Origin: Flaviaestuariibacter flavus
GTDB lineage: Bacteria > Bacteroidota > Bacteroidia > Chitinophagales > Chitinophagaceae
Direction of reading: 5' to 3'
DNA: 64,000 bases
NCBI RefSeq assembly: GCF_004337505.1
Contig: NZ_SJZI01000052.1
Span: 1 to 64,000, forward strand
A program made the translations under genes and the position numbers. Below are positions 1 to 64,000 of the stretch, piece by piece. Numbering within the stretch: position 1 is the stretch's first letter; every line of letters begins with the position of its first letter. The notes beneath the pieces were generated by a model. That model was not told the origin of the DNA, searched no databases, and worked only from the letters and a program-made list of their open reading frames with translations.

Positions 1-1904
1 ACCCGTGTGGCCCTTGAAGTGGGTACCGAAGGTAAGCTCGGTGGCCAGGCCAAGGTACAGGGAGTAGGAGGTACCTGGAAGGACCTCACCGACTCGGTAA
101 ATCAGATGGCCTCCAACCTGACCGCCCAGGTACGAAATATCGCCGAAGTAACAACGGCCGTGGCAAACGGTGACCTTTCCAAGAAGATCACCGTAAACGT
201 GGCCGGCGAGATCCTCGAGCTGAAAAAAACCATCAACACGATGGTGGACCAGCTCAACTCCTTTGCATCGGAAGTAACGCGTGTGGCGCTTGAAGTAGGT
301 ACCGAGGGTAAACTCGGTGGCCAGGCGAAAGTGCAGGGCGTTGGTGGTACCTGGAAAGACTTGACGGATTCGGTGAACCAGATGGCATCGAACCTGACGG
401 CCCAGGTGCGTAACATCGCCGAGGTAACGACGGCGGTAGCGAAAGGTGACCTGTCCCGTAAGATTACGGTGGACGTAAAAGGGGAGATCCTGGAGCTGAA
501 GAATACGATCAACACGATGGTGGACCAGCTGAACTCGTTCGGTTCCGAAGTATTCCGCGTTGCGCGGGAAGTAGGTTCCGAAGGTAAGCTGGGCGGCCAG
601 GCAGACGTACCGGGTGTGGAGGGCCTGTGGAAGGACCTTACCGACTCGGTAAATAAAATGGCCTCGAACCTGACGGCGCAGGTACGTAACATCGCGGAAG
701 TAACAACCGCGGTGGCAAACGGTGACCTGTCGCGCAAGATCGAGGTGGACGTAAAAGGCGAGATCCTCGAGCTGAAGAACACCATTAATACGATGGTGGA
801 CCAGCTGAACTCCTTCTCGGCGGAAGTAAGCCGGGTGGCCCGTGAGGTGGGTTCCGAAGGTAAGCTCGGTGGCCAGGCAACGGTGAAAGGCGTTGGTGGT
901 GTGTGGAAAGACCTTACCGACAACGTAAACCTCCTTGCCGGTAACCTGACCGTACAGCTCCGCGACGTATCCAAGGTGGCAACCGCCATCGCCAACGGTG
1001 ACCTTACCCAGAAGATCACCGTGGACGTAAAAGGAGAGATCCTCCAGATCAAGGATGTAATTAACCGAATGGTGGACCAGCTGAACTCCTTCGCCTCCGA
1101 GGTGACCCGTGTGGCCCTTGAAGTGGGTACCGAAGGTAAGCTCGGTGGCCAGGCCAAGGTACAGGGAGTAGGAGGTACCTGGAAGGACCTCACCGACTCG
1201 GTAAATCAGATGGCCTCCAACCTGACCGCCCAGGTACGAAATATCGCCGAAGTAACAACGGCCGTGGCAAACGGTGACCTTTCCAAGAAGATCACCGTAA
1301 ACGTGGCCGGCGAGATCCTCGAGCTGAAAAAAACCATCAACACGATGGTGGACCAGCTCAACTCCTTTGCATCGGAAGTAACGCGTGTGGCGCTTGAAGT
1401 AGGTACCGAGGGTAAACTCGGTGGCCAGGCGAAAGTGCAGGGCGTTGGTGGTACCTGGAAAGACTTGACGGATTCGGTGAACCAGATGGCATCGAACCTG
1501 ACGGCCCAGGTGCGTAACATCGCCGAGGTAACGACGGCGGTAGCGAAAGGTGACCTGTCCCGTAAGATTACGGTGGACGTAAAAGGGGAGATCCTGGAGC
1601 TGAAGAATACGATCAACACGATGGTGGACCAGCTGAACTCGTTCGGTTCCGAAGTATTCCGCGTTGCGCGGGAAGTAGGTTCCGAAGGTAAGCTGGGCGG
1701 CCAGGCAGACGTACCGGGTGTGGAGGGCCTGTGGAAGGACCTTACCGACTCGGTAAATAAAATGGCCTCGAACCTGACGGCGCAGGTACGTAACATCGCG
1801 GAAGTAACAACCGCGGTGGCAAACGGTGACCTGTCGCGCAAGATCGAGGTGGACGTAAAAGGCGAGATCCTCGAGCTGAAGAACACCATTAATACGATGG
1901 TGGA
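1..1904 (+). repeat. Internal tandem duplication of four HAMP units (1104-bp period)
   Basis: Bases 1-800 recur as 1105-1904 with no difference seen by eye; the first mismatch is 801 versus 1905. The offset of 1104 bp is exactly 4 x 276 bp (four HAMP units), so the frame is kept. Unit 4 (about 829-1104) separates the copies and is diverged from the corresponding unit 8. Confidence 0.9.
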
Positions 1905-4900
1905 ACAGCTCCGCGCCTTCGCATCGGAAGTAACCCGTGTGGCCCGTGAGGTAGGTACGGAAGGTAAGCTCGGTGGCCAGGCGCACGTGCCCGGGGTCGC
2001 CGGTACCTGGAAGGACCTGACCGACTCCGTAAACCAGATGGCCTCCAACCTGACCGCCCAGGTGCGGAACATCGCCGAGGTGGCCATCGCGGTGGCAAAC
2101 GGGGACATGTCCAAAAAGATTACGGTAGACGTGCGCGGCGAGATCCTCCAGCTGAAGGAAACGCTGAACACGATGGTGGACCAGCTCCGCGCCTTCGCCT
2201 CCGAGGTGACGCGTGTGGCTCGTGAGGTAGGTACCGACGGTAAGCTCGGTGGTCAGGCCTTCGTGCCCGGGGTCGCCGGTACGTGGAAGGACCTTACCGA
2301 CTCCGTAAACCAGATGACGGGTAACCTGACCCTGCAGGTACGTAACATCGCCGAGGTAACGAAAGCGGTGGCCTCGGGTGACCTTTCCAAGAAAGTAACC
2401 ATCGACGTAAAAGGTGAGATCCTTGACCTGAAGAACACCATCAACACGATGGTGGACCAGCTGAACTCCTTCGCCTTCGAGGTGACCCGTGTGGCGCGTG
2501 AAGTAGGTACGGAAGGTAAGCTGGGTGGACAGGCCGAGGTACAGGGCGTGGCCGGTACCTGGAAGGACCTGACCGACTCGGTGAACATGATGGCCTCCAA
2601 CCTGACCAACCAGGTGCGCGGTATCGCCAAGGTGGTAACCGCGGTGGCCACCGGTAACCTGAAACAAAAACTCTCGATCGTATCGCGTGGTGAGGTGGCC
2701 CAGCTGACCGACACCATCAACGAGATGATTGATACGCTCGCCCTCTTCGCCGACCAGGTAACCACGGTTGCCCGTGAGGTGGGTGTTGAAGGACGACTTG
2801 GCGGCCAGGCCGTAGTGCCCGGCGCCTCCGGTATCTGGAAGAACCTGACCGAGAACGTAAACCAGCTCGCGGAAAACCTCACCATCCAGGTGCGCGCCAT
2901 CTCCGAGGTGGCCCTCTCGGTAACGAAAGGTGACCTGACCCGACTTATCCGCGTGGAAGCGAAGGGTGAGCTCGAGGAACTGAAGGATACCATCAACCAG
3001 ATGATCGCCAACCTGCGGGAAACCACGCTCCGTAACCAGGAGCAGGACTGGCTGAAATCCAACCTCGCCAAGTTCACGCAGATGCTGCAGGGTCAGAAAG
3101 ACCTCGCCACGGTAACCCGCCGGATCCTTTCCGAGCTTGCCCAGGTAGTAAACGCCCAGCAGGGTATGTTCTACATCCTGGAGCAGGACGACGAGGAGCG
3201 CGCGAAGAAGCTGAAGCTGTTCTCGGCCTATGCCTATAATGAAGAAGTGGCAATACAGAAGGAATTCGCCCTCGGCCAGGGCCTCGTAGGCCAGTGCGCC
3301 GTGGAAAAAGAGCGGATCCTCCTGACCAACGTACCGAAATCGTACTTCAAGATCGGCACCGGCCTCGGCCAGGCCGTTCCGAAAAACGTAATCGTTCTTC
3401 CCGTACTGTTCGAAACCGAAGTAAAAGCCGTTATCGAGCTCGGTTCCTTTGAGCCCTTCTCCGTAACCCACCTCGACTTCCTTGGCCAGCTCACCGAGTC
3501 GATCGGTATCGTACTGAACACGATCGAGGCCAACTCCCGTACGGAGTCGCTGCTCGAGCAGTCGCAAAGCCTCGCCGACGAGCTGCGCCGTACCAACGAA
3601 GAGCTCCAGGACAAGGCACACCTGCTGGTAAAGCAGAAGGAAGAAGTGGAAGCGAAAAACAAGGAAGTGGAAGACGCCCGCAAGTCGCTCGAAGAAAAAG
3701 CCGAGCAGCTCCAGCTCACTTCCAAGTACAAGTCCGAGTTCCTTGCCAACATGTCGCACGAGCTGCGTACGCCGCTTAACTCGCTGCTCATCCTCGCCCA
3801 GCAGCTGTATGAGAACCACGAAGGCAACCTGTCGGAAAAGCAGGTGCGCTACGCGAAGACCATCCACAGCTGCGGTGATGACCTGATCCAGCTCATCAAC
3901 GACATCCTTGACCTTTCGAAGATCGAATCGGGTTATATCTCCACAGACTTCGTCAACGTGCGCTTCAACGAGATCACTTCCTTCGTGGAAACGACCTTCA
4001 AGCACGTATCGGAGAACAAGAACCTCAAGTTCCTCATCGAAATGGACAAGCGTCTGCCCGACGTACTCGAAACGGACGTGCAGCGCCTCAACCAGATCCT
4101 CAAGAACCTGCTTTCGAACGCCTTCAAGTTTACCGAGAAAGGCGGCGTAACGCTGAAGATCTTCGAGCCGGCCCGCAAGTCCTGGCGCTCGCAGGTGCCC
4201 AGCCTCGACAATGCCCGCCGCGTGGTGGCCTTCGAGATCCGCGATACGGGTATCGGTATTTCGAAAGACAAGCAGAACATCATCTTCGAAGCCTTCCAGC
4301 AGGCCGAAGGTTCCACTTCGCGTAAGTATGGCGGTACCGGTCTCGGTCTCTCCATCTCCCGCGGCCTGGCCGACCTGCTCGGCGGCGTGATCGAACTCGA
4401 ATCCGAACCCGGTATCGGCTCCACCTTCACGCTGTTCCTGCCGATCGACTACAACCCCGATCACGTGAAGAAGGAGAAGCCTTCCTCGCTGACGATCTCG
4501 GAATACGAAGTGTCGCATGACGACGAAGACGGAACGACGATCCAGTCCGTGCCGACGGTGAAGTTGCCGGAGACGCGTGACCTGGAAGTGTTCAACGAGA
4601 TTATCAACGAAACAGGCGACGACCGCAACATGATCGCCACCGACGACAAGGTGGTGATGGTGGTGGAAGACGACCTCCGCTTTGCCAAGATCATGGTGGA
4701 TAAAGCCCATGAGATGGGACTGAAAGCCGTGGTGGCCACTTCCTTCGGCGACGTGTTCGACCTGGCCAACAAGTTCAAGCCGATCGCCGTTACCCTCGAC
4801 GTGAAGCTCCCCGACGCAAGCGGCTGGCGAATCCTCGACCTGTTCAAGAACGATATTAATTTCCGTCATATCCCCGTGCACCTCATTTCGGGCGAGGAAA

Positions 4901-5820
4901 ACCGGCTGCTGGCCATGCAGCGCGGCGCCCGCTCCTTCAGCCTGAAGCCGCTGAAGAACGAGTCGCTGCATGTGCTCTTTGAAGACATCGTGCGCTATAA
5001 GGACTACCGTCCGAAGCACGTGCTGGTGGTGGAAGACAACGAGATCGACTACTCCGGTATCGTGAAGATGCTGCAGCATGAAGATCATGTAGCGATCCAC
5101 CTGGCCGACTCCGGTCGCAGCGCCCTGGAAATGATCAAGGAGAATGAATACGATTGCATTATCGTGGATTATATGCTCCCCGATATCGGCGGCCTCGAAT
5201 TTGTACAGGAAATCAACAACGTGAAGAAGCTTGCGCTGACACCGGTGATCGTGTACTCGGCCAAAGACTTCTCGCCCAAGGAGAAGACCCAGCTGAAGCA
5301 GTTCGCCAACCGCATCCTGCTCAAGGACGTACAGTCGCTGGAGCTGCTGCTGGAAGAAGTGGTGCTGCACCTGCACATCGATCATAAGGACCTGCTGCCC
5401 GAAAAGCGCCGGATCATCGAGAACCTGCGTAGCCGCGAGGATGTGCTGGCGAACAAGACCGTGCTTGTTGTGGACGACGACGTGCGAAACCTCTTCGCCC
5501 TGACCACGGCCTTCGAGCGCTACAATATCAACGTCATCACGGCGGAAAGCGGCCAGGAAGCGATCAACATCCTGGGCGACAACAACGCCATCGACATGGT
5601 ACTCATGGATATCATGATGCCCGAGATGGATGGCTACGAAACGACACAAAAGATCCGCCGCGAGCACAAGAACAGCAACCTCCCGATCATCGCAGTAACG
5701 GCGAAGGCCATGAAGGGTGACCGTGAGAAGTGTATCGAGGCCGGCGCATCCGATTATATTACCAAGCCGGTGAAAATCGACCAGTTGCTGTCGCTGATGC
5801 GCGTGTGGCTGTACAAATGA
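1..5820 (+). CDS. Poly-HAMP hybrid histidine kinase with three receivers (5' truncated)
   Basis: The reading frame is open from the first base, so the N-terminus lies outside the window; 1939 residues are visible. Eleven HAMP-type units of 92 aa (276 bp), each starting near the motif GKLGGQA, fill about residues 1-1010. They are followed by a GAF-like domain (about 1030-1190), a coiled coil, a HisKA dimerisation domain with the H-box [12 protein letters not shown] (His codon 3757-3759), a HATPase domain (DTGIGI and GGTGLGL boxes) and three receiver domains beginning VMVVEDD, VLVVEDN and VLVVDDD. The last receiver has the full [11 protein letters not shown] phospho-Asp motif. It resembles group III (Nik1-like) poly-HAMP kinases, which sense osmotic or cell-wall stress in fungi; the stimulus here is unknown. 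Its stop overlaps the next gene (ATGA), so the two are translationally coupled. Units 1-3 are repeated almost exactly as units 5-7 at DNA level. Confidence 0.95.
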
Positions 5821-7157
5821 GCCAAATGGAAGTATTGAAAGAAAACGTTCCGACGAAATCCGTCGTCAAGATCCTGGTGGTGGACGATCGGGAGGATAAC
5901 CTCCTCTCGATCGAAACCATCCTGGAGCGTGATGGCTATCAGATCCGCAAGGCGCAGTCCGGACGACAGGCGCTGAAGATCCTGCTTACCGAGCAGGACT
6001 TCACCCTTATCCTCATGGACGTGCAGATGCCGGATATGAACGGCTTCGAGACGGCCTCGCTCATTTACGAGCGGGAAAAGCTCAAGAATATCCCGATTAT
6101 CTTCATCACCGCCCACAACAAGGATGAGGAGTACATGTTCAAGGGGTATAAGATGGGGGCCGTGGACTTTATCTACAAGCCCATCAACCCCGAGCTGATG
6201 CGTTTCAAGGTGAGCGTTTTTGCCGATCTCTACCGCAAAACCCAGGAGCTGATGCGCCAGGAGCAAAGCCTGCTGGCGGCAAAGGCCAACCTGGAACGTG
6301 AGGTGGAGGAGCGCAAGATGAACGAGGAGAAGATCCGCCTGCTCAATTTCCAGCTCACCCAGAACAACGACGAGCTCAAAATCATCAACGAGGAGCTTGA
6401 CCGCTTCGCATATGTGGCGTCGCACGACCTGCAGGAGCCTTTGCGGAAGATCATGGTTTTCTCGGATGTGGTATCCACCAAGCTCGCCGGCAAGGTGGAG
6501 CCGGATGTCCAGAATTCGCTTGACAAGATCGTGCGCGCGTCCGACCGGATGCAGAAGCTCATCAACGACCTGCTGAAGTTCTCCAGGCATGCGAGCAGCC
6601 ACGAAGACTTTACCATGCTCAGCCTTAAGGATGTGGTGCAGGAAGTGATGGGCGACCTGGAATCGGATATCCAGCAGAAAGGAGCGGTTGTGGAGATCAG
6701 CGACATGCCCCTGCTCGAATGTATCCCCAGCCAGGTGCGCCAGCTCTTCCAGAATCTCCTGGGCAATGCGCTCAAGTTTTCGCGTAGCGATGTGGCGCCG
6801 CATATCCGCGTTTACAGCGAACCGGTATTTATGGAGGAAAGCAACAACGGGGCGATCCGACAGCATCGTATCTACGTGCAGGACAACGGCATCGGCTTCG
6901 ATTCGAAATATGCCGAAGACATTTTCGTGGTCTTCAAGCGGCTCCATAGCTACCACGAGTTTGAGGGATCGGGCATCGGTCTTTCGATCTGCAAGAAGAT
7001 CATCGAGCGCCATAAGGGGAATATCCGCGCCGTTGGCGAGCTCAATCAGGGAGCTACTTTCATCATCACGCTCCCCGAATCGCAGGATCACCGCAATTTC
7101 ATATTGCCCGATCTGCGGCTGGAGCAGGTGACGCAGGCCAGTGGCACCCATGGATAA
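5817..7157 (+). CDS. Receiver domain-histidine kinase fusion protein
   Basis: This protein of 446 aa starts at the ATG overlapping the upstream stop (ATGA), which fixes the start and implies translational coupling. Order of parts: a receiver at about residues 15-130 ([21 protein letters not shown], and the conserved Lys in FIYKPINP), a coiled-coil linker, a HisKA domain with H-box [14 protein letters not shown], and a HATPase domain with DNGIGFD and GSGIGLS boxes. There is no transmembrane segment, so it is cytoplasmic. It probably receives phosphate from, or modulates, the large hybrid kinase encoded just before it. A strong intrinsic terminator follows, so the pair ends its operon here. The output partner is not in the window. 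Confidence 0.93.
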
Positions 7158-7180
7158 CCGCTTTTTTGTGGAATTTTTAA

Positions 7181-7216
7181 CCAGCAGCCCTCCCCGGAGG
7201 GCTGCTGGTATTTTTA
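7181..7216 (+). terminator. Intrinsic terminator after the HAMP kinase operon
   Basis: A 12-13 bp GC-rich perfect stem (CCAGCAGCCCTCC pairing with GGAGGGCTGCTGG) has a very small loop and is followed by TATTTTTATT. It lies 24 bp after the stop codon. Confidence 0.93.
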
Positions 7217-7332
7217 TTGTATCTGGTAAGCCTGAAAAACACCCTTAACCGTTCTGTAGCCCTGTGCGGATGCAGATGCACCACTCTTGCTAACCTGTGT
7301 ACCTCCCAGGCTATGGTTCAAAACCAGATGCC

Positions 7333-8406
7333 ATGACCAAATTTTACGCGCTTGCGCTGACGCTCCTGCTAACCGGCGTTGCGAAGGCTCAACAGTCTTT
7401 CGACCTTAATGACCTGCTCGATTTCACGGGCTACAGTATCTCCAAATTCGACGGACATATTGCCAAGAAGTCCTGGCTCCGCGATTACGAGTCGCCGCGG
7501 GAAACAAGGACCAATTACAACTATATCCAGGTTAAAAAGAAGCGGAAGAGCGAGGATACGGAGGTCATCCACCGGCTTTCCTTTATCGAGCGCCCCGGTG
7601 CACCGGTGATCGAGTACCAGACGAGCTCGCTGGAAGAGTTTGACAACCTCCGCCACGACCTGAAGAAGCAGGGATTCATCACCTACACTCCTTCAAACGA
7701 CCTGTCAGTCCCCGTGCTCTACCAGCACGAAAACACCGTCGTGGGCACCAGCCTGGAGATCCAGGACTCCACCACGTTTTATACGGTACGTGTGGAAAAA
7801 CAGGTTCTGCCGCGCCTGCGGGAGATCCAGTATGCCGAAGACCTGCTGGCGCTGAAGTCGCACGAATACCTGCTGGCTACCTTCGGACCCCAAAACGTAT
7901 CGCGCGATGTCTTCCATTATACAGAATCGGATACGAATCACTGCTCGGTGCTCTTCCCCAATACGCCGCGGGAAGTGATCTTTATCTGGGAGGATGAAGC
8001 CAACTACCGCGACATATCCTTCCTCATCATTGGCGGCAACATGCTCACCAACGGAACGGCACGCAATGCCAACATGATCACCTCGAACGAATGGCAGTCG
8101 AAGCAGGGAGTGTATGCCGGCATGAAGCTCGAGGAGTTGCAGGCGCTCAACCAGGGAAAGGTCAGCTTCCACGGCTTTGGCAGCGAGAAGCCCGGCATGC
8201 TCACCAAGACCAGCGGCGGCAAGCTTGATTTCGACCATCTGGGTATCGTGCTGAGCTGTCTCAACTGCGCTAACAGCAACACCGCGGCCGAACGGCAGAG
8301 TGTGGTGGATTCGGAATCGGCGATGCAGGAAGATAGAAAGGTATATGTGTCGTCCATCATCATCATACCCGAGAAAGAGAAGAAGCAGGTGACGGCGTCG
8401 CGCTAG
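7333..8406 (+). CDS. Hypothetical exported protein
   Basis: The chosen ATG gives a clear signal peptide (MTKFYALALTLLLTGVAKAQ, cleavage after AQ); an upstream in-frame ATG at 7297 would bury it. The mature protein of about 340 aa is hydrophilic with no further membrane segment, so it is periplasmic or surface-exposed. I recognise no domain or catalytic motif. A pair of cysteines (LSCLNCAN) sits near residue 315. The gene is flanked by terminators on both sides and is probably monocistronic. Confidence 0.85.
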   Translation: MTKFYALALTLLLTGVAKAQQSFDLNDLLDFTGYSISKFDGHIAKKSWLRDYESPRETRTNYNYIQVKKKRKSEDTEVIHRLSFIERPGAPVIEYQTSSLEEFDNLRHDLKKQGFITYTPSNDLSVPVLYQHENTVVGTSLEIQDSTTFYTVRVEKQVLPRLREIQYAEDLLALKSHEYLLATFGPQNVSRDVFHYTESDTNHCSVLFPNTPREVIFIWEDEANYRDISFLIIGGNMLTNGTARNANMITSNEWQSKQGVYAGMKLEELQALNQGKVSFHGFGSEKPGMLTKTSGGKLDFDHLGIVLSCLNCANSNTAAERQSVVDSESAMQEDRKVYVSSIIIIPEKEKKQVTASR

Positions 8407-8546
8407 GGAGAACGGGAGAACAAGAGAACGGGACGAGGAAAAATAAAAATGGGGAGACCTGCAGGCAGGCTCCCCCTTTTTGTTCACACAGGGTCACTCG
8501 TCACATTCACTCTTCCTCTTTTTCACTGGTTCTCTCGTTTTCATCA
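8404..8546. repeat. Word-repeat locus A around a bidirectional terminator
   Basis: From the stop codon onward the + strand reads as variants of GAGAACGGGA (8404-8438). After the hairpin come TCAC words and CACTGGTTCTCTCG (8487-8546), the latter partly the reverse complement of the left word. Confidence 0.6.
8451..8481. terminator. Bidirectional terminator between convergent genes
   Basis: GGGGAG pairs with CTCCCC, and inner CCTG pairs with CAGG. CTTTTT follows on the + strand and an AAAATAAAAAT run precedes it (a T-run for the minus strand). It serves the exported protein gene and the converging phage-like operon. Confidence 0.88.
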
Positions 8547-9188
8547 GCCGCTCATTTTCTTATTCATATCCACCACCAGCGCCTGGTTGAACAGGTCGCC
8601 GAGCAGCGTGGGCTGCGGGGCGGTACGCTCGATGGGACCGAGCTGCTTGTATTCGGCCTCGCGTTTTTCTTTCAGCTTCATATAGGCTTCATGGCGCTCC
8701 TGGCGGTAGCGATCGAGCTGTATCAGCAGCAGGTTCATATTCACCAGTGTTTTGATGGGCCCATAGTAGCCCGCGCGGGCGCGCTGCAGAAAAAGGATGA
8801 TGTCTTCGATGCCCAGGAAGTCTTCGTGGGCAGTGAGCATCAGCTCACAGGCGGCTACGCTCACCCGTGTTTCGGTGGGACGCTTGTACGCTGCCAGGTT
8901 CATCTGTCCCACGAATTCCTTCAGGATCATGAGCAGCAACTTGTGCATCGTTTTCTTGCCATAGCGCTCCATCAGGCCCGGGATGCGGTCTTCGAACGGA
9001 AGCGAGAGCACCTTGTCCCACAACACATCATGGCCCTGCTGGTATTGCTGCACAACCAGATTGGCGATGAGCGTATATTCCACCGTGCTGGTAAAAAGCC
9101 GCGAGGGCTGGCGCTTCGGCTTGTCCGCCTTCGCCCCGGCTTCGGCAGCGGGCGGCGGCGTATTCTTATAATTGATCTTGCGTATCAT
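8544..9188 (-). CDS. Hypothetical protein, last gene of phage-like operon
   Basis: A soluble 214-aa protein with a basic, Pro/Ala-rich N-terminus and an otherwise helical, charged sequence. The segment DIILFLQRARAGYYG resembles a motif that I associate with Bacteroidota phage and mobile-element replication-accessory proteins. That is recall rather than a search, so no function is assigned. It is the promoter-distal gene of the minus-strand operon that begins with the promoter at 11271-11300, and it is followed by a bidirectional terminator. It could be a helicase-loader-like or structural accessory protein of a defective element. Confidence 0.8.
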   Translation of the reverse strand: MIRKINYKNTPPPAAEAGAKADKPKRQPSRLFTSTVEYTLIANLVVQQYQQGHDVLWDKVLSLPFEDRIPGLMERYGKKTMHKLLLMILKEFVGQMNLAAYKRPTETRVSVAACELMLTAHEDFLGIEDIILFLQRARAGYYGPIKTLVNMNLLLIQLDRYRQERHEAYMKLKEKREAEYKQLGPIERTAPQPTLLGDLFNQALVVDMNKKMSG

Positions 9189-9230
9189 GTCTTGTTCTCC
9201 TTTGTTTACTGCGGCCGGACCCGGAAGGGA

Positions 9231-9512
9231 TCAGCCTGCTTTTTTGTAATCGCGGCGCATCATGCGCAGGCGCTGGTACAGGCTACCCGCCAGCAGGTGC
9301 GCATTGGCATCGCTCAGGCTGAACGGGTACCACTGCTCGCCGGCGTCCATCACGTACAGAACGCCCTCGGGGCTCACACACACCGCCCATGCCGCGAACG
9401 GAAAGGAGTGGGGCGTGAGCTTCACCTGGACCGCGGTGTCGAAGTACAGGTACTCATGGCCGGCCAGGTCTTTCACGATGTCGATGCATTCCTGTAAGAT
9501 TGTTGGTGTCAT
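9231..9512 (-). CDS. Small hypothetical protein of phage-like operon
   Basis: A 93-aa protein with no recognised family. The start codon overlaps the upstream gene's end by 4 bp, which supports both the reading frame and translational coupling. The sequence alternates aromatic and hydrophobic residues (FPFAAWAVCVSPEGVLYVMDAG), suggesting a small beta-rich fold, and ends in a basic tail. It sits between the 161-aa protein gene and the 214-aa protein gene, all read from the repressor-controlled promoter. Confidence 0.75.
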   Translation of the reverse strand: MTPTILQECIDIVKDLAGHEYLYFDTAVQVKLTPHSFPFAAWAVCVSPEGVLYVMDAGEQWYPFSLSDANAHLLAGSLYQRLRMMRRDYKKAG

Positions 9513-9994
9513 CTTGCTGCCAGGGTTATTCGATAGGTTGATTTAGAGCTTTTAAAAGCGCCTTCGATCACCTCACCGGTCTCATGGTCTACGCCGATGC
9601 GGCCGGGCGCGATGGCGCGGAGGCGTTCTTCGAGGGCTTTCTTATGATCGTTCAGGAGCTTTACCTGCGCGTCCAGCAGGCGCCAGTCGGCGTTGGTGCT
9701 GTAGTCGTAGGTCACGCCGGCCTCACAGGCTTCGATCTTCGCGCCCGAGGCCATCACGAGGCGCCCGTGGTGCTTCGCCAGCTCGTCGCGGAGAAACTGG
9801 ATATAGCGCTCGTCCTTGCGGATCGTTTTCACAAATTCCTCCATGGCGGCCAGCGCCTCCGCGACCTGGAACACGTGCCCTTCTTCGAGCACGCGTTCCA
9901 CGGACTGGTCGGCGAGGTCGCGTACCTGCCGCTTGGTGAGGCCTTCTCGTATGGCGGGTAAAGCCCAGTTGTTATGCGGCACTGAGTTTTCCAT
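9509..9994 (-). CDS. Hypothetical coiled-coil protein of phage-like operon
   Basis: A 161-aa soluble, mostly helical protein. It overlaps the ATPase gene upstream by 23 bp and the 93-aa gene downstream by 4 bp, as is typical of compact phage operons. The segment DWRLLDAQVKLLNDHKKALEERL is a good amphipathic helix, and the N-terminus contains GLTKRQVRDLADQSVERVLE. It could be a host-nuclease inhibitor or partner of the ATPase by position, but nothing in the sequence proves this. Confidence 0.78.
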   Translation of the reverse strand: MENSVPHNNWALPAIREGLTKRQVRDLADQSVERVLEEGHVFQVAEALAAMEEFVKTIRKDERYIQFLRDELAKHHGRLVMASGAKIEACEAGVTYDYSTNADWRLLDAQVKLLNDHKKALEERLRAIAPGRIGVDHETGEVIEGAFKSSKSTYRITLAAR

Positions 9995-10832
9995 TGATGG
10001 TATTTCTACGGTTAGCGATCAGCTGCTGGAGCAGCGGGTTGCCGTCCACTTCAGCCTTGTTTTTGGAGTACAGCTCCACGAGTTCTTTCTGGCTGCCGCA
10101 GGCTTCCACCTTGCCGTACCAGTCGGAACCCGGCTTTACGGTGTTGAAGGCTTCTTCGCCCTGCTCGCACCACTGTGCGATCAGCTCGCCGGTCTTTTCA
10201 TCCGGCATAAAGGAAGGCTTGCCCATGAACAGGCCCGTACGGTCTTTGGAGGCCGTCGCCATGTGGCGGGTGTCGAGTTCGAGGTTGATGGTCAGCTCAT
10301 ACTCGAAGCCTTCGCGGGTTACCTCACGGAGCCCGGCTTTTTCCACCTTCACCTTGCCGTTGTTATCCTTGATCATCTCGTAGTCCTGCTTGCGGCGTAC
10401 CGTGGTGATGACGTGGCAGGGGCTGTGCAGGATGGCTTCCAGGAAGGCCTGGTGACGCGGGGTTACCTTCGCCCAGTCCTGGTATTTGCCGCCGAGGCTT
10501 TCCACGATCTCGAGACAGCCGCCTTTGCCTTCCCATTCCTGGGAGATGGAGTCGATGATGATCACTTCCATGCCGGCCTTCTCACAGGCACGGATGGCGT
10601 CGATATACCGCTCCGGTGAAAAGGGCGCGGTGAGGGGCAGCACGTTGAAGTCGCCCATATGCGCATAGAGGTCGGCCGAGCCGTTCTCGGTGTCGATGAT
10701 GGCTACTTTGGAGAGGTCGCCCACGAGGCCCTTGGCTACCAGGATGGCGCTATAGGTTTTACCGCCGCCGGAAACGGCGGAGAGGCCGAGGCGGATCTTT
10801 GCTTGCTTTCTTGTTGCTTTTCTTAGTTGCAT
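9972..10832 (-). CDS. Phage-type RecA-like ATPase (Sak4-like)
   Basis: This 286-aa protein is a RecA-fold ATPase. Walker A is AVSGGGKT near residue 25, Walker B is VIIIDS near residue 95, and a switch-like segment is TTVRRKQDYEM. The short RecA core without LexA-loop or C-terminal domains, and the operon context, fit the Sak4-type ATPases of phages, which promote single-strand annealing with a partner SSB. The assignment to Sak4 is by motif layout and context; a generic phage AAA/RecA ATPase is the alternative. No SSB or exonuclease gene is visible beside it, though unassigned neighbours could fill that role. Confidence 0.8.
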   Translation of the reverse strand: MQLRKATRKQAKIRLGLSAVSGGGKTYSAILVAKGLVGDLSKVAIIDTENGSADLYAHMGDFNVLPLTAPFSPERYIDAIRACEKAGMEVIIIDSISQEWEGKGGCLEIVESLGGKYQDWAKVTPRHQAFLEAILHSPCHVITTVRRKQDYEMIKDNNGKVKVEKAGLREVTREGFEYELTINLELDTRHMATASKDRTGLFMGKPSFMPDEKTGELIAQWCEQGEEAFNTVKPGSDWYGKVEACGSQKELVELYSKNKAEVDGNPLLQQLIANRRNTINGKLSAA

Positions 10833-10869
10833 TTTATGTCGTGTTTATCGTACTCGGGAGGGAATGTGT

Positions 10870-10916
10870 CGATCTCTGATGTCCGATGTCCGATATAAAT
10901 CGGAGATCGGACATCG
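10870..10916. repeat. Word-repeat locus B (GATCTC/GATGTCCGAT words, hairpin)
   Basis: Degenerate copies of GATGTCCGAT are followed by their inverted form ATCGGAGATCGGACATCG, forming a long hairpin between two operon genes. It lies 9 bp after the end of the 100-aa gene on the minus strand. Confidence 0.7.
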
Positions 10917-10924
10917 TAAATTTT

Positions 10925-11227
10925 TTACGCTGCTTTGGCCTGTCTGTTTTCCAGGAGGTTGGCGAAGTAGCGGATGGCGGCTTCTTCGAGGTCTTCGATC
11001 TGGCCGGTTACTTCCAGCACGGGCCGGATGTCGGTGCCGTTCCACTTCACAAAGTCGATGTCGACGCTGTAGCGGTCGAACACATCGATGGGAGAGGCCT
11101 CGGGGTTGAAGTAGCCGGTACCCTCGATCACCAGGTCGCCCACGTGCTCGGTCACGATCTTGAGGTCGCGAACCACCTTATGCTTCAGGGGATAGTGAAA
11201 AACGAACTCTTTCTCAATGCGCTTCAT
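10925..11227 (-). CDS. Hypothetical first gene of phage-like operon
   Basis: A 100-aa acidic protein starting about 44 bp downstream of the minus-strand -7 element, so it is the first gene transcribed from the repressor-controlled promoter. Its sequence suggests a small alpha/beta fold (VVRDLKIVTEHVGDLVIEG ending in a helix). No family is recognised. First genes of such early operons are often regulators or anti-host factors, but that is only position-based inference. Confidence 0.75.
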   Translation of the reverse strand: MKRIEKEFVFHYPLKHKVVRDLKIVTEHVGDLVIEGTGYFNPEASPIDVFDRYSVDIDFVKWNGTDIRPVLEVTGQIEDLEEAAIRYFANLLENRQAKAA

Positions 11228-11233
11228 CGTCTC

Positions 11234-11263
11234 TTGCTTTTGTGAATAAATGTTCTAAATTTG
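11234..11263 (+). promoter_or_regulatory. Promoter of the S24 repressor gene
   Basis: TTG at 11234-11236, exactly 19 bp, then TAAATTTG at 11256-11263. This is a full match to the Bacteroidota TTG-N19-TAnnTTTG promoter, pointing to the repressor start at 11343. Confidence 0.82.
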
Positions 11264-11322
11264 TGAAGCATAAAGTTACGAGTTTTCACATTATGCACAA
11301 GTTTTTCACATTTATCTTCACA
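11241..11322. promoter_or_regulatory. Operator array of TGTGAA half-sites
   Basis: Five TGTGAA hexamers occur: + orientation at 11241 and 11262, minus orientation at 11285, 11305 and 11317. Same-strand neighbours are mostly 20-21 bp apart (two helical turns), and an inverted pair spans 11262-11290. They overlap both divergent promoters, as expected for a CI/LexA-like repressor. Confidence 0.7.
11271..11300 (-). promoter_or_regulatory. Promoter of the phage-like operon
   Basis: On the minus strand TTG (11300-11298) is followed after exactly 19 bp by TAACTTTA (11278-11271), one base off the TAnnTTTG consensus. It faces the five minus-strand genes and is overlapped by TGTGAA sites. Confidence 0.75.
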
Positions 11323-11342
11323 TTTGCTTAACGCGCGTTTTT

Positions 11343-12068
11343 ATGACACCCAACATCAAGGAAATCAGGCAGTTATACAATCTTACCCAGGAAGAATTCG
11401 CCCAGGCACTTGGCATTACGCGGGAGCTGGTGAACAAGATGGAGAAAGGAAAGTGCGCTGTTTCCAAAGCCACCCGGATTCTGATCCAGAACTTCCAGGA
11501 GGCCCAAAAACGTGAAGAATATTCACAGGCAACTGTTAGCGATGTGCAAATTTTCGGCAGCGCCCGCCCGCGCGCCCAGCAGCCTTACTTCCTGGAGCGG
11601 CAGTCGCGCCAGGGCAGCCACCGCCCCACGGAGGTGCCCCTTGTAGGTATCAAGGCCCAGGCAGGCTACGTGCGCGGCTTCGAGCAGACCGACTACCTCG
11701 ACGGGCTGGAGAAATATTCCCTGCCCCCGGGGGTGAATCCCACCGGCGCCGTGTGGAGCTATTTCGAGGTGGATGGCGACTCCATGGAGCCCGTATTCTT
11801 TGCCGGCGACCTGATCCTGGCTTCAATGCTCCCCCAGGAAGACTGGGACGATGTGAAGAATTTCGGCGTATACGTGCTTCTTACCTCCGAGCGCCTCATG
11901 GTGAAGCGCGTCTACCGCAAGAGTGCAACCGAATGGGTACTTATCTCGGATAACGAAGAAGCCTACCCGCAGGTGCCGCTGGCCGTGTCTGAACTGAAGC
12001 AGGTGTGGACCTTCCGCCGCCATATCCGGGCACGCCTGCCGCAAAAGGAATTCAAGATTACCGCGTGA
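11343..12068 (+). CDS. LexA/CI-like S24 repressor (HTH plus self-cleavage domain)
   Basis: A 241-aa regulator with an N-terminal XRE-type helix-turn-helix (residues 5-55, QEEFAQALGITRELVNKMEKG) and a C-terminal S24 peptidase domain. The likely autocleavage bond is Ala107-Gly108 in KAQAGY. The catalytic dyad is Ser147 (GDSMEP) and Lys188 (MVKRVY), 41 residues apart as in LexA-family proteins. It is transcribed divergently from the Sak4-like operon and shares a 115-bp control region with it. By family knowledge it should repress that operon, and possibly itself, until DNA damage (RecA-ssDNA) triggers cleavage. Confidence 0.93.
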   Translation: MTPNIKEIRQLYNLTQEEFAQALGITRELVNKMEKGKCAVSKATRILIQNFQEAQKREEYSQATVSDVQIFGSARPRAQQPYFLERQSRQGSHRPTEVPLVGIKAQAGYVRGFEQTDYLDGLEKYSLPPGVNPTGAVWSYFEVDGDSMEPVFFAGDLILASMLPQEDWDDVKNFGVYVLLTSERLMVKRVYRKSATEWVLISDNEEAYPQVPLAVSELKQVWTFRRHIRARLPQKEFKITA

Positions 12069-12176
12069 ACCGTGAGCCGTGAACCCGCAATGCGCAAAAA
12101 GACGAAAGGATGCCCAAGGCATCCTTTCGTCGTAATCAGGCGTCAGCCGCTCACGGCTCACGGCTCACGAACTCAC
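12065..12176. repeat. Word-repeat locus C (GTGAGCCGTGAAC words) around a terminator
   Basis: Starting at the repressor stop codon, GTGAACCGTGAGCCGTGAAC (12065-12084) lies left of the hairpin and GCTCACGGCTCACGGCTCAC lies right of it (from about 12149). The two sides are inverted copies, so the RNA could form an outer stem around the terminator. Confidence 0.7.
12096..12131 (-). terminator. Intrinsic terminator (minus strand)
   Basis: A 14-bp perfect stem (12101-12114 with 12118-12131) has a 3-nt loop and AAAAA at 12096-12100, which is a T-run on the minus strand. It ends the 65-aa gene; on the + strand it lacks a T-run. Confidence 0.88.
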
Positions 12177-12370
12177 TTACGCGAATCATTCCGGTGATGA
12201 TTCTTAGGCCGGTTGTTGCGCACATCTTTCGCGTTGTGCGTCACGTCGTCGCCCTTCGTATCCTGCTCTTCCTTGGAGCGGCTGTCGATATCGTCGCGGA
12301 TGTCGGGACGCGGGCGGTGACCGGCGAACTGCTTGCTTTGCATATTATTTTGCTGCCTTGATCCTTTCAT
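12173..12370 (-). CDS. Small, highly charged hypothetical protein
   Basis: A 65-aa protein almost without hydrophobic residues, rich in Arg, Lys, Asp, Asn and Gln (RSKEEQDTKGDD, RNNRPKNHHRN), and probably intrinsically disordered. It has its own strong terminator immediately downstream, which supports it being a real transcription unit. It is reminiscent of small stress-related hydrophilic proteins, but no family is recognised. Confidence 0.55.
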   Translation of the reverse strand: MKGSRQQNNMQSKQFAGHRPRPDIRDDIDSRSKEEQDTKGDDVTHNAKDVRNNRPKNHHRNDSRK

Positions 12371-12435
12371 AATATTCTGTTTAATAGATATATGTTCCGC
12401 AAAACCGTACCAAAAGCGGCAGGTCAGTTCCGGAT

Positions 12436-13752
12436 CTACTCTTGTGGCGGCAAGCGGTCGAGGATGCGGTCAGCGGCGCGTTTGCCGGTATGGAGGGCCG
12501 CCTCTACGGTACCGATGAGCGGGCCGTCGTAAAGCCCTTCGCCGGCGAAATAAAGCGTACCGGCCACGGGAGCTTCCGCGGCTTCCTGCAAGCGGCTTCC
12601 CGAAACCACTTCAAACGAATAGCCACCCTGCGCGAAGGGGTCCTTCAGCCAGTTGTGGAAATAGTGTCCCCGCAGCAGCCCGCGAAGTGCGTCCTCCGCA
12701 ATGCCGAAAAGGGTACTGAGTGAGCGCAGCGCCACGGATAATAATTCGGCTTCGTCCCGGCCCGCCATGGCTTCGGCCGGCGGTCCACCTTTCCAGCCCA
12801 CCAGCACGTTGCCCTGTTCAGGGGCGCCTGTCCACCAGGTAGGTATGTTCTCCTCACTGAAAAGAAAGCCAAGCCCGGAAGCCGGGTTACGGCAAAGGGC
12901 CACGTCTTCCCAGAAACGCTCGCTAAAGGCCAGCACGATCTTGACCACGGAACCGTAACCCAGTTGCTGCACTGCGTTATGCTTTTCCCGCAATGCAGGA
13001 TTAAAGGATACCGCCCCGGAACGCCACACCCCAACGGGAAGGGTGAACACCAGCCTGCTACCGGTGAAGGAGCCGTTATTGGTCAACACGGTCACTTTAC
13101 CGGGTGCCCATTCAATCGTTGCGGCCCTTTCGTTCAAGCAGATTTGTACGCCGGCGTCGCGGCATTCGCGGGCGAGGTGTTCCAGCAAGGGGCCATAGCC
13201 GGTGAAGGGACGTTCATCGTCTTCATGGTCGGACGCCATTAGCTCCCTGCGGAAGGCCAGGGTACTTGCCCGGGCGAGATCGGCGGCATAGTAGCCCTCG
13301 GCATAGCGCCGCACCTGCGTTCGCGTTTTTTCCCATTCGGGGCCGTCGATGTAGCGTTCAAAGAATTGCTCCAGCGGGAGGTCCTCTGCCGCATCGGAAA
13401 GACGCTCCTGCAACTCCTCCTCGCGGTCGATAAAAGACCAGGCGGCTTCGAGACGGCCGTTGCGGTGCTGGTAGAACTTTCCGGCCGATGGCGCGCTGCC
13501 GTTGCCGGAGCGCCGCAGCAACTCTTTGGTAAGCTTTCCTTCGCCGTGGATGAATTCGGCCCCGAGCTCGCGCGCGCCGCCATCCTGCAGGGTCAGCACC
13601 CGGCCGCCCACGCGGTCGCGCGCTTCGATGATCGCTACCCGCCTGCCGGCAAGCGCCAGCTCGCGCGCCGCCATCAGGCCCGCCGCGCCGGCGCCGAGCA
13701 CAAGGACATCATAATTTTCCATGGGGGAATGGGGCTGCATTTTTTGTTCCAA
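12436..13752 (-). CDS. Flavin-containing amine oxidase
   Basis: A 438-aa FAD enzyme of the monoamine oxidase superfamily. The N-terminus carries the Rossmann dinucleotide motif VLVLGAGAAGLMAARELA, an acidic residue in IIEARDRVGGRV, and the RVGGR signature. Near the C-terminus LYFAGEGL is the second FAD-binding motif. Such enzymes oxidise primary or polyamines, or act as protoporphyrinogen/carotenoid-type desaturases; the substrate cannot be read from the sequence. Met at 13719 (MENYDVLVLG) is an equally good start. No signal peptide is seen, so it is cytoplasmic. It is probably monocistronic. Confidence 0.88.
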   Translation of the reverse strand: MEQKMQPHSPMENYDVLVLGAGAAGLMAARELALAGRRVAIIEARDRVGGRVLTLQDGGARELGAEFIHGEGKLTKELLRRSGNGSAPSAGKFYQHRNGRLEAAWSFIDREEELQERLSDAAEDLPLEQFFERYIDGPEWEKTRTQVRRYAEGYYAADLARASTLAFRRELMASDHEDDERPFTGYGPLLEHLARECRDAGVQICLNERAATIEWAPGKVTVLTNNGSFTGSRLVFTLPVGVWRSGAVSFNPALREKHNAVQQLGYGSVVKIVLAFSERFWEDVALCRNPASGLGFLFSEENIPTWWTGAPEQGNVLVGWKGGPPAEAMAGRDEAELLSVALRSLSTLFGIAEDALRGLLRGHYFHNWLKDPFAQGGYSFEVVSGSRLQEAAEAPVAGTLYFAGEGLYDGPLIGTVEAALHTGKRAADRILDRLPPQE

Positions 13753-13768
13753 GGGAAATAGGGAGGGT

Positions 13769-13874
13769 TGATTACATGATCACAGAATACATGAATACAT
13801 GAGTACATGAGGTGGGGTGGAGGTGGTCGTTCACACCCCCTCTTAAATCATGTATTCATGTACTCTGTAATCAT
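13769..13874. repeat. Word-repeat locus D (TACATGAATACATGAG words, inverted pair)
   Basis: Left arm GATTACATGATCACAGAA then TACATGAATACATGAG; right arm ATCATGTATTCATG then TACTCTGTAATCAT is its inverted counterpart. The arms enclose a G/C-rich spacer, and the fbaB terminator lies just right of the pair. Confidence 0.75.
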
Positions 13875-13887
13875 TTGCTCTTCCCTC

Positions 13888-13921
13888 AAAAAAAAAAGAC
13901 CCTTCAACAGAAGGGTCTTTG
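13888..13921 (-). terminator. Terminator of the FBP aldolase gene
   Basis: On the minus strand AGACCCTTC-TGTT-GAAGGGTCT is followed by a run of ten T, 19 bp after the stop codon. Confidence 0.93.
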
Positions 13922-13939
13922 TTAAAACTATTAAGAAGC

Positions 13940-14995
13940 TTACGCGATGGTGATGCTTTCGTCGAGGTATACGTCCTGGATCGCCTGGAGCATTTTCACG
14001 CCGTCTTCGAAGGGGCGCTGGAAGGCTTTGCGGCCGAGGATAAGACCCATGCCACCCGCGCGCTTGTTGATAACGGCGGTGGTGATCGCTTCCACGAGGT
14101 CGCTTTCACCCTTGCTTTCGCCACCCGAGTTGATGAGACCCACGCGACCATTGTAGCAGTTGAGCACCTGGTAGCGGGTCAGGTCGATCGGGTGATCGGT
14201 GGTGAGCTTTTCGTAAACCAGCTTGTGCGTCTTGCCGTGCTTGGTAGCGAGGTAGCCGCCGTTGTTGGTGGGAAGCTTTTGCTTGATGATGTCGGCCTGC
14301 AGCGTCACACCGAGGTGGTTGGCCTGGCCGGTGAGGTCGGCGGAAGTGTGGTAATCCACGCCGTCAACCTTGAAGGCGTTGTTGCGGGTATAGCACCACA
14401 GGATGGTGGCCATGCCCAGCTCGTGTGCGTATTCGAAGGCTTCTGCAACCTCTTTCAGCTGGCGGGCGCTTTCGGCAGAACCCCAGTAGATGGTAGCACC
14501 AACGGCAACGGCACCCATGTTCCAGGCGCTCTTGATGCTGCCGAACATGGTCTGGTCGTAGCGGTTGGGATGGCTCAGGAACTCGTTGTGGTTGATCTTG
14601 ACCACGAAGGGGATCTTGTGCGCGTATTTGCGGGCCATGATGCCCAGCACGCCGAAGGTGGAGGCCACGGCATTGCAGCCGCCCTCGATGGCGAGGCGGA
14701 TGATATTTTCGGGGTCGAAGTAGATCGGGTTGGGCGCGAAGGCGGAGCCGGCGCTGTGCTCGATGCCCTGGTCTACCGGGAAGATGGAGCAAAAGCCCGT
14801 ATCGGAAAGGCGGCCGGTGCCGAGGAGTTGCTGCAGGGAGCGCAGCACCTGCGGGGTGCGGTTGGAGTTCACCCAGATGTCGTCCACATGCGTGGGCGAG
14901 GGGAGGTGCAGGGTGGATTTATCGATGGTAGTGCAGGTGTGGTTGAGCAGGTATTCGGCCTGGTCGCCCAGCAGTTCAACGATTTTTGACGCCAT
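13940..14995 (-). CDS. fbaB: Class I fructose-bisphosphate aldolase (DhnA type)
   Basis: A 351-aa protein matching the archaeal-type/DhnA class I aldolases, which cleave fructose 1,6-bisphosphate into DHAP and glyceraldehyde-3-phosphate through a Schiff-base lysine. Visible signatures are [12 protein letters not shown], the candidate phosphate-binding region and Schiff-base Lys in [10 protein letters not shown], and the C-terminal NSGGESKG and [16 protein letters not shown]. The start [10 protein letters not shown] (14995) was chosen over an in-frame Met eight codons upstream because the family begins there. The enzyme is cytoplasmic and works in glycolysis and gluconeogenesis. A strong terminator follows. 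Confidence 0.93.
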
Positions 14996-15035
14996 AGTGG
15001 GGAGTTTGAAGTGCGGCAAATATAGGCGAGAAAGG

Positions 15036-15075
15036 TAAACGGGTTAATTGGTCGATTCGTTAATTGGGAATCAGG
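15036..15075. repeat. Word-repeat locus E (TTAATTGG words)
   Basis: GGTTAATTGGTCGATT and CGTTAATTGGGAATC are two degenerate copies between fbaB and kdsA. This is a weak example of the word-repeat pattern. Confidence 0.4.
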
Positions 15076-15134
15076 ACTCCGCCGGTCATCGAAGCGCTCT
15101 AAATCATTTGATGAACGGCCGATCTGCTTGAAAC

Positions 15135-15959
15135 CTAAGCCACCGCTTTCCGGATCCGCACCAATTGCTCCAGGAGGCTTTCCAGGCGCTCCAGCTGCAG
15201 CATGTTAGCGCCATCCGAAAGCGCCTTCCCGGGGTTGGGATGCGTTTCGATAAAAAGCCCGTCGGCGCCCGCGGCGATGGCGGCCTTGGCGATGGTTCCG
15301 ATCAGTTGCGGGTTGCCGCCCGTAACGCCGCCGGTCTGGTTGGGCTGCTGCAGGGCATGGGTGCAGTCCATCACCACCGGTGCGCCGGCTTCCTGCATCC
15401 AGGGAATATTGCGGTAATCCACTACCAGGTCCTGGTAGCCAAAGGTGGTGCCGCGCTCGGTCAGGATCACCTGCTCATTTCCGGTGCTGCGGATCTTGTC
15501 GGCGGCGAATTTCATCGAAGGACCGTTCAGAAACTGTCCCTTCTTTACGTTCACGATGCGGCCCGTGCGGCCAGCGGCAAGCAGGAGCTCCGTCTGCCGG
15601 CACAGGAAAGCCGGGATCTGGAGCACGTCCACGAATTTGGCGGCTTCCTCGGCCTCGCGCTCCGAGTGAATATCGGTGGTGGTGGGCAGCCCGAAGCGCA
15701 TGCCGGCCTTTTGGAGGATCTCCAGCCCGAACATGTCGCCGTGACCGGTGAACGAAGCAGCGCTCGTGCGGTTGGCTTTGCGGTAAGAAGCTTTCAGGAT
15801 AAGGGGAATGCCAAGGCGCCTGCACACCGCCTTCAGGTGGGCGCTGATCTCGAACACGTTTTCTTCCGTCTCCACCACGCAGGGGCCGGCAATGAGGAAA
15901 AACGTCCTGGGATCGTATTGCTGGCCTGTGAAGAGGCGCTCTAAGTAGGAAGGGATCAT
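15135..15959 (-). CDS. kdsA: 3-deoxy-8-phosphooctulonate synthase
   Basis: A 274-aa KDO-8-phosphate synthase that condenses PEP with arabinose 5-phosphate for the LPS inner core. Signatures are FLIAGPCVVE, ILKASYRKANRTS, LQIPAFLCRQTELL, NVKKGQFLNGPSMK, ILTERGTTFGYQDLVVD and GADGLFIETHPNP. The start MIPSYL (15959) is used. The frame stays open upstream to 16091, but that extension is translated word-repeat DNA (PHYRTTAFPINSSPHY) and is not part of the protein. It indicates a Gram-negative outer membrane carrying KDO. Confidence 0.94.
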   Translation of the reverse strand: MIPSYLERLFTGQQYDPRTFFLIAGPCVVETEENVFEISAHLKAVCRRLGIPLILKASYRKANRTSAASFTGHGDMFGLEILQKAGMRFGLPTTTDIHSEREAEEAAKFVDVLQIPAFLCRQTELLLAAGRTGRIVNVKKGQFLNGPSMKFAADKIRSTGNEQVILTERGTTFGYQDLVVDYRNIPWMQEAGAPVVMDCTHALQQPNQTGGVTGGNPQLIGTIAKAAIAAGADGLFIETHPNPGKALSDGANMLQLERLESLLEQLVRIRKAVA

Positions 15960-15967
15960 GCGGCAAA

Positions 15968-16032
15968 GGTAATGGGGTGACGAGTTAATGGGGAATGCGG
16001 TAGTACGGTAATGCGGTAACGGGGTAATAGGA
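15968..16032. repeat. Word-repeat locus F (GCGGTAAT words)
   Basis: Upstream of kdsA, degenerate copies of GGTAATGCGGTAACGGGGTAAT run head to tail. The reverse complement of the same word (ATTACCGC) recurs at 18790-18855. Confidence 0.7.
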
Positions 16033-16276
16033 GAATCGAAATTCGGACCACGGGTGCAATTCCCAAGTTTCTGTGCATCCGCGACGCTCACGAGCCCGCC
16101 CCGGTGTGATTAGCTTTTGATAGCGGACGCTCTAAGGAAAAGTCCTGATCATCGTAAAAATTAGTTGGACGTGACCGTTAGCGATGTGTACCTTTTACAT
16201 GATAATCATTGTGTACTCTGTACATTTTTGTAGGAGCTACGCAATGGTACCCATTTAACCGAAAACCGCTTGCTAC

Positions 16277-18670
16277 ATGACAAATTTCCTCCGGGCGAGG
16301 CTCCTCGCCCTGTGCCTTTCCGGCATCCTGCTTTCTGTTTCCGCCCATGCGCAAAATCCCTGGAACGGGAAGGTCGTCTTCCAGGGTTACTGGTGGGATT
16401 ACTGGAACAACAATTACCCCAACGGCTGGTCGAACTACCTTACCGACCTGGCGCCCCGCCTGCGCGACCTCGGGATCGATGCCGTCTGGATCCCGCCTTC
16501 CGTCAAGAATGCCAGCACCTCGTCGAACGGCTACTCGCCCTTCGATCATTACGACCTGGGTGACAAGTACCAGAAGGGCTCGCTGAAGACGCGGCTCGGG
16601 TCGAAAGACGAGTTGCTGCGCCTTGTGGGCGTGATGCACGCCAATGGCATCGACGTCATCCAGGACGTGGTGTTCAACCACATGGACAATGCCGGCTCGG
16701 CCAACGGCTCGGGCGGCTCCGACCCGGCGGCTAATAACGGTGACGGCAATACGTACAAGAACTTCCGCTATGTTAGCTACACCAGGCCCGCCACCGACGA
16801 AACGGCTACCAACTACCTGGCCCGCAACGGCCGCTGGCCGAAGAACTGGCCCAACTTCCACGCCACCACAAGTCACAATTGCCTTTCGGGCGATATCTGC
16901 TCGCCGTTCTTCGGCCCCGACATCTGCTATGTCGCCGGCGCCTATGGACAAAGCTCCAACGCCACGTTCAACCCCACGCAGGGTTCCGACTGGATGCGCA
17001 GCGGCGCCCGCAACTGGTTTGTGTGGATGAAAAAACAAACGGGCGTGGATGGCTTCCGGCTGGATGCGGTGAAGCACTTCGAAACCTGGGCCACGCAGGA
17101 CTTTCTCTACAACGTGAAGTACAATGCGGGCTGGGCCAACGGCGGCGCCAATATGTTTGCCGTGGGCGAATATGTGGGCAGCGCCTCCGAGCAGGATGCC
17201 TGGATAAGCGGCGTGAAAACATCCAACGGCGGCAGTGAAGACCTCGTGGGCACCTTCGACTTCAGCCTGCGGCAGGCGGTGAAAAATATGGTAAGCGCCG
17301 GCGGCTCCTATGACCTGGGATCCCTGCCCGCGGCACAGCAGTCGAACCGCTACCGCACCGTACCCTTTGTCAACAACCACGACACCTTCCGGCCCACGAA
17401 AGACGCCAACGGTAATTATACGGGATGGGATGGCGCCAACGAGCTCGGCGGCGGTCATATCGATCCCTTCGATCCGCGCCTGGCCGTGGCTTACGCCGTG
17501 ACCTTCGCGGTGGACGGCTCGCCGCAGGTTTTTTTCGAAGACCTGTTCAACCTAGGCAACACCGCGAAGCGCTACACCCACCTGCCCTCATCGGCAACTG
17601 ATCTGCCGGAGCGCAGCGATATCGCCAATATCATCTGGTGCCACCAGAAGCTCAATTTCAAGAAAGGCGCTTACAAGGTGCGCTGGCAGGCAGCCGACCT
17701 GCTGCTTATAGAGCGCGGCTACAATGCCGGCCCGGAGGCTTCCTACGCCATCATCGGCGTCAACGACAACTGGAACACCTGGCAGAGTGCCAATATCCAG
17801 ACCGATTTCGGACCGAACCGCCAGCTGCACGATTACAGCGGCGCCAACGCCAACGATATCTGGACCGACGCCAGCGGCCGCGTCACCATCTGGGTGCCGC
17901 CCTGCGACGGCTCCAATACACGCCGCGGCTATTGCATCTGGGGTCCGGCAGGCATTACCGGCGGCTTTGCGCCGGCGCAGCGTTCCACTACCCAGGAGTG
18001 GGAGATGGACAATGACCTTGGCGATAGCCATGCTTCCTCGCTCGGGCAGGGCGGCGCGCTGCCGGCTTCTTCCACCGCGCTGCGCTATGCCGGCAAGGTC
18101 TTCGACGAGGCCGGGAAATCCATCACCGTGAACGTGTTTCCGAACAACAGCACCTACAGCCTTACCGTTGGTATTTATAACAACAGCGACGCGCTGCTGA
18201 CGTCCACCAGCGGCACCGGAACGCTTACACTGAGCTATACGCCGACCGCTACCGGTTTCTATAAGATCAAGGTGCGCAACACCAGCACCACCAACCCCGC
18301 GCAGAAGTTCTGGGTTAAGGCTGCCTACACAGCGCCCCGCACCATCAGTACCGCCTCCTACCCGGCTCGGATGAACACGTCAGAAGTGCCCGCTGAAATA
18401 AAGAAGGCGAACGGTGCGTCCGGACTCACCGTCAGCAATGCGCCGGGGGCCGACAGGGCCCGGGTGCGCTTCCGCGTGCCGGCGGGTCGCTACGTGGTTG
18501 CCCTGTACACGGTGGATGGCCGCCTGCTCCGCCAGCTGCCCGAACGCGCTTACACCGCCGGCTGGCAGTCCGCGGACCTTCCTACCGAAGGCCTTAGCAG
18601 CGGCACCTACCTCGTCAGCCTCACCGGCGACGGCGAACGGCAGATCATCAAGCTCGCATTAACCAAGTAA
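16277..18670 (+). CDS. Secreted alpha-amylase (GH13) with sorting-like C-terminus
   Basis: A 797-aa exported glycoside hydrolase. A signal peptide (LLALCLSGILLSVSAHAQ) is followed by a GH13 (beta/alpha)8 barrel: DVVFNH (conserved region I), GFRLDAVKH (II, nucleophile Asp), FAVGEY (III, acid/base Glu) and FVNNHDT (IV). It should hydrolyse alpha-1,4-glucans outside the cell. After the catalytic and beta domains comes a pre-peptidase-like beta domain (about 600-680). The C-terminal 80 residues end SSGTYLVSLTGDGERQIIK, resembling a type IX secretion type A sorting domain; PorQ of that system is encoded at 37.3 kb. A GNRA-loop terminator follows. Confidence 0.92.
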   Translation: MTNFLRARLLALCLSGILLSVSAHAQNPWNGKVVFQGYWWDYWNNNYPNGWSNYLTDLAPRLRDLGIDAVWIPPSVKNASTSSNGYSPFDHYDLGDKYQKGSLKTRLGSKDELLRLVGVMHANGIDVIQDVVFNHMDNAGSANGSGGSDPAANNGDGNTYKNFRYVSYTRPATDETATNYLARNGRWPKNWPNFHATTSHNCLSGDICSPFFGPDICYVAGAYGQSSNATFNPTQGSDWMRSGARNWFVWMKKQTGVDGFRLDAVKHFETWATQDFLYNVKYNAGWANGGANMFAVGEYVGSASEQDAWISGVKTSNGGSEDLVGTFDFSLRQAVKNMVSAGGSYDLGSLPAAQQSNRYRTVPFVNNHDTFRPTKDANGNYTGWDGANELGGGHIDPFDPRLAVAYAVTFAVDGSPQVFFEDLFNLGNTAKRYTHLPSSATDLPERSDIANIIWCHQKLNFKKGAYKVRWQAADLLLIERGYNAGPEASYAIIGVNDNWNTWQSANIQTDFGPNRQLHDYSGANANDIWTDASGRVTIWVPPCDGSNTRRGYCIWGPAGITGGFAPAQRSTTQEWEMDNDLGDSHASSLGQGGALPASSTALRYAGKVFDEAGKSITVNVFPNNSTYSLTVGIYNNSDALLTSTSGTGTLTLSYTPTATGFYKIKVRNTSTTNPAQKFWVKAAYTAPRTISTASYPARMNTSEVPAEIKKANGASGLTVSNAPGADRARVRFRVPAGRYVVALYTVDGRLLRQLPERAYTAGWQSADLPTEGLSSGTYLVSLTGDGERQIIKLALTK

Positions 18671-18699
18671 ACAAAACCCGGCGAAAGCCGGGTTTTGTT
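18670..18699. terminator. Terminator after alpha-amylase
   Basis: AACAAAACCCGGC-GAAA-GCCGGGTTTTGTT is a 13-bp stem with a GAAA tetraloop, starting at the last base of the stop codon; T-rich on both sides. Confidence 0.9.
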
Positions 18700-18700
18700 C

Positions 18701-18855
18701 ATCTCAGATCTCAGATCTCAGATCTCGGATCTCAGATCTGCTGAAATGCTCCCCTGGGTAAAAAGCAAAATTCTATTCGCCACCATCTTTACCGCATCAC
18801 CCCATCACCGCATTACCGCATTACCACATTACCGCATTACCGCATTACCCCATTA
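18701..18855. repeat. Word-repeat locus G (two word families side by side)
   Basis: 18701-18740 is about five copies of ATCTCAGATCTC, and 18790-18855 is about eight copies of ATTACCGC/ATCACCCC. The second block ends just before the threonine dehydrogenase start. Confidence 0.75.
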
Positions 18856-18871
18856 TCTTCGCGGCTGCCAT

Positions 18872-19816
18872 ATGAAACAAGAAAAAATCCTCGTGATCGG
18901 GGCCTCGGGCCAGATCGGTGTTGAACTCACACTCGCCCTCCGCCAGCGCTACGGCGCGCAAAACGTGATTGCTTCCGACCTGCGCGAGCAGAACCCGCTG
19001 CTCGAAGGCACCGGCCCCTACGTGGCCCTCGACGTGATGAACAAGGAGATGCTGCACGTGCAGGTGATCCGGCAGAACGTGACGCAGATCTACCTGCTGG
19101 CCGCGATCCTGTCGGCGACGGGGGAGAAGAATCCCGGCCTGGCCTGGCACCTCAACATGCAGGGCCTGCTCAACGTGCTCGACATCGCCCGCGAGGAGAA
19201 GCTCACCAAGGTCTACTGGCCGTCTTCCATCGCCGTATTCGGTCCCACATCGCCCAGGAAGAATTGCCCGCAGCAAACCATCATCGAGCCCACTACGGTG
19301 TACGGCATTTCGAAGTACGCCGGTGAGTTCTGGTGTAACTACTACCACATGAAATACGGCGTGGATGTGCGCTCGCTGCGCTACCCGGGCCTCATCTCGT
19401 ATAAGTCGGCGCCCGGGGGCGGCACCACCGACTATGCCGTGGAGATCTACCACGAAGCCCTGAGCGACGCCCGGTATGAATGCTTCCTGCAGGAAGATAC
19501 CTACCTGCCCATGATGTATATGCCCGATGCCATCCGGGCCACCATCGAGCTGATGGAAGCACCGGTGGAGCAGATCAAAACACGCACCTCGTACAACCTT
19601 TCCGGCATGAGCTTCTCACCGAAAGAGATCGCCGCCGAGATCAAAAAGCATATCCCGGAATTCCGCATCACCTACGAGCCCGACTACCGGCAGGCCATCG
19701 CCGACTCCTGGCCGCAAAGCATCGATGACTCGGTGGCCCGTCGCGACTGGGGCTGGAAGGAAGAATACGACCTGGCGCGGATGACCACCGACATGCTTGC
19801 CAACCTGAAGAAGTAA
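18872..19816 (+). CDS. L-threonine 3-dehydrogenase (SDR type)
   Basis: A 314-aa extended short-chain dehydrogenase that matches the Bacteroidota threonine dehydrogenase, oxidising L-threonine to 2-amino-3-ketobutyrate with NAD. Visible are the NAD-binding GASGQIG near the N-terminus, PSSIAVFG, the catalytic YxxxK in TVYGISKYAGE, and the family segment YPGLISYKSAPGGGTTDYAVEIYHEAL. The start MKQEKILVIGASG is used; 59 upstream codons in frame are word-repeat DNA and are rejected. A UDP-sugar epimerase is the alternative, but the Thr-DH signature segments fit better. It is cytoplasmic. Confidence 0.9.
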   Translation: MKQEKILVIGASGQIGVELTLALRQRYGAQNVIASDLREQNPLLEGTGPYVALDVMNKEMLHVQVIRQNVTQIYLLAAILSATGEKNPGLAWHLNMQGLLNVLDIAREEKLTKVYWPSSIAVFGPTSPRKNCPQQTIIEPTTVYGISKYAGEFWCNYYHMKYGVDVRSLRYPGLISYKSAPGGGTTDYAVEIYHEALSDARYECFLQEDTYLPMMYMPDAIRATIELMEAPVEQIKTRTSYNLSGMSFSPKEIAAEIKKHIPEFRITYEPDYRQAIADSWPQSIDDSVARRDWGWKEEYDLARMTTDMLANLKK

Positions 19817-19848
19817 GCGATCTGGGCCGGCTGTCGTATTTTTAGTTT

Positions 19849-20364
19849 ATGGCCAACTTTCTCAGCCGTCCGTCTTTTGTGCTTTCCGATGATACCCGCC
19901 TGCACCGGGGTGCCGGATACGCCTTCGGCGCCGTTGGCATCCTCATGGCCTTCTGGAAGTTTGAGGTCTGGATTCTCTGGGGCGGACTGATGGCGGCCGG
20001 CGCCACGGCCCTGTGGCGCGCAAAGCGGGCCCGCGTGCTGGTGGAGATCGGGCCCAACGGCATCTGGGCCGGCAAGGAATACATTACCGATTGGGCGGGC
20101 TTTGTGCGCGCACGTATTACAACGGAGACGGTGCGCCAGCGCAAAGGGAACACCATGGTCTACCTGATACTGGAGGTCGACCATTTTCACGAAGGCGGAG
20201 GTGTTTTCCGGCGGCGCCTCAACATCAGCGATGCCCCGCGCTTCAACGAGCCGCAGCTGATGGAAGCGATCGCTCATTTCCAGGGTTCCGCTGTCATTAA
20301 GGTGGTTCCTGGTCGCGGCCGCGAAATCTGGCTCGACGACGGCGATACGCATTACGATGTGTAA
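19849..20364 (+). CDS. Small membrane protein, paralogue of the next gene
   Basis: A 171-aa protein with two hydrophobic segments near residues 24-55 (YAFGAVGILMAFW, ILWGGLMAAGATAL), followed by a cytoplasmic beta-rich domain (VLVEIGPNGIWAGKEYITDW, FVRARITTETVRQRKGNT). The layout (membrane hairpin plus about 100-aa beta domain with a conserved W..FVRA) resembles bacterial PH-like domain proteins. The downstream gene encodes a paralogue. No function is known to me. Confidence 0.82.
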   Translation: MANFLSRPSFVLSDDTRLHRGAGYAFGAVGILMAFWKFEVWILWGGLMAAGATALWRAKRARVLVEIGPNGIWAGKEYITDWAGFVRARITTETVRQRKGNTMVYLILEVDHFHEGGGVFRRRLNISDAPRFNEPQLMEAIAHFQGSAVIKVVPGRGREIWLDDGDTHYDV

Positions 20365-20405
20365 GTTCCTTTTTCAGAAAGAAAACATTCAGCGATATTT
20401 AGCAG

Positions 20406-20858
20406 ATGCCGAGCACGACAACAAACGAATTTTCTTCCGGGGCCCTGGTGGTTCGCGAGTCGAAGCGATTTAACTACGTCATCGGCGCGGCGATAATTGT
20501 TTTCGGGGTGGTGATGGCCCTGATCGGGGCGGCTGGTCCCATCGTTGCGGGCATCATCCTGCTGGCCGGCATCGGCACTATCATCAAAGGGTGGCGCAGC
20601 CCGGTGATCCTGGCCATCGGGCCGGGCGGCATTCAGCATGGTGGTAATCTGGTTACGGGCTGGGACCGCTTTGTTCGCGCGCAGGTGCGGACCGAAGAAT
20701 TCCGGTCCACGCGCGGAATCGACCAGGTACGCCAGGTGCTGCTGGTGCAGCATTACGACGAACAGGGAAATCTTTACCAACGCAAGATCGAGCTGCCGGA
20801 GATGCGCGACCACGACGATTCCGCGATCATTGCCGCCATCCGGGCCTTTAGCGGATAA
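20406..20858 (+). CDS. Small membrane protein, paralogue of the preceding gene
   Basis: A 150-aa protein with two strongly hydrophobic segments (residues 24-60, IGAAIIVFGVVMALIGAAGP), then the same signature as its neighbour: IGPGGIQHGGNLVTGWDRFVRAQVRTEEFRSTRG by shared positions IGP.GI, TDW/TGW, FVRA and TE..R. The two therefore arose by tandem duplication and have diverged widely. Its 3' end overlaps the convergent response-regulator gene by 11 bp. Confidence 0.82.
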   Translation: MPSTTTNEFSSGALVVRESKRFNYVIGAAIIVFGVVMALIGAAGPIVAGIILLAGIGTIIKGWRSPVILAIGPGGIQHGGNLVTGWDRFVRAQVRTEEFRSTRGIDQVRQVLLVQHYDEQGNLYQRKIELPEMRDHDDSAIIAAIRAFSG

Positions 20859-21486
20859 CCCCGTGCTCATACGCATACTTGATCAGCCCCAGCACACTGC
20901 TGGTGCCGGTCTTGCGCAGGATATTCTTGCGGTGCGTTTCTACAGTGCGTTCAGAAATGAACAGGGTTTCTGCGATCAGCTTGTTGCCATATTCTTTTTC
21001 AATGAGCCGGATTATTTCCACCTCGCGGTCGGTCAGGTGCGCCTGCCTGTTTTCGCGGTGGCGTCCGGATGCGCGCTCCAGTTCCGTCAGCACCTCCTCC
21101 GAAAACCAGATCCCGCCACGGGCGATCTTTTCGAGTGCGCGCACCAGTTCTTCCTTGCTGGTGTTTTTCAGCATGTAACCAGAGATGCCCGCTTCTTCGA
21201 TCATTTCTTGCACCAGTGCGCCATCACCGTTCATCGATAAGGCGAGAATCCTGATCGCGGGAAAGTGTCGCCGCACTTCGCGGGCCAGCACATTGCCCGG
21301 GATGCGGGGCATCATAACGTCGGTAAGCAGGATGTCGACCGGCTCGGATTGCAGGCGCTGCAGCACCTCTGCCGGGTTGTTGGTGGCGAAGGCAAAATGA
21401 AACTGCGGCTCATCCCCCAACAGCGACAGGAGGCCGTCGATCACGATCTGGTGGTCGTCGACAATAGCAAGAGAAATCTTTCTCAT
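20848..21486 (-). CDS. NarL/LuxR-family response regulator
   Basis: A 212-aa regulator with a receiver at residues 1-120 (LAIVDDHQIVIDG, phospho-Asp in ILLTDVMMPRIPG, Lys in GYMLKNTS) and a C-terminal LuxR-type HTH (LTDREVEIIRLIEKEYGNKLIAETLFISERTVETH by region). The start MRKISLAIVDD (21486) is chosen over an upstream in-frame Met. It lies 23 bp after the histidine kinase gene and forms a standard two-component pair with it. Targets are unknown. Confidence 0.93.
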   Translation of the reverse strand: MRKISLAIVDDHQIVIDGLLSLLGDEPQFHFAFATNNPAEVLQRLQSEPVDILLTDVMMPRIPGNVLAREVRRHFPAIRILALSMNGDGALVQEMIEEAGISGYMLKNTSKEELVRALEKIARGGIWFSEEVLTELERASGRHRENRQAHLTDREVEIIRLIEKEYGNKLIAETLFISERTVETHRKNILRKTGTSSVLGLIKYAYEHGVIR

Positions 21487-21509
21487 AAGCAATGCAAAAA
21501 AATGAAACA

Positions 21510-23312
21510 CTAAATCCTTTCCTGTAGCGGAACCGTAAAGGCCACCAGCGTGCCGCGCCCGGGACGCGAATCGAAATCCACGCTTCCTTTCAGGTAGCCG
21601 ATGCGGGTGCGGATATTGCGCAGTCCGAGCCCCTGGGCCGCCTCCTGCGGGTCGAAGCCGCTGCCGTTGTCTTCAATAGTTGCCGTCAGCTCGTTGCCCT
21701 CGCGGATGAGGGATATGTCGAGGCGGCTGGCACCGGAATGCCGGATCACGTTGTTGACACATTCCTGCACCACGCGGTAGAGCACTGTTTGTACGTTGTC
21801 TTCGAGCCGGTCGTCGAGCCCCTCGGTGTACAAATGCACCTGCAGGGCTTTTATGTCGATCTTGTCAATGAACGCGCGCAGCGCCGCGGCAAGGCTGCTC
21901 CTGAGCAGGGCATTCGGCATCATGTTATGACTTACGGCCCGCACTTCGCGACAGCTTTCGTCAACAAGCGTGATGACGTTGTCGAAGGTTTTCCGGTTGT
22001 CGGCATCACCGAGCGGCAGGCGGCTGCCGAGGGACGAGAGGTTCATCCGCGCGGCGCTCATCATCTGGCCTACGCCGTCGTGCAGCTCTTTTGCGATCCG
22101 CTGCCGCTCCGATTCTTCGGCCTCGATGATGGCGCGGGTGGCGGCTTCCTGTTGCTGGATCAGCAGTTGCTGCAGTGCGTGGCGGTGCACAAGCCGGCGC
22201 CGCCGGTAACCCGAATACGCCAGCGCCGTGCCGAGCACAAGAAGCGCCGCCGACGCGATCAGCAGGAGGTTTTTCCGGTCAAGGGCAAACTGCTGCTCCC
22301 GGATCGTTTGTTCTTTCTTCAGTGTTTCGAAGCGCGTGTTGAGCTCTTCGATGCTACGGGCTTTTTCCAGCGAGAAAAGGCTGTCCTGTAGTGCCGATTT
22401 CTGGCGATACAGCGCCAGCGCCGCGGCATTGTTGCCGCCGGCTTCGGCAATGCGCGCCAGGAGGTCGAGGTTATTGCGCTGGAGCTCGCGGTAACCCATC
22501 GCAGCTGCCAGGCGATTAGACGTATCCGTATAACTACGGGCGCTGCCCAGGTCCTGCGCCGAAAGGTACAGGGAGCCGAGGTCGGAATAGGTGAGGGCGA
22601 GGGCGAAGCTGTCTTTCAGCTCCTGGCGCACGCGCAGGGCGCGAAGCAGGAATTGTTCGGCTGCAGCGAATTTTTTCTGCAGGATAAATACGCCTGCGAG
22701 ATTACTGAGTGCGTAGGAGATGCCGAGCGGGTCGCGCCGTTCCTCGTCGATGCGGAGCGAGGCACTGTAGCGCGCTGCGGCTGCGTCGTAATTGCCCGCA
22801 TATTCGAATACTACGCCCGACTCGTTTAGGATCATCGAAACGCCGGCCGAATCGCCGGCCTCGCGGAATATCCCGAGGGCCCGCTCGTAGTGCTGCAGTG
22901 CCCGCGGCAGGTCGCGGGTTTTGCGGTAAAGCTTTGCAAGCGCATTCAGCGAGTGGCCCAGGTACACGGGCTGGCCCGAATTCTCCAGCAGCTGCACCGA
23001 CCGGTACAGGTGGCCGGCGGCCACATCGTATTGTCCCTTGAAATAGCTCGCTTCGCCAAGTACCCGCTCTATGCGGCCGGCGGCTGCCGTGTTGCCGAGG
23101 CTGCGGGCAAGACGTAGCGCCGGGGCACCGCCTGCCATGGCCGCGTTGAAGTCGCGCGCAGCCAGCGGCTCCAGGTAAGTGATGTATTGTTCCAGCCGTT
23201 GTGCCGGGTCGCTGATTGCCGATACCCGGCGGGTAAAGCTGTCGGGGAACTGGGCCCGGCTATGAGTACAGAGAAATACCAGGGCGACCGGTAGGATCGT
23301 TCTCAGGTGCAT
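21510..23312 (-). CDS. TPR-containing NarX-type sensor histidine kinase
   Basis: A 600-aa kinase. The signal peptide MHLRTILPVALVFLCTHSRA is followed by about six tetratricopeptide repeats in the periplasm (residues 60-300, e.g. HYERALGIFREAGDSAG), a coiled coil, one transmembrane helix (LLLIASAALLVLGTALAY), and a HisKA_3 domain with RIAKELHDGVGQMMSA (phospho-His). A HATPase domain follows (NVIRHSGASR, DNGSGFD, GLGLRNIRTR). The periplasmic TPR region is presumably the sensor. The start at 23312 was chosen because it exposes the signal peptide. It is cotranscribed with the NarL-type regulator downstream. Confidence 0.93.
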   Translation of the reverse strand: MHLRTILPVALVFLCTHSRAQFPDSFTRRVSAISDPAQRLEQYITYLEPLAARDFNAAMAGGAPALRLARSLGNTAAAGRIERVLGEASYFKGQYDVAAGHLYRSVQLLENSGQPVYLGHSLNALAKLYRKTRDLPRALQHYERALGIFREAGDSAGVSMILNESGVVFEYAGNYDAAAARYSASLRIDEERRDPLGISYALSNLAGVFILQKKFAAAEQFLLRALRVRQELKDSFALALTYSDLGSLYLSAQDLGSARSYTDTSNRLAAAMGYRELQRNNLDLLARIAEAGGNNAAALALYRQKSALQDSLFSLEKARSIEELNTRFETLKKEQTIREQQFALDRKNLLLIASAALLVLGTALAYSGYRRRRLVHRHALQQLLIQQQEAATRAIIEAEESERQRIAKELHDGVGQMMSAARMNLSSLGSRLPLGDADNRKTFDNVITLVDESCREVRAVSHNMMPNALLRSSLAAALRAFIDKIDIKALQVHLYTEGLDDRLEDNVQTVLYRVVQECVNNVIRHSGASRLDISLIREGNELTATIEDNGSGFDPQEAAQGLGLRNIRTRIGYLKGSVDFDSRPGRGTLVAFTVPLQERI

Positions 23313-23561
23313 AGACGATGGATTGCCGTCAGGAAATGATCGGGATTCGGAAGACTGCAATCATAGGTTAGACAGGGGAGACGGGCTCAGCCGCCGGACA
23401 TTACGCGCGTCGGGTCGTTCAATGCTGCGGCCGGTGGCGAGGCAAAGAGATTGGCGGGTAAAAGCAGTAGTTCCATATCAATGCCGTTTAGGATTTTAAG
23501 GTACGGATTTTTAAACTCATCAGTACCTAAAACCGGCTGAAGGGCTTTGCAGGTAAAGTAT

Positions 23562-24278
23562 TTAGAAACCGAGAACGTCTTTCATCGTAAAGACGCCTTT
23601 GCGGTTGTGCACGAATTCGGCAGCGGTGAGCGCGCCGGCGGCAAAACCCTCGCGGCTGTGGGCGGTATGAATGATCTCGATGTCGTCGATGGGGGAGAAA
23701 TAGCGCACGTGGTGGGTGCCGGGTGCCGGGTCGGTGCGCTCGCTGCGGATAACGAGGTCCTGCGCGCCGGCAGCCGTTTCCTTTACCCATTGCTGCTTGC
23801 GGCCGAGCGCTTCCAGCACCTGCTCGGCAAGCGTAACGGCGGTGCCGCTCGGCGCGTCTTTTTTCGCCGTATGGTGGATCTCTTTGAGCTCCACATCATA
23901 CTGGGGCTGGGCGGCCATCAGGCGGGCGAGGTGCTTGTTTACTTCGAAGAAAAGGTTCACGCCGATGCTGAAGTTGGAGGCATGCAGAAAGGTGCCTCCC
24001 CTTTCCGTACAAATACGGCGGGCTTCTTCAAGCCGCTCGTTCCAGCCGGTGGAGCCGCTCACTACCGGCACGCCCCATTCGAGGCAGTGGCGTACGTTGT
24101 CAAAAGCACTTTCCGGACCGGTAAACTCAATGGCGACGTCGGCACGACGCAGGTTGGCTTCGTTGAATTCCTCGCGGTTGTCGCTATGAATGCGGTACAG
24201 CACCTCGTGCCCGCGCTCCTGCGCGATCCGGTCGATCAGCTGGCCCATTTTACCGTACCCAATCAGTGCGATTTTCAT
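23562..24278 (-). CDS. dapB: 4-hydroxy-tetrahydrodipicolinate reductase
   Basis: A 238-aa NAD(P)H-dependent reductase of the lysine/diaminopimelate pathway, needed for peptidoglycan cross-links. Visible are the nucleotide-binding MKIALIGYGKMGQ, FTGPESAFDN, and the catalytic/DAP-binding signature EIHHTAKKDAPSGTA, followed by SREGFAAGAL. The length is typical. It lies 26 bp after the DUF5683 gene and is probably in the parB operon. In other Bacteroidota I expect lepB to follow; here a two-component pair follows instead. Confidence 0.95.
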   Translation of the reverse strand: MKIALIGYGKMGQLIDRIAQERGHEVLYRIHSDNREEFNEANLRRADVAIEFTGPESAFDNVRHCLEWGVPVVSGSTGWNERLEEARRICTERGGTFLHASNFSIGVNLFFEVNKHLARLMAAQPQYDVELKEIHHTAKKDAPSGTAVTLAEQVLEALGRKQQWVKETAAGAQDLVIRSERTDPAPGTHHVRYFSPIDDIEIIHTAHSREGFAAGALTAAEFVHNRKGVFTMKDVLGF

Positions 24279-24304
24279 GAAACGAAGGTAAGGGCGCGTG
24301 GGCC

Positions 24305-24934
24305 TTAATGAAAACTCAGCACCAGGCTCAACCCGTTGGTCTGCGCCAGCTCGCTGTAGCCCGCCTTCATCCGCAGACTCAGGTCGGGACTCACGTCGAA
24401 GCTCTTGAGGTGTGCGTCTACCGTGGCGTCCACAACGTTGAGACCCCAGGCCAGCACGATATAGAGAAAAGAAAAGTCGACATCACGGCGAAACTGGTTG
24501 CGCAGCGCTTGCACGCCAGCGGCGTTGTTGTACCGCACGTATCCTTGCAGCTTCTCGTGGATTTCCGGGTAGCGCGCCACGTCGTGCGTGGCCAGGATGG
24601 TATAGGCTTCGCGCGTACGTTTGTACCAGGTGAGGTTGTAAATGAACATCGCCGTCGGTATTCCGATAGCGGTGTACACGAGCGGCAGCTTCCAGTACTT
24701 GCCGTTGTATATCTGACCGAGACCGGGAAGTATGGCCGATCGGATCGCCGCCTTCTTCGGCGTATGATACCGCAGCAGGGAGTCGATCTGCCGGTCGTGG
24801 CTCAGGGGCGCGGCGGCCACGGCACTGTCCACGTTTACCGGCTTGTTGTGGGCATCGGAAACGGTTTGCGCGCCGGCGCCTCCCGCAAGCAGCAGGAGGC
24901 CGGCCAGCAACACGCTATGGATCTTCTTAGTCAA
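24305..24934 (-). CDS. DUF5683 domain membrane protein
   Basis: A 209-aa protein with a signal peptide (VLLAGLLLLAGGAGAQ), a linker, and a DUF5683 domain. The diagnostic segment is HTPKKAAIRSAILPGLGQIYNGKYWK, followed by a transmembrane helix (PLVYTAIGIPTAMFIYN). The gene overlaps parB by 8 bp and precedes dapB, an order I know from many Bacteroidota genomes. The function is unknown; a cell-envelope role is likely from the topology. Confidence 0.9.
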   Translation of the reverse strand: MTKKIHSVLLAGLLLLAGGAGAQTVSDAHNKPVNVDSAVAAAPLSHDRQIDSLLRYHTPKKAAIRSAILPGLGQIYNGKYWKLPLVYTAIGIPTAMFIYNLTWYKRTREAYTILATHDVARYPEIHEKLQGYVRYNNAAGVQALRNQFRRDVDFSFLYIVLAWGLNVVDATVDAHLKSFDVSPDLSLRMKAGYSELAQTNGLSLVLSFH

Positions 24935-25847
24935 TGGTCACGTTCATGAGGTCCAGCAACTTGTTGAGCTCCTCGAGCGAGTAGTAATCGAAGGTGATCT
25001 GCCCCGACCCGTTCTTGGCGTGGCGCATCTTGATGCGCGTGGCGAAGTGGGAGGCGAGCTTGTCCTCGATCTTCTTGAAGGTCGGCGGCAGGCTGGGTGC
25101 GTCCGCCTTCTTCGGCTCGTTGCCGTCTTTGTAAAAATTGCGTACCAGGTTTTCCGTCTGGCGCACCGACAGGCCCTTGGCCTTGATCTCCTCGAAAATA
25201 TAGAGCTGCTTATCGATCGTGTCTACGTTGATCAGCGCGCGGGCATGACCCATGCTGAGCTCGCCGTTGCGCACCGCCACCTGGATATCGGGCGGCAGCT
25301 TCAGCAGGCGGATGTAGTTGGTGACGGTGGAGCGGTCCTTGCCCATGCGTTCGGCCACCTGCTCTTGGGTGTAGGTGAGTTCTTCCATCATCCGCTTGTA
25401 GGAGAGGGCTACTTCCATGGCGTTGAGGTCTTCGCGCTGCAGGTTTTCCAGCAGGGCGAGCTCGAGCAGCTCCTGGTCGTTGGCCTGGCGGATATAGGCC
25501 GGAATGTCTTTGAGCCCGGCCATCTTGGAAGCGCGCCAGCGGCGCTCACCCGAGATGAGGCGGTACTTGCCGCCCGGCAGCTTCGACACGGTGATGGGCT
25601 GGATGATGTCGTGCATCCCGATGGAGGTGCTCAGCTCCTGCAGGGCCGTCTCGTCGAAGTCGCGGCGCGGCTGCTTGGGGTTGGGCTCCACCTGGTCTAC
25701 GGGGATGCGCAGGATGCCGGTCACTTCCTGCACCACGCCCGGCTTTACAGCGCCTGCCGGCGTTTTCAGGTCGGAATCGATGCTCTGGAGAAGGGAACGG
25801 ATGCCTTTACCGAGCGCATCTTTGTTGCTTTGCTTCGAAGTACTCAT
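24927..25847 (-). CDS. parB: Chromosome partitioning protein ParB
   Basis: A 306-aa DNA-binding CTPase that loads at parS and spreads along the chromosome. Order of parts: N-terminal KGIRSLLQS-type helix, the ParB/Srx domain (RLISGERRWRASKMAG), the central HTH (TQEQVAERMGKDRSTVTNYIRLLKLP), GHARALINVD, and a C-terminal dimerisation region. No good parS (TGTTNCACGTGNAACA) is visible in this window. parA lies upstream, separated by a terminator flanked by word repeats, so parB probably has its own promoter. Confidence 0.95.
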   Translation of the reverse strand: MSTSKQSNKDALGKGIRSLLQSIDSDLKTPAGAVKPGVVQEVTGILRIPVDQVEPNPKQPRRDFDETALQELSTSIGMHDIIQPITVSKLPGGKYRLISGERRWRASKMAGLKDIPAYIRQANDQELLELALLENLQREDLNAMEVALSYKRMMEELTYTQEQVAERMGKDRSTVTNYIRLLKLPPDIQVAVRNGELSMGHARALINVDTIDKQLYIFEEIKAKGLSVRQTENLVRNFYKDGNEPKKADAPSLPPTFKKIEDKLASHFATRIKMRHAKNGSGQITFDYYSLEELNKLLDLMNVTID

Positions 25848-25923
25848 ACACGGTCACAATAGGGCGACGAAGGTACGGAAAGCAGCGGACGTGGAACGAT
25901 TGTGAAACTCTTAAAGATCTGTT

Positions 25924-26040
25924 TATCTCGGAGCTCGGATCTCAGATCGGGCCGGCGCAAGCAAAAAGAAAGGATCGCGTAGCGATCCTTTCTTTAATCT
26001 GGAATCTTTTAATCTGGAATCTGAGATCTGAGATCAGACA
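25924..26040. repeat. Word-repeat locus H (ATCTGAGATC words) around the parA terminator
   Basis: Left side TCGGAGCTCGGATCTCAGATC; right side AATCTGGAATCT (twice) then GAGATCTGAGATCAG. The right arm is largely the reverse complement of the left, with the terminator hairpin between. The AATCTGGAATCT word is the same as at 34.2 kb. Confidence 0.75.
25963..25995 (-). terminator. Terminator between parA and parB
   Basis: A 14-bp stem (AAAGAAAGGATCGC at 25965-25978 with GCGATCCTTTCTTT at 25982-25995) has loop GTA. On the minus strand TTTTT follows the stem. Confidence 0.9.
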
Positions 26041-26840
26041 TCCTCCATCGTGCGCTCCTCCTGCGAGATGCGCGTCATATTGTTCTTCTGCAGGATCTCC
26101 TTGGCGAGGTTGAGGTAGTTCATCGAGCCCTTGGAGTGGGCATCGTAGAGGATGACGGGTTTGCCGACGGAGGGCGCCTCGGAAAGGCGCGAGTTGCGGT
26201 GGATGATGGTGTTGAACACAAGCTCCTCGAAGTGGCGGCGTACTTCACCCACCACCTGGTTGCAGAGGCGGAGGCGGCCGTCGTACATGGTCATGAGGAT
26301 GCCCTCGATGGCGAGCTCGGGGTTGAGGCGGCTCTGCACGATCTTGATGGTGTTGAGCAGTTTGCCCAGGCCTTCCAGGGCGAAGAACTCGCACTGCACC
26401 GGCACGATCACCGAGTCGGCGCCCGTAAGCGCGTTGACAGTGATGAGGCCGAGCGAAGGCGAGCAGTCGATGACGATAAAATCGTAGTCGTCCTTCACCT
26501 CGTGCACCAGCTGGCGGAGCACGTTTTCGCGGTTGGGATAATTGATCATTTCGATCTCGGCGCCCACCAGGTCGATGTGCGAGGGGATGAGATCGAGGTT
26601 GGGAATTTCGGTTTTGAGGATCACGTCGCGTGCGCCGGCCTGGTTCACCATACAGTCATAAAGGCTGTGGGTGATGTTCTGCAGGTCGAAGCCGACGCCC
26701 GTGGTGCTGTTTGCCTGCGGGTCGGCATCGATGAGCAGGGTGCGGTATTCGAGCACGCCGAAGGAGGCCGCCAGGTTGATGGCCGTCGTGGTCTTTCCAA
26801 CGCCGCCTTTCTGATTCGCTACGCCGATGATTCTAGCCAT
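26034..26840 (-). CDS. parA: Chromosome partitioning ATPase ParA/Soj
   Basis: A 268-aa Walker-type ATPase with the deviant Walker A NQKGGVGKTTTAIN, switch I (DADPQANST) and Walker B (FIVIDCSPSLGLITVNAL). The length fits chromosomal Soj rather than plasmid ParA with an N-terminal HTH. It moves ParB-parS complexes, and with ParB marks this region as possibly close to the replication origin. A terminator and word repeats separate it from parB. Confidence 0.95.
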   Translation of the reverse strand: MARIIGVANQKGGVGKTTTAINLAASFGVLEYRTLLIDADPQANSTTGVGFDLQNITHSLYDCMVNQAGARDVILKTEIPNLDLIPSHIDLVGAEIEMINYPNRENVLRQLVHEVKDDYDFIVIDCSPSLGLITVNALTGADSVIVPVQCEFFALEGLGKLLNTIKIVQSRLNPELAIEGILMTMYDGRLRLCNQVVGEVRRHFEELVFNTIIHRNSRLSEAPSVGKPVILYDAHSKGSMNYLNLAKEILQKNNMTRISQEERTMEDV

Positions 26841-26847
26841 AAAGTAA

Positions 26848-26938
26848 ATCTTAAGATCTCCGATCTCGGATCTCGGATCTGTTTTTGGGTCAATTATTTT
26901 TTGTCTTTCAAATCAGACATCGGAGATCAGAGATCGAT
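26848..26938. repeat. Word-repeat locus I (GATCTCGGATCTC words) upstream of parA
   Basis: AAGATCTCCGATCTCGGATCTCGGATCTG (read in two pieces) lies left of a T-rich spacer, and ATCAGACATCGGAGATCAG plus AGATCGATAG lies right of it. The arms are partly inverted; the right arm reaches the stop of the UPF0173 gene. Confidence 0.75.
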
Positions 26939-27607
26939 AGATTCTCCTACGGCTGGCAGGAGCAGCTCGATGCCGGCTTCGGCAAAGGCCTTGCGGGCGG
27001 CTGCCACGTCGATGGCGATGGGCGGGAAGGTGTTGTAGTGAACGCCCACCACGCGGGTGGCGCCGCACATGCGGGCCGCTTCCACGGCGTCTTCGTAGCC
27101 CATCGTGAAATGGTCGCCGATGCAGAGCACCGCGAAATCGAGCTTCGCCCAGCGCGGAATGAGCTGCATGTCCATCGTCAGTGCCGTATCGCCGCTGTAG
27201 TAGAAGCTGCGCTCCGGCGTCGTAACCACGAAGCCGAGCGGGTTGCCGCCATAGCTGCCGTCGGGCAGGCCCGAAGAGTGGATGGCGTTGACGCATTTCA
27301 CGGCGCCGAAGTCGAAGCTTTTCCTGCCGCCCTGGTTCATCCCGATGCAGTTTCCGGCACCCTGCTTTTCCATCCAGCCGGCTACTTCCGCCGAGGCAAT
27401 GACGGTGGCGCCGGTACGCTGCGCGATGGCAGGCGCGTCGGCCACGTGGTCGCCGTGCCCGTGGGAGAGGAGCAGGTAATCGCAGGGCAGGGTTTCGATG
27501 TCGATCGCCTTCGCCGCCGGGTTCGGCGTGATAAAGGGGTCGAAAAGGAGGGCCTTGCCGCCGGTTTCCACCGCAAAAGAAGCATGTCCGTAATACGTCA
27601 GTCTCAT
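26927..27607 (-). CDS. UPF0173 metal-dependent hydrolase
   Basis: A 226-aa metallo-beta-lactamase-fold protein. It starts MRLTYYGHASFAVET, the family N-terminus, preferred over two codons upstream. The metal site HGHGDHV (SHGHGDH) and later YSGDTALT and DHFTMG give the usual His/Asp ligands. The fold binds two metal ions and hydrolyses ester or phosphodiester-like bonds; the substrate of UPF0173 proteins is not established. It is cytoplasmic. Confidence 0.9.
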   Translation of the reverse strand: MRLTYYGHASFAVETGGKALLFDPFITPNPAAKAIDIETLPCDYLLLSHGHGDHVADAPAIAQRTGATVIASAEVAGWMEKQGAGNCIGMNQGGRKSFDFGAVKCVNAIHSSGLPDGSYGGNPLGFVVTTPERSFYYSGDTALTMDMQLIPRWAKLDFAVLCIGDHFTMGYEDAVEAARMCGATRVVGVHYNTFPPIAIDVAAARKAFAEAGIELLLPAVGESIDL

Positions 27608-27759
27608 AACCAATCGAATAGGTGCAAAAATACATTTTTGCCGTTAAAGCGTGGGGGGCAGTTGTCCCCATTGCCCGGCCTCAGGGCGGGCGCCGGCCGA
27701 CCCCCATTTTCCGGGGTTTATGCACCCGGGGCATCCTGCACCCGCCCGGGCCTTCCGGC

Positions 27760-27843
27760 AAGCCATCCTGGTGCTTCGCCCGGTCATCCCGAAGCATCGG
27801 CCGGTCATTTCGGAGCACCGGCTGGTGATCCGGAAGCCCGCGG
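27760..27843. repeat. 21-bp degenerate tandem repeat, about four copies
   Basis: Units start at 27760, 27781, 27802 and 27823. Units 2 and 3 share CGGTCAT...GAGCA..GGC at most positions and units 1 and 4 are more diverged. It lies in the 290-bp GC-rich gap before the PAS kinase gene. Confidence 0.6.
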
Positions 27844-27897
27844 CCCTCGTTCCTGCTGCCCGCCGCTTCGTATCTTGCCCCCTTTCTCCCTTACCAT

Positions 27898-29436
27898 ATG
27901 CCCCCTGAAACGACCCCGGGAGCCCTCGCTTCCGATCCCAATATGACCGGCCTGTTCATGCAGGCACCCGCCATGATCATGATCCTGGAAGGACCCGAAC
28001 TGCGCTGCACCTTCACCAACCCGCTTTTTTCCAGGCTTTACGAAGGCAAGACCCTCCTGGGGCGCACGCCCCGTGAGGTGGCCCCCGAGCTGGAGGGACA
28101 GGGCTATTTCGAGATGCTCGACACGGTATACGCCACCGGTGAGCCGGTGTACGGCTACGAATTTCCCGGCGTTGCCGACTGGAACAGCGAGGGCCGCCCG
28201 ACCACCAAGTACTTCAACATGGTGTATGCGCCCTACCTGGCGGAGGGAAAGACCGCCGGGGTGATGATCTTCGGCTTCGAGGTGACCACCCAGGTGCTGG
28301 CGCGGCAGCGCGCCGCCCAGGAAGAGGAGCGCCTTCGCCGCATGCTCAACGCCCTGCCCCAGATGGCCTGGACCGCTTCGCCCGAAGGCCTGATGCAGTA
28401 TTTCAACCAGCGCTGGTTCTCCTACTCCGGACAGGAGCCGGCCGAAGCGCTCAGCGGCGGCTGGATCAACGTGATCCCCGAGGCAGAGCGGCCGGAGCTC
28501 GCCGTCAAATGGGAGCGCTGCCTGCGCGAAGGGACGGTGTTCGAGGCCGAGATGCACTACCGCCGGCACGACGGCGCGCTCCGCTGGCACGCCGCGCGCG
28601 CCGAGCCCATCCGGGACCATACCGGCGCCATCCTCTACTGGCTTGGAAGCTCCAGCGACATCCATGACCAGAAGCTCAACGCCGAATTCCTCGAGCGTAC
28701 CGTGGCCGAGCGCACCCTGGCGCTGCGGCGGTCGAACGAAGAGCTCGAGCAGTTTGCCTATATCGCCTCGCACGACCTGAAGGAGCCCCTCCGGAAGATC
28801 CTGGTTTTCACGGAGCGCCTCCTCGAGCCCGAAGACGCAGGCAACCCGACCTACCTGCAGCGGATCCGCCAGGCCGCCACCCGGATGAAGCAGCTGGTGG
28901 ACGACCTGCTGGAGTTTTCAAGCGTACGGCACGAAGCGCCCGACCTGGAGCCCGTACCGCTCGGCGAAGTGCTGGCGGAAGTTCTTCTGGACGAGGAACT
29001 GCGCATCCAGGAGAAAGGCGCCGAAGTTCACGTGGGCAGCCTGCCGCTTGTGCGCGGCATCCGCCACCAGCTGCACCAGCTCTTTGGCAACCTCGTGGCC
29101 AATGCGCTCAAATACACCCGCCCGGAGGGAACGCCGCGGGTGACAGTGAGCGTAGAGCCCGCCGGGGAAGCCATCTTCGAGCGCTTTCCCGAGCTGGACC
29201 GGGCGCGCAGCTACCACAGCATCCGGGTGGCCGACAACGGTATCGGTTTCGACCCGGAGCAGGCCGAGCGCATCTTTACCCTCTTCCAGCGTCTTCACAG
29301 CCGCGACGCCTACACGGGCACCGGCGTCGGGCTCGCACTTTGCCGCAAGGTGGCCCGCGGGCACGGCGGCGAGATCTGGGCGGAGGGAACACCCGGCGAA
29401 GGCGCTGTTTTTCATGTGCTGCTGCCCGTAGCCTGA
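27898..29436 (+). CDS. PAS-domain sensor histidine kinase
   Basis: A 512-aa soluble kinase. Two PAS domains (about 18-135 and 140-270, the second with the PAC-like ILYWLGSSSDIHDQK) precede a short coiled coil, a HisKA domain with YIASHDLKEPLRKILVF (phospho-His) and a HATPase domain (LFGNLVANALKYTRP, DNGIGFDPEQ, GTGVGLALC). No membrane segment or receiver is seen, so it is a cytoplasmic orphan kinase sensing an internal ligand or redox state. Its H-box is close to that of the 5817-7157 kinase. The cognate regulator is unknown. Confidence 0.93.
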   Translation: MPPETTPGALASDPNMTGLFMQAPAMIMILEGPELRCTFTNPLFSRLYEGKTLLGRTPREVAPELEGQGYFEMLDTVYATGEPVYGYEFPGVADWNSEGRPTTKYFNMVYAPYLAEGKTAGVMIFGFEVTTQVLARQRAAQEEERLRRMLNALPQMAWTASPEGLMQYFNQRWFSYSGQEPAEALSGGWINVIPEAERPELAVKWERCLREGTVFEAEMHYRRHDGALRWHAARAEPIRDHTGAILYWLGSSSDIHDQKLNAEFLERTVAERTLALRRSNEELEQFAYIASHDLKEPLRKILVFTERLLEPEDAGNPTYLQRIRQAATRMKQLVDDLLEFSSVRHEAPDLEPVPLGEVLAEVLLDEELRIQEKGAEVHVGSLPLVRGIRHQLHQLFGNLVANALKYTRPEGTPRVTVSVEPAGEAIFERFPELDRARSYHSIRVADNGIGFDPEQAERIFTLFQRLHSRDAYTGTGVGLALCRKVARGHGGEIWAEGTPGEGAVFHVLLPVA

Positions 29437-29494
29437 TACCCGCCCCGGTTTTCGTGCCTGTTTCTTGCCGTACTTGCAGGGCTAAATGCTTTGA

Positions 29495-30742
29495 ATGCGT
29501 AACCCGACCTTCTCGCTCATTCTCATTGGGCTGATGCTGTTGCTCGACTGGTACGTTTTTTCGGTACTCAAGGTGGTGTCGGCCGGGGCCACGCACCGCA
29601 CCCGCGCCGTGCTCTTTGTAGCCTACTGGGTGTTGGCGGGCCTCGCCCTGGTGGTGCTGCTCTTTCTGCCCGCCATCAACGCATCGGGACTGCCCAAAGG
29701 GCTGCGCAATTTTCTTTTCGTCAGCGTGGTGGGACTGTTCTTCGGGCAGCTCATTGCTGCCATCTTTTTTCTCATTGATGATATCCGGCGGCTGCTCCAG
29801 TGGGGCGCCGGGCGCCTGTTCTTTTCCAACACCGAAGGCCAGCAGATCCAGGGTGGCGGCATTGCCCGCTCGGTGTTCCTGAGCTGGCTGGGGCTGGCAG
29901 CCGGGGGCACGCTGTTCGGGACGCTGATCTGGGGGATGGGCAATAAATACAGCTACCGGGTAAAACGCGTCCGGATCCAGTCGCCCAACCTGCCGGCCGC
30001 CTTTCGCGGGCTCAGGGTGGTGCAGCTGTCCGACATTCACAGCGGCTCTTTTACCGACCCCGCTGCCGTGGCGCGCGGCGTGGAGAAAGTGCTCGCCCTG
30101 CAGCCCGATCTCATTCTGTTTACCGGCGACCTGGTCAACAATACGTCCGACGAGATGAATCCCTACTGGGCGATCTTTTCGCGGCTCAAAGCACCGATGG
30201 GTGTTTACTCGGTGCTGGGCAACCACGATTACGGCGATTATGTCAGCTGGCCTTCTCCGGAGGCCAAGCGGGCCAACCTACAGGCTTTGAAAGACGGGCA
30301 GGCCCGCATGGGCTGGCGCCTGCTGATGAACGAGCACGTGCTGCTGGAGCGCGGCGGCGCGCAGATCGCACTCATCGGCATTGAAAACTGGGGCGCCAAG
30401 GCCCGCTTTCCGAAATACGGCAGGATGGACAAGGCTTACCCGGGCACCGAGGCCGTTCCTTTCAAGATACTCATGAGCCACGACCCCTCGCACTGGGATG
30501 CCGAGGTGCGCCCGAAATTCGGCGACATCGACCTGACGCTTTCGGGGCATACCCACGGGATGCAGTTCGGCGTGGAGCTTCCCGGCTTTCGCTGGAGCCC
30601 GGTGCAGTATGTGTACCGGCAGTGGGCGGGGCTTTACGAAGCCGGCCGGCAGCGGCTCTATGTCAACCGCGGCTTCGGATTTCTTGGCTACCCGGGCCGC
30701 GTGGGCATCATGCCGGAGATAACACTGCTGGAGCTGGTGTAA
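29495..30742 (+). CDS. Membrane-anchored metallophosphoesterase
   Basis: A 415-aa protein. The N-terminal 150 residues form about four transmembrane helices (SLILIGLMLLLDWYVF, AYWVLAGLALVVLL, FLFVSVVGLFFGQLI, LAAGGTLFGTLIWGMG). They are followed by a calcineurin-like phosphoesterase domain with the full metal motif set: QLSDIHSG, LFTGDLVNN, VLGNHDYGD, MSHDPS and SGHTHGMQFG. It resembles the YaeI-type family (in E. coli a lipid A-related UDP-diacylglucosamine hydrolase-like fold), but the substrate here is unknown. The active site probably faces the periplasm. Confidence 0.9.
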   Translation: MRNPTFSLILIGLMLLLDWYVFSVLKVVSAGATHRTRAVLFVAYWVLAGLALVVLLFLPAINASGLPKGLRNFLFVSVVGLFFGQLIAAIFFLIDDIRRLLQWGAGRLFFSNTEGQQIQGGGIARSVFLSWLGLAAGGTLFGTLIWGMGNKYSYRVKRVRIQSPNLPAAFRGLRVVQLSDIHSGSFTDPAAVARGVEKVLALQPDLILFTGDLVNNTSDEMNPYWAIFSRLKAPMGVYSVLGNHDYGDYVSWPSPEAKRANLQALKDGQARMGWRLLMNEHVLLERGGAQIALIGIENWGAKARFPKYGRMDKAYPGTEAVPFKILMSHDPSHWDAEVRPKFGDIDLTLSGHTHGMQFGVELPGFRWSPVQYVYRQWAGLYEAGRQRLYVNRGFGFLGYPGRVGIMPEITLLELV

Positions 30743-30824
30743 GGTTTTGAAAGAGAAGAAGAGTCTTTCACCGCGAAGAAAAGAAGTTGAATAAGCGTTT
30801 CGCATAAGGAATACGATTGATAAG

Positions 30825-30855
30825 GTCCCGCCTGCAGCGGGACTTTTTATTTTGA
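30825..30855 (+). terminator. Terminator of the metallophosphoesterase gene
   Basis: GTCCCGC-CTGCA-GCGGGAC is followed by TTTTTATTTT. The IS256-family element is inserted directly in the T-rich tail. Confidence 0.88.
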
Positions 30856-32155
30856 TTGTGGTAGTGCTCAGTTAAGTGTGTCATTTATTTATTCAGCCTG
30901 TCTGCGTACTTCAAAGTTAGCTCTGTACGGACGGTTGTCCATCCGAACATGGTGCCTTGCCACCTGGTGTTAGCATTTATGGTGGCCAGGTAGATTTGCT
31001 TGACGATAGCATCTTCGGAAGAGAACGCGCCTTTTGTCTTGGTGACTTTGCGCACCATGCGGTGGTAGCTCTCAATGGGATTGGTGGTATAGATGATTTT
31101 TCTGATAGCAGGCGAGTAGTTGAAGAACGTGCGGAGCCGCTCCCAATTGGTTCGCCAGCTCTTGAAGATGACGCTGTATTTGCTACCCCACTTCTTCTCG
31201 GCTTCCTCCAGGTAGTGCAGGCCCATGGCTGCATTGACGGCCTTATAGATCTGCTTCAGATCGCGCACAAAAGGCTTCAGGTCCTTCCAGTTCATATACT
31301 TCATCGAGTTGCGCATCTGGTGCACCAGGCACAGCTGCACTTCGGTCTGGGGGAATAAGTCTTCTATGGCTTCTGCAAACCCCTTCAGGTTATCGATGCA
31401 GGCAATCAGGATGTCCTGGACACCCCGGTGTCTCAGGTCGGCGAGCACCGAGCGCCAGAAGGCAGCGCCTTCATTTTCACCGAAGTAAATACCGATCACT
31501 TCCTTTTGCCCCTCTGTGGAAACGGCCAGTATGGAGTAGATGGCGCGGGTCTTGACAACGCCGTCCTGGCGGACCTTGAAGTGGATGGCGTCGAGCCACA
31601 CCACGGGATAAACGCTCTCCAGTACCCGGTTTTGCCACTCTTTGATAGCCGGAATGATCCGGTCGGTAATCGCCGTCAGGGTTCCGTCCGAGATATCAAA
31701 GTCATAGATCTCTTTTAGATGCTGCTGGATGTCCGAATAAGATAACCCCATCCCATAGAGGCTTAAAATCTTCTGATCCATGTCCTCGGAGATCACCCGC
31801 TGGCGCTTGGCCACTGTCTGCGGCTCGAAGGAGGCGTCGCGGTCGCGGGGCGAAAAAACAGCAAAACCGCCCAAAGAGCTTTGTATGTTTTTTTGTGTGT
31901 GGCCATTGCGTCGGTTGCCACCACCCCTTTTACCCGCCTTCAGGTGCGCATCCAACTCGCCTTCCAGCGAAGCTTCAATAACGCGCTTTAAAAGTGGTGT
32001 AAAAACACCTTCCGCACCCACTAAAGGCTTGCCTGAACGAAGCTGCTCGCCAGCCTCCCTCACAAAAGCTTCAAAGTCAAATGGTTTCTTCTCCATCGTA
32101 TATCAATTTAATCATTATTAAACTGACACACTTTATTGAGCATACTCTTGATTGT
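30852..32155. mobile_element. Complete IS256-family insertion sequence with target duplication
   Basis: The element runs 30860-32147 (1288 bp), flanked by an exact 8-bp direct repeat TTGATTGT at 30852-30859 and 32148-32155. Its imperfect terminal inverted repeats share TGCTCA and AAGTGTGTCA (18 of 24 outer bases match). One transposase gene fills it. The intact ends, target duplication and full-length transposase suggest a recent, possibly active copy. Confidence 0.92.
30885..32096 (-). CDS. IS256-family (mutator-type) transposase
   Basis: A full-length transposase of 403 aa. The DDE residues are visible as WLDAIHFKVRQDG (first Asp), ILIACIDNLKGFAEAI (second Asp) and TTNPIESYHRMVRK (Glu), with the IS256 signature between them (CLVHQMRNS). 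The N-terminus contains the DNA-binding region (RKRGGGNRRNGHTQK-like). There is no frameshift or internal stop. It lies within 50 bp of both element ends. Confidence 0.95.
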   Translation of the reverse strand: MEKKPFDFEAFVREAGEQLRSGKPLVGAEGVFTPLLKRVIEASLEGELDAHLKAGKRGGGNRRNGHTQKNIQSSLGGFAVFSPRDRDASFEPQTVAKRQRVISEDMDQKILSLYGMGLSYSDIQQHLKEIYDFDISDGTLTAITDRIIPAIKEWQNRVLESVYPVVWLDAIHFKVRQDGVVKTRAIYSILAVSTEGQKEVIGIYFGENEGAAFWRSVLADLRHRGVQDILIACIDNLKGFAEAIEDLFPQTEVQLCLVHQMRNSMKYMNWKDLKPFVRDLKQIYKAVNAAMGLHYLEEAEKKWGSKYSVIFKSWRTNWERLRTFFNYSPAIRKIIYTTNPIESYHRMVRKVTKTKGAFSSEDAIVKQIYLATINANTRWQGTMFGWTTVRTELTLKYADRLNK

Positions 32156-32179
32156 TGGTCTTTTTTTGAATGAGCTTAA

Positions 32180-32213
32180 ACCAACCCCAGAACCTCAGAA
32201 CCACAGAACCTTT
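32180..32213. repeat. Word-repeat locus J (CAGAACCTCAGAACC words)
   Basis: CCCCAGAACCTCAGAACC and ACAGAACC are three near-tandem copies. The same word family recurs at 53741-53839. Confidence 0.65.
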
Positions 32214-32361
32214 CCTTAGCGTATCAACTCCTTTTCTTTTTCTCTTTGCGGTGAAAAACTTCTTTCCCTTAATTTTCCTTCCTATCTAACTCACTGTGAT
32301 TAAACGATTTCCTTTTTCTCACGTCAACAGTTGGGGCGGCGTACCAGCCCCTGCCGCCGCC

Positions 32362-33363
32362 ATGAGAATCGGAATCGTTTGTGTGCTCCTGCTTTTTGCC
32401 GGCGGCGCGGTCAACGCGCAACGGAAAGACTCGACCCGCGTCGTTGTGGACTCCACCGCCTATTACGACGAGCTGTTCGGAGATATGGAGTCCTATCTCG
32501 ACTCCGTACTGGCGCCCCACACCTTCGTGCTTGCCGAACTCGGCATCAGCCAGGCTTATTTCAATTACCAGCAAAGTGGCAATTACGAGCTTGCGGCCCG
32601 CAGGCAAACCACCTACACACCGGCATTCGGTTATTTTCACAAAAGCGGCTTCGGCCTCAACCTGTCGGCCACGGTGGTGAACGACGGCGAAAAACTCAAT
32701 CCCTTTCAGTACCTCGCCACCGGCTCTTACGATTACCTCGGGAGCGACAACTTCGTGACCGGTGCCAGCTTCACCCGCTATTTCACCCGGAAAAATCTTC
32801 CCTTTTATACCACGCCGCTGCTCAATGAGCTAGGGGCTTACTTCAGCTGGAAGCGCTGGTGGGTGCGCCCCTCCATGCTGCTAAGCTATGGCTGGGGCAG
32901 CCGGTCGGCAGTTGAAGAGCGGGAGGCCTACATCATCTCGCTCCGCCTGCGGCCCGATGGGTTTACCCGCATCCGCACCGACGAGAAGGTGAGCGATTTT
33001 TCCGCGGCGCTTTCCCTGCGGCATGATTTCTACTTTCTGAACGCCGGATTAAAAGGCGCGGCCCTGCGCATCACCCCGCAGCTGGTGTTTACCGCCGGCA
33101 CCCAGAAGTTCGGTTTCAACCAGAACGCCAACACCTACGGCACTACGCGCGCCACCAACCTCAATGAGCTCGTAGCCACCGAAAACCAGTACCTCGACGA
33201 CCAGCTGTATTTTCAGCCGCTCTCGGCCGCGGCCTCCCTCAAACTCGAATGGACCTGGAAGTGCTTCCTGCTGCAGCCGCAATACGTGACCAATTACTAC
33301 TTTCCCGCCTCCAGCAACCGTTTTATGGGCATCTTCCGCTTCAACGCGGGGCTCATATTTTAG
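32362..33363 (+). CDS. Hypothetical outer-membrane beta-barrel protein
   Basis: A 333-aa exported protein. The start was chosen to give the signal peptide MRIGIVCVLLLFAGGAVNA-Q. The mature part has alternating hydrophobic/aromatic strands (FGYFHKSGFGLNLSATVV, YYFPASSNRFMGIFRFNAGLIF) and ends in Phe, typical of outer-membrane barrels assembled by BAM. No family is recognised and the ligand is unknown. Confidence 0.83.
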   Translation: MRIGIVCVLLLFAGGAVNAQRKDSTRVVVDSTAYYDELFGDMESYLDSVLAPHTFVLAELGISQAYFNYQQSGNYELAARRQTTYTPAFGYFHKSGFGLNLSATVVNDGEKLNPFQYLATGSYDYLGSDNFVTGASFTRYFTRKNLPFYTTPLLNELGAYFSWKRWWVRPSMLLSYGWGSRSAVEEREAYIISLRLRPDGFTRIRTDEKVSDFSAALSLRHDFYFLNAGLKGAALRITPQLVFTAGTQKFGFNQNANTYGTTRATNLNELVATENQYLDDQLYFQPLSAAASLKLEWTWKCFLLQPQYVTNYYFPASSNRFMGIFRFNAGLIF

Positions 33364-33405
33364 ATTTCAGATTTTTGATTTCGGATTTTCGATTTGAGAT
33401 TTCTT
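33361..33405. repeat. Word-repeat locus K (GATTTCAGATTTTTGATTTCG words)
   Basis: It begins with the stop codon TAG itself; GATTTCAGATTTTTGATTTC, then GGATTTTCGATTTGAGATTTC. Period about 9-10 bp, about five copies. Confidence 0.7.
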
Positions 33406-33575
33406 GTGTTAACGGAGAAGCCTAACCGAAATAACAATGAAATTCAGACTGTCCGAAACGGTTAGAGGGTTCGACTTTTAGTTCTCCTTACCAATTAACC
33501 AACCTACCCCTCAGCTTTAACGTGACCTCTGCATTTGATGGCATGAACCTTGATCGCGATGCAAAAACAACTTCC

Positions 33576-34163
33576 ATGAAAGGAAAATGGCTACTCTTGT
33601 CCGCGGCGCTGTTTTCGGCGCAGGCGGTCTTCGCCCAGTTTCACTTCGGTGTTAAGGGTGGTGTCAACTTATCAAAGGTCGAAGGGCAATCCTTCAAAGA
33701 AGGCTTCAACACCGGCTACCACCTCGGCGGCTTTGCCGAGATCGGGCTCGGCAAGAAGTTCGGCATTCAGCCGGAAGTGCTCTTCAACCAGTACCAGTCG
33801 CGCTACGACACCTCCTTCCGCCAGGTCTATTCAAATGCGTTCAGCGACGCCACATCGGGCAATGTGAAACTCAACTACCTCTCCATCCCGATCCTGCTCA
33901 ACTACAAGCTGGGCTCCGTATTCAGCCTGCAGGCCGGCCCGCAGTTCGGCGTGCTGATCAACAAGGATGAAAACCTGCTGCAGAACGGGAGCAATGCTTT
34001 CAAAAGGGGCGACTTCTCGCTCCTGGGCGGCGCGCAAATCGCGCTCAGCAAGCTGCGCTTCTCCGGCCGCTATGCCGTTGGCCTCAACAACATCAACGAC
34101 ATAGGGACCACCAGCAAGTGGAAAAACCAAGCGATACAGCTGTCGGTGGGGTTCACTCTTTAG
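33576..34163 (+). CDS. PorT-like outer-membrane beta-barrel protein
   Basis: A 195-aa protein with signal peptide MKGKWLLLSAALFSAQAVFA, then an eight-strand barrel of the PorT/OmpX-like type common in Bacteroidota (FGVKGGVNLSKVEG at the N-terminus, IQPEVLFNQYQS, LNYLSIPILLNYKLG, LQAGPQFGVLI, AIQLSVGFTL at the C-terminus). The start was chosen for the signal peptide; three upstream in-frame Met codons are rejected. Members of this family are abundant and mostly uncharacterised; a PorT role in secretion cannot be claimed from this sequence. Confidence 0.88.
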   Translation: MKGKWLLLSAALFSAQAVFAQFHFGVKGGVNLSKVEGQSFKEGFNTGYHLGGFAEIGLGKKFGIQPEVLFNQYQSRYDTSFRQVYSNAFSDATSGNVKLNYLSIPILLNYKLGSVFSLQAGPQFGVLINKDENLLQNGSNAFKRGDFSLLGGAQIALSKLRFSGRYAVGLNNINDIGTTSKWKNQAIQLSVGFTL

Positions 34164-34195
34164 ATCTGGAATCTGGACTATCTGGAATCTGGTAG
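34164..34195 (+). repeat. Left inverted repeat (locus L) of the four-helix-bundle cassette
   Basis: ATCTGGAATCTGG occurs twice, separated by ACT, starting at the first base after the stop codon of the barrel gene. It pairs with the inverted copy at 34669-34702. Confidence 0.8.
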
Positions 34196-34307
34196 AAATT
34201 TCGAATTGAGAATGTTTGAATTCACCCAAACCGGGTGAATTTTCCTTTAAAATGGTGAGGGTTTTCCCATGGTTGCATCAGGAACAGCATTTCATTTTGC
34301 ATAAAAA

Positions 34308-34667
34308 ATGAATCGTAAAGAATTAGAGGGGCGCACCCGGCAATTTCATGTTGACGTCATCCGGCTTTGTAAGCGGCTTCCTGGTGATCCTGCCGGTTTT
34401 GAGACGGCAAAACAATTGATTCGTGCGGCCGGTTCGGTTGCCGCTAATTATCGGGCTTCGGCTAGGGCAAAGTCGAACACAGATTTTCATTATAAAATCA
34501 AGGTTGTTCTGGAAGAAGCGGATGAATCGGAATACTGGCTGGGGGTTATAGAAGAAACTATGGTCAACGATATAGAATCACGTCGCTTACGGGTGGAGGC
34601 GCGCGAGCTAACGGCCATTTTTACTGCTTCGGAGAAAACATTGTCAGAAAAGAAAACAAGGAAATAG
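34308..34667 (+). CDS. Four-helix-bundle protein (23S rRNA IVP / bAvd-like)
   Basis: A 119-aa helical protein of the four-helix-bundle family first named from 23S rRNA intervening sequences. The hallmark segments are AAGSVAANYRASARAKSNTDF and KVVLEEADESEYWL. The gene is visibly less GC-rich than its neighbours and is enclosed by near-perfect inverted repeats at 34164-34195 and 34669-34702. The family is related to the Avd accessory protein of diversity-generating retroelements, but no reverse transcriptase is in the window. The molecular function of stand-alone copies is unknown. Transfer as a small cassette is my inference. Confidence 0.88.
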   Translation: MNRKELEGRTRQFHVDVIRLCKRLPGDPAGFETAKQLIRAAGSVAANYRASARAKSNTDFHYKIKVVLEEADESEYWLGVIEETMVNDIESRRLRVEARELTAIFTASEKTLSEKKTRK

Positions 34668-34668
34668 G

Positions 34669-34702
34669 TAGCCCAAATTCCAGATTTTCAGATTCCAGAT
34701 CC
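34669..34702 (-). repeat. Right inverted repeat (locus M) of the four-helix-bundle cassette
   Basis: Read on the minus strand: ATCTGGAATCTG, AAA, ATCTGGAATTTGG. It matches the left arm with one base change in each word and a one-base length difference. It starts 2 bp after the gene's stop codon. Confidence 0.8.
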
Positions 34703-34716
34703 TAGGATCCCGCCAT

Positions 34717-34724
34717 TATCTTTG
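34717..34724 (+). promoter_or_regulatory. -7 element of lon
   Basis: TATCTTTG is a full match to TAnnTTTG, 17 bp before the lon start. A clear TTG at -33 is not seen. Confidence 0.5.
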
Positions 34725-34741
34725 CCGTTTGCTGTTTTCCA

Positions 34742-37156
34742 ATGAAGCTTTCCGATCTGAATAAATTCCTGGCCAGTGAAGACGAGATGGACTTCCTGCC
34801 CATTATCCCGCTCAATGAGCAGGACGCCGAATCGTTTGATCCGGCGACGGTGCCTTCTGAGCTGACGCTGCTGCCGCTGCGGAACACCGTGCTGTTCCCG
34901 GGCGTGGTGCTGCCCATCACGGTGGGTCGCGACAAAAGCATCCGCGCCGTCAACGAAGCCTATGGCGGCGGCCGCTATATCGGCGTCGTAGCCCAGAAAG
35001 ACCCGGCCGTGGAAAACCCCACCGGCGCCGACCTCGAAAGAATCGGAACCGTAGCCCGGATCGTAAAGCAGATTAAGATGCCCGATGGCGGCATTACCAT
35101 CATCATCCAGGGGAAGACGCGCTTTTCCATCACCGAGGTGACGGCCGAGGAGCCCTGGTTCCGCGCCGAAGTGGCCCTGGTGCCCGACGCGCCCGTGCCC
35201 GCCGATCCGGATTTCGGCGCCTATGTCGCCAATATCAAAGACATGGCCGCCGAACTGATCCAGCTCTCACCCAACCTGCCTTCCGAAGCTTCGGTGATCC
35301 TGAAGAATATCGAAAGCCCCAACTTCCTGCTCAACTTCGTATCGAGCAACCTCAATACCGAGCTCCACGAAAAGCAGCAGCTGCTTGCCTCCAACGATAT
35401 CAGCGAGCGGGCCGAGCTGCTGCTTGGCTTCCTGCAGAAAGAGTTGCAGTTTGCCGAGCTCAAAAACAAGGTGACCAACAAAACGCGCGCGGAGCTCGAC
35501 AAGCAGCAGCGCGAATACTTCCTGCAGCAACAGCTCAAAAGCATCAAGGAAGAACTCGGTGGCGACGTCAACGAGCGCGAGCTGCAGGAGCTGCGCAAAA
35601 AGGCCGAGACCAAGCAGTGGACCGACGCGGCGCGCGACCTCTTTCGCAAGGGCGTGGAAAAGCTGGAGCGGATGCATCCCAGCACACCCGACTACTCGGT
35701 GGTGTACAACCACCTCGACTTCATGCTCGACCTGCCCTGGAACGAGCACACCGACGACAAGTACGACCTGAAGCATGCGCGCGCCATTCTCGATGCCGAT
35801 CATTACGGGATGGACAAAATCAAAGAGCGCATTCTCGAATACATCGCCGTGCTGAAGCTGAAGGGCGATATGAAATCACCCATCCTGTGTTTCTACGGTC
35901 CGCCGGGTATCGGCAAAACCTCGCTCGGCCGGTCCATCGCCAGCGCCATCGGCCGCAAGTACGTGCGGCTGTCGCTCGGCGGCATCCACGACGAAAGCGA
36001 GGTGCGCGGCCACCGCAAAACCTATATCGGCGCCATGCCGGGGCGCATCCTGCAATCGCTGCGCAAGGTGCACTCCGCCAACCCCGTGATGATACTCGAC
36101 GAGATCGACAAGGTCGGGGCCGACCACCGCGGCGACCCGAGCAGCGCGCTGCTGGAGGTGCTTGACCCGGAACAGAACAATACTTTTTACGACAACTACC
36201 TCGAGCTCGAATACGACCTGAGCAAGGTGCTGTTCATCGCCACGGCCAACAACCTGCAGACGATCCAGCCCGCGCTCCGCGACCGCCTCGAGATCATCGA
36301 GCTGAGCGGCTACGCGATGGAAGAAAAGATCGAGATCGCGAAACGCCACCTCGTGCCGAAGCAGAAAGAAGCGCACGGTCTCCGCGATGCCAGGTTCAAG
36401 GTCTCCGACAAAGTGCTGGAGCATATCATCGCCAGCTACACCCGCGAAAGCGGCGTGCGTGAGCTCGACCGGCAGCTGGCAGCCATCATGCGCCACCAGG
36501 CACGGACGCTGGCCATGGATGAAAAGCTGAAGCCTTCGGTGAGTGTCGAAGACGTGGAGCGCATCCTCGGCCGCCCGCGTCACAACAATGAATTATACCA
36601 GACGGTAAAAATGCCCGGCGTCGCCGTCGGCCTCGCTTACACATATGTTGGTGGCGATATTCTTTTTATTGAAACGACCCTGAGCGAAGGAAAGGGCGAG
36701 CTGCGGCTTACCGGCAACCTCGGCCAGGTGATGAAGGAGAGTGCGGCCACGGCGCTTTCCTGGCTCCAGTCGAATGCCGCACTGGCAGGTCTTGAGCCGT
36801 CCGTTTTTGAAAAGAAGACGGCGCATATCCACGTTCCGGAAGGTGCGGTGCCCAAGGATGGTCCCAGCGCCGGCGTTACCATGCTCACCGCGTTGGCGTC
36901 GGCCTATACCGGCCGCCGCGTGCGCTCGCACCTCGGTATGACCGGCGAAATCACCCTGCGTGGCCAGGTGCTGCCGGTAGGCGGCATCAAGGAGAAAGTG
37001 CTTGCGGCAAAACGCTCGGGTCTCCGCTCGCTGATCCTGTGCTGGCAAAACGAAAAAGACGTGCAGGAGATCAATCCGGCTTTTATCAAGGGCCTGAAGT
37101 TTCACTACGTGCGTACCATGAATGAGGTGCTGGAACTGGCGCTGGAAAAAAAATAA
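34742..37156 (+). CDS. lon: ATP-dependent protease Lon
   Basis: An 804-aa LonA. The N-terminal substrate domain (LLPLRNTVLFPGVVLPITVG) is followed by a coiled coil around residues 230-290, an AAA+ module with Walker A GPPGIGKTS and Walker B MILDEIDK, and the C-terminal peptidase domain. The catalytic Ser is in KDGPSAGVTM and Lys in VGGIKEKVLAAKR. It degrades misfolded and regulatory proteins in the cytoplasm. The length is normal. The -7 element sits 17 bp upstream, just after the inverted repeat that ends the four-helix-bundle cassette. Confidence 0.97.
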   Translation: MKLSDLNKFLASEDEMDFLPIIPLNEQDAESFDPATVPSELTLLPLRNTVLFPGVVLPITVGRDKSIRAVNEAYGGGRYIGVVAQKDPAVENPTGADLERIGTVARIVKQIKMPDGGITIIIQGKTRFSITEVTAEEPWFRAEVALVPDAPVPADPDFGAYVANIKDMAAELIQLSPNLPSEASVILKNIESPNFLLNFVSSNLNTELHEKQQLLASNDISERAELLLGFLQKELQFAELKNKVTNKTRAELDKQQREYFLQQQLKSIKEELGGDVNERELQELRKKAETKQWTDAARDLFRKGVEKLERMHPSTPDYSVVYNHLDFMLDLPWNEHTDDKYDLKHARAILDADHYGMDKIKERILEYIAVLKLKGDMKSPILCFYGPPGIGKTSLGRSIASAIGRKYVRLSLGGIHDESEVRGHRKTYIGAMPGRILQSLRKVHSANPVMILDEIDKVGADHRGDPSSALLEVLDPEQNNTFYDNYLELEYDLSKVLFIATANNLQTIQPALRDRLEIIELSGYAMEEKIEIAKRHLVPKQKEAHGLRDARFKVSDKVLEHIIASYTRESGVRELDRQLAAIMRHQARTLAMDEKLKPSVSVEDVERILGRPRHNNELYQTVKMPGVAVGLAYTYVGGDILFIETTLSEGKGELRLTGNLGQVMKESAATALSWLQSNAALAGLEPSVFEKKTAHIHVPEGAVPKDGPSAGVTMLTALASAYTGRRVRSHLGMTGEITLRGQVLPVGGIKEKVLAAKRSGLRSLILCWQNEKDVQEINPAFIKGLKFHYVRTMNEVLELALEKK

Positions 37157-37250
37157 TGTTCAATAATCAATATTCAAAACTCAAGGGCTCAGGTGGCGGC
37201 AATCCCCGACTTGAACATTGAAAATTGCGTATTGAATATTGAACATTTCC
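37156..37250. repeat. Word-repeat locus N (ATTGAATATTGAAC words)
   Basis: Directly after the lon stop: TTCAATAATCAATATTCAA; then after a short spacer TTGAACATTGAAAATTG and TATTGAATATTGAACATT. The right arm is inverted relative to the left. Confidence 0.75.
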
Positions 37251-37282
37251 TTTCCCACAGGCCGGTGTATCTTCATGGCTCA

Positions 37283-38323
37283 ATGCTGCCACCCGTGCGA
37301 CTCCGGAAACTGACACCATTCGCTTTACTTTTTTTGATTGCCTCCCCGCGGCTTTCGGCGCAGACTGTCGGGGGCAGCACGGTCTATAATTTTCTCAACC
37401 TCCCGGCAACGCCGGCGCTATCGGCCGCGGGCGGTGTCAACGTGTCGTACAACGGCGGCGACGTGGGGCTTGCACTCAATAACCCGGCCCTGCTCGACCC
37501 ATCCCTGCACAGCCAGGTGAGCGCCAACTTCAATGCATTCTTTGCCGCCACGAAAGCCTACCAGCTGGGCGGTGTTTACTATGCGAAAAAGTGGAACACC
37601 ACCTTTGGCGGCGGCTTGTTTTTCGTTGACTACGGCAGCCTGCCGCAGGGCGATATCTACGGCAATGAACTCGGGAACTTTCATCCCACCGATTTTTCCT
37701 TCCAGGTGTCGGCTGCCCGCAGCTATGGCGAACGCTGGCGCTATGGGCTTACCGCGAAAGTAATCCGCTCCAGCTTTGGCAGCTACCGCTCCACCGGTCT
37801 CGCCTTTGATCTCGGCCTGCACTATGCCGACACGGCCCGCCGCTTCAGCGCCGGTCTCACAGCACGCAATATGGGCGGGCAGCTTTCGGGCTACGGCGGC
37901 AGCCGCGAGGACCTGCCTTTTGACTTACAGGCAGGCGTCACCAAGCGGCTTGCCCGGGCACCCTTCGGCTTTTCGCTGACGGCCCAGCATATCAACGGCT
38001 TCAACACGACCTATAACGACGGGAACTTTAATGCAGAAAATGGATTCACAGGAAAGGATGGTTTCGCCGCAAAGCTGTTCAATCACTTTGTGCTGGCATC
38101 GCACCTGTACCTCGGACGCAATTTCGAGGTCACTTTCGGCTACAACTTCCTGCGCCGCTACGAGCTGAACGTCGGCAGCTCGGGCAATGGGCTGAATGGC
38201 TTCTCTACGGGTTTCCGTGCCCGTTTCAACCGCCTGCAGGTGCAATATGCGCGCGCTTATTTCCAGCGCGGCAATGCCTACAACCAGTTAGGGCTGCAAC
38301 TGCCGCTGCAGCGCAGGGTCTGA
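37283..38323 (+). CDS. porQ: Type IX secretion system protein PorQ
   Basis: A 346-aa outer-membrane barrel. The start at 37283 gives the signal peptide LTPFALLFLIASPRLSA-Q. The mature N-terminus TVGGSTVYNFLNLPATPALSAAGGVNVS and GDVGLALNNPALL fit the PorQ family, as does the rest of the barrel. PorQ is a FadL/PorV-like protein that, with PorU/PorZ/PorV, forms the type IX attachment complex releasing or anchoring sorted cargo. An in-frame Met 30 codons earlier lies in word-repeat DNA and is rejected. Confidence 0.85.
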   Translation: MLPPVRLRKLTPFALLFLIASPRLSAQTVGGSTVYNFLNLPATPALSAAGGVNVSYNGGDVGLALNNPALLDPSLHSQVSANFNAFFAATKAYQLGGVYYAKKWNTTFGGGLFFVDYGSLPQGDIYGNELGNFHPTDFSFQVSAARSYGERWRYGLTAKVIRSSFGSYRSTGLAFDLGLHYADTARRFSAGLTARNMGGQLSGYGGSREDLPFDLQAGVTKRLARAPFGFSLTAQHINGFNTTYNDGNFNAENGFTGKDGFAAKLFNHFVLASHLYLGRNFEVTFGYNFLRRYELNVGSSGNGLNGFSTGFRARFNRLQVQYARAYFQRGNAYNQLGLQLPLQRRV

Positions 38324-38332
38324 ACAGCCTTC

Positions 38333-39841
38333 TTATTCATAGCGAACGAATACCGAGCTGTCTGGCAGCAGTGGGTAGTGCTGCCCGAAGCGCTGGTTGA
38401 ACAGGTACCGGAACAGGTTCACCGGGCTTTGTTCCGGCGAAAGCCCGCCGTAGGCGCTGTCGGGATAATAAATCGCGCAAAGGTTTTTAAAGGCATCGGC
38501 CTTGTGCGCTTTTTCGAGGCGGCTGCCATGATCGCTAAGCAGCAGGATAATCGAATTCTTTTTCCCGTTTTCCCGGATACAGGAAATAAGGTCCAGCATT
38601 TCCCGGTTGGCCACGCGCACCTGGTCGAGGTAATCGCTGACGCCTTCTTCGTGGAGCACCCGGTCGGCGGGCTTGCGCCGACCGGCGCTGTCAAATAGAA
38701 AAGGCTTGTGGGTAAGCAGCAGGTGACAATATACCAGCCGCGGCGCGCGGCGGGCGCTGTCGGCACTGCGGCAGGTTTCGTCCAGGTAATACCGGATGTC
38801 ACGCTCGCGCTGATCCAGGTCGAAATAGTGGTAAGGCTTCGAGGTGATGAGCGCGGTAAGGGGCTCGCCACGCCAGCCAAGATCGCGCACAAGGCGGGAG
38901 GTGAAGAGCCCGCCGAATACCTGCACATAAGTGAAGTTGCCGAATTCGTTGAGGCTTTTGCGCTTCTGGTACGGGTTGTCGAGCGAGGCGTAGAAGCGCA
39001 GCTCGTAACCCATCTTCCGGAAGATGCGGAAGGTTTCATTGTCGCTCACCGAATGCACGGCGCGCAGCATCAGCACCGGGTCCGTGCCATTGGTGCCGGA
39101 TGCCGGATCCACGTAGCGCATGTTGAGGCAGCTGCCCATGGCATAGGGCGTGAAGTTGTAGTTGGCGCGGCTGCTGTCGGCCACAAAGAATCGGAGTGCG
39201 CGCAGACTGTCGACAAAAGGCTGGTTGTTGAAGCCCATACGCTGCAAGGCATCGGCGCGGCTGTACTCATCCAGCACCAGCACATACACGTCGGGCTTCT
39301 CCGGTTGCGGCATCGCCGGCTGAAAGCGCTCCGAGAGCGGCATATCGGCGATGATCAGATTGTGATGGCGGCGGTAATCGCTGTAGCGGAATACGGAGGT
39401 CACCGCTTCGGTGGCGCACAACACCAGCAGCAGCAGGTTGAGATAATAATAGACCGGTTTGCCGGCGCGCCGGGCGCGGATGCACCCACGGGCCGCCAGC
39501 AGCAGAACGGCCAGCAGGACAAAAGGGAAAAGCTTGTAAGAGACAAGGCGTACGGGCAGCAGTTTCGCCGCGGCGTCATAAACGGCTCCGAAAAAAACGA
39601 AGAAGACGGCGAGGAAAAAAGCAAGCAGTACCGCCGCAGCAGTGGAGCGGAGCAGCAGGCGCGCGCACCCGAAGAACACCGCAATCCAGGTGCCGCAATA
39701 CAGCAGGTACTGGAGGGCTTCGCCGGCGCGCACGAAGCCGAACAGCTCGTTGCCGGCATGCCACAAAGAAAGCATGGGCAGCAGGGCCAGGAAGAGTGGC
39801 CAGCGGTGTAGTGAACGCGGTATGAAACTACGGTTGCTCAT
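38333..39841 (-). CDS. Membrane sulfatase-fold (LTA synthase-like) hydrolase/transferase
   Basis: A 502-aa protein with about five N-terminal transmembrane helices (residues 15-150) and a periplasmic alkaline-phosphatase-superfamily domain. Metal ligands appear in VLVLDEYSRADA and LLLSDHGSRLE. The nucleophile is probably in NYNFTPYAMGSCLNM (Thr or Ser; no sulfatase CxPxR motif). Such proteins include phosphoethanolamine and phosphoglycerol transferases that modify surface glycans or lipids. It overlaps the upstream membrane protein gene by 4 bp. Being divergent from the phosphonate operon, it could act on the same surface polymer, but that is inference. Confidence 0.82.
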   Translation of the reverse strand: MSNRSFIPRSLHRWPLFLALLPMLSLWHAGNELFGFVRAGEALQYLLYCGTWIAVFFGCARLLLRSTAAAVLLAFFLAVFFVFFGAVYDAAAKLLPVRLVSYKLFPFVLLAVLLLAARGCIRARRAGKPVYYYLNLLLLVLCATEAVTSVFRYSDYRRHHNLIIADMPLSERFQPAMPQPEKPDVYVLVLDEYSRADALQRMGFNNQPFVDSLRALRFFVADSSRANYNFTPYAMGSCLNMRYVDPASGTNGTDPVLMLRAVHSVSDNETFRIFRKMGYELRFYASLDNPYQKRKSLNEFGNFTYVQVFGGLFTSRLVRDLGWRGEPLTALITSKPYHYFDLDQRERDIRYYLDETCRSADSARRAPRLVYCHLLLTHKPFLFDSAGRRKPADRVLHEEGVSDYLDQVRVANREMLDLISCIRENGKKNSIILLLSDHGSRLEKAHKADAFKNLCAIYYPDSAYGGLSPEQSPVNLFRYLFNQRFGQHYPLLPDSSVFVRYE

Positions 39842-41436
39842 GGACCTTGGATAACACGCACCTGGTAGGGACGGAGCCTGCCCTGGTGCCAGGGCAGCGC
39901 TCGCAGCCCGAGCGGCTCGCGGTAAAAAAGTTGAAAATAGTGCAGCATATCCTGCTCGTTCCAGCCGATGAGGCAGGCGTTTGCATGTCGGGGAAAGTCG
40001 CGCACCGACTCCAACCCAAAGCGGTGCAAAACCGGAGCGGAAATACGGTGCAGGAAATGTTCGCTCCCGATGATATTATGCATCGGGTAGCGCGCCGGTG
40101 GCTCCCATACCGGGTAGCCGTAAAGCGGGTAATATTCCATGCTTGTAAAAAAGAGCAGGTGCGGGTGCTTCGCCAACAGGGCGTGCGCCTGGCGGAAGGC
40201 CGTACGTTGCTGCAGGTTCGCCCGGTCGTATTGCAGCAGCAGGCGCGCACCCCAGGCCGCTAAAAACAGCGGAAGGGCGAGCAGCCAGCGGCGACGGCCG
40301 GCTTCCGGTGCCGGCTCGTTCGATGCCAGTGCCAGGAGCACCGGGAACCCGAGCAACGTGAACAGGAGGTAGTCGGGCACTTTGGCAAAAAGATAAACGA
40401 GCACTGCCCAGAGTGCAACCGCAATCAGTACACTGCCTGCGAAGGCAAGGAGCACCGCGCGCCTGCGGATGAAAAGCGGTGCTGCCAGCAGGCTTAGGAA
40501 AAACAGGCGGTTATTGATCATGAACCAACGAAAGGTTTCCGAACCGGGATCGACGGCGAAGCCGGGCCGGGTGCCGCGCTGGTAAAGCGCTTCCAGCTTT
40601 TGGGTGGAAAGCACCGCGGTATCGAGCAGCGGGCCGTAGTTAATGAGACGGCTTTCGAGGTAGCCGCTGTCGCCGGGCGCGGGCTTCGCGAGGTTGCGGT
40701 GATTATAAAAACGGTAGGCTACCTGGCGGTAAGCTTCTTCTTCTTTCCAGCCCGGTATGCGTGCCTCGTAATACTGCCGGTGCACAACGTGCAGCAACAG
40801 GATGGTGAGCAGGGCGCCACCAGTCCAGGCGGCCACGCGCAGGCGCGGCTGCCAGCCCCGCCGCAGCAGCCAGAAGGGCGCCGCCAGGGGGAGCAGCGGG
40901 AGGATCACGTGGATGCGGACCAGCGAGGCGGCCACGTAGGTGACCGCGCCGGCCCGGATACTTCTCCCGGTGGGCGGTGCGCCTGTAAACAGCAGCAGCA
41001 CGCCCGCCATGCCGAGCACGAGCGCAGTGTTGGTGAAATTGGGGCTGAGCAGGAAGCGGGCTTCGTATACCCAGAAGAAGAACGTGAAGAAAAGAACGCC
41101 GCGAAGGGGGGCGTTGGCGCGCACGAGACAGAAACTTAAGATGGTGCCTGCCGCCAGGTGGCCCGCAACAAGAAACAGGGAATACCAGTTGATGTTCGCC
41201 GTCAGCACAAACAAAAACTTCAGGGGGAGCGAAAAGATCGGGTGAAGGATATGGTTGTAGTGAACGAGCTCGGTTGGCGGGCTGCCAAAGCCGCCGGAAA
41301 GCTGGTAGAGGATGAAGGCATCTTCCACGGTGCCATATACCGGGTGAAAAGCAACCTGGAACAGCAGCACGTACGCCAGCGTCACGCAAAAGCAAAAAAG
41401 GAGTTGCCGGAACTTGTCGGATCGTTTGGAAAGCAT
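39838..41436 (-). CDS. Polytopic membrane protein, GT-C-like
   Basis: About 532 aa from MLSKRSD (or 548 from 41484) with roughly ten transmembrane helices (LLFCFCVTLAYVLLFQVAF, YSLFLVAGHLAAGTILSF, LLTILLLHVV, FLSLLAAPLF and others) and a soluble C-terminal part. An early periplasmic loop has FHPVYGTVEDAFILYQ, an acidic loop reminiscent of GT-C glycosyltransferases. No family is certain. A coupled sulfatase-fold gene follows (4-bp overlap), suggesting a joint role in building or decorating a surface glycan. Confidence 0.75.
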   Translation of the reverse strand: MLSKRSDKFRQLLFCFCVTLAYVLLFQVAFHPVYGTVEDAFILYQLSGGFGSPPTELVHYNHILHPIFSLPLKFLFVLTANINWYSLFLVAGHLAAGTILSFCLVRANAPLRGVLFFTFFFWVYEARFLLSPNFTNTALVLGMAGVLLLFTGAPPTGRSIRAGAVTYVAASLVRIHVILPLLPLAAPFWLLRRGWQPRLRVAAWTGGALLTILLLHVVHRQYYEARIPGWKEEEAYRQVAYRFYNHRNLAKPAPGDSGYLESRLINYGPLLDTAVLSTQKLEALYQRGTRPGFAVDPGSETFRWFMINNRLFFLSLLAAPLFIRRRAVLLAFAGSVLIAVALWAVLVYLFAKVPDYLLFTLLGFPVLLALASNEPAPEAGRRRWLLALPLFLAAWGARLLLQYDRANLQQRTAFRQAHALLAKHPHLLFFTSMEYYPLYGYPVWEPPARYPMHNIIGSEHFLHRISAPVLHRFGLESVRDFPRHANACLIGWNEQDMLHYFQLFYREPLGLRALPWHQGRLRPYQVRVIQGP

Positions 41437-41532
41437 GGTAGAATGTGCGCGGCTGCGGCCAAATAAACGCAATTTTAGCGACAAGGATGTTACAATGGAG
41501 CCATTGCCCGCAGCGCTCCGCCACCGAATGGC

Positions 41533-41540
41533 TATTTTTG
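41533..41540 (+). promoter_or_regulatory. -7 element of the phosphonate operon
   Basis: TATTTTTG fits TAnnTTTG, 30 bp before the aepX start. No clear -33 TTG. Confidence 0.45.
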
Positions 41541-41570
41541 GGCGCGGCGCGTTGAAGCCGCATTCCGAAT

Positions 41571-42872
41571 ATGGATAATCTTGTTTACATCGGCATGAGT
41601 GCCGACCTCATACATCCCGGGCATCTCAATATTATCAGCAGGGGGCGTGAGCTCGGGCCGGTGGTGGTGGGCCTGCTTACCGACGAAGCCATCGCCAGCT
41701 ACAAGCGCGTGCCCTTGCTTAGCTTCGAACAGCGCCGTGCCATTGTGGCCGGCCTCCGCGACGTGAGCGAGGTGGTGGCCCAGGAAACCCTTGACTACAG
41801 CGCCAACCTGCGCCGGCTGCGGCCGCGCTACGTGGTCCACGGCGACGACTGGAAAACAGGCGTGCAGCAAGCCACGCGGCAGCGCGTGATCGAGGTGCTC
41901 GCCGAATGGGGCGGCGAGCTCATTGAGGTTCCCTACACCCGCGGCATTTCCTCCACGGCAATCCAACGCTCGCTCCGCGAGATCGGCATCACACCGGAAG
42001 CCCGCCGCAAGCGCTTCGGGCGACTGCTTTCGGTAAAGCCTATCCTCCGCGCGCTTGAGGCGCACAACGGCCTCAGCGCGATGATCGTGGAAGGCGCTAC
42101 CGCTTTCGACGACGAAGGGCGGGCGCTCGAGTTCGATGCCATCTGGCTTTCCTCGCTCACCGACTCCACCGCCAAGGGCAAGCCCGACATCGAAGCCGTT
42201 GACTTTACCTCGCGCCTGCAAACCGTAAACGAAATTCTCGAGGTGACCACCCGCCCGATCATCTTCGACGGCGACACCGGCGGGCGCATCGACCAGTTCC
42301 CCTTTATGGTACGCACCCTGGAGCGCCTCGGCGTTTCGGCCATTATCGTGGAAGACAAGATCGGCGCCAAGCGCAACTCCTTGCTCGAGGAGAGCTCGGT
42401 GCACGAGCAGGACAGCATCATCGACTTTTGCGAAAAGATCCGCGCCGGCAATGCAAGCCGCATTACCGCGGACTTCCGGATCATTGCCCGCATCGAAAGC
42501 CTCATCCTCGGGAAGGGCATGGAGGACGCCTATGCGCGTGCCGAAGCCTACGTTGCCGCCGGTGCCGGCGGCATCATGATCCACAGCAAGAATACCTCCG
42601 GAGAAGATGTCATCGAATTCGCACGGCGCTTCCGGATGGCGCACCCCGACGTGCCGCTGGTGGCGGTACCGAGCACCTACCCCGCGGTTTCGATTGATGC
42701 CTTGCAGGAGGCCGGTTTTAACCTGGTCATCTATGCCAACCACCTGCTGCGCAGTGCCTACCCGGCGATGGCCCGTACCGCGCAGCGCCTGCTTCGCGAA
42801 GGGCGTGCCGAAGGCGTGGAGCAGGATATCATTTCCATCAAGGATTTTTTTAAACTGATACCCGGGCAATGA
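41571..42872 (+). CDS. aepX: PEP mutase fused to a cytidylyltransferase domain
   Basis: A 433-aa fusion. Residues 1-135 are a nucleotidyltransferase with HPGH at 15-18 and GISSTAIQ near 125-132. Residues about 150-433 are phosphoenolpyruvate mutase with the signature [10 protein letters not shown] at 261-270 and FDGDTGG near 232-238. The mutase makes the C-P bond (PEP to phosphonopyruvate). By analogy with characterised fusions (PntC-type CMP-phosphonate transferases), the N-terminal domain should activate the finished phosphonate as a CMP ester for transfer to a glycan or lipid. It is the first gene of a four-gene operon with 4-bp overlaps. Confidence 0.93.
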
Positions 42873-43975
42873 TCGCGGCATCCGTATTTATACAGTCCCT
42901 GCGTGCATCGGGTGTCGGCTTTTTCGCTGGCGTACCCGATTCCCTGCTTTCCAGTTTCAGCGCGGCGCTGGCGGCTGCGCCCCCGGAGCAGCACCTCGTG
43001 GCCGTCAACGAAGGCGCGGCCCTCGGGCTTGCCGCCGGCTACCATTTTGCCACCGGCGGGCTGCCACTGGTGTATTTGCAGAACTCAGGGCTGGGCAACC
43101 TCGTTAACCCGCTTACCTCCCTGGCCGACCCGACCGTATACAGCATCCCGATGCTGCTGCTGGTAGGATGGCGCGGAGAGCCCGGCCGGCCTGATGAGCC
43201 GCAGCATACCCGCATGGGTGCCGCCACCGGCCCGCTCCTTGAAGCACTGGAGGTGCCCTTGCACTACCTGCATCCGACTGATGGAAACTGGCAGGAAACA
43301 ATACGCCAGGCAGCTGCACAGGCCCTTGGCGAAAGCCGCCCGGTAGCTATCGTAGTGGCCAGGGGTGTTTTTGAGGAATTGGCGCTCCCGCAGCAGGAAG
43401 ACTACCCGCTTTCGGCGGCGTCTGCCATCGATATCCTGTGCACGGGCCTTTCGAAAGGAACCCGCGTTGTGTGCAGCACCGGCAAGATCGGCCGCATTTT
43501 CAACGAATGGAACAACGGGCAGGAACAACCGCTTGATGCTTTGCTGAACGTTGGTGCCATGGGGCACGCCGGCAGCATCGCCACCGCCATCGCCCTGCAC
43601 AGCAACGGGCCGGTTCTGGTACTGGATGGCGACGGCGCCCTACTGATGCACCTCGGCGCATTGGCACTTTCCGGCAGCCTGGGGCTGGACAACCTGTTTT
43701 ATGTCGTGCTCAACAACGGGGCGCACGAATCGGTTGGTCGCCAGCCCACACTTGGCTTCCGCACCGACTTTGTGTGCATTGCCAAAGCCTGCGGCTTCCG
43801 CTTCGCGTCGCGGCTCACAACGGCAGCCGACCTGCATGGCTGGAACCGTCATGGCGATGCCCGCGGCGCCTTTGTAGAAATACGGATCAACACCCATACA
43901 CCCGCGAAGCTGTCGCGCCCTTCGGAAGAACCCCGGTTAGCGGGCGCGCGTTTCCGAAAATCCTTTGAGCAATGA
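42869..43975 (+). CDS. aepY: Phosphonopyruvate decarboxylase
   Basis: A 368-aa thiamine-diphosphate enzyme that decarboxylates phosphonopyruvate to phosphonoacetaldehyde, the irreversible step that pulls PEP mutase forward. The N-terminal Pyr domain has [13 protein letters not shown] and the catalytic Glu in [17 protein letters not shown]. The C-terminal PP domain has the ThDP/Mg motif [12 protein letters not shown] ... [10 protein letters not shown]. It overlaps aepX by 4 bp and the next gene by 4 bp. Confidence 0.94.
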
Positions 43976-45012
43976 TGACGCCTGCCTACCGCATTGGTGC
44001 TGTGGCACCGCAGCTGGAACAGTTGCTACGCGGTGCCGCGGCGGAAAAAGTGTTGCTGGTGGGAGGCGGGCATTTCATCCGGTCGGCTGCAGCGGCCGAC
44101 CTGCGGACCCGTCTCGGGGACCGGCTTGTATCCGGGTTTGAAGTACCGGCGGGACTCCTCCAGCAAAGCGTCCTGGAGCCGGTTGCCGCCGCCATGACAG
44201 CGGGGATTGATTCGGTGATCGTCATCGGTGGCGGCCGAAGCATCGACTGCGCCAAAGCACTTTTGTATTATGCCCGCAAGGAGACACGCCTCTTTGTGGC
44301 GGTGCCCACCACTGCGGGCAGTGGTTCCGATGCTACCTCCTTTGCCGTGGTGTACCGCGGTACGGAAAAAATTTCACTGGAGCACCCGGCCCTGCTGCCC
44401 CATGCGGTAGTTTGGGACGTCGAATTGCTCCGGGGCCTGCCTGCCCGGCAGCGGGCCCTGTCGGGCCTCGATGCGCTTGCACAATGCGTTGAGGCACTCT
44501 GGAGCCGGCGGGCCACACCGGCATCGTCGGTGCGCGCCTGGGAAGCCGGAAGCTGGCTGCGGGCCAACCTGCCTGCGTTCGTTCGGGAGCCCGGCAACGA
44601 TGACCTGGCGCTCGGTGCATTATATGCGGCGCACGGCTCGGGCGCGGCCATCCAGCAAAGCCGCACCACGGGCGCGCATGCACTCTCGTATTACCTCACG
44701 GCCGTCCATGGCATCGACCACGGCCATGCCGTAGCGCTGCTCTTGCCTGTATTTCTACGGTACAACACGGCGTCGGGAGCGGGTTACGACTCGGCGCTTC
44801 AGCTCCTGGGTGCCGCCAATGGTGAGGAGGCGGCCTCGGGATGGCAGGCTTTTGTGGCCGGGCTGGGCCTTGCCGCCCGCCTGTCTGACCTGGGCCTTTC
44901 TCCCCGTTGTATCCCGGAATGGTTTACCCATATCAACGCAGAACGATTTGCCAATAACCCGGTACCTTTCCGGGCCGCGGAACTCGAAGCAGTGCTCCGC
45001 GCAACCTGGTAG
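43972..45012 (+). CDS. Fe-type alcohol dehydrogenase, probable phosphonoacetaldehyde reductase
   Basis: A 346-aa group III metal-dependent alcohol dehydrogenase: VIGGGRSIDCAKAL (nucleotide binding), PTTAGSGSDAT, SGLDALAQCVEAL and HGIDHGHAVALLLP (metal ligands). Position after aepX-aepY and PhpC-like length indicate reduction of phosphonoacetaldehyde to 2-hydroxyethylphosphonate rather than transamination to 2-aminoethylphosphonate; no aepZ-type aminotransferase is in the operon. Two adjacent ATGs are possible starts. Confidence 0.87.
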   Translation: MMTPAYRIGAVAPQLEQLLRGAAAEKVLLVGGGHFIRSAAAADLRTRLGDRLVSGFEVPAGLLQQSVLEPVAAAMTAGIDSVIVIGGGRSIDCAKALLYYARKETRLFVAVPTTAGSGSDATSFAVVYRGTEKISLEHPALLPHAVVWDVELLRGLPARQRALSGLDALAQCVEALWSRRATPASSVRAWEAGSWLRANLPAFVREPGNDDLALGALYAAHGSGAAIQQSRTTGAHALSYYLTAVHGIDHGHAVALLLPVFLRYNTASGAGYDSALQLLGAANGEEAASGWQAFVAGLGLAARLSDLGLSPRCIPEWFTHINAERFANNPVPFRAAELEAVLRATW

Positions 45013-45017
45013 ATGCC

Positions 45018-46112
45018 ATGCTTTCCTTTTTCAAAGAATACAGCGACAGCCAGAAACTCGTGGCGCAGCAATACGACATCGTGTTTTACACGGAAGGCGC
45101 CTACTATTTTCAATACCTGCGGCACCTGTTCGAAGCATTTGCCGGTCGTCCGGGACTGCGGATCGCTTATATCAGCTCCGAGAAGAGCGACCCGGTACTG
45201 AACACAAAAATCCAGGGCCTCGACACCTGGTATATCCGCAAAACCCTGCTGTTTGTGTGGCCGCGCCTGCAGGCCAAAGTGCTGATCAGCACGATGCCGG
45301 GCATCGGCCAGCACGGCTATAAGCGCTCCCCGGGAATCGGTCGTTACGTCTATGTATTTCATGCGCTGGTAAGCACCCACCAGCAATACCGCCCCGGTGC
45401 GTTCCGCTACTATGACGCTTTATTTTGCTGCGGTCCCGACCATGAGGCGGAGGCAGGTAAGGAGGATGCGCTCGAGGGTATCCCCCCGCGCGACCTCATT
45501 GCTTACGGTTATCCACTCCTCGAAGACTTGCGGTTGAAGGATTCCGGCCAGGAGCCCTGCATCCTGCTGGCGCCGAGCTGGCACCCGGAGGGTATCCTGA
45601 ACACCTGCCTGAAACCGCTGCTGGAGCAGTTGCTACAGCTTGGGTTGCCGGTGCAGGTACGGCCACATCCCGAGTTTGTAAAACGCAACCCCAAAGCAAT
45701 GAAAGAACTTGAGGCCCAGGTCCGCCGCAACCCGCGCCTGTCCATCGACCGGTCGGCTGAAGTATTTACACAACTGGCTGCCGCCCGGCTGCTGGTAACC
45801 GACCGCTCGGGCATTGCCCTTGAATACGCATTTGCGCGGCGCCGGCCGGTGCTGTTTGTCGATACACCACCGAAGGTTTATAACCCTGATTTCGGCGCGC
45901 TCGGGCTTACCCCGACGGAAGACCGGCTGCGGCCGCTGCTGGGGCGATCGGTGGCACCGGGTGAAATAGAAAAAGCGGCCTCCGTTGCTGCAACATTGCT
46001 TGCGGAGGCCGCCTCGTTTGCGCCCGTATTGGAAAAGCTGGAAGCCGAAACGGTTTATGGTCCGGCTTACTGGTCCAACGGGATCGCTTATATCGAGTCC
46101 TGTTTATCCTGA
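45018..46112 (+). CDS. CDP-glycerol glycerophosphotransferase-like (TagB/TagF) protein
   Basis: A 364-aa GT-B-like protein resembling the TagB/TagF family, which transfers polyol phosphate from a CDP carrier. Matching parts are VRPHPEFVKRNPKAM, a DRSGIALEYAFARRRPVLFVD-type acceptor-site region (seen as VTDRSGIALEYAF), and ISTMPGIGQHGYKRS. It lies 5 bp after the reductase gene, as the last gene of the phosphonate operon. The natural reading is that it transfers the CMP-activated hydroxyethylphosphonate to a surface acceptor. Its last 25 bp overlap a convergent small gene. Confidence 0.85.
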   Translation: MLSFFKEYSDSQKLVAQQYDIVFYTEGAYYFQYLRHLFEAFAGRPGLRIAYISSEKSDPVLNTKIQGLDTWYIRKTLLFVWPRLQAKVLISTMPGIGQHGYKRSPGIGRYVYVFHALVSTHQQYRPGAFRYYDALFCCGPDHEAEAGKEDALEGIPPRDLIAYGYPLLEDLRLKDSGQEPCILLAPSWHPEGILNTCLKPLLEQLLQLGLPVQVRPHPEFVKRNPKAMKELEAQVRRNPRLSIDRSAEVFTQLAAARLLVTDRSGIALEYAFARRRPVLFVDTPPKVYNPDFGALGLTPTEDRLRPLLGRSVAPGEIEKAASVAATLLAEAASFAPVLEKLEAETVYGPAYWSNGIAYIESCLS

Positions 46113-46258
46113 GAAGCGTTCTTCTTTTTTCCGAAAAACATCCGGATCCGCCACCAATAAGTTTTCACCACCACGCCGGCGCCCATGATGCCGGCTACGA
46201 TCACCTGCAGCAGGTAGCTGCCGGATCCGGGTTCGATATAAAGCAGGAAGGATCTCAT
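46088..46258 (-). CDS. 56-aa single-pass membrane protein (E/DPGSGS type)
   Basis: A small protein of 56 aa starting MRSFLLYIEPGSGSYLLQ, then one transmembrane helix (VIVAGIMGAGVVVKTYWW) and a basic tail (FFGKKKNASQDK). The ATG overlaps the M42 peptidase stop (ATGA), which supports real, coupled translation. It resembles small YIDPGTGS-type proteins that I associate with surface-polysaccharide and phosphonate loci. It converges with and overlaps the TagF-like gene by 25 bp. Confidence 0.75.
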   Translation of the reverse strand: MRSFLLYIEPGSGSYLLQVIVAGIMGAGVVVKTYWWRIRMFFGKKKNASQDKQDSI

Positions 46259-47376
46259 TGGAAATAACTCAGGTTTGTTTTCGGGGTCAGCGTCAGGAGG
46301 GTTTCATACATGAGGCGGATCGTTGCCTCGATATCGTTCTTGTGCAGCATCTCCACCGTGGTGTGCATATAGCGCAGCGGGATGGAAATGAGTACCGACG
46401 GACAACCGTCATTGGCATAGGCGAAGGAGTCGGTGTCGGTTCCGGTGCTGCGCGACACGGCCCGTAGTTGTACGGGAATGCCGGCGCCCTCGGCTACATC
46501 CTGCACCAGCTGCAGCAGCTTGTTGTGCACCGCCGGGCCATAGGAGAGGGAAGGTCCTTTGCCGCACACCGTATCGCCTTCAATCATCTTGTTGATCATC
46601 GGGGTGCTGGTGTCGTGCGTAACGTCGGTGATGATGGCCACGTCGGGCTTGATGCGGCGGGCGATCATTTCTGCGCCGCGCAGGCCGATCTCTTCCTGCA
46701 CCGCGTTGACGATATAGAGGCTATAGGGAAGTTTCTTTTTATTTTCCTGCAGCAAACGGCCCACTTCGGCGATCATAAAGCCGCCGATGCGGTTGTCGAA
46801 CGCCCGGCCGATGAGGTAGTCGTTGGCGAGCTCGTCGAAGCCGTCCTGGTAGGTAACCACCGCGCCCACGTGAATGCCGAGGTCGGCCACTTCCTGCTTG
46901 CTGCGCGCGCCGCAATCCAGCCAGAGGTTTTCGGTCTTGGGCTGCTGCTCCTTTTCACCGCCGCCGAGGCGGGTGTGGATGGCGGGCCAGCCGAAAACGG
47001 CTTTTACCAGGCCTTTCTTGCCATGGATGAATACCCGCATACTCGGCGCGATCTGGTGATCAACGCCACCGTTGCGCTTCAGGTAAATAAGCCCCGAGTC
47101 GGTAATGTAGTTGACAAACCAGGAGATCTCGTCGGCATGTGCTTCGATCACTACTTTAAAAGGTTGGCCGGGATTGATGACGCCCACCGCCGTTCCATAA
47201 GGATCGGTAAAGGTTTCATCCACGAACCGGGAAACATAGTCGAGCCAGAGGCGCTGTCCACTCCACTCAAAACCAACGGGGGAGGGGTTGTTGATATAAT
47301 CCGCCAGGAAGGCCATCGATTCGTCTGCAAGGGTGCTTTTGCCTTTCGGTTTTGCTGCTTTAGCTGCTTTCGCCAT
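46255..47376 (-). CDS. M42-family aminopeptidase
   Basis: A 373-aa cytoplasmic metallopeptidase of the glutamyl aminopeptidase/endoglucanase M family (tetrahedral TET-like enzymes). Metal and catalytic residues are visible in IEAHADEISW (His), RAFDNRIGG (Asp), VQEEIGLRGAE (Glu-Glu), ITDVTHDT (Asp) and RYMHTTVE (His). It should trim N-terminal residues from short peptides. The N-terminus is Lys/Ala-rich (AKAAKAAKPKGK). It lies 21 bp after a UbiA-like gene and is coupled to the 56-aa membrane protein. Confidence 0.93.
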   Translation of the reverse strand: MAKAAKAAKPKGKSTLADESMAFLADYINNPSPVGFEWSGQRLWLDYVSRFVDETFTDPYGTAVGVINPGQPFKVVIEAHADEISWFVNYITDSGLIYLKRNGGVDHQIAPSMRVFIHGKKGLVKAVFGWPAIHTRLGGGEKEQQPKTENLWLDCGARSKQEVADLGIHVGAVVTYQDGFDELANDYLIGRAFDNRIGGFMIAEVGRLLQENKKKLPYSLYIVNAVQEEIGLRGAEMIARRIKPDVAIITDVTHDTSTPMINKMIEGDTVCGKGPSLSYGPAVHNKLLQLVQDVAEGAGIPVQLRAVSRSTGTDTDSFAYANDGCPSVLISIPLRYMHTTVEMLHKNDIEATIRLMYETLLTLTPKTNLSYFQ

Positions 47377-47397
47377 ATCCTCTGTTTAAATTCAAAA

Positions 47398-48243
47398 TTA
47401 GGTAAACGCGGTTATCAGGGAGCCGATGGCGCTCAGTGCCATAAGCCCGTCAAGCGCGAAATAGTAAAAATAATCAGACCGCCCCCGCAGGCTCCGCCGG
47501 TAGGCAAAGGCAAGCAGGATGCCCGGGAGCAGGAGCCAGGCCGTTTCCGTCATCGGGACGCCCAGGAAGGGAAGCAGGCCGCCGCTGGCAAAGAAAACGG
47601 CCAGGGCGCCCGTAAAAAGGCGCCGGATGCCCGCTTCCGGCAGCGCCGTAACGAGGCTGCGGATGCCTTCGGCGCGGTCCGATTCGCGGTCGCGGTAGTC
47701 GAACAGGATGCAGATGGCGTAGATGAGGTAAAAGCGGTTGAACACCAGCAGGTAGTCCATCATCCGCCATTCTCGCCCCGAAAGCAGCAGGGGCAGGATG
47801 TAGGGGATATGGGTCCAGGCAAGGGCCAGGAAGGCCGTCTTGCCCACGGCTACGCGCTTCAGGTGGCGAAAGAGCGGACCGGGTATCTTGGGTGCCGAAT
47901 ACAGGAAAGTGATAAAGGCCGTCAGCAGGAGCCAGCGCCAGTGCGCGATCAGCTGCAGGCCCCACCAGGCGGCGCCGGCAGCGCTCACGCCGAATAGCGC
48001 GGCGTGCAGCTTGCGGTGCCCGTAAGACCAGGCAGCCTTGCGGCTCTCGCCATAAAGGGCCGGTGTCAGCATCCAGTGAAAGTTATAGCTGCTCAAGGTG
48101 CCGCAGAGCACGAACAGTAACAGGCGGCTGTCGGCAGGGATACCGTAAAACTGTGCCGCATGCAGGGTCATGGCCACGGCGCAGCAGGCTATGAACAAAC
48201 TGGTAAACAGGAAAAAATCGGCGAGGGAACGGGCAAAACCCAT
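47398..48243 (-). CDS. UbiA-like prenyltransferase homologue
   Basis: A 281-aa protein with about eight transmembrane helices. The second Asp-rich motif of the UbiA family is clear (LFDYRDRESDRAEGIRSLVTALP). At the place of the first motif (NDxxDxxxD) it reads SSYNFHWMLTP with no acidic residues. UbiA enzymes condense a polyprenyl diphosphate with an aromatic or other acceptor; loss of the first motif may mean altered chemistry or a non-catalytic homologue. It starts 3 bp after the lipoprotein gene and is in the same minus-strand operon. Confidence 0.8.
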   Translation of the reverse strand: MGFARSLADFFLFTSLFIACCAVAMTLHAAQFYGIPADSRLLLFVLCGTLSSYNFHWMLTPALYGESRKAAWSYGHRKLHAALFGVSAAGAAWWGLQLIAHWRWLLLTAFITFLYSAPKIPGPLFRHLKRVAVGKTAFLALAWTHIPYILPLLLSGREWRMMDYLLVFNRFYLIYAICILFDYRDRESDRAEGIRSLVTALPEAGIRRLFTGALAVFFASGGLLPFLGVPMTETAWLLLPGILLAFAYRRSLRGRSDYFYYFALDGLMALSAIGSLITAFT

Positions 48244-48246
48244 CGA

Positions 48247-48735
48247 TCAACGCTCTACCACTACATTCTCGAGCACCAACGTATCGCTTTTGTTACCGGC
48301 ACGGTCGCGTACCACGAACCGGTACACAAGCGTGTCGGGCTCCTTGCGGCCGCCCGCGCCCACCGGCGGTGCGAAAGACGAAACAAGGTCGGCGTGGCGG
48401 AAGTTGATCTCGAATTCACCCTTCGAATTCTGGGGGAAGTCGGGGATCTTCATTTTGATGGTGTCGCGAAGCGTGCAGATACCGCTGCCCTGGGGGTCGC
48501 AGCCCTGGCGGCGGTTGGTGCGTACGCGGCGGATGATCAGCGAGTCGCCGGCATCTCCTTCCTTGTCGAGAAACCCGAGCACCACCCGAAGACCCGAAGG
48601 GTTTTCCTGGGTCGGCAGCGGAACGAACAGGTCGGATGTGGATACGAGTTCCAGTTTCGGCTTCGTCTCCAGTTTACCTTTGCTGCATCCGGCAACCAGC
48701 GCGATGGTCAGAAAACTCAGAAGTGTATATTTCAT
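48247..48735 (-). CDS. Hypothetical lipoprotein
   Basis: A 162-aa protein with a lipobox (LTIALVAGC, Cys near residue 17 from the start MKYTLLSF). The mature part is beta-rich and ends VYRFVVRDRAGNKSDTLVLENVVVE, like a small immunoglobulin-type domain. It contains a Cys pair in GCDPQGSGICTL. It is the first gene of the minus-strand operon leading to UbiA-like, M42 and the 56-aa membrane protein. The start was chosen for the lipobox spacing. Confidence 0.83.
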   Translation of the reverse strand: MKYTLLSFLTIALVAGCSKGKLETKPKLELVSTSDLFVPLPTQENPSGLRVVLGFLDKEGDAGDSLIIRRVRTNRRQGCDPQGSGICTLRDTIKMKIPDFPQNSKGEFEINFRHADLVSSFAPPVGAGGRKEPDTLVYRFVVRDRAGNKSDTLVLENVVVER

Positions 48736-48781
48736 CAGGAAGGGTTGATCCAAACAAATTTAAAACTTTGCCGCTAACATT

Positions 48782-49768
48782 TTGAACGCATTACAAACCG
48801 CAGGGCAAATAATTCACATTACCGAAACGGGCTTCCCCGACGCGGCCCTGGCGCTTTACCGCCACCAGCGGGACCACAACCCGATCTACGGCCGCTTCTG
48901 CTCTCTTGTGGGCGCCCCTGCCGACCTGCAGGACTGGACGCGGATCCCTTTTCTGCCGATCACGTTCTTCCGCGACCACGACCTGCGCACCGGCATATTT
49001 ACCCCGCAGGCCGTGTTTGAAAGCAGCGGTACCACCGGCACCATCCCGAGCCGTCACCGCGTTGCCGACACCGGATTATACAATACCGTTGCACGTGCCG
49101 GCTTCGAACGGATCTACGGACCGCTGGAAGATTGGTGCATCCTGGCGCTGCTGCCTTCCTACCTGGAGCGCGGGCAAAGCTCGCTGGTGCACATGGTGCA
49201 GCATTTTGTGGAAAGGGGCGGGCATCCCGAGAGTGGTTTTTTCCTGTACGATCATGCGGTGCTGGCCGGCAGGTTGCGGCATCTCGAAGCGGTGGGGCAG
49301 AAGACGCTCCTGATTGGGGTGACCTATGCCCTTCTTGATTTTGCCGCTGCTTTTCCACAGCCGTTGCAACATACTGTGGTGATGGAGACCGGTGGCATGA
49401 AGGGCCGCCGCCGCGAGTTGCTCCGCGCCGAGGTGCACCGGGAATTGCAGGCCGCTTTCGGCCTTGCGGCGATCCACTCGGAGTACGGCATGACGGAGCT
49501 TCTTTCACAGGCCTATGCGCCTGCCGCCGGCCTGTTTTCCTGCCCGCCCTGGACGCGTGTGCTGGCGGTGGAAGAAGACGACCCCGGCGCCGCCCACACC
49601 ACCGCCGGCAACAGCGGCCGGCTGTGCGTGATCGACCTTGCCAACGTACACTCCTGCGCCTTTATCGCCACCGGCGACAGCGTGCGTCTCCACGAAGGCG
49701 GGCGCTTCGAGGTGCTGGGAAGGCTGGATCATACGGATATCCGGGGCTGCAGCCTGCTGGCACTGTGA
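48782..49768 (+). CDS. LuxE-like acyl-protein synthetase/transferase
   Basis: A 328-aa adenylate-forming enzyme of the LuxE/PaaK type. The AMP-binding P-loop is FESSGTTGTIPS and the A5-like motif is HSEYGMTELLSQAY. It activates a fatty acid as acyl-AMP and passes it to a protein or carrier. No ATG is available: the frame is closed by a TAA at 48761 and the first usable codon is TTG at 48782 (or ATT at 48779), directly after an AAACTTTG -7-like element. It is divergent from the lipoprotein operon. Confidence 0.85.
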   Translation: MNALQTAGQIIHITETGFPDAALALYRHQRDHNPIYGRFCSLVGAPADLQDWTRIPFLPITFFRDHDLRTGIFTPQAVFESSGTTGTIPSRHRVADTGLYNTVARAGFERIYGPLEDWCILALLPSYLERGQSSLVHMVQHFVERGGHPESGFFLYDHAVLAGRLRHLEAVGQKTLLIGVTYALLDFAAAFPQPLQHTVVMETGGMKGRRRELLRAEVHRELQAAFGLAAIHSEYGMTELLSQAYAPAAGLFSCPPWTRVLAVEEDDPGAAHTTAGNSGRLCVIDLANVHSCAFIATGDSVRLHEGGRFEVLGRLDHTDIRGCSLLAL

Positions 49769-49830
49769 CCTCAACCCCGGCCCCAGTGCAGCTTTACCTT
49801 GCCTATCGCCGGCCTTCTGGAGAGTCGCAG

Positions 49831-49922
49831 GAATATTCAATCGTAAATGCTCAATTCGCAATGTTCAAGTTGTAGCTCCCGCACCTTGGGTCTTGAGGAT
49901 TGAAAATTGAATTATTGAAAAT
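49831..49922. repeat. Word-repeat locus O (ATTGAAAATTGAATTATTG words)
   Basis: TATTCAATCGTAAATGCTCAATTCG on the left and GGATTGAAAATTGAATTATTGAAAAT on the right, an inverted pair of the locus N word family, next to a terminator. Confidence 0.65.
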
Positions 49923-49946
49923 TTTCCGGTGCCTGTTCAGGGCAGC

Positions 49947-49976
49947 AAAAAGCCCCGGTGCACACCGGGGCTTTTC
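49947..49976. terminator. Bidirectional terminator
   Basis: AAAAGCCCCGGTG-CA-CACCGGGGCTTTT is an almost perfect palindrome with A-run left and T-run right. It ends the KGG gene on the minus strand and can stop the LuxE-like transcript. Confidence 0.9.
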
Positions 49977-50000
49977 CAGACTCGTTGAAGCCAAGGACGC

Positions 50001-50267
50001 TTAAAGGACAGGTCCTTCCTGTCCGCGGCTTTGCTGGCGACGACCGCCGCGCGAGTTCATACCGCCTTTGCGACCTGCCTCGCGGGCTTCCTCGCTCGTC
50101 CACTGGTGGGCAACTCCCTGCTCGTGGGCGGCGCGGCCACCTTTGGATGCGATTTCGCGCTGGCGTTCCGGACTCATTGCAGCAAAACCGCGGTTGGAAC
50201 GCTTGCGTTCGCTGTTGTTTTGCTCGCGTTGACCTTGGTTTTCTCCGTTGATTCTGTTTTCGTTCAT
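50001..50267 (-). CDS. KGG-repeat stress protein
   Basis: An 88-aa hydrophilic protein with KGG (con-10/YciG-type) repeats: GFAAMSPERQREIASKGGRAAHE and SEEAREAGRKGGMNS by region. Members are small disordered proteins induced in stationary phase or under stress. The N- and C-termini are Asn/Gln/Arg-rich. A bidirectional terminator lies 25 bp downstream. It is monocistronic. Confidence 0.88.
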   Translation of the reverse strand: MNENRINGENQGQREQNNSERKRSNRGFAAMSPERQREIASKGGRAAHEQGVAHQWTSEEAREAGRKGGMNSRGGRRQQSRGQEGPVL

Positions 50268-50427
50268 AAAATAAACGTTTATGCGTTTTGAATGGTTAAG
50301 AAGGTGTGCAACCTGTTATCATATAACAAAAAAACTGTGCCTCGTTCCGAACTGATTCCCGCCCCAGGTGTAGAACGTTCCGTTTTTGAGAAATCCCGAC
50401 CTGTTTTCCGTTTAAAACACCTGATAA

Positions 50428-50535
50428 TTATTTGTATATGAGGCGCCGGGCCTGACCTGTGGGGCAGCTTTGCTGTCGGTTAATTTCTACGAACATGAGC
50501 TTGGTGTGGTAGGCGCTGCCCATCCGGTCGCGCAT
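50428..50535 (-). CDS. Possible 35-aa peptide coupled to the 83-aa gene
   Basis: A short ORF (MRDRMGSAYHTK ... ending IYK) whose ATG overlaps the stop of the preceding gene (ATGA). No family or signal is recognised; the coupling is the only support. Confidence 0.25.
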   Translation of the reverse strand: MRDRMGSAYHTKLMFVEINRQQSCPTGQARRLIYK

Positions 50536-50786
50536 CAGCAGGCGAGCAAGCCTTCAATGGAGATGCGCTCCAGGTAAGGCTCCAGGCAGGCAGTACCGCT
50601 GAAAGCTTCCACGGAGTGGATGTCAAGGCTGTTCATGGAGAAGGTGACTTCGACGTAGAAGTCACGGACCTGGTAAAGGAGTACCGACCAGGGGTTGTCT
50701 TTTCGGTGTCCCAGGTAAGCGCCCTGCTCAAGCAGGTAGCGCCGCTGCGCGGCGGAGTCGAGTGCGTTAAATGTGTCGGATGTCAT
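50535..50786 (-). CDS. Small hypothetical protein next to a response regulator
   Basis: An 83-aa protein starting MTSDTFNALDSAAQRRYLLEQ, 10 bp after the response-regulator gene, so probably cotranscribed. The sequence predicts an N-terminal helix followed by beta strands (WSVLLYQVRDFYVEVTF). An in-frame Met 15 codons upstream lies inside the regulator gene and is less likely. No family is recognised. Confidence 0.7.
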   Translation of the reverse strand: MTSDTFNALDSAAQRRYLLEQGAYLGHRKDNPWSVLLYQVRDFYVEVTFSMNSLDIHSVEAFSGTACLEPYLERISIEGLLAC

Positions 50787-50796
50787 CGGTTTGAGG

Positions 50797-51255
50797 TTAG
50801 CTTTCTGAAAGCGACTCAAATCGGATGCCATGTGTGGCCTTTGTGTGATTGGTTTTTGAAATCAGGTCCACCAGCGTGCGCGCCAGGTCGAGCACCTCGC
50901 TGTATTCCATGCCTTTTTCGTAGCAGCGCTGGACGCCGGCCTGCAGCAGCTCGCGCTGCAGCTTGGGACTCATGCCGGTGGAATAGAGAACCACGGGGAT
51001 GTCGCTGTAGCACGCTTGCTGGCGCAGGAAGAGCGCCAGTTCGGCACCATTGATGGCGGGCATATTGTAATCGAGCACGAAAAGTTCGGGGAAGGATTGG
51101 GCCGGAAGGTGTTCCAGGTATTCCAACAGTTCCTGGCCGGAACTGAACATCTTTACCTCATTATTAAAACGCAGCTCGCTGAATGCCTGATGCATGATAT
51201 AGCGGTCATCGGCATCGTCTTCAACAAGCAAAATCCGGTAGGCCAGCTTTTGCAT
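50797..51255 (-). CDS. Stand-alone response regulator (Rcp1-like receiver)
   Basis: A 152-aa single receiver: ILLVEDDADDRYIMHQAF (acidic pocket), phospho-Asp in LFVLDYNMPAINGAE, Thr/Ser in VVLYSTGM and the conserved Lys replaced within RCYEKGME. The double-Asp VEDDADDRY type is typical of receivers paired with phytochrome-like or hybrid kinases. It has no output domain, so it signals by protein contact. The start at MQKLAYRILLVEDD is chosen; 24 upstream codons are non-conserved. Confidence 0.9.
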   Translation of the reverse strand: MQKLAYRILLVEDDADDRYIMHQAFSELRFNNEVKMFSSGQELLEYLEHLPAQSFPELFVLDYNMPAINGAELALFLRQQACYSDIPVVLYSTGMSPKLQRELLQAGVQRCYEKGMEYSEVLDLARTLVDLISKTNHTKATHGIRFESLSES

Positions 51256-51316
51256 ACGGTGGTGATTAAGGGTGTGAAAAACAAATGTAGCAAAAACGAA
51301 CCATCGGATAAATACG

Positions 51317-51338
51317 AAAAGCCCCAATATTCGGGGCG
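51317..51338 (-). terminator. Terminator of the 166-aa hypothetical gene
   Basis: GCCCC-GAATATT-GGGGC followed by TTTTCG on the minus strand. A modest hairpin. Confidence 0.65.
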
Positions 51339-51373
51339 CTAAGTAGAATTACGGGAGTAAGCCGCGGGGTTTG

Positions 51374-51874
51374 TCAGGCGTTGAAAAGACTTCCCAGGGG
51401 CAGCACGTCGCTGAGCTCCGTTTTACATACCTCGATCATGATGGCACCAATGGAAGAGTTGTTGTAGCGCAGCTGTACATGATGCACCTCCTGCGCGGCC
51501 GCTTCCAGTGCCTTGATGTGGTAGCGCCGGATGGGCGCCTTTCCGCTCAGCACCGCCGCAAAAGAGCGGAGGTAGGGGTCGTTGCTCGCTTCCAGCTCAG
51601 CGTCTGGGATGATCTCCAGCTCACGGCGCGCTGCTTCCTGCACCTGCGGGCGCTCATGGCCGAGCTGCTCTTCGGCAAGGCCATGAAACTGGTCACCGAT
51701 ACGCAGGGCCAGGAGGGTCAGCACGAGGCTGTCGAGAAATTCCATGTTGATCTCGTTCAGCGGTACTTCGCGGAACGTATAGAGACCTTCCAGCCCCGAA
51801 AGCAATAAAAACGGGTTGATCCCGAGTGATTGGGCCTTGTCGTTAAGAAGCTGAAGGAAGGCTTTTTCGTCCAT
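51374..51874 (-). CDS. Hypothetical soluble protein
   Basis: A 166-aa acidic, helical protein with no signal peptide and no recognised family. Segments such as FLLLSGLEGLYTF and SLVLTLLALRIGDQ are hydrophobic helices of a soluble bundle rather than membrane spans. It lies upstream of the receiver gene but is separated by a terminator. Confidence 0.75.
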   Translation of the reverse strand: MDEKAFLQLLNDKAQSLGINPFLLLSGLEGLYTFREVPLNEINMEFLDSLVLTLLALRIGDQFHGLAEEQLGHERPQVQEAARRELEIIPDAELEASNDPYLRSFAAVLSGKAPIRRYHIKALEAAAQEVHHVQLRYNNSSIGAIMIEVCKTELSDVLPLGSLFNA

Positions 51875-51948
51875 AGGGCGCTCTTTGCATGTTTAGGTGG
51901 GCAAGATACGCGATCCCCGGTCGGCCTTCCGGAATGGCGTAAGGTCGC

Positions 51949-52032
51949 AAATTGTCAATCGTCAATCGTGAAAAGGTTCCAGCAGGCTCGCGACTGATGT
52001 TTTCTTTCACGATTGACGATTTACGATTGACG
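51949..52032. repeat. Word-repeat locus P (CGATTGACGATTTACG words, inverted pair)
   Basis: TTGTCAATCGTCAATCGTGAAA on the left and TTTCACGATTGACGATT, then TACGATTGACG, on the right are inverted copies enclosing a 35-bp spacer upstream of the 166-aa gene. Confidence 0.75.
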
Positions 52033-52033
52033 T

Positions 52034-52405
52034 TTAAACTTCATCGATATCATCGCGGCGTACCGTCTTTTCTACGGTCACGCGGTCGCCGGCGCCGGCA
52101 CGCGTAGTGGTGGTATCCACTGTTGTGGTCCGGCTGCGGCCGCCGCCGAGCAGGGCCACCAGGAGCAGGATAAATACGGCCGCGCCGATTACCCACACCC
52201 AGGGCGAGTTGTACCAGTTACCCGAAACGCCTTCGGAGATGCTGGTAGTGCTGGAACTCGAGCTCGTGGTTGACGAGGAAGAGCCGCCACCGCTGCCACC
52301 GGAAGAGGAGCCGCCGTCCTGTGCCCAGACAGCCGCCTGGAAACCGCACAGCAACAGCACCAGTGCCGCACGATGTGCGCGGGCATAGATCAGATTGTGT
52401 TTCAT
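52034..52405 (-). CDS. Ser/Gly-rich single-pass membrane protein
   Basis: A 123-aa protein with a signal peptide (ALVLLLCGFQAAVWA-Q), a low-complexity Gly/Ser/Thr linker (about residues 30-60), one transmembrane helix (WVWVIGAAVFILLLVALLG) and a short Thr/Arg-rich tail. It resembles small Bacteroidota envelope proteins of unknown function. The start MKHNLIYA was chosen to place the signal peptide at the N-terminus. Confidence 0.75.
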   Translation of the reverse strand: MKHNLIYARAHRAALVLLLCGFQAAVWAQDGGSSSGGSGGGSSSSTTSSSSSTTSISEGVSGNWYNSPWVWVIGAAVFILLLVALLGGGRSRTTTVDTTTTRAGAGDRVTVEKTVRRDDIDEV

Positions 52406-52465
52406 ACGTTTTTCTTTAATGATAATTCCGTTCCATGGCACTGGTTCAATTATCGCGCCAGCACA

Positions 52466-52852
52466 TCATTGGGCATTGAGGCTCCCGCCTTCCTCGTTAT
52501 CGTCTTCCGAGCTGAGCAGCTGGTCTGTCAGTATGTCGTTGGGATTGTTGCGCTGGGTATGGTCTACCTGCTTTTCATGGGCCTTCTTCAGCTGGCGGGC
52601 CAGCACATCCACACAGGAGTCCACCGACTGCTCAAAGGAAAGTCCGTGTTCCTTTACAAACAGGTCCGGGCCGGGTACCTCGAGCCGGATCTCGCAATAG
52701 TCTTCCGGCGTATTACGGTCGGGACCTTGAAACAGCACCACGTTTGCCCGGATGATCCGGTCCGAGGGCTTGAGCTTTTCCAGTTTCTTTTGAATATAGC
52801 CTTCCAGTTCAGAGCTGTGCTTGAAGCCCAGCGATTGAATGATCACATCCAT
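52466..52852 (-). CDS. hpf: Ribosome hibernation-promoting factor (HPF/RaiA)
   Basis: A 128-aa protein of the HPF/YfiA family with the N-terminal beta-alpha-beta-beta-beta-alpha fold: IQSLGFKHSSELEGYIQKKLEKL, RANVVLFQG, YCEIRLEVPG and VDSCVDVLARQLKKAH. It binds the small ribosomal subunit and inactivates ribosomes in stationary phase. It is a short form with no C-terminal dimerisation domain, but has an acidic tail (SSEDDNEEGG). It has no operon partner on this strand. Confidence 0.9.
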   Translation of the reverse strand: MDVIIQSLGFKHSSELEGYIQKKLEKLKPSDRIIRANVVLFQGPDRNTPEDYCEIRLEVPGPDLFVKEHGLSFEQSVDSCVDVLARQLKKAHEKQVDHTQRNNPNDILTDQLLSSEDDNEEGGSLNAQ

Positions 52853-52902
52853 AGCATGTTTTTACGAATGTGCGCTGCCAACATCATACCGGGATGGATA
52901 TT

Positions 52903-52938
52903 TCGATCTCCGATTTCTGATGTCCGATCTCTGGTCGG
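52903..52938. repeat. Word-repeat locus Q (CGATCTCCGATTTCTGATG words)
   Basis: CGATCTCCGATTTCTGATG and TCCGATCTCTGGTCGG, same family as loci B and I, between hpf and the methyltransferase gene. Confidence 0.65.
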
Positions 52939-52978
52939 AAGCACCGGTTCGCTTATGCGGAGGCTGTGCCGTTGCGCG

Positions 52979-53728
52979 CTACACCGGGCGCGCGAGTACA
53001 ATGAGGCGCGGGCACCGGCGCACATCGTAGTGCCCGAGCGAATAGTCGCCGAATACCTCCTGGATCTGCATTCCCTGGAAGGCCAGCATCTCGGTAAAAT
53101 CGCCGAGCGAGAATTTGGCCACCTTTTCGGTGTGCACGAGGGGGCGGTCCATCGCGGGGTCCGTGACGATGATCTTTTTGTAGAAATAATGCTCATCGTG
53201 CCAGCGGTGGATCTCGTACTGTGTGTCGCCCACTGTTTTTTTCTCGTTGTGCACGAGGCGTTCTTCCACCCAGTGCACATTGAGGTAGTCGATGAGGAGG
53301 GTGCCGCGCGGGCGGATGCTGTGGGCCATGGTACGCAGGGCGGCGTCGTGCTCGCGGCGCGTGGCGAAATACCCGAAGGAGGTAAAGAAGTTGAACGCGT
53401 AGTCGAAATAGCGCACGCGGTAGGGGAGGCGCATGTCGTGCACCGCGAAGTTGAGGTGCTCGTTCTCGAACTGGCGGGCGTAGGCGATGCTTTCGGCCGA
53501 AATGTCGATACCGGTAACGTCGAAGCCGCGGGCAGCCAGGAAGCGGCTGTGGCGCCCCTTGCCACAGGCCACGTCGAGGGCGGTGGCGCCCGGCGCCGGC
53601 TGCAGGTGCCCGATGAGGCGCTCCAGGAAGGCCTCGGCCTCCCGCTCATCGCGCTCAAAATAGAGCTTGTGGTAGTAGTCCGAATTGAACCAGTCGCGGT
53701 ACCATTCCCGTTCTGCTGTGCCTGCCAT
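52979..53728 (-). CDS. Class I SAM-dependent methyltransferase
   Basis: A 249-aa Rossmann-fold methyltransferase with SAM motif I ATALDVACGKGRHSRFL, motif II-like FDVTGIDISAESIAYAR and FDYAFNFFTSFGYF. The N-terminus EREWYRDWFNSDYYHKLYFERDE is typical of a cytoplasmic family with unknown substrate. A small molecule is more likely than RNA or protein, but this is uncertain. Confidence 0.88.
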   Translation of the reverse strand: MAGTAEREWYRDWFNSDYYHKLYFERDEREAEAFLERLIGHLQPAPGATALDVACGKGRHSRFLAARGFDVTGIDISAESIAYARQFENEHLNFAVHDMRLPYRVRYFDYAFNFFTSFGYFATRREHDAALRTMAHSIRPRGTLLIDYLNVHWVEERLVHNEKKTVGDTQYEIHRWHDEHYFYKKIIVTDPAMDRPLVHTEKVAKFSLGDFTEMLAFQGMQIQEVFGDYSLGHYDVRRCPRLIVLARPV

Positions 53729-53740
53729 GCCGCAAAGGTA

Positions 53741-53839
53741 AGGTTCTGGGGTTCTGAGGTTTTAGGGTTCTGGGGTTGGTTTTTTAAAGCGTCAACCCTG
53801 ACCTCAGAACCCCCGGAACCATAGAACCTTAGAACCTTC
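53741..53839. repeat. Word-repeat locus R (GGTTCTGAGGTTCTGG words, inverted pair)
   Basis: AGGTTCTGGGGTTCTGAGG, TTTTAGGGTTCTGGGG on the left; CCTGACCTCAGAACCCCC, GGAACCATAGAACC, TTAGAACC on the right. They lie between divergent genes and reach the glmM promoter. Confidence 0.8.
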
Positions 53840-53852
53840 GGTGGCTTTACCG

Positions 53853-53860
53853 TATTTTTG
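53853..53860 (+). promoter_or_regulatory. -7 element of glmM
   Basis: TATTTTTG fits TAnnTTTG, 22 bp before the GTG start of glmM. Confidence 0.5.
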
Positions 53861-53882
53861 GCCCCTTAAAAAAGGACCTTAC

Positions 53883-55280
53883 GTGGCATTAATAAAGAGT
53901 ATCTCGGGTATCCGGGGCACCATCGGCGGCAAGCCGGGGGAGAACCTGACGCCCATCGATGTAGTGAAGTTTACAGCAGCTTACGGATCGCTGATCCTGG
54001 AGGGCGCCGACAAAAGCGTCCCCGCTAAAATCGTGGTGGGCCGCGACGGCCGCATGAGTGGCGAGCTGGTCAGCGGGCTCGTGATCAACACCCTCATCGG
54101 TCTTGGCCTGCAGGTGATCGACCTGGGCCTGTCTACTACCCCCACCGTGGAGCTGGCCACCAAGGCGGAAGGCGCCGCGGGCGGTATCATCATCACCGCC
54201 TCCCACAACCCGAAGGAGTGGAATGCCCTCAAACTGCTCAACAGCGAAGGCGAATTCATCTCCGCCGAGCTCGGCGCCCGTGTGCTCGAGCTGGCCGCCA
54301 CCGAGCAGATCCTTTTTCCCAACGTAGACAAGCTCGGCTCCGTCTCCCGCGACGACAGCTGGATGCAAAAACATATCGACCTGGTGCTCGACTACCCGCT
54401 GACCAATAAAAAGGCCATCGAGAAGAAGGAATTCAAGGTGGTGGTGGATTGCGTTAATTCCACCGGAGCCCTCATCGTGCCCCAGCTCCTCACGGCCCTC
54501 GGCGCCACCGAGGTGATCGTGCTCAACGGCGAGGTGAACGGCCGCTTTGCCCACAACCCCGAGCCCCTGCCCGAGCACCTTTCGCAGCTGAGCAACGAGG
54601 TGGTAAAGCAGAACGCCCATCTCGGCATCGCCGTAGACCCCGATGTAGACCGCCTCTGCTTTGTGTGCGAGGACGGCTCCATGTTTGGCGAAGAATACAC
54701 CCTCGTGGCCGTCGCCGATTATGTGCTGGGCAAGCGCCCCGGCAACACCGTCAGCAATATGAGCTCCACCAAGGCCCTCAAGGAAGTGACCCTCAGGCAG
54801 GGTGGCCAGTATTTCCCGTCGGCCGTGGGCGAGGTGAACGTGGTGAAGAAAATGAAGGATCAGAACGCCGTCATCGGCGGTGAAGGCAATGGCGGGATCA
54901 TCGTTCCCGACTTCCACTACGGCCGCGACGCCCTGATCGGCATCGCGCTTTTCCTGTCGCACTTTGCCTCTTCGAAGAAAACGAGCCTCAAGTCGTTCCG
55001 CGCCAACTACCCCGACTACTTCATCTCCAAGCAGAAGATGGAGCTGGAAAAAGGGCTCGACGTGCCGGCCATTTTCGAGCAGATCATGAAAAAATACAAG
55101 AACAACCCGATCAACACCGAGGACGGCCTCAAGATCGAGTTCGATACCGACTGGGTGCACCTCCGCACCTCCAATACGGAACCCATCATCCGCATCTACG
55201 CCGAAAGCAATTTCGAAACGACGGCGAACAACATCGCCCGGAAGCTGATGAACGATATCCGCGAATGCAGCAACGGGTAA
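53883..55280 (+). CDS. glmM: Phosphoglucosamine mutase
   Basis: A 465-aa alpha-D-phosphohexomutase with the active-site Ser in IIITASHNPKEWNALK, metal loop DPDVDRLCFV, sugar loop GEGNGG and phosphate loop RTSNTEPIIRIYAE. It converts glucosamine 6-phosphate to the 1-phosphate for UDP-GlcNAc synthesis. The start is a GTG giving V/M-ALIKSISGIRGTIGG, the family N-terminus; there is no ATG nearby. The frame upstream (to 53841) lies across the -7 element and is not used. A Bacteroidota mutase with mixed phosphomannomutase activity cannot be excluded. Confidence 0.92.
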   Translation: MALIKSISGIRGTIGGKPGENLTPIDVVKFTAAYGSLILEGADKSVPAKIVVGRDGRMSGELVSGLVINTLIGLGLQVIDLGLSTTPTVELATKAEGAAGGIIITASHNPKEWNALKLLNSEGEFISAELGARVLELAATEQILFPNVDKLGSVSRDDSWMQKHIDLVLDYPLTNKKAIEKKEFKVVVDCVNSTGALIVPQLLTALGATEVIVLNGEVNGRFAHNPEPLPEHLSQLSNEVVKQNAHLGIAVDPDVDRLCFVCEDGSMFGEEYTLVAVADYVLGKRPGNTVSNMSSTKALKEVTLRQGGQYFPSAVGEVNVVKKMKDQNAVIGGEGNGGIIVPDFHYGRDALIGIALFLSHFASSKKTSLKSFRANYPDYFISKQKMELEKGLDVPAIFEQIMKKYKNNPINTEDGLKIEFDTDWVHLRTSNTEPIIRIYAESNFETTANNIARKLMNDIRECSNG

Positions 55281-55426
55281 TGTGCTAATGGGGGTAATAC
55301 CCAAAAGGAAATGCGTACAGTATTCTGTAAAGACGCACCATGTGCGTTTTTTTCAGCTTGTGGCTGTGCCCTGTGCAGTTCCGCTGCTACCGCGCCATGT
55401 GCGTGTCCCGATAATCCAATAGGTCG

Positions 55427-55434
55427 TAACTTTG
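55427..55434 (+). promoter_or_regulatory. -7 element of the cysteine desulfurase gene
   Basis: TAACTTTG is a full match to TAnnTTTG. It lies 20 bp before the first in-frame ATG (55454) and 62 bp before the chosen start (55496). Confidence 0.5.
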
Positions 55435-55495
55435 CGGCCGTAACGCTTGCAATATGCCGGAAACACTCTTCCAACCCGTAACAACGGCCGCCGCT

Positions 55496-56632
55496 ATGAC
55501 TGACAACCGCATCTATTTCGACAACGCCGCCACGACGCCCCTCGATCCCGAGGTGCTGCAGACGATGTTGCCGTATATGCAGACGCATTTCGGCAATCCT
55601 TCGTCGATCTATTCGTACGGACGTGAAACGCGGCTGGCCATCGAAACGGCGCGTAAAACGGTCGCCCGCCTGCTGGGCACCCGCCCCGGCGCGATCTTCT
55701 TTACTTCCGGCGGTACGGAGAGCAATAACACCGCCATCGCCGCCGCCGTGCGCGATCTCGGCTGCCGCCATATCATCACCTCGCCCATCGAGCACCACGC
55801 CGTGCTCCATACCGTGGAATACTGGGCCCATGGCAACGAGGTGACCCACAGCTTCGTGGCACTGAAAGAAGACGGATCGGTGAACATCTCCGACCTCGAC
55901 CGCCAGCTGGCCGAACAGCACGCCAAAGGCGTACGCTGCCTCGTGACACTGATGCATGCCAACAACGAGATCGGCGTGCTGCTGCCGATCAAGAAGGTGG
56001 GAGAGACCTGCAAGAAATACGACGCGATTTTCCACTCCGACTGCGTGCAGACCGTCGGGCATTACCCGCTGAAGCTCGACGAGCTGAATGTACATTTCAT
56101 CTCGGGCGCCGGCCACAAGTTTCACGGGCCCAAGGGTACGGGAATCCTCTATGTGAGCGAGGATGTCAACATCAAGCCCTATATCCTAGGCGGCGGCCAG
56201 GAGCGCAATATGCGCGCCGGCACCGAAAACGTTTATGGCATCGTGGGCTTCGCCAAGGCGCTTGAGATCGCCATGGACAACTACGACGCCGACAGCCAGT
56301 ATATCCAGGGGCTGCGCCGCCACATGCGTGGGCGCGTTGAGGCCGAGATCCCGGGTGTGAGCTTCAACTGCAGCGCCGATTCGCTTTATACGGTGCTTTC
56401 CGTGTGTTTTCCGAAAAACGAAAAGACCGAGTTCCTGCTGATGAACCTCGACATGCGCCACATCTGCGTGTCGGGCGGCTCGGCCTGCTCCTCGGGCGCC
56501 GATATCGGCTCGCACGTGATGAAGGCCCTCAACAAGGCCAACGACTGGGTGACGATCCGCTTCTCCTTCAGCCGCTTCAATACGATCGATGAAATTGACC
56601 GGGTGGTGGATGCGTTGAAAGAATTGGTTTAG
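55496..56632 (+). CDS. Cysteine desulfurase (IscS/NifS family)
   Basis: A 378-aa PLP enzyme that takes sulfur from cysteine for Fe-S clusters and thio-cofactors. Signatures are IYFDNAATTPLDPEV, TSGGTESNNTAI, the PLP Lys in SGAGHKFHGPKG and the catalytic Cys in SGGSACSSGADIGS, all in the group I (NifS/IscS) arrangement. The start at 55496 matches the family N-terminus; the ATG at 55454 adds 14 residues and sits closer to the -7 element, so it is a real alternative. Aconitase, an Fe-S enzyme, lies nearby but separately transcribed. Confidence 0.93.
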   Translation: MTDNRIYFDNAATTPLDPEVLQTMLPYMQTHFGNPSSIYSYGRETRLAIETARKTVARLLGTRPGAIFFTSGGTESNNTAIAAAVRDLGCRHIITSPIEHHAVLHTVEYWAHGNEVTHSFVALKEDGSVNISDLDRQLAEQHAKGVRCLVTLMHANNEIGVLLPIKKVGETCKKYDAIFHSDCVQTVGHYPLKLDELNVHFISGAGHKFHGPKGTGILYVSEDVNIKPYILGGGQERNMRAGTENVYGIVGFAKALEIAMDNYDADSQYIQGLRRHMRGRVEAEIPGVSFNCSADSLYTVLSVCFPKNEKTEFLLMNLDMRHICVSGGSACSSGADIGSHVMKALNKANDWVTIRFSFSRFNTIDEIDRVVDALKELV

Positions 56633-56757
56633 TGTGCTAGTGAACTAATTTGCTAGTCAGCTAAAAAGGTGAAAGCCGCTCCTAAAGGGGCGGCTTTCAC
56701 AATATTGAAGGTCGGTTAATGTTTAGCACATCAGCACACTAACCCACTAGCACACGT
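56630..56757. repeat. Word-repeat locus S (TGCTAGTGAACTAATTTGC words) around a terminator
   Basis: Beginning at the stop codon: TAGTGTGCTAGTGAACTAAT, TTGCTAGTCAGC; then hairpin 56669-56700; then TTAGCACATCAGCACACTAA and CCCACTAGCACACG. The arms are inverted copies and the right arm reaches the PspC stop. Confidence 0.8.
56669..56700. terminator. Hairpin terminator between convergent genes
   Basis: GTGAAAGCCGC...GCGGCTTTCAC is an 11-bp stem with internal CCT/AGG pairing. On the minus strand TTTTTAG follows closely; on the + strand the tail is A/T-rich but lacks a T-run. Confidence 0.75.
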
Positions 56758-56979
56758 TCAGAGATTCCACCAGGGGTTTCTGCGTGCAGCGAAAATGTAG
56801 CGCTTCATATTCATCCAGAAGGCCAGCACCATGTATACGATCACGGGAGAGCCGAGGGAGAGGAGCGACACGTAAATGAACCACATGCGGATGCGGGAAG
56901 TGGCGATGCCCATACGGTCGCCGATGGCGGTGCACACACCAAAGGCCTGCCATTCGATGAAATCCTTGAACCGGTTCAT
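56758..56979 (-). CDS. PspC-domain membrane protein
   Basis: A 73-aa PspC-type protein: FGVCTAIGDRMGIATSRIRMWFIYVSLLSLGSP is the family core, followed by a transmembrane helix (VIVYMVLAFWMNM). In other bacteria PspC senses membrane stress and relays it to PspB/PspA; no psp partner is visible here. Such short PspC proteins are common in Bacteroidota. Confidence 0.87.
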   Translation of the reverse strand: MNRFKDFIEWQAFGVCTAIGDRMGIATSRIRMWFIYVSLLSLGSPVIVYMVLAFWMNMKRYIFAARRNPWWNL

Positions 56980-57051
56980 TGCACGAATTTAGTTTTTTCG
57001 GAGATGCGTTTGGCAGCCCCGTACATCCAACGTACGAAAGCGGCTTTTTTG

Positions 57052-57059
57052 TAGATTTG
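57052..57059 (+). promoter_or_regulatory. -7 element of the aconitase gene
   Basis: TAGATTTG is a full match to TAnnTTTG, 70 bp before the aconitase start; no clear -33 TTG. It gives a leader long enough to contain a 15-codon upstream ORF. Confidence 0.5.
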
Positions 57060-57092
57060 CACCACTTTTACGAAAACGCTTCTACAAACACA

Positions 57093-57140
57093 ATGCCTGA
57101 GTTCGCCCCAGGCCAAAAAACAAGAGCCAATGTTATTTGA
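57093..57140 (+). other. Possible upstream ORF overlapping the aconitase start
   Basis: ATG CCT GAG ... TGA encodes 15 residues ([15 protein letters not shown]) in another frame. It ends 11 nt inside the aconitase coding sequence, so its translation would interfere with aconitase initiation. Confidence 0.3.
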
Positions 57141-59397
57141 TTTAGACTTGATCCGGAAAGTTTACGAAGAACTCCCTTTCAAAGTCGCATCCGCGCGCAA
57201 CCTGGTGAAGCGCCCGCTCACGCTCGCCGAGAAGATCCTGTACTCCCATACCTTCACTCCCGCCACCCGCGTGCTCGAGCGCGGCAAAGACTATGTTGAC
57301 TTTGCCCCCGACCGCGTGGCCATGCAGGACGCCACCGCGCAGATGGCCCTGCTCCAGTTCGATACCTGCGGCCGCAGCCGCGTAGCGGTGCCCTCCACGG
57401 TGCACTGCGACCACCTGATCCAGGCCAAGGTTGGCGCCAAGCAAGACCTTGACCAGGCCATCGATACCAACCGCGAGGTATACGACTTCCTGTCGTCCAT
57501 CTCCAACAAATACGGCATCGGCTTCTGGAAGCCCGGCGCCGGCATCATCCACCAGGTGGTGCTCGAAAACTACGCTTTCCCCGGCGGCATGATGATCGGT
57601 ACCGACTCCCACACCCCTAACGCGGGCGGTCTCGGCATGCTCGCCATCGGCGTGGGCGGCGCAGATGCCGTTGACGTAATGGCCGGACTTGCCTGGGAGC
57701 TGAAAATGCCCAAGCAGATCGGTGTGAAGCTCACCGGGAAGCTGAGCGGCTGGGCTTCTGCCAAAGACATCATCCTGTGGGTTGCCGGGCAGCTTACCGT
57801 AAAAGGGGGGACCGGCGCGATCGTAGAATACTTCGGCGAAGGCGCCGACAGCCTTTCCTGCACCGGCAAGGCCACCATCTGTAACATGGGTGCCGAGATC
57901 GGCGCTACCTGCTCGGTATTTGCTTACGACGACAAGATGGCGGCCTACCTGAGCGCCACCGGCCGCGAAGAAGTAGCTGCTGCCGCCAACGCGGTACGCG
58001 AGCACCTCCGCCCCGACGAGGAAGTATATAAGAACCCCTCCAAGTTTTTCGACCAGGTGCTCGAGCTCGACCTGAGCACCCTGGAGCCTTATGTGAACGG
58101 TCCCTTTACCCCGGACCTCGCCACGCCCATCTCCAAGATGGCCGAAACCGTAGCCGCCAACGGCTGGCCCGACACGGTGGAAGTAGCCCTCATCGGTTCC
58201 TGCACCAACTCTTCGTACGAAGACATCTCGCGCTCGGCTTCGGTAGCTGCGCAGGCCAAGACGAAGGGACTCAAGGTTGCTTCCGAATTCACCATCACCC
58301 CGGGCTCCGAGGTGGTACGCTACACCATCGAGAAGGACGGCTACCTCGGCACCTTCGACGAGATCGGCGGCATCGTGCTGGCCAATGCCTGCGGTCCCTG
58401 CATCGGTCAGTGGGCCCGCCACATGGACGATCCGACCCGTAAGAATACGATTGTAACCTCCTTCAACCGCAACTTCGCCAAGCGTAACGACGGCTTTGCT
58501 TCCACGCACGCCTTCGTGGCCTCGCCCGAGCTCGTTACAGCCTTCGCCATCGCCGGCCGTCTTTCCTTCAACCCCATGACGGACAAGCTGACCAACGAAA
58601 AAGGCGAGCAGGTGATGCTCGACGAGCCGAAAGGCTTCGAGCTGCCGCCCACCGGCTTCAAGGTGGAAGACCCCGGCTACCAGGCGCCCGCCGCTGACGG
58701 CACCGGCGTACAGGTGAAAGTGGCCGGCGACAGCACCCGCCTCCAACTGCTGGAGCCGTTCCCGGCATGGGAAGGCACCGACCTGAAAGGCCTGAAGCTG
58801 CTGATCAAGGTGAAAGGCAAGTGCACCACCGACCATATCTCGATGGCCGGTCCCTGGCTGAAATACCGCGGTCACCTCGACAACATCTCCAACAACATGC
58901 TGATCGGCGCCATCAACTATTTCAACAACGAAACCGACAAGGTGAAGAACGCCATCACCGGCGAGTATGGCCCGGTGCCGGCAACGCAGCGCGATTACAA
59001 GGCGCGCAACTTCGGCTCCGTTGTGGTAGGTGATGAAAACTACGGTGAAGGCTCGAGCCGCGAGCACGCCGCCATGGAGCCCCGCCACCTCGGCGTGCGC
59101 GCCATCCTGGTGAAAAGCTTCGCGCGCATCCATGAAACCAACCTGAAGAAGCAGGGCATGCTGGCCCTCACCTTCGCCGACAAGGCCGACTACGACAAGA
59201 TCCAGGAAGACGATACGATCGATATCCAGGGCCTGACGGATTTCGCGCCCGGCAAGCAGCTGACGCTTGTGCTGAACCACAAAGACGGCTCCTGCGACAA
59301 GATCAAGGTAAACCACACGTACAACCAGCAGCAGATCGAATGGTTCAAGGCCGGCTCGGCGCTGAACCTGATCCGCAAGCAGTTTGCAGCGGCATAA
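57130..59397 (+). CDS. Aconitate hydratase
   Basis: A 755-aa aconitase of the mitochondrial-type family that interconverts citrate and isocitrate in the TCA cycle. The three Fe-S ligands are Cys in [11 protein letters not shown] and the two in [30 protein letters not shown] and the swivel-domain motif [12 protein letters not shown] are also clear. The start [12 protein letters not shown] is the only Met consistent with the family. A 15-codon upstream ORF overlaps this start. An antisense ORF spans the whole gene but is a codon-bias shadow. A strong terminator follows. Confidence 0.96.
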
Positions 59398-59398
59398 G

Positions 59399-59433
59399 GG
59401 GCACGCGGAAAATGCGGAAACCACGGAATAATT
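59399..59433. repeat. Word-repeat locus V (GCGGAAAATGCGGAAACC words)
   Basis: GCACGCGGAAAATGCGG and AAACCACGGAATAATTG directly follow the aconitase stop codon; a related string follows the next gene at 61024. Confidence 0.55.
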
Positions 59434-59435
59434 GT

Positions 59436-59468
59436 AAGAAGCGAGGCAAGTGCCTCGCTTCTTTTTTG
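59436..59468 (+). terminator. Terminator after aconitase
   Basis: AAGAAGCGAGGCA-AGT-GCCTCGCTTCTT is followed by TTTT; a 12-13 bp stem about 40 bp after the stop. Confidence 0.93.
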
Positions 59469-59650
59469 CGGTAATAAAACACAGGGCAAGCAGACGCAGC
59501 AGCTACATCGATTTCGTGTTAACCAGAACATATGACGATAATACCCTGAATCCCGGAAAATCATAATCATCATAAAAAAATCTGCGTTCTTTCTCTTCAG
59601 CAGGCAACGCTTTTTGAGCACCGCCGTACATACTCACAAACCATCCCTTT

Positions 59651-61021
59651 ATGCTTTCTTCGCTCGTGAAGCGGGCCGGTATTGCAATCCCGGTACTGCT
59701 CCTGCTTTTCTATGCCTGCTCGAAACCGTCCGGCAACGACAACACGGCCCCTGTTACGCCACCTGCTAATCCCTGCGTGGGTGTAACGGTGACCGTCACC
59801 GGCACGGTTACCAACGCCACCACCGGACAATCGAACGGTGCTATCAGCGTAACGGCTACGGGCGGCTCGGGCTTCACCTTTTCCAAAGACGGAACCAATT
59901 TCGGGGCGTCCGGCTCCTTCGCTAACCTGGCGGCCGGCACCTATACCATTACCGCGAAAAACAGCAGCGGCTGCACCGGCAGCGCGCAGTTTACCGTGGG
60001 CGCCACCAACCCCTGCACCGGCGTGACCATCAACGTTACGGCTACACCCATAGGCGCCACCACCGGCCAATCCAACGGCTCCATTGGTGTAACGGCCACC
60101 GGCGGTGCATCGCCGTACACCTTCAGCAAAGATGGCGGCACTACCTTCCAGGCATCCGGTTCCTTTACCGGCCTGGCCGCGGGCAGCTACACGATCATTG
60201 TGCGCGACGCCAACGGTTGCACCGGTTCGGCAACGGCTACCGTGGCCTCTGTCAACCCCTGCGCGGGCGTAACCATCACCGTTACAGCGCGCGCCGACAA
60301 TGCGATGCCCGGCCAGTCAAACGGTGCGGTGAACGCAACGGCTACCGGTGGCAGCGGCCCGTACACCTTCAGCCTCAACAACGGCGCATTCCAGTCATCG
60401 GGCACCTTCGCCAACCTCGCGGCAGGTAACTATACTGTAGTTGCGAAAGATGCCAACGGCTGTACCGGAACCGCAACTGCCACCGTTGGCACGATCAATC
60501 CCTGCGCGGGCGTAACGGTCGGCTTTACACCGACGGTGCAGACGGCCACGCCCTGTACCTTGCCCTTTAACGGCTCTATCACCATCAACGCCACGGGCGG
60601 CTCGGCACCCTACACCTATAGCTTCAATGGCGGCAGCAGCTTCCAGGGAGGAAACGCCATGACAGGCCTCGACGCGGGTCCTTACCCGGTGATCGTTCGC
60701 GACGCCAACGGCTGTAGCTCGGCTAACACCAACGTCAACGTCGGCGTCACCCCGATGGGCACACTTTTCTCACAGGTCAAGTCCATTCTCCAGGCCAATT
60801 GCGCCGTGTCGGGCTGTCATAATATCAGCACCCAGCAAAACGGCCTCAACTTCTCCGACATCTGCACCATCGTGCAGCAGGCCGACCGTATCAAGGCCCG
60901 CGCGGTGGATCTTGCCAACACACCGAGCCAGATGCCGCAGCCCCCGCGGGCGGCACTGACGGCCTCCGAGCGCGCCACCATCACCAACTGGGTGAACGCC
61001 GGCGGCGGCTACAGCAACTAG
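59651..61021 (+). CDS. SprB-repeat lipoprotein with a C-terminal CX4CH motif
   Basis: A 456-aa lipoprotein (lipobox LLLLFYACS, Cys near residue 23). Residues 40-365 are five SprB-like repeats of about 80 aa, each with NPC.GVT..., GATTGQSNG, GG..PYTFS and NANGCTGSA-type segments. The last 90 residues form a cytochrome-c-like domain beginning LFSQVKSILQANCAVSGCHN, i.e. C-X4-CH instead of the canonical CXXCH. Domains of this kind occur in Bacteroidota and Planctomycetes surface proteins; haem binding is uncertain. The repeats resemble those of gliding adhesin SprB, but the lipobox argues for outer-membrane anchoring. Confidence 0.88.
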   Translation: MLSSLVKRAGIAIPVLLLLFYACSKPSGNDNTAPVTPPANPCVGVTVTVTGTVTNATTGQSNGAISVTATGGSGFTFSKDGTNFGASGSFANLAAGTYTITAKNSSGCTGSAQFTVGATNPCTGVTINVTATPIGATTGQSNGSIGVTATGGASPYTFSKDGGTTFQASGSFTGLAAGSYTIIVRDANGCTGSATATVASVNPCAGVTITVTARADNAMPGQSNGAVNATATGGSGPYTFSLNNGAFQSSGTFANLAAGNYTVVAKDANGCTGTATATVGTINPCAGVTVGFTPTVQTATPCTLPFNGSITINATGGSAPYTYSFNGGSSFQGGNAMTGLDAGPYPVIVRDANGCSSANTNVNVGVTPMGTLFSQVKSILQANCAVSGCHNISTQQNGLNFSDICTIVQQADRIKARAVDLANTPSQMPQPPRAALTASERATITNWVNAGGGYSN

Positions 61022-61023
61022 TG

Positions 61024-61063
61024 GCTCGCTGAAAACGCTGAAATCGCGGAATATTATTGTGAA
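61024..61063. repeat. Word-repeat locus W (GCTGAAAACGCTGAAATCG words)
   Basis: CTCGCTGAAAACGCTGAAAT, CGCGGAATATTATTG just after the lipoprotein stop; layout and ending resemble locus V after the previous gene. Confidence 0.5.
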
Positions 61064-61071
61064 AAACCAAC

Positions 61072-61106
61072 AACGAAAAAGCCTCGCGTTGCGAGGCTTT
61101 TTCGTT
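61072..61106. terminator. Bidirectional terminator between lipoprotein gene and ubiX
   Basis: A 16-bp perfect stem (AACGAAAAAGCCTCGC with GCGAGGCTTTTTCGTT) and loop GTT; T-run on either strand lies within the stem end. Confidence 0.92.
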
Positions 61107-61134
61107 GCCGGCGAAGCCTCGCTATCGGCTTCAC

Positions 61135-61692
61135 CTACTGTCCCCAGCGATACGATTTATTCTCCAGCCCGATAAGATCGATCACGCGATCGATCACGGT
61201 AGCGGCCGCTTCTTCAATTGTTTGGGGGCGGCTGTAAAAGGAGGGTGTTGCCGGGCAGATGATCCCGCCGGCGAGGGTAACCGTTTCCATATTGCGGATA
61301 TGCACGAGGCTGTAAGGCGTTTCACGCACCACCAGCACCAGCTTTTTGCGTTCCTTCAGCATCACGTCGGCGCCGCGGGTGGTGAGGTCGTTGGACGTGC
61401 CCGACGCGATGCGGCCCAGCGTGCCCATCGAGCAGGGCGCCACCACCAGCGCGTCGTAGCGCGCCGAACCGGAAGCGAAGGGCGCCATGAAGTCATTTTT
61501 TTCAAAATAGCGGAACGGAAACCGGTTCCAGTCCTCGTCGCCAAGCTCGGTCTTCCAGTTGTAGCGCGCATTGTCGCTCATCACCACCGACACCTCGGCA
61601 CACTGCTCCTTCAGGGCTTCAAGGCGCTGCAGCAGGAGGCGGGCATAGATGGCGCCGCTGGCGCCGGTGATGGCTACGGCGATCTTTTTCAT
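61135..61692 (-). CDS. ubiX: Flavin prenyltransferase UbiX
   Basis: A 185-aa flavoprotein that prenylates FMN to make the cofactor of UbiD-type decarboxylases. Signatures: VAITGASGAIYARLLLQRL, VVAPCSMGTLGRIASGTSNDLTTRGADVMLKERKKLVLVVRETP (seen as contiguous family features) and GGIICPATPSFY. The length is typical. The gene overlaps the upstream receiver gene by 4 bp. No ubiD is in the window. Confidence 0.95.
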   Translation of the reverse strand: MKKIAVAITGASGAIYARLLLQRLEALKEQCAEVSVVMSDNARYNWKTELGDEDWNRFPFRYFEKNDFMAPFASGSARYDALVVAPCSMGTLGRIASGTSNDLTTRGADVMLKERKKLVLVVRETPYSLVHIRNMETVTLAGGIICPATPSFYSRPQTIEEAAATVIDRVIDLIGLENKSYRWGQ

Positions 61693-62123
61693 CGGGCAAG
61701 GAGGTTAAATTCGGCGCGGTGCGCGGGCGTCTCCGCCACCTGCAGCCAATAGGCGAAAAAGCCGCCAATCACCCGCCGCGTCGCCTCCAGGCTCGTGGGC
61801 TTGATGATATAGCTGCTGGCCCCCTTCTGGTAGCAGCGCTTCACAAAGGACGGGTCCGGGCTGTCGCCCAGCACCACCACCGGGAGGTGTGTCCAGCGGG
61901 TGCCGGCCTTGATGCGGTCCAGGATGTCGAGGCCGGTCTCGGGCTTCACGTTGAAGTCGAGCAGCACCAGCATCGGCTCCTGTGCTTCCAGCGCGTCCAC
62001 CAGGCAGTCGCCGTTGGGGACAAATCGCAGGGGCACGTCAATCCCGAGTTCTTCGAGAACAGACACCGTCAGCTGCTGGTCGTCGTGGTCATGTCCCAGC
62101 ATAAGTATATAGGTAGCGGGCAT
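61689..62123 (-). CDS. Stand-alone response regulator
   Basis: A 144-aa single receiver: YILMLGHDHDDQQLTVSVL (acidic residues at a GHDHDD variant of the usual pocket), phospho-Asp in LVLLDFNVKPETGLD, Ser in VVLGDSPDP and the Lys in SSYIIKPTSLE. It has no output domain. It is coupled by a 4-bp overlap to ubiX, an odd partner. The start at MPATYILMLG is preferred to an upstream Met by alignment of the receiver core. Confidence 0.88.
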   Translation of the reverse strand: MPATYILMLGHDHDDQQLTVSVLEELGIDVPLRFVPNGDCLVDALEAQEPMLVLLDFNVKPETGLDILDRIKAGTRWTHLPVVVLGDSPDPSFVKRCYQKGASSYIIKPTSLEATRRVIGGFFAYWLQVAETPAHRAEFNLLAR

Positions 62124-62165
62124 AAAGGCGGGTTTTGTCAAAAATACGGAAGGCGCGAAGGGATG

Positions 62166-62200
62166 ACGAATATTGAATATTGAATATCGAATAACGAATG
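62166..62200. repeat. Word-repeat locus T (ATTGAATATTGAATATCG words)
   Basis: CGAATATTGAATATTGAAT, ATCGAATAACGAATG: about four copies of the locus N/O word family, upstream of the receiver gene and just after tamB ends. Confidence 0.7.
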
Positions 62201-62213
62201 TAGATCGGACGGC

Positions 62214-64000
62214 CTACCGTTGCTTTTGCGCGGAGTTGATATCGGCTTCGCGGTTGACGGAAGTTGAATCCACAGGCTGCTCTTTTTTCTTTTTGCGGAA
62301 AAGATCCTTCAGCGAGTCGAACTCCTTGCGGTAAGAGAGCTTGGCGCCGACGCGCTTGTTGGTGACGGGATTCGTGGATCCGGAAATGAGATCGGGCGAC
62401 TGTGAATAGAAGAAGGTAGCCCGGATAGAGCCGGTCGGGTTGATCAGTACGTCGATGCTCACGTCGGGATAAATGTATACACGCTGGCTGATGTCGTTAT
62501 TGCCGGGAATCGGAACGTCGAAAGACCCGCCAAAGGTGATCTGCACGCGCTCGCCGGCGATGGGGGCGGAGAGACTTACGTTGAGTGTGCTCTGGTTGAT
62601 GCCGAAGCCCCGGTTGGTCTGGTTGAGCAGGTTGCGGTTGTACAGCGATCCCGAGAAGTTAAGCGTCACCTTGTTGTTGGCCAGCACCTTGCCCAGCACC
62701 TGGTTGAGCAGGCGGTTCACCTCGCCGAAGAAAAGCCCCGAGATGGTACTATAGGCAAATTCGTTGAGCGTGCCGGCCGAGGAGTTGTCGGTGCCCGTCT
62801 GCACCGGCGCAAAGGAGTTGAATACGATCAGGTAGGTCACCTGCTTGTTGATCTCGTTGGTGTTCTTTTCGATTTCCTGCAGGCCGTAGGCAAACGATGG
62901 GTTGGTGTACACCGGGCTGTTGTTCGGGAACTCGAGGTGGAAGGCGAAGTCGGGGCGGAAGAGATCGCCCGTGAGGATGGCCACCACGTTGACGTCGCCG
63001 CGCATCCGCTCCAGGCGGTCGTCGTTGAGTGACAGCGAGGTCACCAGCGGTGCGAAGCGCACGTTCTCGGCCTTGTAGATGGCCTCGAAGCGGATACGCG
63101 CATTGTACGGGTCGCCGGTCCACTCGATGAAGTTGTTGGCTCCCTTGCGCAGCTCGAAGGGCTTTTTGAAGAACGACTGGAACGTAAACAGGTAGCTTCC
63201 TTCCTCGATGTTGTAGCGGCCGCTGATGGCAAGCGGCTCGTTGGTGCCCGACTCGATAAAGAGGTCGCCGGTGCCGCGGCCCTTGATGGCATCGCCGGTG
63301 AGGTCGTCGAGGATCACCTCCACGTTCACCATCGGGTTGGCCGTCAGGTTGAGGCTGTAGTGGATATTGCTCTCCTCGTTGCGGAAGGTTTCGGGCGTCA
63401 TTTCCGTACCGTATTTCCGCTCCACCAGGAAGTCGGCCGCGCCCGTTTCGCGGCTGCGCGAAGGCGGCAGGGTGATATAGGAGGAGTCGCGCTCGGAGGC
63501 CTTGATGTTGATCTCCATATTCATGGCGCTCTGCGGCCCGCTCAGCGTCATCGAGCCGGTGCCGCGCGCGCGCCCGTAAAAGGTCTGGTTGTCGGCATAG
63601 GTGGTGTTGAGCAGCTGGATGGGACCGTCGTCGGTACGCAGCGCCAGGTCGAAAACCATATTCTTGAAACCGGTGTGCTCGATGGCACCCGTAACCGTGG
63701 CGGTGCGCCCGGCCCGCTCGGCAACCGAGGCTACCGAGTCGTCGCGGAGACGCAGCCTTCCGAAATTGATCCGGTTCTCTTCGAGCTCGATATCGGCGTC
63801 GTACAGCCAGTATTTCACCTGGGTGAAGTTGACCTTCATCGACGCGTCTTTGAGGCGCGCGCGGCCCACGTAGCGCGGGTTGTTGCGCGGGTCGCGGATC
63901 TCGAGGTTGCCGGTGACGAAGCCCTGCATCTCCGAGAACAGCGAGCCGAGGAAGTTCTCGAGGTATTTCACCGAGTAGTTCACCGCTTCCAGCTGGATGC
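62214..64000 (-). CDS. tamB: Translocation/assembly module TamB, C-terminal part
   Basis: About 595 residues are visible and the frame is still open at the window edge, so the N-terminus is outside. The sequence is the beta-helix-rich C-terminal part of a TamB (DUF490) protein: repeated amphipathic strands (GRLRLRDDSVASV, AISGRYNIEEGSYLFTFQSFF, FELRKGANNFIEWTGDPYNARIRFEA), then the conserved end LSAPIAGERVQITFGGSF and VSIDVLINPTGSIRATFFY. A Lys-rich tail (RKKKKEQP) follows. TamB spans the periplasm and helps lipid transport or barrel assembly at the outer membrane. Confidence 0.88.
   Translation of the reverse strand, partial: IQLEAVNYSVKYLENFLGSLFSEMQGFVTGNLEIRDPRNNPRYVGRARLKDASMKVNFTQVKYWLYDADIELEENRINFGRLRLRDDSVASVAERAGRTATVTGAIEHTGFKNMVFDLALRTDDGPIQLLNTTYADNQTFYGRARGTGSMTLSGPQSAMNMEINIKASERDSSYITLPPSRSRETGAADFLVERKYGTEMTPETFRNEESNIHYSLNLTANPMVNVEVILDDLTGDAIKGRGTGDLFIESGTNEPLAISGRYNIEEGSYLFTFQSFFKKPFELRKGANNFIEWTGDPYNARIRFEAIYKAENVRFAPLVTSLSLNDDRLERMRGDVNVVAILTGDLFRPDFAFHLEFPNNSPVYTNPSFAYGLQEIEKNTNEINKQVTYLIVFNSFAPVQTGTDNSSAGTLNEFAYSTISGLFFGEVNRLLNQVLGKVLANNKVTLNFSGSLYNRNLLNQTNRGFGINQSTLNVSLSAPIAGERVQITFGGSFDVPIPGNNDISQRVYIYPDVSIDVLINPTGSIRATFFYSQSPDLISGSTNPVTNKRVGAKLSYRKEFDSLKDLFRKKKKEQPVDSTSVNREADINSAQKQR

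Follow-up and report, generated by a model that had tools for sequence, protein, structure and literature searches.

The opening of fosfomycin biosynthesis in Streptomyces wedmorensis is carried out by Fom1, Fom2 and FomC. Phosphonate genes were reportedly treated by Yu in 2013, and there is also polysaccharide work on Stackebrandtia. Those passages of Rice 2019 (PMC6697681) that deal with such pathways state that Fom1 makes CMP-hydroxyethylphosphonate (CMP-HEP) and that, in the Pnt pathways of phosphonyl tailoring, phosphonates are activated by PntC or by nucleotidyltransferases fused to Ppm. The same passages report that PF01467 is fused to 23.6% of Ppm enzymes and that CMP-aminoethylphosphonate (CMP-AEP) was shown with PF12804 enzymes; they mention LicD-like transferases and call the steps after C-P bond formation in surface phosphonate pathways enigmatic. 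Another report describes WbdD as a kinase-methyltransferase (PMC3482155), and in the gene table of one paper BT1716, assigned to the CDP-glycerol glycerophosphotransferase family, is close to aepX (BT1720). Our search of the open-access literature found no HEP cluster described as having a transferase of the TagF type.

The window analysed here, a stretch of 64,000 nucleotides from Flaviaestuariibacter flavus, contains four genes whose products very probably generate an activated molecule with a carbon-phosphorus bond and link it to a component of the cell. We infer every enzymatic step of this model from homology. The ORF listing places the four genes on the plus strand, at the coordinates assigned to them in the initial annotation, and the features of the locus are as follows.

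g1, 41571..42872, plus strand, 433 aa: fusion of a cytidylyltransferase (residues ~1-140) and a PEP mutase (about 150-432)
g2, 42869..43975, plus strand, 368 aa: phosphonopyruvate decarboxylase (TPP enzyme)
g3, 43972..45012, plus strand, 346 aa: reductase of the iron-type ADH family, proposed to reduce phosphonoacetaldehyde to HEP
g4, 45018..46112, plus strand, 364 aa: divergent TagF/TarL-like GT-B protein, proposed to transfer HEP from CMP-HEP
u2, 38333..39841, minus strand: membrane protein with an EptA/LtaS-type sulfatase-fold domain, divergent from the operon, proposed partner
u1, 39838..41484, minus strand, 548 aa: protein with many hydrophobic segments, between u2 and g1, possible accessory

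The four genes had been described as overlapping, which is accurate for the first two junctions (4 nt each), whereas g3 and g4 are separated by a gap of 5 nt. The complete set is found in identical order at seven of eight further loci of the family (L032-L037 and L113); at the eighth, L112, the ORF caller missed g3, which tblastn recovers (as locus L003 of the same genome), and the arrangement is thus beyond what chance would be expected to produce. The same caller missed g1 in L047, L073, L090, L105 and the window; those loci had been fetched by their g1 match, and g1 of the window is in the ORF listing. A promoter and terminator scan gave three promoter-like sites (1.7 in shuffles) and one terminator-like site (5.2 in shuffles).

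Both parts of g1 bear out its initial description as a cytidylyltransferase-PEP mutase fusion. They exceed the Pfam cutoffs for CTP_transf_like (47.9 bits, cutoff 21) and PEP_mutase (179.7 bits, cutoff 31.5), and the NCBIfam PEP mutase model TIGR02320 is also passed (375.6 against 319.55). HPGH and ISST motifs lie within the cytidylyltransferase domain and a ten-residue PEP mutase motif is located at residue 261; the pattern EDKX5NS is present in 78 of 79 aligned g1 rows, the window included. The top PDB match of the cytidylyltransferase domain is the N-terminal domain of Fom1 (5x3d, 2.1e-57). Among the 47 positions of this domain that are near-invariant in the 79 rows (window included), 46 are common to Fom1 and the remaining one falls outside the Fom1 stretch compared. 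Judged by sequence and conserved residues, the N-terminal domain of g1 is a Fom1-type HEP cytidylyltransferase.

The designation of g2 as a phosphonopyruvate decarboxylase also holds (NCBIfam TIGR03297, 340.3 against a cutoff of 312.5). For g3, the proposed Fe-type alcohol dehydrogenase, the family is correct by Pfam (Fe-ADH, 79.8 against 31.3), but only one of the three canonical His residues that bind the metal is present: at the D-H-H-H metal-ligand positions, which we presume to correspond to those of FucO, the protein has D167, Q171, Y240 and H250. In an alignment of 71 rows the third ligand position is Y in all 71, and the second is Q in 50 and H in 21. The protein also scores far under TIGR03405, the NCBIfam equivalog for the phosphonate iron ADH PsrA (143.9 against 423.7). 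A plasmid search with g3 returned 1743 records, every one below 60% identity, and the 20 matches listed among these are annotated as iron-containing ADHs.

The argument that a missing aminotransferase points to HEP and not AEP is supported. The best match to the AEP transaminase model TIGR02326 in the genome (85.8% complete) reached 32.8 bits against a cutoff of 400.8, and the single class-V aminotransferase among the scanned window genes (55454-56632) is NifS-like; AEP was rejected as the product on these grounds. A Fom1-type cytidylyltransferase, a decarboxylase above its cutoff, a reductase of the ADH family and a genome with no AEP transaminase above the cutoff together uphold the proposed synthesis of CMP-HEP, which is well supported by sequence as the predicted product of the operon.

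The initial annotation made no mention of u2 beside the operon or of an alternative gene, here called X, at the operon site in relatives. The product of X is a SAM methyltransferase whose N-terminal part has a kinase-like motif. Its methyltransferase part matches Trm5 and TehB better than WbdD (0.01, a weak match), and a PDB search with its N-terminal part gave two chance-level matches, among them RIO3 at 0.49. Nine operon-less loci were fetched; an M42 gene was in view in six, and in all six of these relatives X lies between M42 and u2. At two of the nine (G003 and G013) u2 is elsewhere and X adjoins M42, with X and u2 separated by 398 kb and 54 kb, respectively. Across 195 related genomes X is present in 35 and the operon in 9, and the two are together in none, a mutual exclusion that rests on related genomes and for which any test is inflated by shared ancestry. 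Homologs of u2 are present in 46 of the 195 (34 with X, 9 with the operon and 3 with neither), and the other 149 genomes include one with X and none with g1.

The gene for u2 is divergently oriented beside the operon in all nine operon genomes. Its product is predicted (mean pLDDT 82.8) to have helices within residues 17-159 followed by a sulfatase fold, and it matches 5fgn in the PDB at 7.8e-9. All 18 members retain D191, T231, D437 and H438, and 17 of the 18 have H378. The window protein falls below the gathering score of PF00884 (Sulfatase; 21.7 against 25), a family matched by 9 of 13 u2 members at E 0.01. With its membrane helices, modelled fold, nucleophile Thr and metal ligands, u2 appears to be a phosphotransferase of the EptA/LtaS sulfatase-fold type. 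Its neighbour u1 has no Pfam match; among the examined loci u1 homologs occur only in L032 and in the operon-less L163 (28%), in both cases next to u2 genes.

Since u2 is found at the same site in genomes that lack the operon, its position next to the operon in this family in part reflects simple conservation of gene order, and adjacency as the sole argument for placing u2 in the pathway was dropped. We retain u2 in the pathway because of its co-occurrence with X or g1 and because of a link in other groups. Sulfatase-fold genes were detected at 16 of 18 g4-type loci (those of other groups being L040, L051, L052, L064, L089, L100, L103 and L107) and at none of the 64 remaining loci, with a profile built from u2 homologs of these same loci. 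On account of that derivation the result was rechecked by motif and by single-sequence searches from the four most distant members (L040, L089, L100 and L107), and at E 0.01 these searches recovered no sulfatase-fold gene beyond the 18 g4-type loci. Elsewhere there was a single motif match, to a frame on the minus strand of L099, along with seven profile matches that we take as chance (E 0.0027 to 1.3). At L045 the four-gene set is present and no sulfatase-fold gene was detected.

The reading that we favour, and consider fairly probable, is that the operon makes CMP-HEP and decorates an envelope molecule in a u2-linked system, in which it alternates with X. PEP would be converted to phosphonopyruvate by the C-terminal domain of g1, phosphonopyruvate to phosphonoacetaldehyde by g2 and phosphonoacetaldehyde to HEP by g3, and the N-terminal domain of g1 would then join HEP and CTP into CMP-HEP. 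The phosphonyl group of HEP would be taken from CMP-HEP by g4 and placed on an acceptor hydroxyl, CMP being released, and on the periplasmic face u2 would probably transfer or process the group so decorated. The operon would be one part of a more extensive envelope system of which u2 is the marker. As X replaces the operon at the same site in relatives, HEP would be one of two alternative group chemistries of a single u2 system. It is a possible, though tentative, extension that members of the Chitinophagaceae exchange one chemistry for another on a single surface group, with phosphate plus methylation supplied by X or HEP supplied by g1-g4, both serving u2. If so, a phosphonate would directly take over the function of a phosphate ester, encoded at one constant position in the genome; HEP would be close to a methylated phosphate in size and charge, with a C-P bond that is phosphatase-proof.

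A clearly less favoured and rather doubtful alternative is that CMP-HEP is made and g4 attaches HEP to a lipid or glycan precursor, while u2 and X are mere neighbours at the site. The presence of u2 near M42 in operon-less genomes, its wide occurrence (the 46 of 195 genomes above) and the fact that four of eight X genomes in a phylum sample (n=287) have no u2 match at 1e-30 would all agree with this. It is opposed by the presence of X or g1 in 43 of 46 u2 genomes versus one of the 149 without u2, by the co-occurrence of X and u2 even at the distances found in G013 and G003 and by the sulfatase-fold genes that accompany g4-type clusters in other groups.

The place of g4 in the favoured reading, that of a HEP transferase, depends on its relationship to TagF. 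The claim that it is TagB/TagF-like is supported by a remote TarL profile match, by fold and by co-occurrence with g1, but the window protein itself is under the cutoff of PF04464 (CDP-glycerol glycerophosphotransferase; 14 bits, gathering score 22.1). Because of this score, and of the lack of any Pfam or NCBIfam match at 1e-3, the assignment required profile and fold evidence. A PF04464 search of the organism's own genome gave no match, nor did phmmer with g4 alone against the PDB at E 1. The predicted model (pLDDT 94.2) is a single GT-B domain without membrane segments, for which TagF takes ranks 1-7 in Foldseek; by Z, UDP-GlcNAc 2-epimerases and TagF are about tied (20.6 vs 21.1), and the modelled fold by itself leaves g4 ambiguous between the two. 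Conserved residues are H115, R215-x-H217-P218 and D262-x-S264. This near tie, together with a related PF04464 gene in L053 that is also above the epimerase cutoff, would allow g4 to act on nucleotide sugars, as a GT-B epimerase or a glycosyltransferase, and to prepare the acceptor while another protein transfers HEP. We consider that improbable, since the g4 family profile reaches TarL at 1.3e-6 and no epimerase (the second of its two matches is at E 1), and since PF04464 is matched by 14 of 17 family members and the epimerase family by 0 of 17 at E 0.01.

It is still less probable that g4 is a TagF-like polymerase that joins HEP units through their hydroxyls into a chain analogous to poly(glycerol phosphate) but built from phosphonate. 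HEP has a free far-end hydroxyl that AEP does not, and both the profile match to the polymerase TarL and the Foldseek ranking of TagF could be taken in that sense, but g4 with its 364 aa has one GT-B domain only and its family includes single-transfer enzymes of the TarF type (the related L065 protein scores 96.8 bits for TarF against a cutoff of 550). We know of no precedent for the polymerisation of HEP by a TagF-like enzyme. Sequence and model thus support a TagF-like role for g4; as a HEP transferase it would use CMP-HEP as donor, and a surface glycan or lipid is a plausible putative acceptor.

In the 195 related genomes, matches to g1 at E below 1e-180 and to g4 at E 0.001 define an identical set of nine. 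At E 0.001 g1 has matches in 124 of the 195, and only the nine at 1e-180 or better were counted because the remaining matches are partial and at 1.6e-18 or weaker. A soluble phosphonate (a fosfomycin-like antibiotic or methylphosphonate), with another role for g4, is very unlikely: g1-g3 correspond to the start of the fosfomycin pathway, but g4 accompanies g1 in all nine g1 genomes and the 20 window genes scanned include no radical-SAM methylase, on which ground the soluble antibiotic was rejected.

The pairing of g1 with g4 was also found in other phyla, and other clusters have HEP genes followed by LicD or PF04464-type genes. LicD genes are present at 33 of 82 surveyed g1 loci, and 20 of the 82 lack both LicD and PF04464-type genes, several of these being contig ends; the census of transferase genes is a lower bound because the profile missed the PF04464 protein of L048 (at least one such locus). 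In a phylum sample (n=296), five of six g1 genomes have no g4-type match at the g1 locus, and the first three genes would therefore serve other transferases too.

A compact four-gene set that occurs in several bacterial groups points to g4 as a candidate CMP-HEP transferase and to u2 as a candidate membrane partner. Within one bacterial family the same site holds the entire phosphonate operon in some genomes and one different gene in others, and relatives with the operon, with X and with neither offer a clean comparison by which the role of a surface phosphonate and the enzyme that attaches it become directly testable questions.

Among known systems, X resembles WbdD in joining a methyltransferase domain to a kinase-like part; unlike WbdD, as the relevant portion of its description presents it, X matches Trm5 and TehB better, has an apparently reversed domain order and has a kinase part that is only a motif. 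Like EptA/MCR and LtaS, u2 has N-terminal membrane helices and a predicted sulfatase-fold domain with the Thr and metal ligands kept, but it is linked to a HEP operon or to gene X. The g4 protein shares the GT-B fold and the HP and D-x-S motifs with TagF/TarL (PF04464) and differs in its score under the gathering threshold, its proposed phosphonate donor, its Bacteroidota host and its single domain. With Fom1-Fom2-FomC the locus has in common the cytidylyltransferase-PEP mutase fusion with its near-invariant positions, the decarboxylase, a reductase of the ADH family and CMP-HEP as the expected product; unlike that system, it has a TagF-like gene next, a g3 far under TIGR03405 and no radical-SAM methylase in the scanned genes. 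As in the Pnt pathways, the phosphonate would be cytidylyl-activated for a proposed surface attachment. CMP-HEP synthesis and a TagF-like g4 thus remain from the initial annotation, but the activation logic is not new, being that of nucleotidyl-activated phosphonate tailoring as already set out in the passages of Rice 2019 (PMC6697681) cited above. In contrast to the PF12804 enzymes, CMP-AEP and LicD-like transferases of those passages, the window has PF01467, HEP and a TagF-like gene.

Genes 1 to 4, proposed to make and transfer 2-hydroxyethylphosphonate (HEP), and the divergent EptA/LtaS-like gene u2 are arranged as follows.

41571-42872, plus strand: gene 1, cytidylyltransferase (CyTase)-PEP mutase (Pfam and NCBIfam)
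42869-43975, plus strand: gene 2, phosphonopyruvate decarboxylase (NCBIfam cutoff passed)
43972-45012, plus strand: gene 3, iron-type alcohol dehydrogenase (ADH) family (Pfam family match)
45018-46112, plus strand: gene 4, TagF/TarL-like (no Pfam or NCBIfam match above cutoff)
38333-39841, minus strand: u2, 502 aa, N-terminal hydrophobic helices and a sulfatase-fold domain (predicted structure)

The initial annotation described four overlapping genes; there are 4-nt overlaps at the first two junctions, but genes 3 and 4 are separated by a 5-nt gap. Its reading of gene 1 as a CyTase-PEP mutase fusion and of gene 2 as a phosphonopyruvate decarboxylase is borne out by matches of both gene 1 domains above their Pfam cutoffs, and of the two proteins above the NCBIfam cutoffs for PEP mutase and the decarboxylase, respectively. 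The nearest named records, all with Chitinophagaceae names, are Chitinophagaceae bacterium PMG_218, Flaviaesturariibacter sp. and Flavisolibacter longurius. The window also contains a Mutator-family transposase gene (30885-32096) and, beyond it, a 23S rRNA intervening-sequence protein gene (34308-34667).

The best solved-structure match of the N-terminal part of gene 1 is the Fom1 domain, which is described as producing CMP-HEP (Rice 2019, PMC6697681). An alignment of 79 CyTase rows, including the window's, has 47 near-invariant positions, of which 46 are common to Fom1 and the 47th falls outside the Fom1 stretch compared. No aminoethylphosphonate (AEP) transaminase was found at cutoff in the genome (85.8% complete), and a class-V aminotransferase gene in the window (55454-56632) is by its sequence NifS-like, scoring 379 bits with the NifS model (below its cutoff) versus 29 with the AEP transaminase model. 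These observations together argue for HEP rather than AEP, as first proposed.

Gene 3 is an iron-type ADH at the family level, far below the NCBIfam phosphonate ADH equivalog cutoff, but its dependence on iron is doubtful. Homologs (320-440 aa) could be aligned from 70 of 82 CyTase-PEP mutase loci (80 from one search, two from another), and at the positions that we take to be metal ligands, His is replaced by Tyr at the third in all 71 rows, the window's included, and by Gln at the second in 50. Judging from these substitutions, the "iron" ADHs of such clusters are possibly metal-free or other-metal reductases. At locus L043 a single 778-aa ORF seems to span the decarboxylase and ADH matches, an apparent fusion.

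The TagB/TagF likeness first noted for gene 4 is upheld by its family, although the window protein itself stays below the cutoffs. PF04464 is matched by 14 of 17 family members (E 0.01), a search with the family profile hits TarL with an E value of 1.3e-6 (sole other match, E 1), and the RPHP and TDRSG motifs line up with HP and SDYSS of TarL. Foldseek ranks TagF first (1.5e-10) for the predicted structure (mean pLDDT 94.2), but by Z score TagF (21.1) ties with UDP-GlcNAc 2-epimerases (20.6), so that the fold alone leaves the choice between them undecided. Since a PF04464 search of the genome returned nothing at E 0.001, no clear TagF-type gene exists elsewhere in it.

Among 195 related genomes, nine have gene 4 (E 0.001), and exactly these nine have gene 1 at full length (E below 1e-180). 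Distances for the two genes correlate (r 0.61, 21 rows, 0 of 5000 permutations; outside the window's family, r 0.50, 12 rows, 5 of 5000), as would be expected of genes inherited together. In a phylum sample of 296 genomes, gene 1 (E 1e-60) was found in six and a gene 4-profile match (1e-10) in 15, full-length only in the window's own; none of the five other gene 1 genomes has such a match at the gene 1 locus, so that genes 1 to 3 must pair with other transferases as well. The 82 loci include 33 with PF04464-type genes and 33 with LicD (both in four, neither in 20), and 18 with gene 4-type genes (blastp 2e-30 or better). Outside the window's family, the records of the latter are named Obscuribacterales, cyanobacterium, Sedimentisphaerales, Planctomycetota, Woeseiaceae, Desulfobotulus, Salinivirgaceae and Bacteroidales. 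The gene 4-type gene lies upstream of gene 1 in L089 and ~7 kb from it in L103, a cyanobacterial contig with two adjoining CyTase-PEP mutase genes, u2 alongside and no ADH match at the locus. In a Planctomycetota locus, gene 4 is immediately followed by a gene for a B12-binding radical SAM protein (L107:13741-15195), of a kind that could methylate CMP-HEP; in a Nanoarchaeota record, a CDP-alcohol phosphatidyltransferase gene (L109:10305-10976) follows the CyTase-PEP mutase gene and may hint at a phosphonolipid.

The u2 family profile finds MCR-1 (1.2e-4) and LtaS (2.8e-4); for the predicted structure (mean pLDDT 82.8), Foldseek places EptA first (7.8e-9), whereas YejM, EptC and sulfatases head the list by Z (21.4 to 18.5). 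All 18 members conserve D191, T231, D437 and H438, and 17 of the 18 conserve H378; the catalytic roles of these residues are presumed from an MCR-1 alignment. A u2 homolog lies divergently beside gene 1 in all nine operon genomes, within 0.9 kb in eight and at 1.7 kb in the window, where the ORF u1 intervenes. Sulfatase-fold genes occur in 16 of the 18 gene 4-type loci (eight of the 16 from the window's own family) versus 0 of the 64 others, with a profile built from these very loci, with which single-sequence searches agree, and with mean locus sizes of 18.2 versus 15.5 kb; the two loci lacking one are L045 and L056, the contig of the latter ending inside a YidC-like gene. In three Bacteroidota loci a YidC-like (60KD_IMP)-sulfatase domain fusion directly follows gene 4 (L040:13874-16879, L052:5427-8471, L064:11132-14821).

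Adjacency of u2 to the operon proves little by itself, because u2 is also found at operon-less sites. Nine operon-less loci with u2 were fetched as a control, and in the six that include the M42 peptidase gene located after the operon in the window (L127, L129, L131, L132, L163, L164), one gene of ~458 aa, X, lies between M42 and u2, for example:

L127:7570-8940, X
L129:7423-8796, X
L163:8071-9459, X

The L130 contig is short and carries just X and u2; L126 and L128 (genomes G003 and G013) have u2 elsewhere and X at 178 and 182 bp from M42. X occurs in 35 of the 195 genomes (E 1e-20), gene 1 in nine, and both in none. Of the 46 with u2 (E 0.001), 34 have X, nine have gene 1 and three have neither (G090, G092, G124); G098 alone has X without u2. 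The u2 matches are weak in X genomes G032, G068 and G073 (2.5e-8 to 8.7e-5) and in G124 (1.4e-10). Fisher's test of this pattern gives 2e-38, a value that should not be taken as a true probability for related genomes. X and u2 are within 1.5 kb in 27 of 35 genomes, and 54 kb (G013) and 398 kb (G003) apart in two. Of the 18 genomes from the window's genus, 13 carry u2 (seven with gene 1, six with X) and the other five lack all three genes. In a phylum sample of 287, u2 (1e-30) is found in five genomes, the window's own with gene 1 and four with X; X is present in eight, four of them without a u2 match at that threshold.

On our best reading, genes 1 to 3 would convert PEP to CMP-HEP, gene 4 would move HEP to an acceptor hydroxyl, and HEP would replace whatever X makes in a u2-linked envelope system; the enzymatic steps rest on homology. 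X has a weak methyltransferase match and a D117-x4-N122-x11-D134 pattern, invariant in seven of seven rows, an N-terminal motif that may represent a catalytic loop of kinase type; among solved structures, this part matches RIO3 kinase best, at chance level (E 0.49). WbdD, described as phosphorylating a sugar and methylating the phosphate (PMC3482155), matches the methyltransferase part weakly (0.01), below Trm5 and TehB, a likeness that serves as a lead. That phosphonates destined for surfaces undergo nucleotidyl activation is established (PMC6697681), and the open literature searched (most subscription journals being outside its scope) yielded neither an HEP version with a TagF-like transferase nor a link of an HEP operon to EptA/LtaS-like proteins or its alternation with X, so that we regard the operon as a variant of known phosphonate activation.
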